From Branchiostoma floridae (taxonomy: Eukaryota > Chordata > Leptocardii > Amphioxiformes > Branchiostomatidae): 64,000 bases of DNA. Below, piece after piece: positions 1 through 64,000 of this stretch. The position numbers and the translations under genes are program-made. The notes beneath the pieces were generated by a model. The model ran no database searches. It was not told the origin of the DNA and worked only from the letters and a program-made list of their open reading frames with translations. The stretch lies in assembly GCF_000003815.2 (NCBI RefSeq), contig NC_049991.1, positions 11,968,907 through 12,032,906 of the forward strand, in the 5' to 3' direction. Position 1 is the first letter of the stretch, and every line of letters starts with the position of its first letter.

Positions 1-3000
1 TTCGAAACAGTACTGTTGGACAAATAGCTGCGTGCTGTCCAACATCGTAGCGACACTTCAAAGAATTCTTTTCTGTGCTCCAACCCACTTGGGCCTTCTC
101 TTCTGTGGTTCGCTAGCAGCCCGGAATGTCAAGAGCATTGGAACAAGGCAGACCTTTTCAATGACTGGCGCGTTGGGGAGGGGGTGCCCTACTCTCGGCA
201 ACATCCTTCCCATCTTTTTGGTAACTTCAGGCTGGGTGGAAACTTCTGACTGCAATAGGTTTCTGAAAGTTTTGACTTCAGCTGTGAACTTGCTACCACC
301 AGCCAAGCCCAGTTCCCCATCTTTGAAAAAAAGAATGAAATCCCCTTACGTAAACATCCCGTCCCACTCCTGAAACCTGGACACGCCACTACAGACAACA
401 CAAGCGCAAACACAGCGGAAAATCCCACCGACGGCCATCGGATTGTCTGGGTGATACCTAACCGCACCTTTCTGATACTGTAAAGGTGTGTTTACTCGGT
501 AATAAACCGCTCCTTTCCTACTGAGCTGAGGATGGGAGATTACAAGGCGTATTTGTGGAAGTGACAGTGGAACATAAGTTTTGTAATGTCTTCCGACTTT
601 GGCGATACCAGTATTTCATTACGCTCTGGTATTTGACGTTTTTTATGCGTTTTTGTCGGGTTTTCTACTACTGTGGACATCGTTTTGTTCACCACCGCCA
701 CCCAAAAATCCGACAAAAAAGTCGGTGCCCAACCTCTGCTTGGACAGTACATTAATCATCAAAATACAAATTGACTCTTGTGACTGGCAGCTTCCCTGCA
801 ACCTTAGCCAAGTTTGTAATGTTAGGCTCTTAAATCCGAGAACCTTCATAGAGACTGGCCAACCGGTGATCTGTACTCACATGTCAATCAAAGTCACTGT
901 CATGTCATCCACCTAATAATCGGCTTATCCCGTGAAGGCTAATGACCTACAAACTTTAAACATTGCGTTTTACAGCCACTGGAGCGGATCCATTTTTTGT
1001 TTGTTTCGGTATTTTGGGCATCATAATCACATGATAGCTTCATTTCTATGATATTTTTCTTGCCCAATCACACTCAGTTCACAGTGTTCATCTGCAGTTG
1101 CGTCACACTCACAGTGAACAATCTGTTTGCGGACATTTAAAGGAAATATCACATTACAATATAGATTTAGCACGGGAAAGTGTAGAGCACTGTCATGTGG
1201 ATAGTCCTCCAGGATGTCAGATATCTCTGCTCCAATGGGAATGTCATAGAAATCCTTTTTATGACAAGGACAAAAAAAAGAAGAAAGTACAGTACAATTC
1301 TACTCTGTCCGCTCTCGCAGAATTGAAAATTGACAACTGTAGACTGTTTACGCTCGATCTGCAACATTCCCGAAAGCCTTGAATAAAAACAAATAAAATC
1401 ATCGCACAACCCACCGAGTTTTTCCTAGGAGTATTCCACCTATGGTAAAGCCTCAATCTCACACTATAAAAACATCAAGTAGTAATGTCAGCACAACTGA
1501 ACTGATGAAGTTCTTCCAATGGATATAAAGGTAATTCTAGTCTTCATATACTAGAAGTAGTCTAAAGTAAAATTAGAGTAAACTCAGAAGAGTATCTATG
1601 CCTTAACAATACCGGGTATTGTGGTTGGAACTGTTATAGCGAGTATGTTCGTGTGAAGAGGAAATCATAAGTTGACCCCTAATGAAGACCTACTAACGAG
1701 CCAGATGATTGTGCCCTGCAGAGTGCCCTTGGGGTGAGTCGACCCCAGACGCTTGACTCCCTCGGTATGCGCCACATAACTCAATCACAGCGAGAACAAC
1801 CGCACCATTCATACTATGGGCAGGACGGTTGGTAAAGGTAGGATAAAAACACACAGGCACCCAAACTTGCGTGTATGGCTACGGACACTCAAAACCCACT
1901 TTACCGAGGCTTTCCCAATGAAGTAGTCGCCACATTCCAATCCGGTGTCGTCAGGTGCGACGAGCGACCTACTTCTAAAGACCGGTCTGTTGCCTTGTTT
2001 TCCGACGCCCTTCGTTCACACATATACGTGTTCCCACCTGGATAAAATTATCCCTGGACTGTCTATTTCTAGAATACATCACAAACCTGAGTCCTTTCAG
2101 TGGGGAAACTGTCCACAGCCACCAGAACTGCCGTTATATCCATGAAGAACAGTGCGAAGTTGCCACATCTTGCCCCGCTCCACACGACGCGACCCCAAAC
2201 AAGTGAACAAATCCCTTCAGCGAGGCACGATCCCATCACAACACACGCGCGACTCCACGTCCAAATCCTTCCTCGGGGACTGCCCAGAAGCATCCAACTT
2301 TTTCGATGGTTTTCGGGTGCTCTTCAGATCCGAAAAAGCAAAATATTTGCGTGCCGACTGATCAAGACGCTACTTGAACAAAATACGTTGCCAAAACAAA
2401 GAGACGAGCCAGGCAAAAATTCGCGCGACTCACGCGACGCTCGGGCTCCGTGACTGGGCCTTTGTTTGTGACTATTGGGGGCTGACAACAATACCGTACA
2501 GCAGCCACACAATTAAAACTCCCCTGATGGCAAAATTAACTCCCGCCTTAAATGTGGACTTTGTCGCACGCAAAGCACACCTCAAAGGGAGGTTTGTCTG
2601 TCTGTACGTCATACAGGACAGGCAGACGTCAGAAGAAATTGTTAGGCTCCGGCAGAACAATCGACCGATGCCACCGGGTCTACCAGTGGCGCTTTGGAAT
2701 GTGGAGCCCGGGCTTTGTTGGTCTTTATTTACCTTACTGTGGCTGCTAAACTTAGACTTAGCAATGGTTCCCAGTGAGAATGGAGGATTTGCCGAAATAG
2801 ATGACTTAAATTGCAGGCAGTTTCAATGATTTGACGGTTTATTTTTACTTTTGATGCCTTAAGCCTTCACATGTCTCCAAGGACGACGTGGCGCCATACA
2901 GAAAGGGCAGGCTTCAAACTTTTTCAGTGATGTGGAGTTACATGTGGCAATCAATGAACTAGATACCTGGATGCAAATAAAGGCACTATGAAGAACGAAG

Positions 3001-3180
3001 ACATAATACAAGACATAAAAATGTAACTTTCGTTGATGTCCGTACTAATAAGTCTGCCTTATCGACAAGATTACAATGACTGATTAAGTTTTTATCATAA
3101 ACATTTCACAGCCAGACCAAGGAGCAATGGTTTTATAACTGCTATAAAGATATGTATAAAGACAAGACATTATTAAAAGA
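1..3180. other. Unassigned region, no recognised gene
   Basis: I see no convincing exon here. Short open frames exist: about 100 codons on the minus strand at 1-306, and about 150 codons on the plus strand at 2374-2829. Neither resembles a family I know or has a clear splice structure. The stretch may hold the 3' side of a neighbouring gene or decayed repeats. The part near 3180-4185 would include the 3' untranslated region of SLC39A11, which is read from the minus strand. Confidence 0.4.
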
Positions 3181-4048
3181 CGGTGAAACACGAAGTGTCT
3201 GAGATATGTCTTAATTTATTCAGCAGCTTTAAATACATTGATAAAAGTAGAATCTGAAGAAAATTCCAAGACTCCCTATTTACTTTTGTCCAGATGCACC
3301 GAACAATATATTTTCATAATTACAATTATACACTTGTATTGCATGATTTTTGCATGTCTGTTTAAAAAAAATCATAATACTGTTTTCTTGTAATATATAT
3401 GAACTACAGCAAATGTATGATTTTAACTCTCAATTACTCAATATTGCATCTTTCAGTCTATCAAAAATTATTCAGTCACACTATAGCAAACACTTTATTT
3501 CACATGTACACTCATTGGCGTCATTGCTGTTATTCCGAATACACATTAGAAATTTTTGATGGAGACTTTAAAGCTAACATTCTAACAAAGCACAGTTAAA
3601 GCACAGTTTGTCACAAAGAAGAAAGCAACCCATAGACAGATTAACAAAAGGGGGCAAAACACCAAAATACCATTTGGCACCGAAAGATGTCAAGATTCTA
3701 TCTGTCAATATAATCTAATCTATATTAACTATGAGTCTATGACCACTGTAGAGTAGACTGTACTTTGGAACAGCCTAAGTACACATGTGATCGATGTTAT
3801 AAAACTAGACATGTACATGTGTCACACTTGATGGAGGTAAAGCTCCTTGCTTCTACCCCATTTCCACTACATGGTAATTGCTGAGTGACTGTATAGTGAC
3901 CACAATTGGATCTGTAAGACTTTGATTTCATAACTGGAATATGACGCAAGAATTTTTAAATCAAAGTTTGATTTAAAAGACAACAAAACACACAAAAGGT
4001 AAAAGAATTGTTCTTTAACTATGAAACTTATTGCGTGATTGTGAAATC

Positions 4049-4054
4049 TTTATT
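4049..4054 (-). terminator. Possible SLC39A11 polyadenylation signal
   Basis: AATAAA is read on the minus strand about 130 bases past the SLC39A11 stop codon. Other AATAAA sites lie further on, near 3495 and 3215, so the site actually used cannot be told from sequence. Confidence 0.35.
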
Positions 4055-4185
4055 TCACTCAGTGGTCACAACCTCTAGTGGAAAGTGGAAGCTATATGAC
4101 TCAGACTCCATTCTACCATAGTTACCTGAGGAAGTACAAGCCCTTCATATTCATACATTATAAGTTTACTTGTCAGTCATCAGCA

Positions 4186-7100
4186 TCAGCCTAGGCCGAC
4201 GTCTAATGACATCATGACGATGAATCCCACAATGCACCCCCACGATGCCAGTTTGGCATTGCCACTGCAGGGTAGAGAGAAACAAACATCATTTAGATAT
4301 TCAAATGTTATGACAGAGTATTACTGTAAAACAGCAATATCTTATCAGCATTCAATAGACCAATCAAGACTGTTTGTCACAATTATCATTTCAACCAATG
4401 ATGAAATGGCAAATAGCAATTTGACCAATGAGGAGAGTAGCTGCATGGCTATCAAACATTTCCATTTTTAGGTTTTTATTTTGTATTTCTACGTTTTGAC
4501 AGGTAGGAAGAGTGCTAAGAAAACTTAGGCAACTTTACCATATACTACCATACACTACCACAATGAGAGACCAACTTCATAGAAACAAAGAGTTTAATCT
4601 GCTATATAATGTCTGTATTTAATTTTGACACCCGTATGCTTTTGGAACACTTCAGTGAAATGGAATTCCTCTTCCACCTCATGACTTATCATAAAGATAT
4701 GTATTTTTGTTTTCTTTTGTCATTTGATCGACCACTATGCTGTCATAATTTTATATCTAAAAGCCACAGAGGCCCAGTGGTCATCTTCACCTTGTGTTTG
4801 CCTCTGGAATGATGTCATCTACAACAACATACACCATGGCACCTGCTGCAAAGGCCAGAGCGTATGGGAGGAGGGGTTCTGCTATTACCATGGCAACGGC
4901 ACCAAACACTCCAGCTAGAGGCTCCACCATCCCACTCAACTGGCCATACCTACATGGATGAGTTGTCAGTCAGTCACATAAAGGGTCAAGGGCTACATCT
5001 TATGAGCTTATTAATCATTTCACTTTTCATCTTTATATGCTTTTTCCTATGAGTGCTAAGAAAACTGAGGCAACTTTTCTAGTATACAATACCATGATGA
5101 GAGACCAACTTCATAGAAACAAATAGTTCAATCTGTTATATAATCATAATGACTGCTTTTAAATTTGACACCTGTATGCTTTTGGAACACTTCAGTGAAA
5201 TGGAATTTCTCTTCCACCTCATCACTTATCATAAAGATATGTATTTTTGTCTTCTTTTGCCATTTGATTGACCACTTTTAAGTCCAACACTTACCAAAAA
5301 CTCTTCCACACAGACATCCCAGAACCCCTCAGGGGTAAACTTACAGCAAGGCCTTCTGGGAAATTTTGGATTCCAATTCCCCATGCCAGATTCCTAGCAA
5401 AGAAAAAACCACATTATCATGAAAATCAGTTTTTGGACAGAGAGTATCACAAATTTAACACAGTACACTGTAAAAGGATGTTAAATTTTCAAAATGGTGA
5501 GAGTATTGATATTTGATATAGATTCCATAAAACTGACTGTACATCACATTTTAAACATCAATGTCCTGAATGGTACCATTCTTAATGGTACCCTTCTTAT
5601 CCTGATCGTACATTACAAACATAAAGTGACTGATGCAACAGAGAAAACATCCTCCACTCCTCACCTGGCACTTTCAAATGTTGCAGCAGGTGTTTTACCA
5701 ACAGCAGCAAAGCCAACACCAACCGCAAGTCCCTCTACAAAATCATGATGGTAATGGTGTCACTTTGGTACACACGTATTACATCTGAGTGATGTCATAT
5801 TATCATGCTATGTCATATTATCATGCTATATTCAAACTTACTAAATTGCCCTGGTACTAATTTTTTTTTGCTACAGATTATTTGTAAATGTCATTATGTA
5901 GCATTTTACTTGATATCGTTTATGCATGTGTATGCTGTAGGAAGACTTCAAGTACATTCTTTTATTCTTCCTTTTGAAAAGCTTGTGCAATGCAACACAG
6001 CAGCACTTGATTTAGAAAAACCCAACAGACAAGGCTGAGGATCAGTCTTGTTGTTCCACACACCTGGAATGTTATGAACAGTGATAGCAATGATCAACAA
6101 CATTATTCTCCTCCAACTGATGGAAGCCTGGCCAGCTTTTTTCTCATCATTGACTGATGTCTCCTCCTCTTCCTCCCCTGTACTGAGGGCCACCTTGTGG
6201 GACTCGGAGGTCTTCCTTCTGTGTGTGGGGCCTTTTGGGGTGTTCGAAGACAACATTTCACCATTTTCTGTGGTAAGGAAAAAATAAGATAAAATTACAC
6301 TTTCAGCTTCATGTAAAAAATATGACAGATAAAAAAAAACACTTTTAAAGTTTTGCTAAAAAATTATATATAAGTTGTGACACTAATAACAGTTGACTAA
6401 GATATGCTTAAGTCTAATAATTTTTCTTGCCGTGTTACAATTTGATGGTGCATTATCCTTAGCCTGAACAGCCATAACCTAGAATTTCACTACTAAAAAG
6501 TTTCAAAATGATAATTCAAACTTACAACAATACAAAACATGTTGACGAACAAAGCACTCAATATTTATTTGGTAACTTTTCTTAACTTCCTGAAACTAAA
6601 ACCAGCCTTGGAAAGATAGTTGTCATAGTTGACAGTAAATATGTATTATTTCACTTAGAACAATCTATAGATAAATGACCAATGCAACACAAACCTATGG
6701 AAAATGAGGAGTCCTGTGGGGGTTCTGCAGCAACAGTTGTGAAGTCTTTCTCCTCTGCGTGGAATTTTTCTTCTGATGACAAGGCCAGGGCAACATTTGG
6801 AGATGACACACCCTATGTATGGCCAACACTTCAGCATGTAATCTGTACCTTTATATAACGTTATCTCTAATAACTTTATGTCATTCTAAAGCACAATATA
6901 CAGTACCTTGTCGGAGTTATAAGAAGAGAATGTCCTTCCTCAAGAAAAAGTATGCATGGATGTGTTCAAAACACATCCTCTAATAGACTGGTAGAGACAG
7001 TTGATGTGTTTATAAGCATGTTAATGGTCCATCTAAATGTATGTGTCAATATCAAAGCTAAGAAAGTCATAACAAATCATTTACCAGGTAGGGCAGGAAG

Positions 7101-8759
7101 ACATCAGACATGTAGACAAACACTGCTCCGAGAGCAAACCCAATGGCAACAGGAATGAAGGCAAACTCTCCATGTGCCCCATAGGTCTGGGACTGTTCAG
7201 CCATCTCTATAGCAGGAGATAACAGAGACCAGTAGGAGGCAGCAAGCATCACCTGGAAATGGATTTATATGATATTAGACTCTACTGAGGGGAACACAGT
7301 GTTAGCTTTTGCTTTGTTTTGTCATTAGTACTTCACTTTATAGAGCTTTATAGAACTTTATAGAGTTCTGAGCCAGGCCACATGCTAGTACTTATGATAT
7401 ACTTATTGTTTTAGAATGAATGAGTTATGCATGGTAAATTGTCAACAATACAAACAACAAAGTGAGAGAAACTGCTGAGGTTCACTATACTCAGGTCTTA
7501 TCTCAGTTGGATATCCAGAAATTTTAGAGACTTAAATCACACATGATTAACTCTGCTAGTTGTATATATGCAATATATATAGTTTGTGTGTTTGTAAGCT
7601 ATCTATGTGTCTATCTATGAAACAAGTTACCAATTTAACAGTTGTCCTTGTTTACAAAAGTCCTGTTGGTCCATTGGCATAACCAATTTTCTACTTTTTC
7701 TTACTTTCTTTGTTTCATAACAAACATCACAATATGTATATGCTTTGATTACACTTACCCCTGCTGCAAAACCAAGACTGGCATCTAGAACTTTCCTCTG
7801 ATAGAGAGAGAGAAAAAAACACAACTTAAACCGAGAAAACTGTGTCGGAGTGTGTCCTTTATTAATGAGAAAGTGCATTGCCTGGACTTATACATGGTAA
7901 TGGTGTAATAAATAACATCACATCACCATAGCAGTAACGTTAAGCATTTAACTTTTTTTTTTTAAGACAGTCATCAGGCACAATGATGAATGAGGCAAAC
8001 ATGAGTAGATGCTGTAAATAAACAGTTTATAACAAATATAACATGATTTTGCACAACATACATGTAATCCTGAAACAGTGAAAGTTATCTGCTTTTAATA
8101 TTTGGGGAGCTCATAATACACACTAGTGCCACCAGTCATGACTGGAACGAAAGAAAGGCAAAACACAAACAGTAGCACCAGCTGCGAACAACAACGTGGC
8201 TGAGTGGTCAACCTGTACAAGGCCACGTCACTCCAGGATGTAACACGTTACACAGGAACATACTTATGCCCCCCTCCCACCACACACAGGTAAAGAGCAT
8301 GATACAAACTAGGTCATATAAACAACAATATTCACTTCATACAAATCGATAACTGTGATTCAGACTTAGAGTCAATATTGCAATATATGTATGTCATGAT
8401 CTAGGTGAAATGTTACATACGATTAATACAAATTTCAATATTTCAACATTATGAGAAACATGATAAACTTTTTCCAAAAACTGACAATGAAATTCAAATC
8501 AATATACCATTGACAAATGCAAATTGAAATAAAAATTGCTCATAGTGACCATAATTCACACGTACTGACAAGTCAGGGGGACTACTAGTAAAACTGTATT
8601 ATCAAAACTTTTGCTTCCAAGACTCGAGCCAAGTTTTTCAGACACACACACCTTGCCACTTGTGAAGACGAACACCAACGACGCTCCGAGCGCAGTGAGG
8701 CCCCACGTTAGCAGTGTCCCTAACAGCGCCTGTACCACAGGGTTCTGTCCCGCGATCAT
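4186..8759 (-). CDS. SLC39A11: Zinc transporter ZIP11
   Basis: This is a complete gene with nine coding exons: 8652-8759, 7759-7797, 7085-7252, 6695-6812, 6064-6267, 5665-5734, 5295-5393, 4791-4949 and 4186-4264. All junctions are GT/AG and the phases join without a break into 347 codons (human is about 342). The first exon starts [20 protein letters not shown], matching the ZIP11 N-terminus. Hydrophobic segments follow ([10 protein letters not shown], then [18 protein letters not shown]), then an acidic/basic loop with EEEEE. Next come the metal-site helices with [13 protein letters not shown] and [14 protein letters not shown], and the end [13 protein letters not shown]. The HNxPEG and QNFPEG motifs are the family's zinc-site signature. 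ZIP11 moves zinc, and possibly copper, into the cytosol and has been placed at Golgi or nuclear membranes in mammals. A splice acceptor lies 17 bases before the start codon, so a 5' untranslated exon exists upstream. Confidence 0.96.
4418..4510. repeat. Dispersed repeat shared with a TAB1 intron
   Basis: The stretch beginning TTTGACCAATGAG and ending near TTTTGACAGGTAGG has a diverged relative at about 33588-33672 in a TAB1 intron. This suggests an old interspersed repeat family. Confidence 0.5.
4510..4736. repeat. Direct repeat copy 1, SLC39A11 last intron
   Basis: About 227 bases that recur at 5051-5276 in the same orientation at high identity, both running from GAGTGCTAAGAAAAC to GACCACT. 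The two copies sit in the introns on either side of coding exon 8 (4791-4949). The exon itself occurs only once. Confidence 0.85.
5051..5276. repeat. Direct repeat copy 2, SLC39A11 seventh intron
   Basis: Partner of the repeat at 4510-4736. It differs by scattered substitutions and a small indel near its start. It could be a local duplication or two insertions of one dispersed element; no terminal inverted repeats were seen. Confidence 0.85.
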
Positions 8760-8861
8760 GTCTGCACCAGGCTAGAAACAACTCAGAGAAACCGTCGGTG
8801 GCGACAGAATAAACTGAATAATGCTGCTGTCCGACACACTTTCCCACGGAGCAAAAAGAAA

Positions 8862-8917
8862 ATGGCGCCGAAGACTATGTGGACACTTCTATTCCTCGGA
8901 ACGGGGAGAAAAGTTAT
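8862..8917 (+). other. Possible first coding exon divergent from SLC39A11
   Basis: An ATG in the context AAAATGGCGCC opens 18 codons (MAPKTMWTLLF...) that end at a strong GTAAGT donor in phase 2. No following exon was found. It could be the start of a divergent or non-coding transcript from the SLC39A11 promoter, or chance. The ATGGCG context also resembles a YY1-type promoter motif. Confidence 0.25.
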
Positions 8918-9061
8918 GTAAGTATGGCGTTTTCTTTTAGTAGTCAAGCTTTAACCCATAAAAATGCCAATGAAATTACAATATATGGCTCTCAAAGCTG
9001 AAATGATTACACGATAAAAGAGCTTGGAGAATATCATTACTATAATTCTCCTTTTCCTTAC

Positions 9062-9182
9062 CCGATACGTACAACACTCCCTGTACATCTAGTGTAGTAG
9101 CCCAGAAGGGACGCAGCATTGCCACGAGGTCATTGACCTCCATCAGCCGGTACCCTGCCGGGAAGCTTGGCGTTCCAGACAT
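9062..9182 (-). other. Exon-like open frame upstream of SLC39A11
   Basis: An ATG opens 40 codons (MSGTPSFPAGYRLMEVNDLV...) followed by a good GTAAGG donor in phase 1. If it is spliced to the acceptor just before the SLC39A11 start, the frame does not match ZIP11. It would then be an alternative or untranslated first exon with an overlapping upstream frame. It has no recognised homologue and could be the first exon of another gene. Confidence 0.3.
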
Positions 9183-9479
9183 TCAACTTCAAACCAAGGG
9201 GGAGCACACACCAGTTTGCACCGATAATATATTTTATTGCAAAATGGTGCTCACATTTAATACTGAATACAAACTGTACCATTTGCATAATTAATGAGAA
9301 AAGGCTATGAAAAGGCCACAAAGTCTTTTCATGTATTCTTGTGGCGTGAGGCAGTATTAATAATGCCTGGGTGGGTACCATCGTTCACAGAACCCAGGGT
9401 GTAGTAATGGGTCGTATGAAGGTAATGTAATGGTAAACCGCAAATATACAATACAAATGATTAATGAGGAATGCTATGT

Positions 9480-11406
9480 TATACTTTTTTAATCTGAAAG
9501 GGTGGAAATTCATACGTGGATCATCAATGGATAAATCATTATTACTAAGACGGTTAAAGAATGTTACGCATGCATCAACATACCAGCCAATGAGAGACTT
9601 TGCCCAACATGCCATAATGACATAGAAAATGAATTTCATTTCATAACGGATTGTCCGACGTAGAGTCGATTCCGAGTCACCGCGAGGGTTGCAATTGTCA
9701 TCATTTACAAATGGTTTCAATTGTTGTTAATTATATGTCCAGGAGATTTTTTACTTTTGAAATATTTCTAATGCTATTTGAACTTTCTAAATATTTTCCC
9801 CAGTCTGTAAAACCTTTGAAATATTCTTGATGTGGAACAGAATACTTCTAACAGTTTGCAAACAATGGTAACAGCATTTCGCCATTATTTACCATTTTCT
9901 GTAATATTGGGTCAGTGGGGTAGGAAGAAAGTAATTCACACATCCTTGCAAAGTATGGTTGGGTGTCATGTCAATGGCCTACCACAAAGGACCCACCAGT
10001 GCCCATCAGTGAAATCTAAAAATATACCAGGCAGACAAAAGGGGCTAACTTTTATGGGGCAATAAATTAATTCTACCATTTGGCAAGGTTTACCATTTTT
10101 TGTAAATATTTCTAAAAGTGAAAGAATCCTGCAGATGTTTGAAAATTATTGTAAATAAAGAGATTTTTGTGTGATCTCTTTCAAACTGTTTCCAAAGTAT
10201 TCGAAGGAATTCAAATAATGTCCATTCCAAGACACCATGAGGGTTTTTAGGCGATATTTATAATTAGTCTGAATCATTTTGAATAAAAGAATATCTGAGC
10301 CACAATAATTAAATTATTTTCAAAAAATTGACTAAGAAAATACTCATTTATTTGAATTTCTTTGAATATTTTAGAAACATTTTGCAAGTAACTGTACAAA
10401 AATATCTTTATTTAGAATAATTGTGAAACCTCTCTGTGATTATTTCACATTTACAAATATCTACAAAAAATGGTAAACCTGGCCAAATGGTAAAATTAGT
10501 TTATTGCCCCCATAAAAGTAAGCCCTATTGTTGCATCTGTATATTTTTAGATTTCACTGCTGGGCACTGGTGGATCCTTTGTGGTGGGCCATTGTTGCAT
10601 GGCACCCAACCATACTTTCCAAGGATGTGTGAATTGCTATCTTCCCAGCCCACAGAACCATTTACAAAAAATGGTAGAAAATGGTAAATAATGGTAGAAT
10701 GCTGTTATCATTATTTAGAAACCATTAGAAGTATCCAATTCCACGCCATGAATATTTCCAAAGTTTTACAGGACCAGGGAAATATTTATAAAGTTGAAAC
10801 AGTGTTAAAAATATTTCTGAAGTATCAAATGCCCTAGACATATAATTACAAAACTTTAAAATCAGTTCTAAACAATGGCAACAAACATCCGCACGGTGTC
10901 TTGGAATTGACTCTAGATTCAAAATTCCATATCAATATTTTTGAAAAAATTATAATAATGTTGGAGCTTAGATATTCTTTTATTCAAAATAATTACAACT
11001 TATTACAATTATTGTCTAAAAACCCTCATGGTGTCTCGGAATGGACTCTATGAAGAAGACCGTCAAAAGTTATTTCAATATATTGTATGTAAGTCCGATA
11101 TTGTACTGCCACATGTTAAGACAGAGATATTCAATTTGATATTATCATGTATCTACCTACGTAGGCCAATTCATTTACAACTCCTTGCAAAAAAGAGACA
11201 ATGCTATATTGACATAATGATCTGAAGTATTAGCTTTTATGATATCATCTAGATTGTTTATAGATTTCTACTGTTATATTAGATAAGACTAGTTGTTAGA
11301 TATCTGCAATAGTATATAGTTCAGCTGCCATGTATATTCAAATTGCCATACATTGTACCTGTTACAATTGTCGCGCCATAAAGTTCATTCATTCATTCAT
11401 TTATTC
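9480..11406 (+). mobile_element. 3' part of a CR1/L2-like LINE, broken
   Basis: The 5' portion (to 9660) encodes the cysteine/histidine tail typical of these LINE polymerases: INIPANERLCPTC, a short spacer, then EFHFITDCP. The 3' portion (11051-11222) continues the same frame with YEEDRQKLFQYI and ends in a stop. A 3' tail of repeated ATTC units follows at about 11383-11406. A frameshift lies near 9570, before the cysteine motif. The body is interrupted by the palindromic element at 9661-11050. Confidence 0.75.
9661..11050. mobile_element. Palindromic TA-flanked MITE inserted in the LINE
   Basis: Both ends carry inverted copies of GAGTCNATTCCGAGNCACC followed by GAGGGTT, and each end is bordered by TA (9661-9662 and 11049-11050). 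Most of the interior is itself a long inverted repeat: about 9831-10130 is mirrored by about 10436-10720. Removing the element with one TA joins the LINE frame exactly (DCP-T-YEEDRQ). TA duplication points to the mariner/pogo group. No transposase frame is present. Confidence 0.85.
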
Positions 11407-11851
11407 TTATACTGATGAGGTACATAATCAATCTGAAACCTTTGTAATGTGGCAAATGCTGATGCGAATTTCATGATTGCGACATCATAATGGACACAGA
11501 GTATGCAGATTAAGGCATGCGTTTCATAGCCAACGACAAAATAACTTGTAGTAAATTCATAAGGTCGTCGAAATGGCATACCTTGAGGGATTTTCGTGTT
11601 TCTATCACTCCATGGAATATCCGATGTTATAGTGTAGAAAAAATCCCACATATCACTACGCCTAACGTCGCAGATGGGATAATAATACTTTTGATACTTA
11701 ATAGAGCCTACTAAGAAGAAACTGTTACATTTCTGAATATATATATATATATATAACGGCCGTTACATGTATATGGTGAGATGTCATTATCAACACTTCA
11801 ATAGTTGAATAGACTTCTTCCTCTGCGGTACGAAGACCCATAATAGGCCCA

Positions 11852-12208
11852 ATCTATACACAGTTTTTACCGATATCGGTGGATGTGTCGGGAGGGATCT
11901 GGAACGCTGGCCGCGGGACACCCGTGGCGCTTGCAGTCATAAACAGCTATATAGCCTAATGAGCCCGCGTTGTATGTTAATGAGCCTTCCCGAAGTCGGG
12001 ACACATCTACACACGCGCGGAAGCTGTCGGGGACCCCTGCTAAGCTATCGGGGACCCCTGCTAAGCTTTCGTACGAATGGTCCGGACCTTTCGGGAGAAA
12101 TTTTCCCGATATCGTAATGGCGATATAGCAGTTCCATCTAGACGATGAAAAAAAGCTGTCGGCGAATGGTTGTAGGCTCGCCGATATCGGGAAAAACTGT
12201 GTGTAGAT
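11852..12208. mobile_element. MITE forming the 3' end of the RdRP gene
   Basis: Terminal inverted repeats of about 30 bases, roughly 27 matching: ATCTATACACAGTTTTTACC at the left end and its near mirror GGGAAAAACTGTGTGTAGAT at the right. Both run into CCGATATCGG. The right-hand repeat begins exactly where the RdRP coding sequence leaves its conserved-looking part. The element therefore appears to supply the last 23 codons and the stop. No clear target duplication was resolved. Confidence 0.65.
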
Positions 12209-15200
12209 CGTGCAGACGCTCCATGTATGACTGTACACGTCTGATTGAGTCCATTGTTCCATAGGCGTACAGTTGTCCCCGTGCTGGCCCCCTCACACCC
12301 GTCAGGCGTCGGACCTGTACCTCTGCGCCGGTCTCCAGCTCAATTGACTCCTGAACCTGTGCGCGAAATAAACATGAGTACCAAAGAAGTAGCCTGGGTA
12401 CCATCCGGAGTCCGGACAGTAGTTCGTACGAACTAGTATGTTCGCCTATGTGACTGTATACAATGTATAATAAACGTCGGAAAACGATGAATGATGATGA
12501 AACGTCGGAGCGAACTACTACTAGGATGGTACCCAGGCTACCAACGAAAATCCTCACAATCTCACAACCCGCGATCTTAGCGCAGAATGAAGTCTCTTAC
12601 GTCGGCACCCCGTCTGTCAGTCGAACTGGGTACGGAAAGTCTACCGACGCAAGAGGCTCCGAGTGAGTTGGGCTTATTCGAAATACAAATGGCATCTACA
12701 CGATTCTCTACTGAGCTGGAACTTGCATACCTTAGTCAGCCTGTCCTTGACGCCATTTCTCCACACGTGCGGAGGTATCTGTGCCACAAATTCGTCCTTG
12801 GCGTGTACGGTCTCGGCGTGCACAACCTCTATGATGTCCCCTGTTTGAGACAGCATGTGGTACGTCCACAGTGCCTTTCGCTGGATGTTCCGTCTGCTAG
12901 CCTCCCCCAAGACCACGTGCGCACCTCCCAGCATCACACTGGCAGTCGACTCCTTAAACTCGTGGGAACTGATGTACTGGAAGAATTCGACCAAGAGTTC
13001 ACCCAAGCTACAGCCGTTTTCAAACGAATATTCTACGATGGTTTTCACCGAGACAGTTTCGCTGGTAAGACTTAGCCACTCTTTCGTCGCTCCAGTGGGA
13101 GCTTCTCTTAAGTCGACCATGAAACCGGCTTTGACTGCATATGACAGCATGTTGAAGACTAAGTCTGCGCTGTGTACATGTGTCAGCAGGTGCTCGTGCA
13201 TCCACTTACGCAAGAAAGCAACCAAAGGGAGGACGTTAGCGTAACGGCCTACATACATCTGGACTACCGGCAGAAGTGTCCCTTGCTTGTCCACAAAGAA
13301 TTTGTTCGGAGCCCGTAAGGTCGCGATGGTGAATTCGGTCGTGGAATAGTAGTCGTTTGCCAGTTGGTGTGTGATATTGTCGATCACTGGACACTCCGAA
13401 AAGGCAGTTCTAGCAGTCGTTGCTGTCTTTAAGTTTAAGATGCCTAGTATGTCACCAATAACCCACGGAAAGCTGAGTAGTTTTGCGTCTGGGTCGGAGT
13501 AGGTAACAGTGTACCACGCGGAGGCTTTCTTCAAAACATGGGGGTGATCCAATTCGACAGACTCTTCTCCTCCAAACTCTTCAAAGAAATCTTGACGCGT
13601 CCTTTTCCGCAGATCCTCGATACGGACTTTTGCAACCCTCTCGATCTCGTACCGTTCGTATCTGTCGTCCATGTGCTTGTGCAGCTTGACGATACAGCCG
13701 GAGACTGCCTCTGATTCGGTCTCAATCCCGTACTGTGCCATCAATGACCGCAATTGGTCATTGTATCTGTCTCTACTCCGCCTGGCCTTTTTAACATAAC
13801 TAACGTGCTCGCCTATAACCAAGCCGTAATCAGGATGTACCTGTTCAACAGTTCCCTTCCGCTCTACTTGTGTACAGACATTTTCGATCATCTGACACTC
13901 CCTATACATCTTACCCAGAACTCTCTCTGACCGCCTTGTGGTCTTGTCTCTTTTTCCCATGAAGTCAGGATATTCAAGTGGCCGCTCTGTCTTGTCTAAG
14001 TCTGGACACACGCCTGTCTTTGGAAAATCCACAGCGTCGGAGTGTTTTACCGCCAACCGTTGACACACATCAGAAAAGATTCCCATCGGTTCTGTGTCTG
14101 CGAAAACCAGGTGTGCGTTTGCAATGAGGCCCAATCTGTCATTCTTTATATAATCCACGATGAAATCGATGAGGTGTTTGATTGTGACGTTAGGAACCTC
14201 TCTCTTGGTAGGCGACCTGAAATGCATAGGCTGCTCATTCGGCCCGTTGAATATCAGATCAGGTAACCAGGTAACGAAGAAGTCATCTCCGTCTAGATCC
14301 CCTCCCGTCATCTCGTTTGGATGCGGCCGCGGTCCTTTGGCGGGAAAGACGATGACGTCCACCATATGATATAGTGCGGGGACGTCAATAGCCTGTAACT
14401 TACGAACATCGCCTGGGTGTAAGCACGGGGTCCGTGTCACCACCACATCACCTTCCAACACGCGGACTTTGCCGTCCTGGTTCGCAATGTCCTCGGTGTA
14501 CTGGACAAAGACCTGCCCATATTCCAACGTGCCCGTCTCGTCCAGAACACCTAACATGATGCGGCCATATTCTGGTGGGATCCCTATCCGGGCTCTCCTT
14601 CTTATTTCTCCTGTTATGTAACAAGAAAGCAAATTGAATCACCAGGCATGATTCTTGCTAAAAGAAGTTGGCTGCTAAAACAAACAAACAAACAAACAGA
14701 CGAACACATATAAATCTCTTCCTTTATCATAATCTATGGGCATTACATACTACATCAGTGTACGCACCTACTGAACTCTTGTAAATTTTCTGCAGCATAC
14801 TGCGGAAGAACGGCTCTGTGGTGAGCTGGACTCCCATCTTCAGCAGCCGCCTGTACGGCAGTCCCTTCATCTGTGCCCGCTGACACAAGGCTTCAGCCGC
14901 GCTCGTTTCCAGCAGAAACATATCAGCAAGTTCGAACAGCCTTTCCTGCTGGAGTTGTTGGAAAACTATGTCAGGAACACCAAGCTGAGAGAGAATCGTG
15001 ATGACTTGCCTGTTCAGAAACAGCCGGCCTGTAAGGGTAAAAATGCCGCATTATTGTCCACTCAACATTTTGTAGTTATCTACCGGAAGACCATATGCAG
15101 AACAGAAGTTTCTACAGTAGAAATGGCTACCGGTTAGAAAACACAGCAATAACAACTTTTATCATACCTGGGTGACTGGTTGTACAGATCTCAATGACGT

Positions 15201-18200
15201 CGTGTAGTGACCAGAATTTGTTCATGCTACTACGATACTGCATGATCTCCCCCTGTAGGGTAGGATCGACAGCCAGCATCCCTTTCACACCTGCATAGCG
15301 AATCTGATAGGCTGATGGAACCTTCTGGCTGTCACCTGTTTTGCTGCTGACCTGATGGATGGAGGAGGACGAAGAAGAACGCTTTTTCGTTAGCTAGTAG
15401 AGCAATGTTACTTTGCTACGGCCTGTATATTTTACGGTCTTTTAGCCAAGCACACTAGGTGTCCCCTACACTTCTCGATAAATGTGTTGGCTTCTCACTA
15501 CGTGCAAATCATTGTTTGACGCTCGAGGATTATGCCTGAAGCTTCGCCATACACGGGGCTGTCGGCTTTACGTCACAATCCGAAATGACGAAGGCAATCC
15601 TTTACAACATGTCCGAGCTGGGACCGACCCTAGACATTGCTAGAATAGAACTCCTACAGGCCAAGAAACGGAGTTGCGTTAGCGCTTGCGCCACGGGGAC
15701 ATCACACATGGGACCGTTATAAGATTCATGCAAATGTAGCTGATATTGCCGATGGGTTACAGATTTGGCGTTTTCAAGATGGCGGACGATGATGGTTACA
15801 ATTTTGATGAACAGTGGGCAATGGACCCAGCTTGTCTGCAGAATACAACAAACCTTTCTGGCCAGGTCTTTGGAAATTTTCCCGATCCCATCCGAAAAGC
15901 AGTACGGTTTACGGTTGACTGGGTCGTAACCACCCGTGATGTCGGAGATCTCGACGGCGTTGTTCCCGACATTTGCGACTGTCGGCTCTGTCGTGGAGAA
16001 ACACTGACCCATCCTGGCGAGATAAGTTGCTGGACATCTGGAAAAGAAACAACAAAGAAACTAATGCTGTTCATGTAGTGTATTCTTGTGTTAATGCATC
16101 CGTGTATAATTTCTAGTTCTTGACATAATTTAAAAGTATACCATACCATACTTGATTGTTATGTTATACACTGAATTTGGAAAAAGGGCAACATTAGGCA
16201 CTGATTATAAAATGTAAAAGCACTCAAAAAGGGCACAGTAGAGAATTAAATATACTTTTCAGGAAGATGCCAGCAGTTCGGAGCTCCCTTTTCCTAGCTT
16301 CTTGTGAAACATCAAAAAGACTACCTAGAGCCACGTACCTACAGCCAGAGAAGTCCCCCATTTCAGCCCTGATAGATTCCGCTGTGTTCTTTCCGTCATC
16401 CGAGAAAAACCAAACTCCGTGTTGGCGGAGTTGACTGTTGGATGCCGCAAGAAACCTGTAATACCTGTGAAAAAGGAATGGCAAAACTTGAAATCCTTGA
16501 AGGATACTGTTACACCGTTTCAAGACATTATTGTAATATGTAGTAATGTTGTCAATTCGAGTCCAATAAGTATGCATTATACTAGCGTTAGTAGCAGTAC
16601 GTGCATGCATCGACTGATGATAGCCTGACTAAAATCGCACACCTAGCGGCCGGTCTTACAGTTGCCACCACCTAGAAGGGGGTCATTAACCACAGCCAAA
16701 GAGAGATTGTTTAAACACAGGCTACGACTGATGATATCTAGATATAAATATATTTTCTTTCTACATTCAGAAGTTAGTTTCGATATTAACAACTAGTGAC
16801 AATTAAATCTACTATTATTGAACTACACTGTAGTGATACATACCTCTCTCCGACCCTGACCCCAGTTTGAAGCACGTTCCTCACACGTGCAAATATATCC
16901 TCTTCCTCCAATCCCGTCGCTATTCCACCCTGAAGCTTCTGGAACCCTTCGTCAAGGAAGGAAACCCTGAGGAAGAACTCCTCACCATAGTCACGCAGCA
17001 TCCTGTGGTTGAATAGTAGTAAAAGAACGAATGGGAAACTTCGCGTATACTTTTGAGGCAAAATGTGAAAATGCGCTTTGCACAAAATGTAGAATGTAGC
17101 GACTGCGCAAATCATCATCATATGGTTCCGTGCCAGTACTGCAGCCAGTCCACGGCCTTCTCATTAGCTTCTAGCAGGTTAGTCCCAGTTAGAGATAAGC
17201 TTAATACGCAGCCCTGTGTAATGTGTCCCATAGTTTGGATAGGGTGACCGAAACGACTCATAAGTCTTTTTAAGTCTTGGCCAAACCGTCGTCTTTTGAT
17301 TAACAGAATGTATTAAAAAAACGAGCGATATCGATTTACTTTGACAAACCTAAATCGTTAAGCTCACCTGTTTTCAAACATGATTTCAGGTTGCAGGAAG
17401 AGGAGCGTGGTAGGTGTGACGATGACGCGACGCACGTAACGGAGGGTGGCCGGGAGGGACATCTCCTGACGACCCAGCTGTATGTCACTGGCGGACAGCA
17501 GTGCGTCAAATTCCCTCGATATATCCACAAACCTGTTCGGTTACAAAAAAAATCATCTTATATCTCAGGCGTATACGAAAATAAACGGCTAATACAGTTT
17601 GTAAAACTTAACGGCTGTCGACCATTGGTAGTTGATGATATATAATACAGTATGGAATTTGTAAATAATGATTGGCATTAGGAAAGTGAGATAATGAAAG
17701 AGTCCCTAACCTGTTCTGGTCCATGATGTGGACGATTCTGTAAAGTACATCGGTAACGACATCTTCCCCCTCTTCATTTTCCAGCTTCTCCAGCTTGAGA
17801 CATAGCTCTGACTCCATCTGATCTCGTGCCGAGAAACCTCTGGATAAGAGAGCATGCATCGCGTACACACTGGCAAATCCATGCAACCTAGGCTCGGTAG
17901 GGGGCGCTGATTTTACCGTCTCTTCCTTTGTGAACAGGTAGTGAGCTTTGAAGCCGCACCTCCCACACAGCCGACTGAGAATCTGATGTGTGATGTCGTT
18001 CCAGTGGGATTCATTGGAGATAACGAGCTTCAAGCAGGAGGAGTTACCGATGATGTCAGCAGGACAACCCAAGAAGCTTGTCCTGCGGGTCCAAACCGTC
18101 TTCTCGCCCACCCACTCCAACGACGCAACAGGTGCTCTGCTAACCTAAGAATATACAGACACTCTTGTTTTACAAAAACAAAAGATTTAACCACTGTATG

Positions 18201-19024
18201 CAAGACAACTTAAAGGTTTATTGTAATATCACCACTGCATATATACTTTATTAGCAAAACATTGATACAGCATTTGCACTTAACTGCAGTTCCGCAAGGT
18301 TTCGCTCTACTAAAGTATACATGTATAGCCGATGGTAACAATGATGCAGTTCTGAATGACCTAATGATTTGAATGTTTAAAATCTTCTTGTACCCACCTT
18401 GACCCTGTGCTTTAAGAACAGGTACACTGATGTTTCGGTCTTCTTCTCCGTCACTAAGATGTATTTCTCCAAGTCGTTATATTTGATATTCATCCTGTGT
18501 ACATACTCACGAAACGTATTAACTCTAAAGTACACGGTAAGTTCCTTCCTATCGTGCTCAAACGACAACTGATTTTCACACACTTGATTTGCTTCATAGT
18601 GGCTTACAAAAGTGCTTCTTCCACGGAATGCACCAAGAGAGAAACTTTTGTAAATGACATCGTGTGTTGCAGCCCGTCTCCCCTTGTCTGAAAGTACCTT
18701 TCCAGAGTTTGTTGTCAGCCATGGATAACCCTCGTCTCCTGTGATTTCGGGTGGATCTGTGCACCATGCCTGTCTCAGTTTGGCGTAGAATTGTTCAGCA
18801 TCTGAGTAAGACGTACCCACTGGCTCTAAAGTAAAGTCGATGTGTGCTGTTTCCCCGTGGTACGTGGTCGGTGGTTTGTTGACAACTTTGAAGGCATTGA
18901 TGTTAGCATTTTTCCTGACGTGGGATAACACTCGACGTTGGATCTGGAGACTAAAAGCGTCCATAGAAACTGTGGCTTTGATTGAAACTGGCTGTCCGTG
19001 TTGAAATTTGCCCGCTCGCCACAT
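12138..19024 (-). CDS. Cellular RNA-dependent RNA polymerase
   Basis: This is a complete model with ten coding exons: 18398-19024, 17711-18144, 17368-17532, 16844-17002, 16339-16464, 15854-16037, 15168-15351, 14768-15028, 12731-14610 and 12138-12356. All junctions are GT/AG and all phases agree, giving 1,412 codons with no break. Conserved blocks appear in order: VIVTPTTLLFLQPEIMFENR, RMLRDYGEEFFLRVSFLDE, CFSDGIGKIS, PSAYQIRYAGVKGMLAVDP, GVLDETGTLEYGQVFVQ, TPCLHPGDVRKLQAIDVP and GGDLDGDDFFVTW. The catalytic DLDGD (residues 818-822) lies at 14285-14299. Cellular RdRPs copy RNA into double strands that feed RNA silencing in plants, fungi and nematodes. Lancelets are among the few chordates that keep them. 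An in-frame TGA five codons upstream fixes the start. If the last intron is retained, the frame ends at 12674 instead. Confidence 0.93.
12389..12541. mobile_element. Small hairpin MITE in the last RdRP intron
   Basis: Perfect 18-base inverted ends GTAGCCTGGGTACCATCC and GGATGGTACCCAGGCTAC, followed by further partial symmetry (AGTAGTTCG), enclose about 150 bases. The element lies wholly within intron 12357-12730. The hairpin at 47438-47527 has related ends (AGCCTGGATACCATACCC). Confidence 0.75.
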
Positions 19025-20075
19025 GTTGCTGCTAACGTTTCATTCAAACCTGAAGCACATGTATCATTTTGTATTGGAATAGAAAAAAAACACAAAACTA
19101 CAGGCCAACAACGTATCAAGTATTTACGAATGGTGACACCTGGGAATATCTGCCAATGCGGAAGTCTCAAGCGCCGCTTCCAAGGCGTGCCTTTTTAGTC
19201 TTCTTACGTTACAGCCAGGCAAGTCCTTTCACAAGACACTACTACCGCTACGTATTAGTACCAGAAACAACGGTCAGTTGGGCTTGCTGGTTAGTATACA
19301 AGGTATGCGTAAAGTTGTTACTTGATGTAATATTATGAGTAACGCGTTGTTGGAAGTCCCCCTACAGGTACATGTTGTATTGATACCATCGAAACTATGT
19401 GGAATCCCCTATAGTCAACCTCGAAATACATGTCCTGGGCTCTTTTCTATAGATTGAATGTAGCAAAACCATGAACATTGTGCATTTTGAAAATACTCAT
19501 CAATTATTGAACTCAAGTCTCTCCGAGACACTGTTATAAGGCATCGCCGCTATTGGTGACGCCATCTACGGCATTGTATGCCTGTGCCCTCAGATATCAA
19601 CTGTTAGGGGCGAATGAAACTGACGTGATACTATGATAGGCTACCCTATGATAGCAAATGAATAAAGTGAAGTAATTCCGTCACGTATTATAAGCAAGGA
19701 GGTTAAACATCCTTGGTATAAGCAAGCTAAAACGTACTAATTACCTGTAAATGTTGCTCCAAATCGACGACACGAAGACTGTCGAGTCCCAGACGAATAC
19801 TAGTTCAGTTCCGAGAAATTACCAACAAAATCGAGCCCGGTTTCATTGTCTTTCCGAATTGCTGCAACCAATGGTTATTTGTTCCGTGGGACCACACCTG
19901 AGTCAGGGGATTTTTTTCTGATCGTGGTCTAGGCATGTCACGTGACGGGTAAAACCAGTGGTGAGGGACTAGTTTGCAGTGCAGACTTTGGGAGAGGCGG
20001 TGTTCAGGAGGGACCCGGAGCGCCGATGTGTAATTTCGACCCGGGCTCTACAAATGTCGGGAAAGGTGCGTTAGT
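19025..20075. promoter_or_regulatory. Shared divergent upstream region, RdRP and FAM111-like
   Basis: About 1.05 kb separates the start codons of two genes read in opposite directions, so it must hold both promoters and 5' untranslated regions. A possible splice acceptor for a 5' untranslated exon of the RdRP lies near 19050 (minus strand). No obvious TATA box was noted. Confidence 0.5.
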
Positions 20076-23000
20076 ATGCCACGGCAAATTAAAATCGACA
20101 AGTTTTTCAAGCCGACGCCAAGTCCTGCCCCGAAACCAACCTTATCACTGTTGGGGGCGGGAGGCGAAGCTACCCCGGGTCCGGCGAGTTCAAGACGCAG
20201 ATTAAGCCTGCCCGGCTCCATGGGATCAAGTACAACAACAGAGACCAACAATGGCAGTAACGCACCCCCAACCTCAGTCCCTTCGCCGAATGCCGGGACC
20301 GACTCTTCGCTCCGGCCCCAAGTAATCACCCCGCTGATGCCGGTGGGTACAACTTCCCACCCTCGGGTAGGGTCACGATCAGCCTCGAAGATGAAACGCC
20401 GCAAGCCCGGCTCACCGAGAGGGCTCGGCTCGTCTTCACCGTGGCGTAAACGGCAGCACGAAGACTCGACGGAAGATGGCCGCGATAATATTTTGCAGGT
20501 GACAGTTAACGTTTGTGGTGTTTTTTGGCTGCACCGCAAAAGGGGCTTACCATATGTGTGTGTGTGTATGTGTGCGTGCGTGTGTGTATTGTGTATGTGT
20601 GTGTGTATTGTGTATGTGTGCGTGCGTGAGTGTGTGTATTGTGTATGTGTATGTGCGTGCATGTGTGTGTGTGTTTGCATGCTTGCATGTGTATGTGTGC
20701 ATGTGTGTGTATTGTGTATGTGTGCGTGCGTGCGTGTGTGTATTGTGTATGTATGTGTGCGTGCGTGCGTGTGTGTATTGTGTATGTATGTGTGCGTGCG
20801 TGCGTGTGTGTATTGTGTATGTGTGCTGTTATTTTAGCCAACTCCTTGATTGCTGCCGTAATCTGGTTGAAGTTCTTAACCACTATTGATATAAATGTCT
20901 GCCTTCCTACTAGGTAACTGGTGATAAAATAAGCAAGAATGTTGAAAAGGAACTATCAACTTTGAACCAGATGCCTGAAAAAAAGGAAAAGCAAATTACG
21001 GGTATGTTTGCTTTTATGTTTGTTGTAATTAATCATTTGATTCAATTGTAATTAATCATTTGATTCAATCTGTATTCTGTAGCCTGGGCAGCTCAATCCA
21101 GTGACAATTTAATGTGCTAACGTTACCATTCAGTTGGGTGCTGGAAAGTCAGTTCTATGTACAGGAAGTTATAAACAAGTAAATGAATAATCAATGATTG
21201 AATGAATGAAATCTGCTGTCCATAATTGCATCCTTTTCGGGTCATGAAGCCAGAGCATATCTTAATACAGTGGAATTCGCTTATTTGGATAGCTCATTTG
21301 TCAGCGCATTTTATCCAATAGTCCGAAGTATCCAACAGTCCGAAGTTGGGCCACTAACGCCCCGAAGGGAGCCGGGAGGGGGGCAAATATAGGATTACTA
21401 CTACGCAAGACACAAACACCACACATACCGAATACGGAACTTCATTTACAAAACTTTTGAATCAGACATTCGTTCATCTAGAGCAGTAGTAGTCTAAGCA
21501 GTAGTTATTAATAACCAGGTTTTGAACGAATGGAAGTCGTCAACTGTTTGAATCTACAACATCACTAAATAGCCAGCAAAAGATCGAACAGATTCCAGTT
21601 ACAAGCTTTACATAATTATACGTTCCGATATTATACAATTTACGTGCGCTGATAAATCTAATAAAGATTTTTAAGTCGGTGGCTAAATGAACATGTAGAA
21701 AAATACGCTTGACTCGCACTGCCGAGAGCATGAACCACAACAAAGGCAAACACAACTCCGCTTGTATGCCGGAAAAAATTATGTTGATTTCGTAATTTTG
21801 AGCAAAATGACGGTACGTATTGGAGAGATAAACTCTTCACCTTCTTATTTACATCTTGTGTCCACAAGTTACGCTGAAATTTTAAACTCGACGCCGTCTT
21901 TCGCGGTGGAAGACGGAAAATTTTACTTTCAAAACATTTAAAATGGCGTCGTAGCGTGGCTTGAGATATCCCGCCATTCAATGCGGCTGATTGCGAAATC
22001 ACAGTTCATTGACCTGTTGCGTTACGTGCGCTGTAAAAATCTACGTAGTGCAGCCGAAATCAGCTCAATAATGAGACAGTGGATATGTAAAAACACATTT
22101 TGTAGGGTAAACCAAGTTTAGACGTTGTCTGAAGGGGAAATATGAACTCAAAAGCGTGTTGACGTTCCCATTACGTTCGCCCATCATACCTTGCGGCAAC
22201 CTATCAAAATGGCGCCTAACCAATGTTCGCACGCTACCGCAGCAGCATTGGCAAGATTTTCGGTGGAATCTACCTATCTTACGGTCCTTTTCATGATTAA
22301 ATGCCTTCGGACATACAGTTGTTGGTTAATTTTGGCCTCATTTTGTAAGTTTTAGCGTACATTTTCCCATTTTCTTCGCTATAATTTGACGTAATTCTAT
22401 CCAAAAACCCGAAGTTTGAGACCGGGGGTTATCCAATTCTGCGAAGTCTCATACAATAGAATGAATGGCAAATGGTTTGGGATTTCGCAATTCTATGCAA
22501 TTACCGGAATTATCCGAAAAGGCGTAATACGAATAATTGGAATCCACTATTATTAAAAAAATTAGCACGAAGTTATTTTGAATAGTAGCCTATCCTATTC
22601 AAGTATCCCTCCGCTTCAGTGTAGAAGACATCTCACATGTTAGGTATGGGGATTGATATCGGGTGTTAGTGGGACGTCCTCCACTGACGGAGCAAAACTT
22701 CTCAGCAACGAGAAATACTAAATGGCCGGGGCGGGTGTTTTTTTTGGTTTTTTTTTAAACTTTCCCCCCATCTCCTTCCCTTCACCAACCCATTTAGTAA
22801 TACCGCTCACGTAACTCTTACTCTTCATGCCATTGCTTCCTTCTCGCTTTCCTGCGCTCGGCATTCACTTGGACTGTCTGGATGGATTTCCTTTGTTCTG
22901 TGCATATTATACCCTGTATACACGTGGCAGGCATCACCTGTTTCCCTTAATCTTTCTCACCTGTTCTTGATTAGATTTGTTAACTTTCTACACCTGCGCT

Positions 23001-26000
23001 TGGGATTACTTGATTAGAATAGTAGCCTATCCTAATCAAGTATCCCTCCGCTTCAGTGTAGAAGACATCTCACATGTTAGGTATGGGGATTGATATCGGG
23101 TGTTAGTGGGACGTGGACGATTGGGGTGTTCGGAATTACCGGTCCGGTCCGGACCGCGGAATTACCGGTCCGGTCTGGTTTGGGGGCGGAAAAACCGGTC
23201 CGACCTGTTCTGCGTGTAGCTACGCCCCCTGGCAGAATTGAACAGAATTGCATGTTGTATGGTGTGTTCCTGTATATCACAACATGGAGCGCACTGATTG
23301 GATGTATGGGGGTCTGCATGCTAATGTCACTGTTTACGTCAGATCGATCGGCGACGGTTAACATATACATTGCACTGGTGCACCCAATCCCAATTACTGC
23401 CCCCAAACCTCATTTAATCTCCCAACCCTTATTTCACCAACCTCCTCCAAACCTCAGTTCCTTTTCTCCAAACCTCCAACTCCATTCAGAACATTTCACA
23501 TCCTTTGATTTTATTACGACACTCATTCCAGTTACATAACTTAGTTATCTTTTCATCACATTTCCACACAGTGGGGGCTTATTATAAAACTCATTCTTTG
23601 AACAACATCTTGAAAAGATCTTTATCCGGAAGTGGACCCCTACGTAGTGCTAGTGGGTCCCCCTTCCCTAATTCGCTGTGTATCTATTCTGGCTGACGTT
23701 TACTTGGTTCCAACAAAGATAGAAATAGCCAGAAGTAAAGCAGAGGAGAGGGAGACGCCACCAGCACCCCGGGGTCCACAGGCTCAGAATGACCAGGGTA
23801 GCCCAAGGTACCGGCACGCCCCCTCAGGGCCAGAAAAGAGAAATAGGTGGAGGCAAAAGACTTCCATATCTACCCAATTCCGGGCAAGAAACCGCCCATA
23901 TCCATTACACAACTCCGGGCCATATACTGCCCATATATATTACACATTCCGGGCCATATAGCGCCCATATCCATTACACAATTCCGGGCCTTATACTGCC
24001 CATATACATTACACAACTCCGGGCCATATACCGCCCATGCATTACATAATTCCGGGCCATAATCCGCCCATGTCCATTACACAATTCCGGGCCATATACC
24101 GCCCATATCCATTACACAAGTCCGGGCTATATATATACAATTCCAGGCAACAAACCTGCCATTTCCACGTAAGACAATTCCGGACAACAAACTGCGGCCG
24201 CCCGCTAAAATCTAGAAAAAACTCCAAACATCATACGTACAGCGAACTTAAAACAACAAGAACCTTTCCACTGAAATTCCAGTGAATTTGTGGTGCCGGT
24301 GTGGCCTCGGCGGGGTGGAATGGGTGGTGTAGTCGGGCTTCGGGACACGTTCGTAGATGAAACGCCGCTTCTATCTCGCTTTCCTGCGCTCGGCATTCAC
24401 TTGGACTGTCTGGATGGATTTCCTTTGTTCTGTGCATATTATACCCTGTATACACGTGGCAGGCATCACCTGTTTCCCTTAATCTTTCTCACCTGTTCTT
24501 GATTAGATTTGTTAACTTTCTACACCTGCGCTTGGGATTACTTGATTAGAATAACTTAATTTTTTCTGTGCATGTACAGTGTAACTTGAATGGTAACAGT
24601 TATTTATTTTATGATTTATCTGTTACTCTTCAGGAAAGGTTAAGTTTCGGCTGAAGGTCGCCCTGACAGAGACAGAGCTGAACGAAGATTTTCTCATAAC
24701 AGCGCCGGGAAATCAGCCCATCATAGAGGCTCTGCAGGGAGACACAAGACTTGACAAGATCAAGAAGAAGCTTCCAAGGATTTATCTATATCCATACGGT
24801 GAGAACAACCCGATCAGGGGGGTACCGAACATAGGCAGCCCCTGCAGTCTGATAGAAGGTGGTAGATTTGAGGCAAGGTTAGGAAAAGTTCAAAACCCTA
24901 ACAAAAATAGTGAGGATGAGCTTGGGCTCAGTGGTAGGCATAAGATCTATCTTGATGCTAGAGATCGACGTTATAAGGCCAAGTGGCTTACCAAAGAACA
25001 TCCGAACACGTTTGATTCCCCCATTTTGGTTGATTGCCTTCCCAGTGATACACTTCTATTGGCACTGCTTAGAGATGAAAGGATTAAAAGGGATTGGGTG
25101 AGGTATGCTGAACTAATTTGCAAAGATAGTACTGGGGAGATTAACACTAAACTCACCGATGAGTGTCGCTCTCATGATGGGAAGACCTTTGCATGTCGAG
25201 TGCATCCTAAAACATTACAAGTTAGTGATAAAGAATGGGGAGAAGTGATTGCACAACTAGACAACAGTCCTGATGTAGCTATTTCAGGTACTAGGGGGGA
25301 CCTAGATCTACAGGCAGAAATAGCCAAATCAGGCGAGGGCAGTGAGACGGAGAGTCTGCAGACAGAATGGTTGGTTATCCAACATAGAAGCAAGAGTCAA
25401 GTTGCTGAGCTCTTGAAGTTGGACTTAGAGGAGAAAGATTCACCTATGTCAGAAGGGAAACGTAAGAAAAAATTGGATCGGTTTGTGAAGCCATATAGGC
25501 ATGATTTTTGCAGTGCCAATCCGGGCATCCGTATTTCATTGATGGAGAAATGTTGTGAGTTGGGACGTTCTGTTGGGGTTCTTAAGAAAAATGACCATCG
25601 CTATGGTACTTGCCTCCGACTTGGCTCCAAGTTTGTATTGACTAATAGGCATGTAACAGAAGAAATGGCAAAAGTGGGGGGTGAAAGTTTTGTTGAATTC
25701 AACTATAAATCTTTAAATGACCCAGACTTGTTCGAATTCAAAGTGAAACGTGTTGTGTGTACCAGTCAAAATAATGAGTCAGATCATAGTCTTCTGGAGC
25801 TGGACGTTCCAGATGACCAGTCTGAAAGGCTGCCTCCAGGGCTCGGACATTTGATAGCTTCATCCAGCAAGGCAAAACTAGTGACAATCATTGGGCACCC
25901 AGGAGGTAGGCCCCAAGAAGCAAATATTTGCTGTCCCATAGTAGGTTCAGATCATAAGAATATTAAAGCAATTGCGGTTTATTTGAACTTCAATCCCGAG

Positions 26001-26270
26001 CCCACAGGGGGAGCAAATTACCGCATGGTGGATGACCCTGGAAGAGTCACCTATAGGTCAGTGTTTGGCCCGGGTTCCTCCGGGTCACCAGGGTTTGATG
26101 AGGAGGGGAAACTCATAGTTATGCACACTTGTGGCTACCCGCTGTATAAAGGGTCCTCAAGTTTGGTAGAGCAAGGTGTAAAGATGACAGCCATAAGGGA
26201 CGACCTGGAACAATATGATCATGGTCTCTCAGCAGAGTTATTCCCAACAGAGAGTATGGAAACTGATTGA
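20076..26270 (+). CDS. FAM111-like PIP-box serine protease
   Basis: Three coding exons (20076-20498, 20914-21001 and 24634-26270) join in phase into 715 codons. Residues 4-11 are QIKIDKFF, an exact PCNA-interacting PIP box (QxxIxxFF), followed by a proline/serine-rich disordered stretch with basic runs. A middle region (GKVKFRLKVALTETEL...) fits the FAM111 ubiquitin-like segments. The C-terminal trypsin fold has His in LTNRHV (H510), Asp in SDHSLLELD (D554) and Ser in GSSGSPG (S653). PIP box, middle domain and C-terminal protease in that order is the FAM111A architecture (human A 611, B about 734 residues). FAM111A acts in the nucleus against protein obstacles at replication forks and restricts certain DNA virus mutants. 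The function here is inferred from that family. Possible AATAAA signals lie near 26370 and at 27216-27221. Confidence 0.85.
20554..20826 (+). repeat. GT/GTGC-rich microsatellite
   Basis: About 270 bases of TGTG runs with interspersed TGCGTGCG and TATTGTGTA units in the first intron of the FAM111-like gene. Long open frames rich in Cys/Val on one strand and His/Thr on the other are produced by the repeat and are not genes. Confidence 0.95.
21268..22549. mobile_element. pogo-like non-autonomous DNA transposon
   Basis: The left end CAGTGGAATTCGCTTATTTGG follows a TA and resembles pogo/Tigger termini (CAG...AATTCGCTTA). The right end reads, inverted, TAGTGGATTCCAATTATTCG. The interior repeats phrases such as GTCCGAAGT near both ends. 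It is about 1.28 kb with no transposase frame. A second TA duplication is not clear. It sits in intron 2 of the FAM111-like gene. Confidence 0.55.
23118..23410. mobile_element. Possible hAT-like fragment rich in ACCGGTCCGG
   Basis: ATTGGGGTGTTCGG at the left and GTGCACCCAATCC at the right are roughly inverted. The left part repeats ACCGGTCCGG motifs like those in the hAT-type element at 47596-48028. It lies inside the longer spacer of the composite repeat. Confidence 0.35.
23875..24200 (+). repeat. Minisatellite, about 35-base unit
   Basis: About seven good copies plus degenerate flanking copies of a unit reading roughly TTCCGGGCCATATACCGCCC followed by ATATCCATTACACAA. Copies differ by point changes and small deletions. 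Open frames through it are repeat artefacts. Confidence 0.95.
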
Positions 26271-27259
26271 GGAAATGGATGATTTAAAAAAAATGTTACA
26301 TAGAATATCTTCTGTAATATTTCAAAGACATCTTTGATACAAGCTTTGAGCAGTAGCAGGAAAGAAAATGAAATAAATGGCTGATGTCAGGTGCGGTGGG
26401 GAATTGGATCCAATCGTGAGTGGATTGCTTTACACATTACCAATGAGCAGTAACCAGAGTTAACTCTCTAAGAAGTTGCAGACATTGTCATGTATACGTT
26501 AGATGCTGACTAAGCAATACACAAGTCTTATTGTGTTGATGTTTAAGATATTCTATTCTGTACATCCTGTAAATCTACTTCTATTGTGAAACTGGTATAC
26601 TTGTTTTTGATATTCAAAACAGCTGCAGATATTGGGAGTAGATATAACACTAATCTGGTCCTTTGCATAAACATGAGCACAAGGTACCCCGTGAAGAAAA
26701 CAATCATGAGGTTCTTCTTGATTTGTACTATTTGTCGTTCTAGTCATCATCAAAACTTCTCAAAATGATTTGATATAAACGTAAAAACATTGTAAATGCC
26801 AAGTGAAACTTTGAGATACTGTACTAGTATTTTGTTGTAACCTTAGATATTGCTGTCATCTTACATGTAACTTTTGAAAAATGTGCCTTTTGGAATACAT
26901 TTCTAATGGGAGCCTTTTTACCTGTCTTGTACTACACAACGAATGGTTATTGCCATACAAAAAGTATGTGCCTTGCTGTAATGTTTATTCTACAGTTGTA
27001 TTTCTGACCATCGAATGGGCAGATAAGATTTTAGATTCTGCGATATTTTAGAGCATAATTTACAAGAAAAGCAATGCAAAAAAGTGTAAGTATCTTAGTC
27101 CATTTGTTAAACATTTTAGTGAAATGGTGTAGAAGCTCTATTGCAGACATTGTTAATATATAAGAGACACCTTGTCAATGAAGGAATGCAATATAAAATA
27201 TTTTGAGAAGATTGAAATAAAAACACATTGGAATCTAACCATGTTTTTTACCTTTGCCA

Positions 27260-27790
27260 AGAAGGTTATATTTTGGGTAGCGTGCGTATGTATGTACGTA
27301 TGTATGTGTGTGTGAAAACACCAGCTAACTGGAGAACGACTGGATGGATTGTATTGATATTTGGTATGTGGGTTGATCTTGATAACACCTGGAAACGATT
27401 AGATTTTGGCCCCTCTAGGTTCTTGTTACGGTACTGCGTACCATCTATGAAAATTCTTGGAACACGTCTTCAATCAAACCTGAAGTGGAATACCCATGTT
27501 AACACTATATATAAAAAAGCCATCCAACGGCTTTTTCTCCTCTGTAAACTCAAACACTTTCACCTTGCAACCGAAGAACTTGACAGTTTACATCACCTTC
27601 ATCCGTCCCATAACAGAGTACTTTGCCCCCGCATGGCACCCCGGACTACCCAGCGTGCTCAGCAAGAAGATCGATTCTGTTCAAAGACGTGCTTTCAGAA
27701 TCTTTTAACTAGTGTAACGCTATATGTATTTTATCCATCTTGGTCATCAGCAAAATGTTACTTAACTATTGACGATTTTAATGACTCGGT
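27260..27790 (+). mobile_element. CR1/L2-like LINE fragment
   Basis: After a TATG/TGTG-rich stretch, the frame carries late reverse-transcriptase phrases: KILGTRLQSNLKWNTHV, then KKAIQRLFLLCKLKHFHL. A shifted frame then gives YITFIRPITEYFAPAWHPGL and KKIDSVQRRAFRI. These match the end of CR1/L2-type polymerases. At least one frameshift (near 27590) and 5' truncation show that it is dead. It follows the 3' end of the FAM111-like gene. Confidence 0.8.
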
Positions 27791-27859
27791 AAAGTTTCCC
27801 ACGTAATTCAGTCCTTGGCTGCAATGTGGCAAAACTTACATCTAAATAAACCATTAGTA

Positions 27860-28338
27860 CAGTCAAACCTGTATTAGCGGCCACCTTTGCATAGCAGCCA
27901 CCTGGCCATATAGTGGCCACTTTTTGTCGGTCCCTTGGATTCGTAATGATTAAGAAATAGGCTTAGCGGCCACCTGTCCAACGCGGCCACGGCCACACGA
28001 TTTCCGGTCCCCTTGATACAGAAACACTGCCTATTGCAACCATACTGCAGCCTTAAATCACCCTGCACCGAGTTTGAAATTGTAGTTTGCGAGGATTTGG
28101 AGTTCCTGACAGGGTCATTTTCGCAGTAGAAGAAGGTATGCATGCCTTGAGTGCAAGTCTTTGTCGGTGAATTTACCGATCAAGACAATGTTACTTGGTG
28201 AGAAAGATTAGTGGGAACTGAAATCATGTGTAGCTCGCTCATAGTCAATTGATCAACATTTTCTCTATAGTGGCCACCTGTCTATAGTGCCCATATTTCT
28301 CCAGTCCCTTGAGTGGCCGCTATAGACAGGTTTGACTG
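27860..28338. mobile_element. TA-flanked MITE with CAGTCAAACCTGT ends
   Basis: The left end TA-CAGTCAAACCTGT and the right end ACAGGTTTGACTG-TA are exact inverted repeats with TA on each side. Inside each end are tandem GGCCACC-type motifs (TAGCGGCCACC and GTGGCCGCTA). The element is 479 bases with no coding capacity, and the mariner/pogo group is likely. Related single ends occur at about 29494 (LYRM1 intron 3) and 61180. Confidence 0.9.
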
Positions 28339-28340
28339 TA

Positions 28341-28988
28341 GATGATTTGAAGGAGGCTAGTTTCTACCCCCTCCACATACATACATGTACCGATAGTACA
28401 TTGTAACCTTTTGTTTTGAGGCATAACATTACATTTTGAAGTCTAGGACGGTGTTTATAGCTAAGTAACAATAGTGTTACTGCACTTGCACTAGTTTGGA
28501 TGCGAAACGTCATGTCAATATATTATTTTACTGGTAGCATGTGTGCTTGAATTCTATCTAGTCTTCATTTAAACGATATATACACATGTATTTTACTTGC
28601 ATATCATGAAATTCATTGTCCTCCTCTCATGAGATACAGTATATCTTGGATGTAAATAATCATCAAGTGATATCTTTTTTCACCATAGTGTCAGCAGGCA
28701 TACTTGATAGCTACACTTTCTTTCTGTTAACATTAGGAACTCAGCAAATACATGATTGTGTGCATTTGAGACAGACTCAGACAGAGTACAATTTTACATT
28801 GTGATGTACATAACTTTCTGCTCAACACCTTTATTTTGGAGTGATAGTTTGCTATAAGTACATGATCATGTAAAGGCAACTGCCTCTTTGTTCCTTTGTG
28901 GTTAAACTGGTTTGATAAGGACTAAAATAAGTATGTTTCAGTTAGAGATGTTGTAAAACAAATAAAGAATAGTCTGTCATTGTAACAT
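28341..28988. other. Intergenic, downstream of LYRM1
   Basis: No coding exon was seen. On the minus strand this holds the LYRM1 3' untranslated region, with an AATAAA candidate near 28830. Confidence 0.5.
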
Positions 28989-30326
28989 CTACTTCTCTAT
29001 CTCTTCATGGGAATGTAGGTAAACTGGCTTGGCCTGATGTCTTAGTCTCTCCTGAAGTTTCTTCCCTTTCCTCTGAGGTCCACCCAGACCCATGGGGGGC
29101 AGGTTCACCTGGTAGAATGTTGTAAACAAACAAAAAAGTCTGAGATTTTCTGTGCATTCATCAGTGATTGACAATCTATAGCTAAATAACACTCCTACAT
29201 GAGACTTGGAATGAAGTGCAACTTGCACTTCATGCACAAAAAGTGTTTCCTTGCACTGTGCAAGGAAACAGTTTTTGTGCATGTGTATGTGCATAAACTA
29301 GAATTTAGTAATCTAACAAAAGATATTGTCATGTAATTGACACCATTAAAAAACTACCAATTTCAAGGAAGGTACCAAAAAGCCATTCTCATTTCGGACA
29401 TCTGAGTGAATCTTTCCTCATCTATGATGGGTTTAGCACATGCAGTACTGAATATGGTCAGTAGAGAGCATGACATACAAGTACAATGTATATAACAGTC
29501 AAACCTGTACTATACCTATACTGACCACTTAAGATAATCAGAATTCTTAATGCTAAGACCAAGAGAAAAATAAGCCACCAAAATTAAAAAGGCAGCCATA
29601 ATGGCCAGATGGTCTTTATGCAGAGGTGGTCCCTAGAACTGAGCACAAGTAGATGTTAGCTGACTAAGAAGAAATTTCTTTGCTATACTCACTGGTCTTG
29701 GGTATGGTATCCCATAATGATGTGCTGAAACCAGATTACACCAAATGTTATCAGTGTAAAATGTAAATAATGCATAAGTCCTGTAAGAGGATATGACAGG
29801 AATTTAATTGAAAATGATCATTTCAGTGACACTGGCACAGTTAACGTTAACTTCATAACTCACCTAGTTCAATTCTAGTTTCAGCTTCTCTTATACATTG
29901 TCTAATTTGTTCTTCATCTGTAAGCTGTAAGAAAAAACCACGAAAGGTTATTGGAGCAAAATTATGGATGATGTCTAAATGTTGCATAGCAATAGTAAAT
30001 GCATCAATCATAATAATAATCATCTGGTGTATTTTGCCAGCCAGTAGGTACCCAAAGTATGAGTAATGAGGCTGTTTCAGGACATTGTCAATAGCTCTGT
30101 AATGCTGCACACCTCACATGAACTTAAAAAGAATCTACATCGACATTTCTATGGTCTCTAAAGTCCTTACATATTTGTTTTTCTTGAAGAGCGTCCTCGC
30201 CTCTTCTCTGATGTACTTCACCTCTTCCTGGGTTTCCTGCTGGCTGCCTGACAGCGATCTCCAAGTCCTGGCTGTCCTCAGTATTGTTCTGTAGACTGAT
30301 AGAACCTCCGTCCTTAGCGAGGCCAT
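28989..30326 (-). CDS. LYRM1: LYR motif-containing protein 1
   Basis: Four coding exons (30171-30326, 29864-29924, 29693-29724 and 28989-29108) join in phase into 122 codons, exactly the human length. The N-terminus MASLRTEVLSVYRTILRTAR carries the LYR-type motif (VYR here). EARTLFKKNKYLTDEEQI follows, then IPYPRPVNLPPMGLGG, then KPVYLHSHEEIEK at the end, all as in LYRM1. LYR proteins are small mitochondrial partners of acyl carrier protein and Fe-S or respiratory assembly. LYRM1 itself has been linked to adipocyte biology, and its exact role is unsettled. It is divergent from TAB1, with 483 bases between start codons. Confidence 0.96.
29494..29640. mobile_element. Degenerate end of the CAGTCAAACCTGT MITE
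   Basis: The stretch starting CAGTCAAACCTGTACTATAC matches the left terminus of the element at 27860-28338, then decays. No right terminus was found. It lies in LYRM1 intron 3. Confidence 0.5.
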
Positions 30327-30809
30327 GATTACAAGGATAGACTATCATATAATTTCAATTTCTAGCTGTAACAACACAAGTTATACAATCGAACTTTCGC
30401 GCATGTTTGCCCCGTCTTTCAAATGACCTCTGACCTTGTCATTTTGGAATAGTACATTTGGCCAGAGGGAGAACTTACTTTGAAACAAGTTAGTGTATTT
30501 AAAGACAAATATTGACTTAAAAAGACACAGAAATACGTGATTTTATACTATATATTGTATTTCATGCTTATTTATTGTAATTTGAATGATTATTGAGCTA
30601 TTTCATGAAGATAATAGATGTAAATAACATCACTGTATTTTAGTGGAAACGTCCAGGTATTAACGATTGCTGCACCTCATATATTTATCGCTAGATGCCG
30701 TTTCCGCACGCGGCATTATAACCTTTGAACTTTAAATTCAGGACTGGGAGGCAGAGATCAGTTCCTCCTCTGGTCCTTTTGTTTGAAAATCGTGAAGAAA
30801 TCGCCAGAA
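30327..30809. promoter_or_regulatory. Bidirectional LYRM1/TAB1 promoter region
   Basis: Only 483 bases separate the two divergent start codons, so both 5' untranslated regions and promoters must lie here. No TATA box is obvious at an expected place. Confidence 0.6.
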
Positions 30810-33800
30810 ATGACGAGTCACCGAGCCAGTACGTCTTCTACCCTTTCCTCGGGATCCGCCACGCCCCGCGGCCTGGTAAGAGACAGTGCATAAGTGTCGT
30901 TGTTCATCTAATTCTCTCTAGACGTTAGCTCATGTCAAGAAAAACATCACTACTTGTGATGAGGTGATGCAGTGCATAGCATACAATGGCATAGCATGCA
31001 ATATAGCATATAGTTCCGATTTTAAATTTACAGTGAAATTTGAAACGGTAAATAATGTTGATTGGTTCCAGTATTTGCTCAGCCAGTTTTATGGGATAAC
31101 AATGAACATGCTGATGCATGACCTTACTTCAACAATACCTACAACATCAACATAATAATTTATAAGCATATAATGTACCAGCTGCACAAGCACAGGTCAA
31201 AGGTCAAGACTCCTTGGTAGGACAGACAAAACACTGGACATAATTTTGTGATGCAAACTGATGGAGGAGTCCACATCAATATCTGGATATCCGGACATCC
31301 TTTGAGACAACAACTGTCACAAGTCATGTTTGAAGTTAGCGTTACACGTTTGACCAGCTGCATATGTACAGTTGTATCCATGAACACACATATCATAATG
31401 GTGATGTATTTCAGGGCCATGCCCCCAGCTGGACGGATGACCTGCCAGTCTGCCCCCTGTCCGGGGTGGGCTCCTCCACTAACCAGACCTACAGGCTGGA
31501 CGGGCTCAGGCAGGAGGAACACCCCTTCGAGGACAGGTGTTTCCACTTCAGGTCAGGTTATTGCACTGTAACAGTGGGGTTTAAGCTCCACCAAACCGAC
31601 TATGCCAAATGGCTGTCAGCCTTTTGGCGTGATAAGTTGCATGCTGGGTTTGTCACTTTGTGGTCTGGCCGCCCAGGATCGGCGCAGGTTTGAATCCCAG
31701 GAGTCAGGATATTGTTTCTGTCTGTTTCTACTCCTTTCTTACATTGCTGACTGTTGTAGCATGATATTGTCACAGAAATGTATTTCATACTAGTAGGATG
31801 ATGACGATACATAAGCTGGGGTACTATCCTCCGTACTTACCACTCGCTCTCCCCTTTTATTTGCTTACCCACATGAACAAGTGAAAAGGAAGAGCCAACA
31901 GTAACTATGGAGGGTACAGCAGCACCCTGGCTATAACATACAGGAACACTCTGCTTAACTAGAGGATTTTAAAGCATTTGTGTCTTGAAAATGTTACCGA
32001 AAAACTGATGCTAGTATTACTGCTGCCTTATGATGATGATGATGCTCCTTAAAACCTCACTTGGACATTCAATGTCTTCTTTGTATCTGTAGCTGACCAA
32101 TCTGGCTATAGCTCATTAAGCATGCTGATAATTTTGAATAGATTTTGTTATGTTACTCATATAAACCCTTACTTTCAGACTTTTGATGATTAGGTCTCAG
32201 AACCCTCTTTTTGTTTGGTTGGCAGGCATGAGAGCGACGTGTACCTGTATGGTGTGTTTGATGGGCATGATGGGAACCGAGCCTCAGACTTTGCCACCCA
32301 GCGCATGCCTGCAGAACTGCTGCTGGGCCAGCTGGACAAGATCCAGACAGACAGGGATGTCAAGATGGCTCTACACCAGGTAAGGGTCTATTACTTATAC
32401 AGGGAAGAGAGGGGGCAGTCAAATCATGATATTTTACCACCAGGCATAAGCAGGTGTAAGTATATTTTTATCCTTTAGAAAAAAAGTGATTTTAAGGCCT
32501 AGGCATAGTTCGTTTGCTGGTAGTCAGATTTGTTGAAGGTTGTATTGCAAAGAGGGTCCTCTAATAGTCAAGTCAATGCATTTTGTATTTGTACATAAAC
32601 GTAAAAGATTCACATGGTAATGGATCTGTATTTATTTTCTTTACTTCCTGATTCATTGAGTGTAATGTTGTATAGATGGTCCTTCTGAACCAGATTCTTA
32701 GGACAGAAGTTGATGGTACAGTAGCATTGCATTGAACATATGTTTTAAGACTGTCATGTTGTAGATTCTAAACAATTCACTGTGTTGCCCAATGTTCAGG
32801 CTTTCCTGGCTGTAGACAAGGCCTTTTTTGAAGCTATTGATGACTACTTGTGTGAGAAAACTACACTTCAGTTGGAGCTGCCAGAGGTGGGTAAACAAGA
32901 TATAAACTAAACATCAGGCTGTTGCTATCAGTCTATACAAAAATTTATGATACTATCACAAGTAGCAAGGTTTTAACAAGTTTTCATGCTTCGGATAGCT
33001 GACAACATTCTACCTTTCATACTGTGCAAAGTGCAAACTGAAGCTGTTTCAATTATTTCAATCTGTAACAAGACATCATGCCTGTAACAGGGAATTTGCT
33101 GACTTAAGAGCTTGAATCAGAATATTTTTGATGCTCAAGTTGCTACACTTAGCCTTCACTTTGCTAACCTGGTAATTAAATTCATTATAGCTGCCAAGTC
33201 ATTTCATTCTCTTTTGCAAATGAAGAGGCTGAAAGGGATTGGCAGAGGTTTGGACACTAGCTGGTTATCACCCTGCTATTACATATAGCCACTACGAGTT
33301 TGAAATGTTAACAACAAGTCATGTGTTATGCATGTGTGAACATTACAGGGTATGAGTGACTACGAGGTTTACCAGCAGTACCCACAGTTGGTGGATAAAC
33401 TCCATGCCCTGGATGAGAAGATCACAGGAGGAACTACAGCTGTGGTGGCACTCATCCTCAATAACAAACTGTATGTGGCAAATGCAGGTAGGAAATCCTC
33501 AGTCATTTATCCCCTGTTACTCTCTTTTGTATATACTAATCCTGCTGTCCGTAACAACTAACAGTTCAACCTATGACAGCATGGAAGTTTGACCAATGAG
33601 AGTGTGGTTGCACATCCATCAAACTTTTGCACTTTTATTTTGCATTTCTTCATTTTGACGGAGGTGGGTAGGGCTTTCGGCTTGATCTTTTGATTTTAGC
33701 ACCTCACAATATATGTCTGTCAAGTGCCAGGAAATCCATAATTAGTTTCAGATAGATGTCATAGCTGCTGTTATAAGTTGAGCGTTGTACATCATACCAC

Positions 33801-36542
33801 ATCAAGTAATGACTGTATTTGCAATGTTTGCTGATGAATATCAGCCACAAAAGTTCCCTTCACACTCAGAAGAAGGGTTTACGGAAAAGCCTGGGCCCAG
33901 CAGGCTAGCCAGCAGGCTAGCCAGGCCACCCTTTTTGGGCCCCAAGGCTATGGATGGGGTTTGGGCCCATAATGGATTTTTTAAAACCTAAAACTGGGTA
34001 ACCGATATTTCCAGTGCATGCAATGTGCATTGGACAGAAGGCAACAGTTTGCTCATATTCATGGAGCATTGGGGTTGGTTTACAACAATGAACAATCAAT
34101 GAACATCCACAGGAACTCCCAGGTTTAGTACATTTACTTTTCCTTTGACTATACTGCCAGTCATTCCTACAATACTTATAGTGGCTATCCCCCTCACCAA
34201 GGAGGTACAAGTTGACACATATAAACACATAACATACATCCATTCCTGCATCCATGCTCACTGACACTTGATGGTGGAGACATCTGTTTCAAATTTGATG
34301 TTTTGGCAAACAGCCTCCACCCTAGGGTCCCAAGTGTTGCCTTGGGTTACCACTGACCCAGTTTTTTTACAAGGAAATTTCATCCAAACCATCCTTTCTG
34401 TAGGCCTGACTGGAAGAATAACCAAAGAGAATACATTGTGTTCATATGTAAAATAACTGTGGATGCTGGTAGTTCATTGCTGCCTCCCCCTGTGACCAAA
34501 TGTGAAAAACAGTTACCTTCTGTACAATGCCCCCAGCAGCAGCAGTAGTTATCGTTACCCTGTTAGCTTTGAAAAATCCATTAGGTGCCAAACCCCCATT
34601 CATAGCCTTGGGGCCCCAAAAGGGGCTCAGAAAAGTCTGCTGGCTAGCCTGCTGGGCCCAGGCTTTTCCGTAAACCCTCAGAAGAATTGTTCCGGGTGGT
34701 TATGTTCCCTCTCCCAGGAGACAGCAGGGCGGTGCTGTGTAAGACCAAACCTGACTCCTCGCTAGAAGTGGTCCAGCTGAGTAACGACCACGTGATCGAC
34801 AATCCCGACGAGACCCTGCGCCTGTCGCAGCTGGGGCTGAACATGGAACTCATCCGCAGCCAGGGCAGTCGCCTTGGCAACCAGGACTGCACCCGCACGC
34901 TGGGAAATTACCATCTCAAGGGGGGGTACAAGGACTTTGACATCCTCAGGTAAAATTCATGGCATCTGGTACGAATGTATCAAGGAACCAAAGTCTTTAT
35001 GTGTGCGTCTAAACATGTACTTCAGCCTGCCAACTTTGGATAAGTGTAAGACTTTTGAGCTGCAGGTATCCTTCTTTGAAACCATGTTGAAGCTATTTCA
35101 TAATATGCACACAATTTTGACATGTCTCGAATGTGGAATGTTGTGAAATGCTTTGCCTGATGAATTGTGTATGTCAACAATGTTTCTTAATGCAACAAAT
35201 ATTTTTTTTTGGACTAGACTGAAAAATTTTAAGGTCTAAACTACTCATATCATACTAAGTGTGATTATTGTGAATCATTGAGACATTCAGACAATTTTCT
35301 TTTGTAGCTTCATAGTTTTCCTTTAGATGTCCATTTCTGATTTCTAATACTTCATGTTGGATCTGTTACTCCAGTGTTGCCACAGCAGAACCAGTGATAG
35401 CAGAGCCAGACGTGGTGGGAGGGATCACAGTGGACGAGTCCTGTAGTTTCCTCATGCTGTTTTCTGATGGTGAGGAACATCTTTTCATTAACCAGTTTCT
35501 CAATGGTACATACTGTTGGTTCAGCAATATTAACCTAAACATATACTGTAAGCATTGGAGTCAACATCTTTGGAGACACAGAAAGTTATAAAATCAGTCC
35601 ATTTATTCCTTGCTTTGGGGTGAAATGATGTTTCTGAGCAGCACAAGTCATTGTGCTACATTATCATTGCCTTGTCACAACCTAATGTCAATACTATTAC
35701 CATGCTAAAGTCTGTCATGAATGGCAATTTTACGTTTGTATATCAAGTTATTTTGAGGAAGAATCTGACTTAACAACTTGTTCCATTTGACAGGCTTGTA
35801 TAAGTCCCTGGAGAAGTGTACTGGTACGGACAGTGTGAACAGAGACCTGGCCTACATGGTGTCCGAGGAGCTGGGGAACCAGTCCACCCTGAACAGTGTG
35901 GCCCAGGCCGTGGTGGACCGCGTCGTGAGACTTCACCACGACACCTTCATGCGGGGAGGGGATCACGCGCGCCTGTGTGCCAAGAGACCTGACATCATGC
36001 TTATTGTGAGGAACTTCAACCATCCGTTCCCCAACTCTTTAACAAGTCCCACACAAGGAGGGGTGTACAACCCCGTCTCTGTTCCATACAGACCACATAA
36101 GAATGAAGGACCTCCCCCCAAACTTATCATGCCCCCCAAACAGCCCGTTCCTACAAACCTGCATGAAACCTCACCAACCACTACAGTTGTAGCTCCAGCG
36201 ACCAATCAGAGCCCAGTTGTGGCACAACAGTCCCCCTCGGCCACCATGAGCGAGGTAGCTGACACAAACGTCACTCAAACTACAGGGACGACCAGTAGTG
36301 ATACGGAGAGAAGCGGCCCGGAGCTGAGGCTATTCCGCCGCCGGCAGCGATCTTACCAGCCGTTAACACTGGACGACGACGGTTTGGTAGAGCCGTATGT
36401 GGACTTCTCTGATTTTCACCAGAGGTGGAATGAATTCATGAAGACACAGAAGGAACACATAAGTAGCCTACAGGAGGAAAAGGAGCCCAGTCTTAAGGAA
36501 GAGCCTGACAAAGAACTGGAGGAGGAGGAGGCACAACGTTGA
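30810..36542 (+). CDS. TAB1: TAK1-binding protein 1, PP2C fold
   Basis: Eight coding exons (30810-30875, 31415-31551, 32226-32379, 32800-32886, 33349-33487, 34718-34949, 35375-35469 and 35794-36542) join in phase into 552 codons (human 504). TAB1 binds and activates the kinase TAK1 (MAP3K7) in TGF-beta, IL-1 and stress signalling. The N-terminal PP2C-like fold runs to about residue 375: SWTDDLPVCPLSGVGS, GVFDGHDGNRASDF, AVVALILNNKLYVANAGDSR, RLSQLGL, then SVAQAVVDRVVRLHHDTF. A Pro/Thr/Ser-rich linker follows. The end holds VEPYVDFSDFHQRW, the TAK1-binding element, and then an acidic tail longer than in human. Unlike human TAB1, which is catalytically dead, this copy keeps Asp at D80 (FDGH), GDSR at 195-198, D303 (SDG) and D370. 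An AATAAA lies near 36992. Confidence 0.97.
33588..33672. repeat. Diverged relative of the SLC39A11 intronic repeat
   Basis: TTTGACCAATGAGAG through ATTTTGACGGAGGTGGG parallels 4418-4510 with substitutions and small indels. Confidence 0.45.
33875..34677. mobile_element. Mutator-like MITE with 9-bp target duplication
   Basis: Inverted ends GGGTTTACGGAAAAGCCTGG and its mirror CCAGGCTTTTCCGTAAACCC extend inward through GGCCCAGCAGGCTAGCC. TCAGAAGAA flanks both sides (33866-33874 and 34678-34686), a 9-base duplication as made by Mutator-type elements. The element is 803 bases with no transposase frame. It lies in TAB1 intron 5 and ends about 40 bases before exon 6. Confidence 0.9.
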
Positions 36543-38726
36543 AGTTCTCACTGTTATTACCGAAACAGTGTTGTCTTTTCACAGTGCTGCATGCTAACCA
36601 TTGATAGCATTTAATGCTTTCTCATATGTGTATAAATAATAAGCACTTAGATATTCAATGTACAGTACCGGTATGTACATGTGCATGCATCAAACATTTG
36701 TCCCTATAGATATAAATGTTTCCTGCATCACATGGATTTATATGTAAATATGTAATGTGTTTATAGCTTTCAGAGTGTGTCCCAAATCCTGCAAGACAGG
36801 ACAAGAAACATCAAATGTAAACTTTATGATAATCTTTCTACAGTAGATGTATGTAACACCTTTACATAGAAGGATGAGAATGCCCAGTGAGTGGTGACTA
36901 CCTACTTGGTTTAAGCTCTCAGGCTACTAAGTAAGCCTACCATATCACCTTATGATGGCAAAGGTCCATTGTAGGCTGAGCAGGGTTGAAAATAAAGGAT
37001 GAAAGATGATGCGATACTTCAGTGTGTTGTGGTACTTGAGTGTGTTTTGGAAAGTTGAAAGTGGACTTCTGGGCAGAACCAGTTATGAAATTGTTCAGTG
37101 GTGACTGATGCATCTCCCTGGAGACTTATCATGTTCTGAGATGATATCCAAGCAGATCTATCATTGGCAAGGTAGTGTCCAAAGGGCCAACCCATATCAA
37201 ACATAGCATAAACCAGGATAGGGTTTATGTTAAATGGATCTTTTGTTGTAATTTCTTAATTCTAAAAACAATACTTCTAGATGGCTATATGAAATATTGT
37301 TTTGTGCTATATTAAGAATTGTTTTCAGTGCATGTTTTAGGTGGGGAAGGAAATGACGAAGATGCTGGAAGATAAATATTAAACATTTTCCCCACCAAGG
37401 GAAATGAAAGGCCTGGCATAACAACACAGAAAGGTAACTGATATCCTGAGTCAAGTCTAGGGCTTCCCTTTGAACCATTACTCATGTCACAGCCACCCCT
37501 GTTATTTGTAGTCAAAACAGAGCTGGTTGACTGTCCAGTTTTCAAATACAAGAACTTTTTGTACACGATTGAATATAAATGTGTCAAACCTGCAGCATAC
37601 AGGAAATCTTACACTAAAAGAACAGATTTAAAACGAAATTTGTTCAGCTGTGCACAGCTATGTACTTCCTGGGGTGACAGACCTTGAAGCATTGTGGGTG
37701 CCAAGGTGAGAGTGCTGTCAGCATTATCTTTTATTAGGGGAAATGTTTGTCATCAGATATATTTCCAAACTCTCCAGGTTCAGCTTATCCCCATTATTTT
37801 CCTGCAAACCCTTCTCTCTGCAATAATTTTTCTTGATGCATGTCTTGAGAAGATTTGTCAATTGTTGGATAGAATCAAGGAGGTTATATAAGTTTATAAC
37901 CTCCTTGATAGAATGAAATGCTTTTCATCTTTTCTCATGCCTGTGATACCTAGCTACTGTTGTGTCACAGCTTTTATTCTGTTTTAAATACCCCCAAACG
38001 AAATGCCTTTGTGGCTGAAGCTCAGGAAATGTCACTGATGAATGCCTGCATCACATGACATCATCTATTTCCCTGTAATGACACATCCAAAATCAATGAC
38101 TCCCAAGGACAGAGACATTAATGAGACGAGCCAATCCCAGAATGCAGATAAGATTGACCTGTGAGAACCTCGTTGAGATGGATGGAAGTATGGTAGTGAT
38201 CCTTTCCCCCAGCTTTGTCTTATTCCATTATAACCCATTACACAGCTAACTCTAAGTGCCATCCAGTGCCATTAGGACCCTAGATGAAACACCAGACAAG
38301 GGTCTTGAATGGGATGCGAGCTTTTACATCCTCTTGATCTCCAGAGTAAAGCATATTTTTTGTGAAGATATGGACTGCATACATACAGCTGACAGACTTG
38401 CTTTTTCTTAATGTTAACCTAAATAAAAGAATTTAGTGTCTGTTTAACAATGTTAACGTTAACGTTACCAGCTCGTCATTTTGCATTAATTTTCTCACTC
38501 AAAAGTTGCTGTTTGATTCTTTGTAAAAAAACACAATCAATCCTGCTTAGTCCTCCACCACTAAACCAAGTGAATTACTACTTTGTTGAGACGTGGTCTT
38601 GGAAAAGACATACAAATTTCCAAATCCAAAACAACATATCATTATTGAAGGTAGGATGGTTTGAGAAGTGCACAAACCAAGGAAACCCCCCTGTCCATTT
38701 ATGGTACATTCCAGTAAGTCCGGATA
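36543..38726. other. TAB1 3' UTR and following non-coding DNA
   Basis: The first 450 bases are probably the TAB1 3' untranslated region, with an AATAAA near 36992. Beyond that I see no exon. A perfect small hairpin, CAAGGAGGTTATA mirrored by TATAACCTCCTTG, lies at about 37875-37910. Confidence 0.5.
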
Positions 38727-38767
38727 TGACGTCACATTATTTCCGGCAGCAGGCTTTCTTCGGGAAG
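38727..38767 (+). promoter_or_regulatory. Candidate promoter and untranslated first exon
   Basis: A full CRE palindrome TGACGTCA (38727-38734) is followed by TTCCGG and then GGGAAG at a GTGAGA donor (38768). This could be the 5' untranslated first exon of DCUN1D3, whose coding exon has an acceptor at 53101, implying a 14-kb intron. That link is inference only. Confidence 0.3.
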
Positions 38768-41700
38768 GTGAGAGGTTTCGTATCGTCTGCCTTTCGCAGG
38801 CGAATTCAGTTCTTTCTAAACGTACGTTTCGCTCATATTTTGTCCATATGGTTCGACAGTATATTAAGTACTTTATAGCCTAGCCATACACAAGTATACC
38901 GTTTGGTATCAGTCGTGGGAGGCCCAATATCTCGGGACGAATTTGGTTGGGGAATTTCCTGTCGTCTGAGGTCGGGGTGCTTTGTGAACGTGAGTGTAAA
39001 TAATGTCGGCTTCTGCTGGATTGAACCCGAATTGGGCAGACTAACGTTGGTTTTAAGAACAATCAGAAGCCTTATATTACCTTCTAGGAGTCTGGTATTT
39101 ATCCTAACGTTCTTCTCGTTGTAGGACAGAAATTATATCTTGCGGTAGCGCAGCCTGGGTCAAGCTGGGGCCGAGCAACAAAACCATGACATCCTAAATC
39201 GAACCTGTCAAATTCAGGGTATACAGGTAGGTGATTACAAACGCCATAATTTTCTTCACCTTCTATGATAAAATAGTGCCTGTTGAAAAGTACTGCGTTC
39301 ACGTTTTCGCTTTTTTCCTCATATGCGACAGTCTGTGGATTTCCTTTACATGTCTTGCTGAAGAGGTCGTTTCCATTTAAAGATTTATTGATCAAAGTCG
39401 TGATCAGCAAACTGATTGCATGTTATTATCTGTCCTGAAAGCACACTGTGTAACATGATGCATTGACGCCAAATATCAAATCCTATTGTAATTTGGAGAA
39501 GGGAGGTCCCGTGGGCTTTGCTGTACCACAAATTTTATTTTGTCTACGAAGCATCCGTGGCGAGGAAGTCATTTATAATCCCCACACCTCAGCTCACTAG
39601 AATTTGGCCTAATTTCTTCTCAGCCAACCTGACAGCTGCTCCCATATATGGCGTCCTGGGGGAGTTTTTAGTTGAAATTTTGAACAGAGATTAATTTATG
39701 TCGAGCAAGGATCATCAAGTCAGGTGTCGTGATGATACGTCCACGGGCGTGGGTTGAGAAAGCTGGCAGGTACCATAGTCCTTTCACTGGCTATTCAGTG
39801 GACTGAGTTTTAGATTGATGCTATTTCATACATCAAGATCAAACCATAAAACTGGGTACAAAATTAATCATTTGGAAGCAATTAAATCTTTGGTGTTGTA
39901 GAATGAAGCACAGTTTTTATTGTTGATTAGATACTCCCATAGGTAACTTGTTGTAGTTATACCAACAGGGGTCAGTTTGCTTGTCAAGTGGTACCTATTC
40001 ATAACCTGCTTAAATATTAATTTTGAGGAGTTCCGGTGTCTTTCTTTGCAATCAGTATGTGGTAGATGCATAATTCAATATGGTCACTCTTGAAAGCAGC
40101 TTGCATTAGGAAAATGCTGTTAAAAGAGAAAAAAAACATTATTAAAGCATCTGTGCATGGGGAAGGTATGGTTTTGATGTTTTTTTGGAAAATGTACCCC
40201 AATACATGTTCATGTGTCATTGTCATTCTATATAGCTTGCATGTTGAAGCAAGTTTTAGAGCTGGCCTAGCCAGGGCAAGTAATTTCATCATACAGGGTA
40301 GTAATTTTACTTGCCTGTGCATGTTCCCATATCAGCCGTCATTCATTTATTTGCTCAGAACAAATGCAGCGACCTTGTGCACATACTACATTTGTATAAA
40401 CCTATTATTGATTAGTTGCATTTTCCTATTGTCATGTATGAGATGTTTTCTGGAATCAATAGCGATTATTGTATTCTTGCTGTGCAGCAATTGCTCAAAT
40501 ACAAATGAACTGAAGTTGGATATTTCTAGCTTAGCATATAAAATTGGACTGTGTTAGAGTATAACATGACCAAAGGGCATGTTAAAAGGTTAGATCAATA
40601 GTGCACATATTGTTCCCTCAGTGAGGGACGACAGATATGGATCTACATTGGAACTTTTGTGATGACTGCTTTGTCTACAAATATTTCTGGGATTACCAGG
40701 ATAACCTGATACCAGACAGCTTTAGAACGGAAGATATGGAAGATAAGGGAACAGAGACTGTTGTGGTGAGTTGTAGCGTGATAACATGGATACCATTGTG
40801 TTGTAATCACTTCCTTTGTACAGGCGATTGTTTGTATTCTTCCCATGGTTCTCACTGAGCACATCACACTTATAAATGCTGTTTAAACAGAGGTTAGAGG
40901 AAGGTATGATACTATCTCTTGAAGGGTATATATTTGAGTCTGTCACATTTAATGGGACTCATTTTTCAGCCTGTGTGGTTACTAAGACACTGTTTTGCCT
41001 TAGGCTGTGTGACCTGTGCCTGTAGATAAAAAGCGGGGTACCACAGACCAAGGCGATGAATAGAAGGCCTTTAAAAGTTAAATTGCTTGGAAACTTGACG
41101 CATAATAGCAGGGCATACCATTAAGCAGTATACCATGTATTGTCGTGTAACTTGTTTCTTTTGATGTTTTTGTATCATGTCACCAACAACATGGCATCAG
41201 GTATACAATGTAGTTGACACATTCATGACATTGTAAACTGAAACTCAATGTGCTTGGATGTATCATCGTTACAGTGCTGCCTTGTATTGATGATGATGAT
41301 GATATACAGACCACTGCAGCAGTCCTCCCATTTTATCAGCAAGCATTGGATGTAGTAGGGTTCTAATAGGTCTGACCCCAAGCCTTTGATGTAAGCGAAG
41401 TTTTGTCTGAACCTCCACACTTTCTGTTTGTAAGATAGAGCAGGTCTGGACACCATTTGTGAGGTGATGGATTGCAGAGAGTCTAGACAGTCTAAGATGC
41501 ACACATGGAAGTTTTGGTATTTTCCATGGTATCTTTCACAGTTGTCATTTTGAAAATTAATGAGAAAGGTCATAGAAACAACATTGGATACCCTTTGGAT
41601 GAGTTCCTCTTGCTCAGACTCAGAGATGTAGTAGAAGATAGTAGCTCCCATAGTCCTGACCCTCAGACTTCAGTGCTCTTCCCAGACAGGGTTTATTTTT

Positions 41701-44700
41701 GCAGCCGCCCAAACAAAGAAGCACTTGTTTGCCGAGCCCCTGTGAACCAGACCTGACCTCTGTTATACAGTTATTGCTCAGGCGTCCTGATCAAAGGTAG
41801 TGTGCTTTGTACTGTTTATGCCTGCTGCATTTCAGCTAGTACAAGCCTGGAGTAAACAATGTAGAAAACACTGTGGATCTGGTAATCTAACAGTTACTTG
41901 GTTACATTTTGTTCCCATGTACATGTCTTTGATATGTGTACATGTATTAGATCCAGGACCAAAATAAGGTTTATGATCAAACTTGTGTTTGTAAGAAATA
42001 GTTTAAAGTATCACTTTATGGGAATTTTTAAGTAGAATTTAACATATTTTGATGAGGTGGACAGCATAGGCATTATTTTTGCTATGGATATAGAAGGTTG
42101 AACATGGTATGCTTTTATGTATGACTGTACATTGCAGAAATCAATATCTGGATGCCCATATGCAGTACAGTGCCTTTCATTGGACCAAAGGACATCTCAT
42201 TTTACAGTATGTCTGTCATTACATTCACACTGCATTTGATCTCAGGACACATTAAGATATGGTTCACCCTCTCCCAATTTGTAGGGCTTCACCATAATGT
42301 ACCATGCAAATCCCTTCTGATGGGCTGTATATTGGGAGCCGTACCTCCCGTTAAGACTTCATTACCAGGCATCAATGTAGAGATACTCTCTGATGGTCTC
42401 ATGATTTTGAAGTTCCATTCAGCCCCAGATTGGGCAGAGTAAGACCTCCCCAGTAAGAAGGGAAACAGAGTTGTTGAGCATGCTGTGGACGTGTCTGATA
42501 GCAGGTGTGCGGAGCACTTCCCCATCCCGGTGACCTTGATGGCGGAGCTGCCATCATCCATACCTCCACTAATGACAGCATTTGTGATGCGGCAGACTAA
42601 GTGGATTTTCCCTGGGGTGGTATTAAATGGGATGCTGCCATACATGGATATGTAAACAGGGTGGCCACCTGATAGTTTCTGGGATATTACAGCTTGATGT
42701 TAGAGGTGTTGATTGCACTTTAATCATGAGGAATATCTACTTCATTTACATTCACTGCCATGACTTGTGAATGACAATGCCTGGAAGTAAATATCATTTG
42801 ACAGACCAGACAATTTAGATCTATCTATAGCATTGACATGTTTCATGTAAGGTCATGTCTAAACAGGAGGCATATGGTAATTTGGACTTAAAAACTTCCA
42901 GATAATTTCTATCACAAATGTGTGAGATTGTATGTGCTTTATGTGTGATAGTCAAAATTTTATGTCTTTCCTTTTATAGACTAATTCACTGATCATTTCC
43001 TTAAGGATTGCAACATAAGTCAGCGTCATTATTATTCAAAACCTCTAGTGTTCATCAAGCCCCCGTGCATGCCCCAAAAAGTGCCTAAGAAATATGGCAC
43101 CCGATAACTTGACCTATGTAAAGCAGTTGTCCCTTGCAGGTGTGCAGGTAATATTTATGAGCATGTCCCATCTAATATATGTACATGCATACAGGTGTGC
43201 AGAGGTCATTCATCATCATCTGAATGACTAGTAGATTGTAGGTCAATATCTTGATTATGTATTGGCAGGATGACTTCAGGTGGCAGCTGTGTTAAGTTGG
43301 TAGGTGTGATGACGCCTTTATTATTTCTCAAGCCTTTGGTGGCATGCTGGAGAAGATCCAAGTTCTACTAAACCCACTTACCGGTAGTCGGATTTTCTTG
43401 GAAAATGTGCAAAATTCAATCGTTAGCATCCGTTTTCCCATGTTTTATTTTTGAATTTGGAACACACATATACATGTATGCTCATTTTGCAGCTTCTGTG
43501 AATGAATGTAGTAGTTTGGTTGCAAGTTATTTGGTAAATGGACGAATGTGTAGCAAAACATATATTGGTACTCAAGCTCTGTAAGTGATTGATAAACTTA
43601 CATGTATGCCCCAGTACCATCACTACTGAAGCTAGATAGTGCCCATTTATAATCCTGATAGAAAAACAGCCATGGTTGACCTACTCTTCATACAAAAGTC
43701 AAACTTTGGCCCTTGAAACGCTGCAGCCCATCAGATGTGTGGACAGAAGCTGACCTGTTTTCATCACCTTGATCATGCCTGGGGTCTTGTGATCTAGCCA
43801 TGAATAAATCATATACAGGAAATTCAATTCTGACTTCCACTCTGTATGGGTAAGATTTGGCAGTTTGGCTTACACAGGATTTCACTGCGTCGGGCATGGA
43901 TTTTGGTTGAAGTGGATCCTAAGGTTTGGTCAGCTTTGCATCATGTTAGTGTCTGAATTCATAAGAATGTTCAGTTCAATCTACACATTCAGAATGTGTA
44001 TATGTATAGGAGGCAATTGAGAATGTGCAGGTTAGTAAAGATTCAACTGACTGCCTGAATATGATGATTGCTATGGAACTTTATGATAATTTCTGGCAAA
44101 TGGTTTTATTGATTTGTTCCTCTGTTGAATAATCGTATTTCTGATATTTGCATCAATCTATTTGCCCGTTACTCAAGTACTATTTCCAACATGGTATTAA
44201 ACCTGCGTTTTGACATTTTTACTCCCATGGGGGCTATTGTGGAATATCTCTGGAGTAGCCATATGTATGATTTGCCATGTCCCCAAGCAATTTGCAATTA
44301 CTGCAGCGGTTCATTTGGATCCAGTGTTTATATCAAAGAAGCATTAGAATCTATGATTATTTTGGGACCATGAAAAGGGTCCAAGTATGGTTATTAGCAG
44401 GAGTGCTTATTTTCATTCATCAGGCTGAAAGATCTTATCAATAGGCTTTAATGAGGCGAGCTCTATCTTTGATAATGATGTGACTGACTAGCCGGGTATC
44501 ATCAGTCACTTGACTAGGACATGTAGGAAGCACCACGGTAAGCAAGTGAGAAGGTAGAGCTAAGAGCAGGCTTTTAGCCAGGCATGCGTCAACGCGTCAT
44601 CTGGATGCACTTTTCTTAGAATGACAAGAAATTTGATGCCCCTGGACGCCCTATACTGGGGAGAAAATCCTCTGACAAGCATGAAATTCTGATTGACCAG

Positions 44701-47437
44701 GGATGCTACCTGGTCATATGTGGTCACAGTCTTCTACTGTGACATCTGTAACAGTATTTTTGCCTCTTTGGATACCTTAGAATGCACTGTTTTAACTTAA
44801 AATCATCAAAAACTCTGCACCATGGAAGGAGGATGCCCTCAGACCCCCCTACAATAGTCACTTACCGCGACTCACCAATAAGTTTGGACTCCCTATTATA
44901 AAATCCTAGCTAAAAGCCTGGCTAAGAGTAACTACAGAGGATGGCACCCAGGTTAGTCACTGTCTGTTGATCGTCACCAACAAAAATCTGGAGACTGGGG
45001 AGAGAGAAACGTACAGAAGAAGATAATGTGAGCAAGGTTACATGGGGTCTTGGAGAGAGGACTTGTGAAATCTAACTTGAAGATAACCTCACTGTCAAGG
45101 TCTCATGCAGGTCAGAAGATTATGATAAATGTTGCAGACAGGAATCCTCTTGAGAAGTTTCCTTGGCATTGATTAGTCTATGCAGCCATGCTGTGTGCCG
45201 TGGAATTGACTGAATATCATGACATGGTCGCGCAAGCATTGATCGACTCAGGCCACTTCCCCCCTCCAAGATGCATGAGAATATAATCTGAAAAATGAGT
45301 CAAGTGTGCCTTGCGAGGGGCTTTTGGAATGAGTGTACCATAAAAAATACAATATTGCTGCAGCAGTCAATTATGATGTTCTGTGAGTCCTTGACTTCCA
45401 TAGAGGTGCCAGAGTGACAATATTGATCGGGAAGTCCGCATGCTTACTATTGCTTTCTAGGGGCAGCTAATGCCAGGATGCTGGTGCTGATGCTGACCGA
45501 TAGGTAGGGGAGACTTAAGCCGCTGGTACATGTATGTATGCGTATTCATTGTCAGAACAGCAGAAATCTACTACAGAAGCACTTGTAATTTGTAGGTGGA
45601 ACCCTTCTCTAGTGCTATATGTCAGTTTGTGAAGAAGCATGCATCTGATAGATATGTGAAATAGGACCATGGTGAAATAGAATTAAATTGAATATTGCAG
45701 AGGGTAATTCTAAAAGGTGGTGTTGAATTAAGCTTGACATTTTGGTGTAGTGTGGTCAATGTGGAACGTGAACAGTAATTCGTCATGTTAATGATTAATG
45801 CACTGATCGATATGGCAGTCAGGCAAAGTTGAAGATAACAAGCTGGGAGGGATCCATCTGTCCAGTCTTAGACACTGCATGTGCATTATACTCTGGTCGA
45901 TATTGGCTCTGCTGTTGTGAAGACCTTCAAGCTGATAGGTTTCATCCTGTCTGGTCAAATTGCCCATGGCCTTTATGCCCAGGGGAGGCATTTGGAGATA
46001 AGCTGGTTGGATGGGTCTAGGATTGCTGGGAATAGGAGCTAGCTGCTTCCTTGGAAAGGTATATGATATGCTTCTACAATTTTTGCCCAACAAGAAGGTA
46101 GAAACAGTGATAAGAAAAAGGATGCAGTAGTTTTGGTTCTATCTGGGACAGAATGGTTACATGCTTGACTGAGCCTGAAGACCAAGAGCATGGCTGCTCA
46201 GAAGCCCGTATCCACAGCCAGACTTTTATTTCCGTTCTTCTCTCTGCCTTTAGTGTTTGTGCTGTGAACTGGAAGGCCCAGCGTTGACGTTTACTCAAGA
46301 TTAAAGGGAAAGCCCAAAAGGATGGCAGTTAATCTTTAATGCAACTATGGTGTCTGGTTGTCTAAAATATCAAGGGTGTGCAGGGTTCAGAATACCCGTA
46401 GCTCAGTTGTCCCTGCAACCATACTTAATTTCATTGTCAGCGCAGCACGCTACCTAGTTTCCGAGCTGACATTGCAAGCGTCGTGCTAGCTGCCTGTCAT
46501 TGTGTGCACCAAGGATTGAAATCAACGTTGCTACACTAGGTAAACATCAGGCTCATTATGAACAATGGAATATTGAGCTATCATCCTGGCTTTGACGTTG
46601 AATATCTTTCTTTCACGTTTCTTTTGTGATTTTGTTAATTAATTGGTTTTTGCATCTGCGCATGTTAACTAAACTAATGTTTCTCTTGCACATGTTTAAT
46701 GTTTAATGTTGAAAACATTTAAGTATTAGACTTGATTTGCAGAGCTCGGACCTGGTCTTGTCTCTTTGGCAACCTGAAATGTTGCAACCTAGTGTTTGGC
46801 TGAGGTTGCAGCTCTGAATTCCACTCCTTTTTACATGTACATCTAGGAATTAATGTTCCTGAACATTTCTCAAGTTGAAAATAGGACCATTCTATTCATT
46901 TTATGAATATGGTAAATATTACATACTCTGATACAATGTAAATACAAGTTGATTTATGCATAAGAATACAGTACAATATTCATATCCCAATATATGAGCA
47001 TTTTTTTCGTCAAGAAATGACACAGGCTGTATTAAATGTTGCCACTTGCCAGATTAAAGTGAGCATTCCTAGGTTAATGTTCCATAAGCTGAGGGAATAA
47101 CACTCAGTACCAAGGGACAGTTTTTTTACCTAATTGATATGCTGCCTGCATTTATAAGGAATGTTTCAGGGTCCCATAGCTACAACCGATGCATTCAGAC
47201 AGAACCTCGACATATGTTGCCAAACACGTGAAAAGCCTAGATTGCTGTTATAGTAATAATAGGGATCCTCCTTTGTCACGTCCATGGAAAATTGAAATGG
47301 AATTTTCATGAAAGGCAATTTCCTGATTGAATGGGATTGGGCAGAATGTTCCTGTATGCATGTTTAAACACAAACACATGGCGCCTATGCTGAGTACACT
47401 GTCTGTTGGTGTACAATAGGCAGTTTGAGGATAATAT
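38768..47437. other. Long non-coding stretch
   Basis: No supported exon was found. Open minus-strand frames at 41223-41651 and 42289-42645 look somewhat protein-like but match no family I can name and have no clear splice sites. An inverted pair sharing AGCCAGGC/GCCTGGCT lies at about 44560-44935 and may be an old element. The region may be intronic to DCUN1D3. Confidence 0.4.
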
Positions 47438-47527
47438 AGCCTGGATACCATACCCAGCCCAATCTAACAAATATCTATCGTGCAGGGTAGATATTTTTGA
47501 CATTGGGCTGGGGTATGGTATCCAGGC
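47438..47527. mobile_element. Hairpin MITE, about 90 bases
   Basis: GCCTGGATACCATACCCAGC followed by CCAAT is mirrored by ATTGG followed by GCTGGGGTATGGTATCCAGGC-type sequence with few mismatches, around a short ATATCTA centre. Its ends are related to the hairpin in the last RdRP intron. Confidence 0.8.
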
Positions 47528-47595
47528 CACGGAAAATAAGGAATTGATCATTTGTGTAATAAAACAACAACTACAATGTAGTTCATTTTCTAGAC

Positions 47596-48028
47596 TAGGG
47601 CTGGCTATTGATACAGCGTACCGGTACAAAACCGTTTTTTCTTATTGGACCGGTCCAGAAAAACCGGACCTGAAAAAATTAGGTGTACCGGATGTTGGAC
47701 CGATTACAAAATTAACAGATTATTTCATCAGGCATTCACACGTTTTGGCGCTTGCAGGTGGAAGAAAATAATAAGAGTGAAGTAGAGTAGTGTTTATAGT
47801 AATTTATTCCAAGTTTTACAGCCATTCGCAAAGGCGCAGTTAGCGTTGTAGGATTTTAGAACGCCAGTGTAAGTCTAATACTCCACCATACAAATTTCTT
47901 TGTAGTGAAATGGACCATTGGCATGAGTCATACTGAATCAGGTCCAGGTTCAGGTCCGGACCTGGACCTAATAATCTGGACCTGAACCGGACCTGGACCT
48001 GAATTTTCTGTACCGGTACCTACCCCTA
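47596..48028. mobile_element. hAT-type MITE with 8-bp target duplication
   Basis: TTCTAGAC stands on both sides (47588-47595 and 48029-48036). The ends TAGGGCTGG and CCTACCCCTA are short inverted repeats typical of hAT elements. The interior holds ACCGGTCC, ACCGGTAC and many GGACCTGGACC-type repeats. No transposase frame. Confidence 0.85.
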
Positions 48029-48202
48029 TTCTAGACCGTAAATTAATTATGTAGGTACAATTTTCTTGCCAGTAGATATATAGGTTGTTAAATGTACAAT
48101 GTAAGAATATTACTTTATTATTAGTGCGAGCTCATAAATTGTATGCTACCCCAGGTAGTATTACCAGAGTATATGTTTGACAGTTTCCAATCCATGTTCT
48201 AT

Positions 48203-49450
48203 GAGGGTCTGCATGGGGGGTCTTGGTAACGCTTAACGGTGAATTCAGGAGGCCCGGTAACGCTTAACGGTAAATTCAGGAGGCCCGGTAACGCTTAACG
48301 GTAAATTCAGAAGGAGTTACAAAACATCACACCGTTGAAAGTTACACTGACGTGCATTCCTATTCATACAACGCTAGAGTAGTTATATCAATAGGGGAAA
48401 ATATCCGACTAATGACAAAGCAAAAGGTGCCCAGAACCCGGAGGAATGACAGGGACAATGTCCATGACATCTGTAAATTGACGGAGGCAGATCTAGAGTT
48501 CCCGGCCCGCCACAGAGACGGCGGCAGCAAATTTCTTATGGGGGGATTGAACTATTGTTTCAGCGCATGGAGCGCCGAAGGCGCGACGCATCCCAGGGGG
48601 TCCGGGGGTATGCTCCCCCGGGAAAATTTTAAAATCAAGACCCTCTTATTTGCTATTTCCTGCATTTTCGGCAAATTTTGCTAAGACTAAGCTAGGTTGA
48701 TTTTGACATTTTCATCAAATTACACAATGATTATAGCTTTGGCCTCCACCCCAGAGCCCCCGACATGTTTTACCATTTCGAGCTCAAAAGGCACGAGACG
48801 TTGCAATATAAGTCCGGGAAAATTAACATCTGGACCGTCTGAAACGCCATTTACTGCATTTTGAAGGACACATTTTGCTGTAAGACGAAGCTAAATCAAA
48901 TGACATTTTGTTAGACAGAAAAGTTTCTGTGCCTACCCACGCCCCTAACATATTTTCACCATGTCCATGTCATCGTGAGCGCCAAATGCGCCAGTCGTCG
49001 CAAGGAAGGTCCGGAGAAGCCTCATTTTCTGCATTCTATGAGTTCTTTTTGCCCGAAACTAAGCTAGGTTTACATTGAAATCTGTATGAGTGCTAAGGTT
49101 TTTGAGGGCGACGCTTCCGCAACATATTTTACCCTGTCCAGAGCCGAAGGCCGGGAGGCTCGGAGAAAATTTTGAAATCTGGACCCTTTTAAACGCCTTT
49201 TCCCGCATTTTCAGGGACTCTATCTGGCATTTGACTTCGTGTGTATAACGGGTTACGATTAATTTCTTGGTAACGCTTAACGGTGAATTCGGGATAACAA
49301 ATAACGATTAACGTTGAATTAAAACGACCAATAACGCTTCACGAAGAATATACCGATAACGGTTAACGTTGAATTAGAGAGGGTCGGTAACGATTAACGG
49401 TGAATTAAAATGGCTCGTAACGCTTAACGGAAAAAGGCATGCAGACCCTC
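48203..49450. mobile_element. DNA element with 6-bp target duplication and repeat modules
   Basis: Perfect 13-base inverted ends GAGGGTCTGCATG and CATGCAGACCCTC are flanked by TTCTAT on both sides (48197-48202 and 49451-49456). Next to each end are tandem copies of GGTAACGCTTAACGGTGAATT-like units. The middle holds about four diverged modules of roughly 200 bases, each with a GAGCGCCGAAGG-like phrase, a GGAAAATTTT-like phrase and a CTGCATTTT-like phrase. No transposase frame was seen and the family is unknown. Confidence 0.8.
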
Positions 49451-49456
49451 TTCTAT

Positions 49457-52400
49457 GCCATTAGCAGCCAGAAATATCCGGAGACTGGTTTTTACTCTGG
49501 TTGAAAATTAGCACAATTTGGCATGGTCCTATAAATAGCTTTGTTCCATTAGGCTATCTCAATGTATTTCCTTGGTTTTCAGACACATTTAAATGAAAAT
49601 ATAGCAAGTGGACAATTAAAAAAAAAAACAACTGAGTGCACCAATTGTGTAAGCCATAAACCTGGTCCTCGAGCTTGTTTTCATATTGTTTTTCCATCTA
49701 ATAGCACATCAAGTCTTAGATTATAGACTCTATATATATATTTTAAAAACCTCTTGTTCATATGGTCCTCCTATACTGTTAATTTTGACATACTATATTC
49801 CCCCTGTATGTCTTTCTATTTTACATCTTTCATTTTACTTTTATCACAGGTGCATATTACACTATTAGCCAGTCAATAATCACTAATTTGTGACTATCCA
49901 TGTTTCTAAATTACAGGAAGTGGCTTGCAATTCAATATTTGTTCTGTACTTAGCTGCCTGCTGGGTTTAATAACATTTTAGCAGAACATAAATAGTACAT
50001 TAACTTATTTCTTTTGTTCTGATAGACTTTCTAATGTATGTACGGATTTATCTATTTTCCTATATTTTCTTTCACAAAAGGGTTGTATAAGCTGTTTCTG
50101 ATCCAGTGTGCAATTTAGCATCGTTGTCTGTTGAATTTTTGTTGCTCTGAATGTCAGCAAATCAATAAGAACTATTGACCCATGAATGATTGACTAACAA
50201 TGTGTTTTATGCTAGGTGTGTGATTGTTTGGGTCCTTTGTTATGTCATAGATGATAGAGTTTGTTTATTGTTGTGAGCCCTGGAAGATTAGCTCCATTTG
50301 GTGCTAAAGGGCATCCTAAGAAACTCAATAGAGTGTAGCTGTTAAGAAGTTTTTGTAAGACATTTTATAGTACATTTATTTATATATTTCATACTCTTGC
50401 CTGAGGGTGAATTGCCAAGTGACAAAAATGTTAGACATGACAGACAAACAGTGGTGAACAGTACAGTAGACAGTTATTCTAGTATGAAGGCTAAATAAAT
50501 AAAAATGTCAACTAAGACAACATTCTCTATTTACAGTATATACATTACATGTATATTCTAAAGGCATATTTTCATACCTGTAAGGGTGAAGGTGTCAAAA
50601 ATATTTAGATTTACTGTTAAATATTTATGGCTGTGCTAGCCAATTTGGGTAGAAATTCCAGGAAAAGAAGAACTGAATATGCCAGTACTTACACCAAGGG
50701 TTTTCATTACCTGCTTGCTATTGTATAGTATCCTTGGTTAGGCTGGTCTTGTTGGGGGATATTAATCAGCATAAAGTTTAATATCCTGATGAGTACATAT
50801 ACATATTTATAACTAGAGTTGATTATGCATTACATGTCACTATATCACAGTTCTTTCTCTTCTGCAGAATTAACTTTAGATTAACCCAAGCATTCTCAAT
50901 ACCAGATCAGTGGGTACATCTTAATTTTCCTACGCTGGCATGATGACCTTGGCCGATACATGCGTAGAATATTGTATGTATAATGAAGGGGTTTGGGAGA
51001 ACTAATCGGTATGGATGGCGTATTGATAGTCTGGCTCGTAGTTCCTGTTGTGAGGCACGACTCACTTCGTGCCTACCAATTAGTGTAGGATGACGTCAAA
51101 GCCTGAAATGCTGTGTTTGTGCAGGTCATCGCACATGGCAGGCAGGGCAGGGCCTGTTTGCCCACTGGTAATAGCATTGACCCCTCTGCACTAGTCTGGC
51201 GCTGTGTTCTACGTGCTGCACGCTTGTGTGGGAGATATTGTCTGACGTTTCATGGGACAAGTAGGTGGTGAAAATTTTACTGTAACAGTTCTGTCTTAAG
51301 GTTTTTACCTGTCTTTGTATTTTGTAGGTGTGGTGGGGAAGGTCATTTAGTACAAGGTCCTGGGGCAACACTATTAATTATAAGGGATCTTAGGTTTGTA
51401 CAATGTCTTGTATTATATAGGTGTGGTTGAAAATGTCATTCAGTTAGAATCTGCATAAGGGACTATCTGTGACAGGTAAAAGTGTGTGGGTAGCTAGAAG
51501 TCCTTTCCTGTCACTTGATATAGGCTAAGATTTTGTACTATTTTGTACATGTAATGTCTGTCTGAAGTAGTCTGTTACAGCTTTTCTGGATGTCTTCAGT
51601 ACTGGAAGAGTTGCCTGCCCACCAAGGTCAATCAGTGCACTCTGGAAATCTGTAAGGCTGACAGAGAAAGGCCTATGCTTATATAACATTTCACAATTAC
51701 CAGTGTCTGCATAATGTGTAAAAGAAGCTTTGATATTTATAAAAGAACAGAAAAGTATGAAAATTTAATGCTAGTTTTATCTTGAAATTTCATAAAACCT
51801 GTATTGTATACAAGTAATGAAAGAGAATTCTTCATTGTTTCTCTTACACTTAAGTCATCTTAAATTTGCAGATGGATTTGCAGAACAGGTTTACTCATGG
51901 CTGTGAGGGTGTGTTATGATATACCAGAAGGCAGTTATGTACCTGTACCAGCCATATACATATACAGATAAACTTAATAGGTCTGTTTGTTATGTCAGCT
52001 TGGACGAATGTTTCAAAGTGTGACTAAGGTATATGAAAGCAGAGTGCATTGAACTTGACCTGAGGAAATGACCGTCAGGTCGGGTCAAGGGGTGACATTT
52101 TTTCCAGCCAGAAGGAATGCCATTGACATATGTGTTGACAGGAAGACCTCAGCTCTCTAGCTCAGCAAATTGGCAAGCTTACAGAATGTCTAGACAATGA
52201 ACAAGTCTGGGATGTTCACGCAGAATTGGATCTCTATCTTCCACCTTCTTAAGACTATGAGAGAGCTACTTTTCTGTCAAGGAAATTAGCTTCTACCATA
52301 CCCATGGTTTCAATGAAATATTTTTTTGTCCTGATAGATGCTTGGCCTTTAACTTTAAGGATGGGAATCCTTCTGCTTTGTTTATACAGGCAGACACTGT

Positions 52401-53101
52401 GTTTAACTTTCCTTACCAGTAATATGATCTTTTTTGTACAAAAACAAAATGTATTGTTATGCTTCTGTAGGCTTAGCGATTTATATTCTGCACAGCTTTC
52501 GAGCCACGTCATTATGGTACCATATGGACACTTTGCCCCATGCTTCTGAGCACCAATTAGAAGAAATGGACAAAGGCCTTTACTACTTATTCTGAATCTC
52601 AAGTACACCTAGACAATTTAGGAGAGTGCACTGTTTCAGATATTCACATATGCTATATATAGTTATGATATGTCTTACCTAAAATAGACTACCATGGCAT
52701 TTATATAACGTATGATGAATAATGTATTTTTCAATGCACGCAATATAAATTTAACCATAATCATAGTACAGTATACAAATTATGTCATACTGCAGTACTT
52801 GTCTGTGAGCTGCAACAATGGCTTACTTCTGTATAATATCAGTTTTTTTCCTTATTATCATCTTTTTTTCCCAATCTAATTCAGTCAAATGTAAATTCAT
52901 GTGTAGAGTTGTTTGGCATACCTTTCTTCTTTGTGCAGGATAAATTTCCATGGAATGAGTGACTAATTTCCTGCCTTCAACATTATCCCTCTGTTTGTAG
53001 TCTTCAGTTTTGACAACTTTTCACCCACAGGAACTGACTTTTCTCTCCTACTTTCTTAGAAGTGTATCAATCCTGACTCATGTTTGTTTTTTCTCCTGCA
53101 G
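49457..53101. other. Non-coding, upstream of the DCUN1D3 coding exon
   Basis: AT-rich DNA without recognised exons. The last bases form a polypyrimidine tract and CAG acceptor (TTCTCCTGCAG) that starts the DCUN1D3 coding exon at 53102, so at least its 3' part is intron. Confidence 0.55.
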
Positions 53102-53103
53102 AC

Positions 53104-53115
53104 ATGCTGAAGTAG
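53104..53115 (+). promoter_or_regulatory. Tiny upstream frame in the DCUN1D3 leader
   Basis: Two bases into the coding exon, ATG CTG AAG TAG forms a three-codon upstream frame about 90 bases before the main start. It could dampen translation. Chance is equally possible. Confidence 0.3.
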
Positions 53116-53205
53116 TGAAGAGTCTGAGACAGGGATAGCTGGACTAGTAGTTGGGAGGATCAATTCCACAATACAGCAGGACTATTCCCCTTGCTGATAT
53201 CCTCC

Positions 53206-54141
53206 ATGGGCAAGTGCTTGTCGCACTGTGTGGACTCCAACTCCACCGAGTCCCAGAGGAGCCAACAGTCCCACAATGGGAAACACCGCACCCCCACCCC
53301 ACCTAGCTACTACAGCTCTGTGCAGAAGGGCCAGTCGGTCAGGTCCGCCCCATCGGACGGCTCTCACGAGGAATACTACACAAATGGTTCCTCCCACAAG
53401 GAGATGAGGACTTCTGAAAAAAAGGCCCCCATGCATCCAGCCAAGCTGCCAACCATCTCATCCATTCAGAGGACCAGCAATAACAACCTGAAAACCATCT
53501 CCATCTCCCCTCCGGAGTACTCGGAGACCAGGATTCGTAAACTGTTCGACAAGTACAAGGACGAGCACGAGGACTGCATCCTGGCGGAGGGGGTGGAGCG
53601 GTTCTGTCAGGACCTCGGCGTGGATCCCGCTGAGTTTATCGTGCTGGCGCTAGCGTGGAAGTTTAACGCGGGAACCATGTGCAAGTTCACCAGGGAGGAG
53701 TTCGAGGGGGGCTGCAGGGCGCTGAAGGTGGACAGCATCAAGGGCATCCAGGCGTCCTTCCCGAGCCTCCTTCAGGAAGTCAAAGATGAAACCACCTTCA
53801 AGGACTTGTACAGATGGACATTCCAGTTCGGCCTAGACTCAGACCAGGGCCAGAGGTCCCTGCCCATAGACATGGCGCTGCCGCTGTGGCACCTGGTGTT
53901 CTCCCACAGACAGCCTCCGCTGCTGCATCGCTGGTTCGAATTCCTGAAGGACAGTCAGGTGCGGGGGATCTCGCGCGACACGTGGAACATGTACTTGAAC
54001 TTTGTGGAGGTCGTTGGCGAGGACTTGAGTACTTACGACGACACGGAAGCGTGGCCGAGTCTGTTCGATGACTTTGTTGATCACGAGCACCAGAGGGAAA
54101 AACAAGCCAAGGAGAGGGGAATGCAGGAGGATGAGGTGTAG
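53206..54141 (+). CDS. DCUN1D3: DCN1-like protein 3
   Basis: 311 codons in a single coding exon (human 304). MGKCLSHC at the start fits N-myristoylation plus nearby cysteines, as in DCUN1D3, which is membrane-anchored. Residues to about 105 are a polar, disordered stretch. The PONY/DCUN1 domain follows: IRKLFDKYKDEHEDCILAEG, VERFCQDLGVDPAEF, LALAWKFNAGTMCKFTREEF, FKDLYRWTFQFGLDSDQGQR, SLPIDMALPLWHLVFSHRQP, RGISRDTWNMYLNF and EAWPSLFDDFVDHE. These proteins bind cullins and UBC12 and promote (or, for DCUN1D3, also sequester and restrain) cullin neddylation. The ATG at 53206 was chosen for the myristoylation signal; the in-frame codons before it lack an ATG. A splice acceptor lies at 53101. The 3' end of the transcript is uncertain. 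Confidence 0.97.
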   Translation: MGKCLSHCVDSNSTESQRSQQSHNGKHRTPTPPSYYSSVQKGQSVRSAPSDGSHEEYYTNGSSHKEMRTSEKKAPMHPAKLPTISSIQRTSNNNLKTISISPPEYSETRIRKLFDKYKDEHEDCILAEGVERFCQDLGVDPAEFIVLALAWKFNAGTMCKFTREEFEGGCRALKVDSIKGIQASFPSLLQEVKDETTFKDLYRWTFQFGLDSDQGQRSLPIDMALPLWHLVFSHRQPPLLHRWFEFLKDSQVRGISRDTWNMYLNFVEVVGEDLSTYDDTEAWPSLFDDFVDHEHQREKQAKERGMQEDEV

Positions 54142-57100
54142 AGAATGTTAATATCTAATGGCGATCAACATGTTGTCTTTTGTTAATGTACTTAATCTGC
54201 ACTTGTAAGAGCTGGTGTAAATATAGCTGCAATGGGGTGCTTTGGACAAGAAGTGTGTGGCAATCTTTTAGAGATAATGCAGATTTAGTAGCGCTCAAGA
54301 AAAATCTGTGCATGTGATGCTTCTTAAGGTTTAGTAGACAAATAGATGTGGAGTGGTTCAACAACACACTATAGCCTATACTTTGTCATGCCTTACCAAA
54401 CCACTGTCTTTTAAGATAAGGTTGTTGTATGCAAGGTTTGGGCTGGGTTGCCATAGCCAATAATGTGTCATATTCTTGTAGTCCCAGCTGAAGACAACAA
54501 TGGAGTCTTGAACATTTTCTATACATGTAGTCTTGATGTACGACATGTAACTTTGATTGTTTACCCTGAAATTGAAGGACAGACAAATACTTGCAATTCT
54601 GGCTATCAGCAGTGCTGCTCATTCCCCTACAAGAATTTATAATTACAGTATTAATCTATTTCTGTGCTTCATATTTGCCATGGTTCAACATATGACAGCT
54701 TCATATAAAAACATATACCTTACATTCTATAGCCCAAACTGTTAGATGCACACAGATTCCACATTGTATCTACATGTATATCAACAGTTTACACTGACAA
54801 AGTCCAAATTGCTTGTTGCAAACAAAAATGTTTTTTAGTGTTAAGAAAACCTCTGTTAGATCAAGGTTGGATAAGGCATTGCTAATGTTGCAATATATTT
54901 TTGTGTTTTAAAGTTGAAGTTGTAATGTGCTATCACCTTGGCAGGATACTGCCTGAAGCAGCAAAGAAACTTTTGATGTATGTATGTGACAATGCCTTGT
55001 TGAATAGCAGCACTAAATGTATGTGACTATGTGTGTTTAAAACAGTAGCTTTGGATTGGACTTGTACGTAAGTCTCAATGAAAATGCCGATAACTTCAGG
55101 TCCTTTGGTGACATTCCTGTAAAAAGTGAGAATTAAGTTCCTTCGCTCCTGCATGTAAATATAATGTGACCACTATCTGTGGCTATAGGAGGTTGGCTGT
55201 AGGACTGTCCGTTTGCAGATGTTGCCTGTATCAAGAATTCATTCAGCTCCGACCTTTTCTGTCACTGTCCTTTCTCCTAATATTCTCCCAATTTTTTATG
55301 AAACCTGTTCTGTATGGTATATATTTTTGTCATATGATATTGTTTTTTACTGTGTAGTTGTAGTTGTGTTTTACTAAAGTATGATCTAAAAGATCTTCAA
55401 CAAACCTGACAATGAAGTCATCTTGTCTAAGGATGCTATGGCTGATGTCTGACCAGTTTCAGTGCACTCAGTCTGCTTTTTGCTCTACTGATAGGATAGA
55501 GAAAAGTTTGCTTTATTTGGCTACCCAATTTATGATCATAAAATATGGAATGCTAATTTTTGTTTTCTTTTCCTTTTTATTTTTCTGCATTGTTTTTACT
55601 GAAGTTTTTTATGATTCTTTGCTACAAAAAGTATTTTGCTCATAACTCATGTGAATGTTTAGAATGGTACATTTGTAGATAGCTAATGTTGTGTGTGTCA
55701 TTTTTGTTGTTTCGAAGAAGCCAAATGTGGGTTATTAATTGGTTGATTCCGTGATATTAAGATGCTATAGAAAGTCACGACTCACAAGTATGTATCAGTA
55801 TCTTGTACAAGTGATTTTTTCTGTTAAATTACCGCAATGTTACTTTCTAGCCAACATACGTGAAGTTCAGTCGCGTTTTATTTTCATTCCATTTTAGTTT
55901 TATCTAGTTGTTCCTAAAGAATATGAATGTACATTGTATTTGAAAATTTCTTTGTTTTTGTAAGTGGCAATATGCAATCACAAACTGCACCCAGTGATCT
56001 CTGTGTGGAAATGTTTTATGCTGCTGCGTCATGAGTGTGTATCAAGCCATCAGAATTCAGAACAATTGATAGGCATATTCTCAACATTTTGTGAAAAATT
56101 CTGAATGGTCAGAGAAGTCTTGTAGCCTAGCCTTACACCAGCCTTCTCTGACTAGCAATATCAAACATGGTGAGTATTGCTATAATCAATTTTTTTAAAG
56201 AATAAGACCCTCCAATCTAACATGCACTCTGTTTACAATCTGATGTATCAAGAGGCATGTTTACAAAGTTTGTCTGCAATTACACTAAGGCATATAGCTG
56301 ATTGGTCGTCCCTTTGTGAAAACAAGAACTACATGCAAGAAATTTGTCTGATCAAGGAGGAGTCTTTACTTTAACCTCCTTGGTCTTATAATTGGTCTGA
56401 ATTCTTCAGGGTTGCTGAGATGAGCTTGGCAGCCCTGTGTGCACTAACATCAGCTTTCATTTTCATATAAACATCCATGTGCAAAGGTTTGAACATTTTA
56501 AACACTCTCACATCACACTTAAAATGTCTACTTCTCATGGTCATTCAAGTTTGAACTGTGGGACTGCACAATTTGGGAGTACCGGTAATTTCTTAGGAAT
56601 AAATTTAAAAAATGGACGAGCCTCTTGGGTTGTCAACATATTTTCTCTATTGAGGACTAAATGAAAAAAAATTCAAGCAAAAATGATCAAGAGGCTCTTT
56701 TAATGTTTGACCAAGTTCCTAGACAATCAAGTAAGAATTGTTGAATAACTCCTCAAGATGGCTGTACTACATTCCACGATTCTGCTCTATTTGTAAGACA
56801 TTACAGCCAGTCAACTGCAGGAACATATACATGTATAACCAGCTAGCTCAGAAAGCCCATTGTAGTATTTGCATTTAGAACATGGCACAATAACAGGATG
56901 GAAAAAGTGGTATATTGAACTTTAAGCTTTGTCTGAGAACGACCCAAAACTCTTGGATGAATTAAAGGCGCCTTCTTGTTGGAATGAAGACTCAATGTTC
57001 TGCTTGATTGCATGTGGATGAGAAAAACCCTCCATGTACAAAATGTACTTGAAGATGAATTTCATGTGTAACACGTGCGGCTATGCCATGTGTGCACTTG

Positions 57101-58067
57101 AGGTGTGTACAGTCGGTGAAGGTCCTCTTGACAGTCCAGAAGTAGAATGCCATGGAGATGTTTCTGATGCTCAATACGACTACTAATGGCCACTCCTAAC
57201 GTGTATCATGTTAGTGATAAGATAATGTAGGATGACAGTTGGCTACATATATGTAAGTGCAGGATAGTCTTGATTGCAATATATCATACGTCTTACCTGT
57301 AGTCATTGCATTTGTTTCATATATGTGAAATTTAAACTTTGATGACATTACAAACAACATGGACGTTATCAACTTGCACTGTGTAATTCTTGTGCTTTCA
57401 ACTGAATATCAAAAGGGAATACCAGTAAATCTTTAATAGTTGATTTTTAGTGCATGGCCTCCCAATGAAACATTTTTAAATGCTTGACTTCCGTAAGCCT
57501 TATTATGGTAGTAGAAGTAGTTGGTAGGCTCTACTAGTACATGTGTAGTTGGTCTTCATTGAGCTATTCATGAGGGTTTTTTTCGATTATATACCGTTAT
57601 ATACCAGTTTGATCTGTAATCGGTTCTACTCCAGGACCTATTTCAGGGTGGCTAACAACAATTAGAACTGATGCATAAAAGCAAATTGTAAACCCAAAAA
57701 AGCCCACATCATCAAACCTGTTATTCAGTCAATTCAGTATACTTATGTGCAGTTTGGAAAGAAAACACTAGAGGGCACTTGTGCATGGTACAGTACCTGG
57801 TGTACGACTACTACTACTAGTACATGTACTGTACATAACAGTTGCTGAATACCACCAGTACCAAAGGCAGGGAAAAATTTAGCCTTTTTTCCTCAAATTA
57901 AGGTTTTGAGATACGATAGTCAAATACAGCCATGAAGTCCAGCGAAAAATTGGCCAAGTTATTACAACTATCAGTGATCAAATTTTCAGGAGTGCCATCC
58001 AATTAATAATAAACATCCTTCCTTGCTCTTTCCAAATTCCAAGTTCAGTGGTCAGCTCTCTACCTTG
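54142..58067. other. DCUN1D3 3' UTR and intergenic DNA
   Basis: No exon was recognised. The DCUN1D3 3' untranslated region begins here; AATAAA near 56597 is the first clear candidate I saw. A short imperfect inverted pair, CAAGGAGG and CCTCCTTGG, lies at about 56355-56382 and resembles the hairpin at 37875. Confidence 0.45.
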
Positions 58068-58437
58068 GGGCCTAGTCACACAACCTGTATAATCAAGTCT
58101 GTATGAGGTCTGTATCAGACTTTGTACGCTCAAAATTTAGAGATCGTGTGACACACATCTTTTGCATGAACATCAAATCCAGCGTCATCCATTGTCTAAT
58201 ATGTGGTGCTTATGCAGAGCGCAACACTACATTTTTCGTGCTGTGAATAGATGCACATGCATGGCATGTTTCAAGTGTATTCTGGATGCACAAAATTAAT
58301 GCTGATGGCTGTGTACCTAAAACTTACACAAAATAATTGATATACGTATCAGGTGCGTACACCTGCTTATGAAATAATGTCAGTACGGACCTTGTACGGA
58401 CTTGCATATACATGTATACACCGGTGTGACTAGGCCC
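58068..58437. mobile_element. MITE with GGGCCTAGTCACAC ends
   Basis: GGGCCTAGTCACAC at the left and GTGTGACTAGGCCC at the right are perfect 14-base inverted repeats, with further loose symmetry inside (AAGTCTGTA and TACGGACTT). Termini starting GGGCC suggest the PIF/Harbinger group, but the flanking TTG and TTA do not form an exact duplication. No coding frame. Confidence 0.75.
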
Positions 58438-59753
58438 TTACTTGCGTGTGCATACAAAGACTGTCTACTGAAACGTTTAAAAGGCAACAGAATCATCTAC
58501 TTCCTTGATGTGCATGATTTATTGATCAAATGATTTTGTAAATGATTTTTGCACGTCTTACGTTCTCACCATCCTCCCCACCTAGTTGTTGCCTGGCATA
58601 CTTACCCAATATGCATGTACACATGTACTTGCAAACAAAATTTCCTGTTCCCTTTTAGCTGATAATACAATAAGTATGCCTGATCCCATGGCAGTCCTTC
58701 ATATAGTATTGTATCTTTTGGTTACAAGCTAATACGGAATGATAATGCAAAAGTAAAGGCCATGTTTTTGCTGAGGAAGTCCAAAGTATATGTGACTGAT
58801 AATTAGACATGCACAAACTTCAAACTATAACAGCATGTTTTTTTCATGATGACTCACTTTTGCCCCTGGTTATCAGTCAACAGTCTGCAATACTGACAGT
58901 CCCACAGACTATCACAACCTGTCAGAACATAACTTGGAAGTTGTAGATGTAGTATTGTTCTCATTCTTACAAAATTATGATACTGGATCCACTATAATAC
59001 TTGAAAAGATATGTAACTTGAGTATCACAAAAGTAAAGTTGTCCTCTTACCCTTTTGTCAGTTACAGAATAGATGTACTTGAGTCAAAGAGCATGACCCA
59101 TTATTTCTAAGATAAAGTTGATAGCGGTTCTGGAACAACTTTTGGACTTTTATTTGAATTTCTGTATCACCACAGACTTCCGAACCATAATTCTAAGATT
59201 GTTTGTAGAGTCTAGACAAGTTGTTTATCTAACTACTTTCTATAGTACAAAGGAAAATTAAAAAGGCAGATTCTATTGGGAAAAAACATAGGGAATACTT
59301 TCACACATAAATGGTAGACATTCTACATACTTTTGATTTGGGCCTACACAGTAAATGTAATGAATTGCCTAGTAACACTGATTTCCTTACTCATGTCATG
59401 ATACTAGAAATAGCAGAGCAGATAATTCCTAAGAACTAAAAAAAAACGGGGGTTCATATGATCATGTAGAGAAGTGGAAAGGAATGTACCTTTGAACACT
59501 TATACAAATTGTATTATGATGAAAAAAAATGATTGAATTATTTTTCTCTTTTACATCACTGAACTGCATGTTATTAAGTAAAGGTCCCATTAAAGTAAAC
59601 TTAGCCATTAGAGTTCTATTACATCTGTTTTGACCAAAATTTGTCATGTTATTTTGTGTACAAAAGGATAGATGAATGTTTACCTAAAAGGATGGTAAAA
59701 AATTCAATCCTAACCAGATTGCAGACATGCTAATACAACATGGATATTAAGTG
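58438..59753. other. Intergenic, downstream of UBE2S
   Basis: No exon was recognised. It includes the UBE2S 3' untranslated region on the minus strand. Confidence 0.45.
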
Positions 59754-62382
59754 CTACAAACGTCTGAGTGCTCTCTTTTTCTCTTTCTTCTTTTTCTCTG
59801 CTGCATTTTTGTCTCCTGCATGCTTTTTGGCCATGGGCCCTTCACTGGTAGATTGCGTTCCTGAGGTAGAGGGACAATTTGTTTCTTCGTTTTTTGTGGG
59901 CGCAGTCTTTGTCGTGGGCTTGGCGTGAATTTCTGTCATCATTCGCGCTCTTTCAGAGTAGTTGTCGTACTGTTCCAAGAGCAGCTTCCCGGCTTCTTCG
60001 TTCAGGGCGGATTCAGGGTTTGGATAAATCAGAAGACACTTGATGGTAAGGAGGATGTGTTTGAGGCCGAGATCGGCTTTCCAGTCTTTCTTCAGCGTGT
60101 TCACACAAATCTCTCCATTCTTGGCAACGTTGGGGTGGAAAATCTTGGTCAAGAAGAATCCCTTGGGAGGAGTCTGGGGAAAGTCCTTCCCAAGGGACAA
60201 TTTAATTTTGAACTGGCCACCTTCATATGGAGTTCCCCCTGAAAATAACATACACACAGTGGGTTGAGTAATGCAATACCTTGTTGAAGTGTAAACTAAA
60301 TAATAAAAAGTTAACCCATTAGGAACAGTTTTCCACAGCCATACAGTGAATATTGAAACAAAAAAATGCTATTTTTTTGGGGGGGGGGGGGAATTACAGA
60401 AGGTACTAGTACCTGTTCTGTTAGTGTTAGTCTGTTTACTGATGACCTGGATACATGGTTTGTCACAAGATCATATTATCAGACAAGACCACTAACACAC
60501 TGAAAATACAGAACAATGTACAGCATATAGTCTGTGTAACGTAAACTCCACTATCTGGAGCTTGTAGCCCCCTCCCTGCGCGGCAATGTAGGACGGGCTT
60601 AAGAAGCGTGATTAAATCAGACTATACAGCATAGTCTTGTCATGAAGCTACTGAAAAGCAAGGCAGCAGATCTTACCCGGGCCCTCGATAGTGGCCTGTA
60701 CATCTGTGATGTCCTGCTCATTAGGAAACACCTTCACCCCCTCAGGCGGGTGGTTAGCGAGGTCAAGAACTTCCTTTGCCACCTGCCGGATAATCTGAGG
60801 TGACAGGTTCTCCACGTTGGAACTCTGCAACGGACACAGGGAAATAGGAAGGTGAGTGAGAGCATGAAGAATCAGTACACGTTAGGGGTGGGTCACTCAC
60901 TCACTAGGGGTGGATCGTAGGGGCTCCACGACATCCACCAGCGGTGACTGATGTCGGTACTGGTACGGAAAATTCAGGTACAGATACAGTCCAGAGCATT
61001 GGGTCCAGGTATGGACCTGAACCTGATTATCTGTGAAAACTTGTGAATGGGCGGTACTAAAAAAAAGGTTCATTTCACCACAAAGCGTTCTGTTTGGTGG
61101 AGTATCCAACGTCCGTTGGCGTTTTAAAATCCTATATTCATGTAAACCACACTAACTGTCTCTGTTTAAGACCAAGTTTGACTGTAGAAACTTGGTAGAG
61201 TCTCTGAAATGGCCATCGCCTCTACTACTCTCGTCTACTTTGCTTCGAACCTGTACGCCTCAAACATGTTAACGCCAGCCGGTATATTCATTTTTTGAAT
61301 TGGTCCTATTTTTAAAAGTTTGGCCGGCAGTGCTTATCTAAGGACCTCGGGAAGACCTTACTTGGTAGCCGAACAGAATTCTCTGCAGGCCCTGGCAAAA
61401 AGTCTGGTTTTCCAGGCAGGGTATGTCTACCCCTACCTGGCTTCACCACAAAATATGCACTCTTTCCCATATCGCAAATATAAGTCTCCTCAAACAGTTT
61501 GGTGCTTTCTACAGGGATGAGTCTAATTTATGGTAAACTCATAGACCCGACTGATGGTAGCACCTGAGTTTAACCAAAAATCTAATGGAAAAGATCTTTG
61601 GTGTACTGTGGTTCCAGGAAACAATTTACTCCACAGATAACTACATCTTTTCAAATTCTTCTGAAAACTGTCGGGCATACCCTGGTGGCCATCCGGGATC
61701 GGGCAGCTAGGACCTACCCTTTATCGATAACTCCTTCGGGCTTAAACTCCCCCAGAGTGCTAATGTGAGATTGTCGGGCTGACTGCCTTGGCTCCCCGAA
61801 CAAAACTTGCTAACAAACCTCGCTAGCTACCCGGTCCTGTCTGGCTCCCAGGGTATTACTCGAGAGTTCAGTTGAGATATTTCAGCTATAGATTACAAAT
61901 AATGTAGCCGAAAACGTGACTAAAAAGTCACCACAGTGAGTGAGTAGTACTATAGACACTGTTGGCGGATAGATACAAAACTGGACTCTTGCCAGGAATC
62001 TTCTTCTTGGCCCGATTTTTCAAAGTCAAGCCCTCCCCCTTTCAAATCCCAACGTCTGCAAACATCCCGTAACCGTTGGGTAAAGTCAACCCATTCCCTC
62101 GAAAGCCGCACGATTCGATTAAGTATCGTTACAATCTGGATGTACCAAGTATACTGTAGATACAGTTCCTAGTCATAATATTAAGACAACGTGGAAGATA
62201 ACGAAAATAACGGCAACATTTCTGACATCTTTAGACATCCGTTAGCTTGGCGACTACCGGGGTCCTCCATGTTTTGATTCGTTGCCTGCCCAGACGGCGA
62301 CCGTTTCAGGCCAAAACCGTCACATTTTAAAACACCAGAAGTCAAAAGGAAGGTACAAAGATAACATACATACCCCGGACAT
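59754..62382 (-). CDS. UBE2S: Ubiquitin-conjugating enzyme E2 S
   Basis: Three coding exons (62374-62382, 60677-60824 and 59754-60238) join in phase into 213 codons (human 222). The first exon codes only for Met-Ser-Gly before a GTATGT donor. It joins [19 protein letters not shown], matching the UBE2S start. The UBC fold follows with [27 protein letters not shown] and the active cysteine C97 in [13 protein letters not shown], then [17 protein letters not shown]. The tail has [10 protein letters not shown], a lysine-rich run, and the C-terminal KKRALRRL that docks the enzyme on the APC/C. UBE2S extends Lys11-linked ubiquitin chains on APC/C substrates in mitosis. The first exon is the least certain part because it is so short. 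Confidence 0.95.
60885..61135. mobile_element. Partial hAT-type MITE, reverse orientation
   Basis: TTAGGGGTGGGT, repeated GGTCCAGGTATGGACCTG motifs, TTTCACCACAAAG and a final AAAATCCTATATTC match, in reverse, the interior of the element at 47596-48028. No complete pair of ends was found. It lies in the first UBE2S intron. Confidence 0.55.
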
Positions 62383-62504
62383 ACTACCACAGTGAGAAAA
62401 TGCCAGAAGTTTACGGTCTACGGGTAAAATTGGCTATTTTTCGTGCTGCGACGATCGACAAGGCCCAAAGCTTGTCCAGAGACTAAATAGACAATTCGAA
62501 CTGA

Positions 62505-62511
62505 CCAATCA
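62505..62511 (+). promoter_or_regulatory. CCAAT box upstream of UBE2S
   Basis: CCAATCA lies about 120 bases upstream of the UBE2S start codon. NF-Y boxes at this distance, in either orientation, are common in cell-cycle genes. No TATA box was noted. Confidence 0.4.
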
Positions 62512-62589
62512 GAGGTGAGGAAAACAGCCTCGTTTTGAATGCTTTGGTGCATGATGGGAGACTGGCGGAAACCATTAAATAACAGGGGA

Positions 62590-64000
62590 AGGGCAGCTTA
62601 TACCATTTGAAACTTGAACTGATTTAGATTTAGATTTATTGATGGAATGAATAGATTCTGCTTTGACTTTGATCTTTCAAATCAATGAGCATTTAGCTTC
62701 TCGTTCAACTTTACAGGATTTTGACCGTTCAGAGAGGTACTGAATTGCTCTCCAAATCATATGGCAAATTGTCCCCCGGTAGAGATTGAAATGCGAGGCT
62801 AGGTTTAAACGTTACTGACAGGGCTCCTACAGTCCTTCAATTAGTATTACTGTATCTCAATACCATTCACACTGGCATACCATTTACACTTTTAGGAAGA
62901 TTTCGACATCTTTAATATCATAGGCTATTAATCTTGCTACCAACCCTTGCGGAGACGATGTGAAGTGCAGCCCCATACAGACCTTCCGCGGCCGCGATCT
63001 GTGAAAAATCCCATCCCCCAACAAATTACGCAAACTCCCGCAAAAAGTCCGCGAAAGGGGCTACATTTATACCCGAGGGTACCTCTGACTGGGAACCTCA
63101 AAACTAATGAGAGCGTGCAGATAAAAAGTTTGCCCAAAAAAGTTGTCTCCATTATGAAATCTAAGTGGTAAGGAATGTTTAAATAATAAATTACTGATCG
63201 CACTGACTACGGAATACCGAACACCAGCTTCTTCATTTTCGTTGTTTAACATATTCCTCCTTGCCCTTGGAATTGACGTTGGAATTGTATGGCATTTACT
63301 AATTTATTCAAAATGCGACGATACATTACACAGACCTATAGGCAGCACAGCTGATTGCATAGGGCTTATTAGGTCTAGAAAACAACGATACAAGGGCTTT
63401 TACATAAGACGGTATATACATAATGGTATTAGAGAAATGCGAAATAAGATACTACGGAAGCTTGAAAGTGAATAACATTCTACGGGAGGTCATTGTATGG
63501 CATTAGTATCCGTTTCTCAACATACACTGTATTTACGTATACATATAACTGTTATGTACCGGTACCCACCCCCATAATGTGTACTGATATATGATTTACA
63601 TAAACGGCGTGTATTTGCTCATTTTGTAGCTTTGTGTGATCTACAGCTTTTGAAACGGCCAAAAATTGATGCCCATGGATGTTATCCATATACTAAGTAC
63701 TCAAATCCGCATGGCCTAACTTACAGCCGAGAAATAACCGGAGTTCGAAATTCGTCCTTTCAGAGTCAAATTCAAACGTTAGGCATTCAAGTCATGCATT
63801 TGATAATATGAACACGTGTTACATGAATTAGGATGGCAAAAGGCATCAAATGTATATTCAGATTTACACACGCGTTTGGGGCGGGGGATCAACTTCGAGT
63901 CGACTTGGTAAGAAGCCGTACTAGTACTGGACTAATCTTCAAGCAGATCCTGCGGTTCTATAAATAATATAGTATCAAAGCTGGGCAAGGAGTATAGCCG
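62590..64000. other. Unassigned right end
   Basis: No recognised gene. A 77-codon plus-strand frame (63242-63475) has no known relatives that I can see. GTACCGGTACCCACCCCCA near 63557 resembles the right end of the hAT-type MITE. Confidence 0.4.

Follow-up and report, generated by a model that had tools for sequence, protein, structure and literature searches.

The 64,000-nucleotide stretch of Branchiostoma floridae DNA analysed here (the window) carries an intact gene for a cellular RNA-dependent RNA polymerase (RdRP), a type of enzyme that serves RNA silencing in plants and worms. We consider it likely that this gene encodes a functional enzyme, probably limited to certain tissues or to conditions of challenge, whose double-stranded RNA would feed either Dicer and Argonaute or an innate sensor. 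The family as such is known and has been rediscovered here independently, since RdRPs have been published for three lancelets: those of B. floridae were reported in 2008 (PMC2395250), six genes of B. lanceolatum were published in 2019 (PMC6396948) and six genes, one of them dispensable, are described for B. belcheri (PMC12373286). The first-pass annotation of the window had framed the gene as a surprise, which is overdone for B. floridae RdRPs that have been in print since that first report. What lancelet RdRPs do is a genuine question, the same one that is already posed in print. The details added here are small and concern the tail of the RdRP, which lies in an inverted-repeat element, and a FAM111-like gene that is arranged head to head with it.

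The RdRP gene lies on the minus strand, from 19024 down to 12138, and consists of ten exons with 1,412 sense codons and a stop. Exon 1 (18398..19024) starts with the ATG and contains the beginning of the PH_met_RdRP match, exon 2 (17711..18144) is supported by the splice model and Pfam, and exons 3 to 8 (17368..17532, 16844..17002, 16339..16464, 15854..16037, 15168..15351 and 14768..15028) are supported by the splice model and an alignment with RDR2. Exon 9 (12731..14610), identified by Pfam and the RDR2 alignment, encodes the second half of the catalytic domain, which includes the GGDLDGD motif, and also DUF7752. Exon 10 with the stop (12138..12356) aligns with paralogs over its codons 1-47, this earlier part being backed by two paralogs on the same contig (C13), and its last 25 codons are located inside the inverted-repeat element. 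When the exons were rebuilt from the splice sites and joined, 0 internal stops were found in 1,412 codons, and nine of nine introns, 139-502 nt in length, have GT/AG borders. Hence, the coordinates, exon number, codon number and uninterrupted frame given by the first-pass annotation are all exact, and the strand, which it did not give, is minus. The alternative frames of the spliced sequence contain 51 and 67 stops, and for random sequence of the same composition the chance of such an open frame has a log10 P of about -31. Upstream of the ATG there is an in-frame TGA, with five codons between the two. Six of the nine junctions (at residues 409, 462, 504, 565, 626 and 713) fall within the alignment with RDR2 chain 7roz, which is gap-free at all six. 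A spliced-alignment script again gave these ten exons, as far as the stop; as the query was the same RdRP protein, this checks the script and is no independent test of the gene.

By its sequence, the product is a polymerase of the cellular and not of the viral type. The Pfam family PF05183 (RdRP) matches residues 392-952 over model positions 1-582 of 582, with an E value of 1.1e-174 and a score of 582.8 bits against a cut-off of 23.8. PF25359 (PH_met_RdRP, Metazoan RdRP associated PH-like domain) matches residues 144-275 (E 7.8e-10, 39.1 bits against a cut-off of 27) and spans profile positions 53-211 of 220, the first quarter of the profile being without a match, and PF24934 (DUF7752) likewise exceeds its cut-off (E 9.9e-11). 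In residues 1-143, 276-391 and 953-1165, no Pfam family reached its cut-off. Cellular RdRPs synthesise a complementary strand on single-stranded RNA and so produce double-stranded RNA; their active site is built of two double-psi beta-barrels, and the three aspartates of DLDGD hold a metal ion there. The catalytic block of the window protein reads HPNEMTGGDLDGDDFF; the codons for HPNExxGGDLDGD are found at 14285..14323 (minus strand), where the back-translated motif has its sole match in the window, with 0 expected. GGDLDGD, residues 816-822, aligns with RDR2 and with QDE-1 (GGDYDGD). Among the sequences of solved structures, RDR2 chains (PDB 7roz, 7eu0, 7w82), which we take to be of plant origin, match residues 386-1119 with a best E of 6e-127 and 428 bits, and QDE-1 (PDB 2j7n, 5fsw), presumably from Neurospora, matches with an E of 3.5e-20 and 75 bits. 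None of the seven solved sequences among the matches listed is named as an animal protein. In sequence, the solved structure nearest to the lancelet RdRP is thus plant RDR2, and the lancelet protein is probably of the alpha type (a clade name from an older nomenclature cited in PMC6396948), to which we assume RDR2 to belong. The catalytic core is common to both, but the first 385 residues of the lancelet protein, where the metazoan PH-like domain is located, are unaligned, and 293 further residues including DUF7752 follow at the C-terminus past the alignment. QDE-1 has the active-site block in common with the lancelet protein and is more distant, because it scores only 75 bits and its best stretch covers about 120 residues. 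The presence of the major family motifs including the DLDGD core, claimed by the first-pass annotation, is borne out by the full-length PF05183 match and the RDR2 alignment. RNA-templated RNA synthesis by this protein is very likely as judged from its sequence, and we infer that it produces RNA in the animal.

A search of the 513-Mb assembly returned 26 exon-level RdRP matches (0/14 control genomes gave any), which group into six loci on four contigs (C13, C1, C8 and C4), the same number of loci as the six genes each described for B. lanceolatum and for B. belcheri. Five matches belong to the window gene (C13, 11,981,044-11,987,930, minus strand, ten-exon model), six and five to the other C13 loci, four to C1, three to C8 and three to C4. 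The spliced models of the two C13 paralogs run from 11,810,877 to 11,818,648 (plus strand, 162 kb from the window gene) and from 11,819,854 to 11,828,118 (minus strand, 153 kb from it), and the three loci lie within about 177 kb. The paralog models were obtained with a purpose-written spliced aligner that used the window RdRP protein as query and penalised stops, so that the lack of stops in the paralogs is partly by construction. The models are unreliable for the N-terminal exons in L009 and L010, for the very small final exons in L011 and L012 and for everything but the catalytic core in L013 (33 'exons'); counts were therefore limited to the columns of window residues 387-1100, with gapped columns excluded. 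Over this core, identity with the window RdRP amounts to 64.9% and 62.8% for the two other C13 loci, 48.4% and 47.9% for the C1 and C8 loci and 31.9% for the C4 locus. Read from the translations, DLDGD is present in six of six loci (SGSDLDGDMYF in L012), compared with an intact site in three of six predicted B. lanceolatum genes (PMC6396948), where the authors allow that truncations of the RdRP domain may come from a defective proteome prediction. The C4 model contains a P-loop NTPase-like sequence of the GPPGTGKT type after the polymerase core, although the end of this model is unreliable, and in this it resembles B. lanceolatum BL02069 with its AAA_12 domain (PMC6396948). The window protein scores 428 bits with RDR2 against 239 bits with the C4 paralog of its own genome, which in terms of sequence is consistent with an ancient split into two RdRP types as described by Pinzon et al. 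(PMC6396948). The C4 core itself is closer to RDR2 chains (177 and 136 bits) than to QDE-1 (65 bits), and bit scores alone thus do not place C4 in the gamma type.

After DUF7752, the C-termini of five loci have a conserved block in common (window residues 1270-1387) with an invariant TGA...V..R pattern. In the window protein this block has no match to a Pfam family above a cut-off, PF24642 (DUF7636) matches two of the five C-termini weakly (best E 0.00045), and a comparison of the C-terminus with PDB profiles gave no meaningful match (best E 0.085). By eye, the C-terminus had given the impression of a KH-like RNA-binding domain, but a Pfam search of the five C-termini up to an E of 10, in which the HMMER filters drop most matches above 0.1, gave no KH family. 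Beyond this block the window gene runs into an inverted-repeat element of 367 bp (11847..12213), which supplies its final 25 codons (1388-1412) together with the stop. The arms of 33 nt, at 11847-11879 and 12181-12213, are 88% complementary. The alignment of the window protein with the two C13 paralogs extends to about residue 1387, where one model stops and the other has a different tail; the tails of the C1 and C8 models were chosen by the aligner for likeness to the window tail and carry no information. A search for a target-site duplication of 4 to 10 bases near the arms was negative, the exact arm pattern had no copy in 20 fetched loci, and its two matches in the window are the arms from which it was written. 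The simplest reading of these sequences would be that a repeat, which may be a MITE, landed at the end of the RdRP gene and now encodes its last residues.

Replacement and silent changes were counted with a purpose-written Nei-Gojobori script over core residues 387-1100. Against the two C13 paralogs, the window gene has pN values of 0.235 and 0.247 and pS values of 0.760 and 0.785; between the window gene and each of the five paralogs the silent distance is too large to be corrected, the paralog-based ratio averages over a long time, and with silent sites saturated a recent relaxation in the window copy is bounded weakly. The younger C1/C8 pair has a dN of 0.084 and a dS of 0.67. At core sites that are identical in the other four alpha-like copies, private changes amount to 17/274 in the window copy and to 24/281 and 25/282 in its C13 neighbours, and where the C4 copy is identical as well, to 4/121 against 5/122 and 7/124; none of those in the window copy affects the three catalytic aspartates. 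Among the six loci 117 of 714 core columns are invariant, including D818, D820 and D822. On these counts, purifying selection has kept the window RdRP since its duplication and decay is unlikely. The first-pass annotation had argued that an intact gene implies selection and that a ratio near 1 would speak for decay; among paralogs of the same genome pN is far below pS and private changes are not raised, in agreement with the former. A recently silenced copy, with a frame that is open by chance only, is quite improbable. The tail derived from a repeat-like element might speak for it, and for very recent silencing, at a neutral divergence of 0.01, the probability of no new stop is still 0.26 when stops alone are considered; however, 1,412 codons are without stop or frameshift, at a divergence of 0.03 the probability of no new stop falls to about 0.017 and to far less with an assumed indel rate, and neither the number of private changes compared with the C13 neighbours nor the state of the catalytic aspartates fits such a copy. 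That the gene was acquired horizontally or from a virus is hardly credible. The plant protein as best solved match might speak for it, though none of the seven solved sequences listed is named as an animal protein. Against it, introns are found all along the gene, the protein has the metazoan RdRP-associated PH-like domain PF25359, five related loci occur on four contigs genome-wide, and Pinzon et al. conclude from a broad tree that the alpha and gamma clades descended vertically (PMC6396948). In collections of viruses, bacteria and archaea, the viral contigs gave no match to the exon-9 protein and 0 matches to the catalytic motif pattern, and in the genome contigs 19 stretches fitted the exon-9 protein pattern with 0 confirmed; as the scan finds close relatives only, these negatives say little.

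The proposed functional polymerase would copy single-stranded RNA into double-stranded RNA, in some tissues only or under challenge by a virus, a transposon or aberrant RNA, and its product would pass to Dicer and Argonaute or to an innate sensor in amounts that the published whole-body libraries could not reveal. The genome contains one Dicer_dimer match and 37 exon matches to the Piwi domain (35 above the cut-off), indicating that genes for Dicer and Argonaute/Piwi are available to take up such a product. Metazoan RdRPs have a patchy distribution, with convincing genes in 98 species in a survey of 538 predicted proteomes, and the only function that its authors accept for cellular organisms is the production of siRNAs or their precursors (PMC6396948). 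The small-RNA test that the first-pass annotation had asked for is already published for B. lanceolatum, and the siRNA search was negative: no secondary siRNA class was seen in six samples (stages or sexes) with four library types and 24 libraries, and antisense exon-junction reads reached 1.33 ppm against 94.2 ppm for sense reads (PMC6396948). An RdRP product is thus not demonstrated there, and the authors conclude that lancelet RdRPs take no part in RNAi and speculate that they have a different role (PMC6396948). Tick RdRP1 and RdRP3 (PMC10062562) and nematode RdRPs are likewise animal cellular RdRPs, likened here by description; small-RNA roles have been shown in both groups, with small RNAs of about 22 nt depending on RdRP1 and RdRP3 in tick cells (PMC10062562), whereas none was found so far for lancelets. 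In the accessible part of the open-access RdRP literature we found no demonstration of a step after polymerisation in a lancelet. Homology, the negative siRNA search in B. lanceolatum and the tick small RNAs together lead us to rate activity as high and to split the downstream use between conditional RNAi and other roles. That the role in lancelets is unsettled, as the first-pass annotation had noted, agrees with the lancelet literature (PMC6396948; PMC12373286).

It is a real, if lesser, possibility that an active RdRP acts outside RNAi, for example as a source of double-stranded RNA that is read by an innate sensor or enters another RNA-guided defence; this overlaps with the explanation that we prefer and differs in the downstream step. 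Two lancelet papers speculate on such a role (PMC6396948; PMC12373286). In line with it, B. lanceolatum transcribes its RdRP genes, two of them full-length with intact sites, yet no siRNA population was found in it (PMC6396948), 50% of B. belcheri individuals lack one of the six RdRP genes and defence genes are among the dispensable genes of this species (PMC12373286), and the RdRP adjoins a FAM111-like protease from a family with a link to antiviral defence (PMC9798293). However, the absence of siRNAs from unchallenged whole animals leaves room for RNAi that is confined to a cell type or arises on infection, ticks do produce small RNAs that depend on RdRPs (PMC10062562), and gene neighbourhood alone is a weak argument. 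More tentatively still, and rather unlikely in our view, the lancelet alpha-type RdRPs may be an old, maintained defence family whose RNA product serves outside siRNA amplification, with the FAM111-like neighbour co-regulated; on this reading the C13 RdRPs, clustered within about 177 kb and yet with silent sites saturated or nearly so, would be an old family that has been maintained, and a chordate would have a second, so far unrecognised use of a cellular RdRP. Returning to the preferred functional polymerase, an intact and constrained copy supports the notion that lancelet RdRPs do something and makes lancelets worth searching for a second function, an argument that is already in print.

The neighbouring gene (20076..26270, plus strand) encodes a FAM111-like serine protease of 715 aa in exons 20076-20498, 20914-21001 and 24634-26270 (including the stop), which join in phase. 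From the RdRP ATG to its ATG there are 1,051 bp, and judging from this head-to-head arrangement a common promoter is possible. The protease part matches FAM111A structures (E 8.9e-14) and also Pfam Trypsin_2. The genome contains at least 20 FAM111-like matches with E below 1e-9; four span most of the query, namely the query itself and sequences that are 72%, 60% and 44% identical, the remainder covering mainly the protease part, and the family thus looks expanded in this genome. The PCNA-binding PIP-box pattern is QxxIxxFF, and the N-terminus of the FAM111-like protein (20076-20498, plus strand), MPRQIKIDKFFKP, fits it. Related N-termini are found upstream of two FAM111-like paralogs, at L018 8732-8265 and L019 7630-8058; one reads MLRQITIDKFCQP (E 9e-28) and the other QPTIDKYCER (E 3e-10), and since both have C at the second aromatic position, the strict pattern does not apply there. 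Upstream of a third paralog that we examined no related N-terminus was matched. A review places the first PIP box within mammals and describes a B. belcheri FAM111-like protein without the two ubiquitin-like domains (PMC9798293); if the motif described here were functional, the origin of the PIP box would be pushed back before mammals. Two repetitive stretches lie in introns of the gene, at 20550-20830 and 23880-24140, one a long, imperfect tract rich in GT, the other an array whose imperfect units centre on CAATTCCGGGCCATATACCGCCCATATCCATTACA. Elsewhere in the window, an exon at 35769-36542 (plus strand), which by eye we take to be a TAB1-like C-terminal exon, has no Pfam match. A gene for a DCN1-like protein 3 is located at 53128-54141 (plus strand, E 2e-80) and a UBE2S-like gene at 59754-60368 (minus strand, E 3.4e-53).
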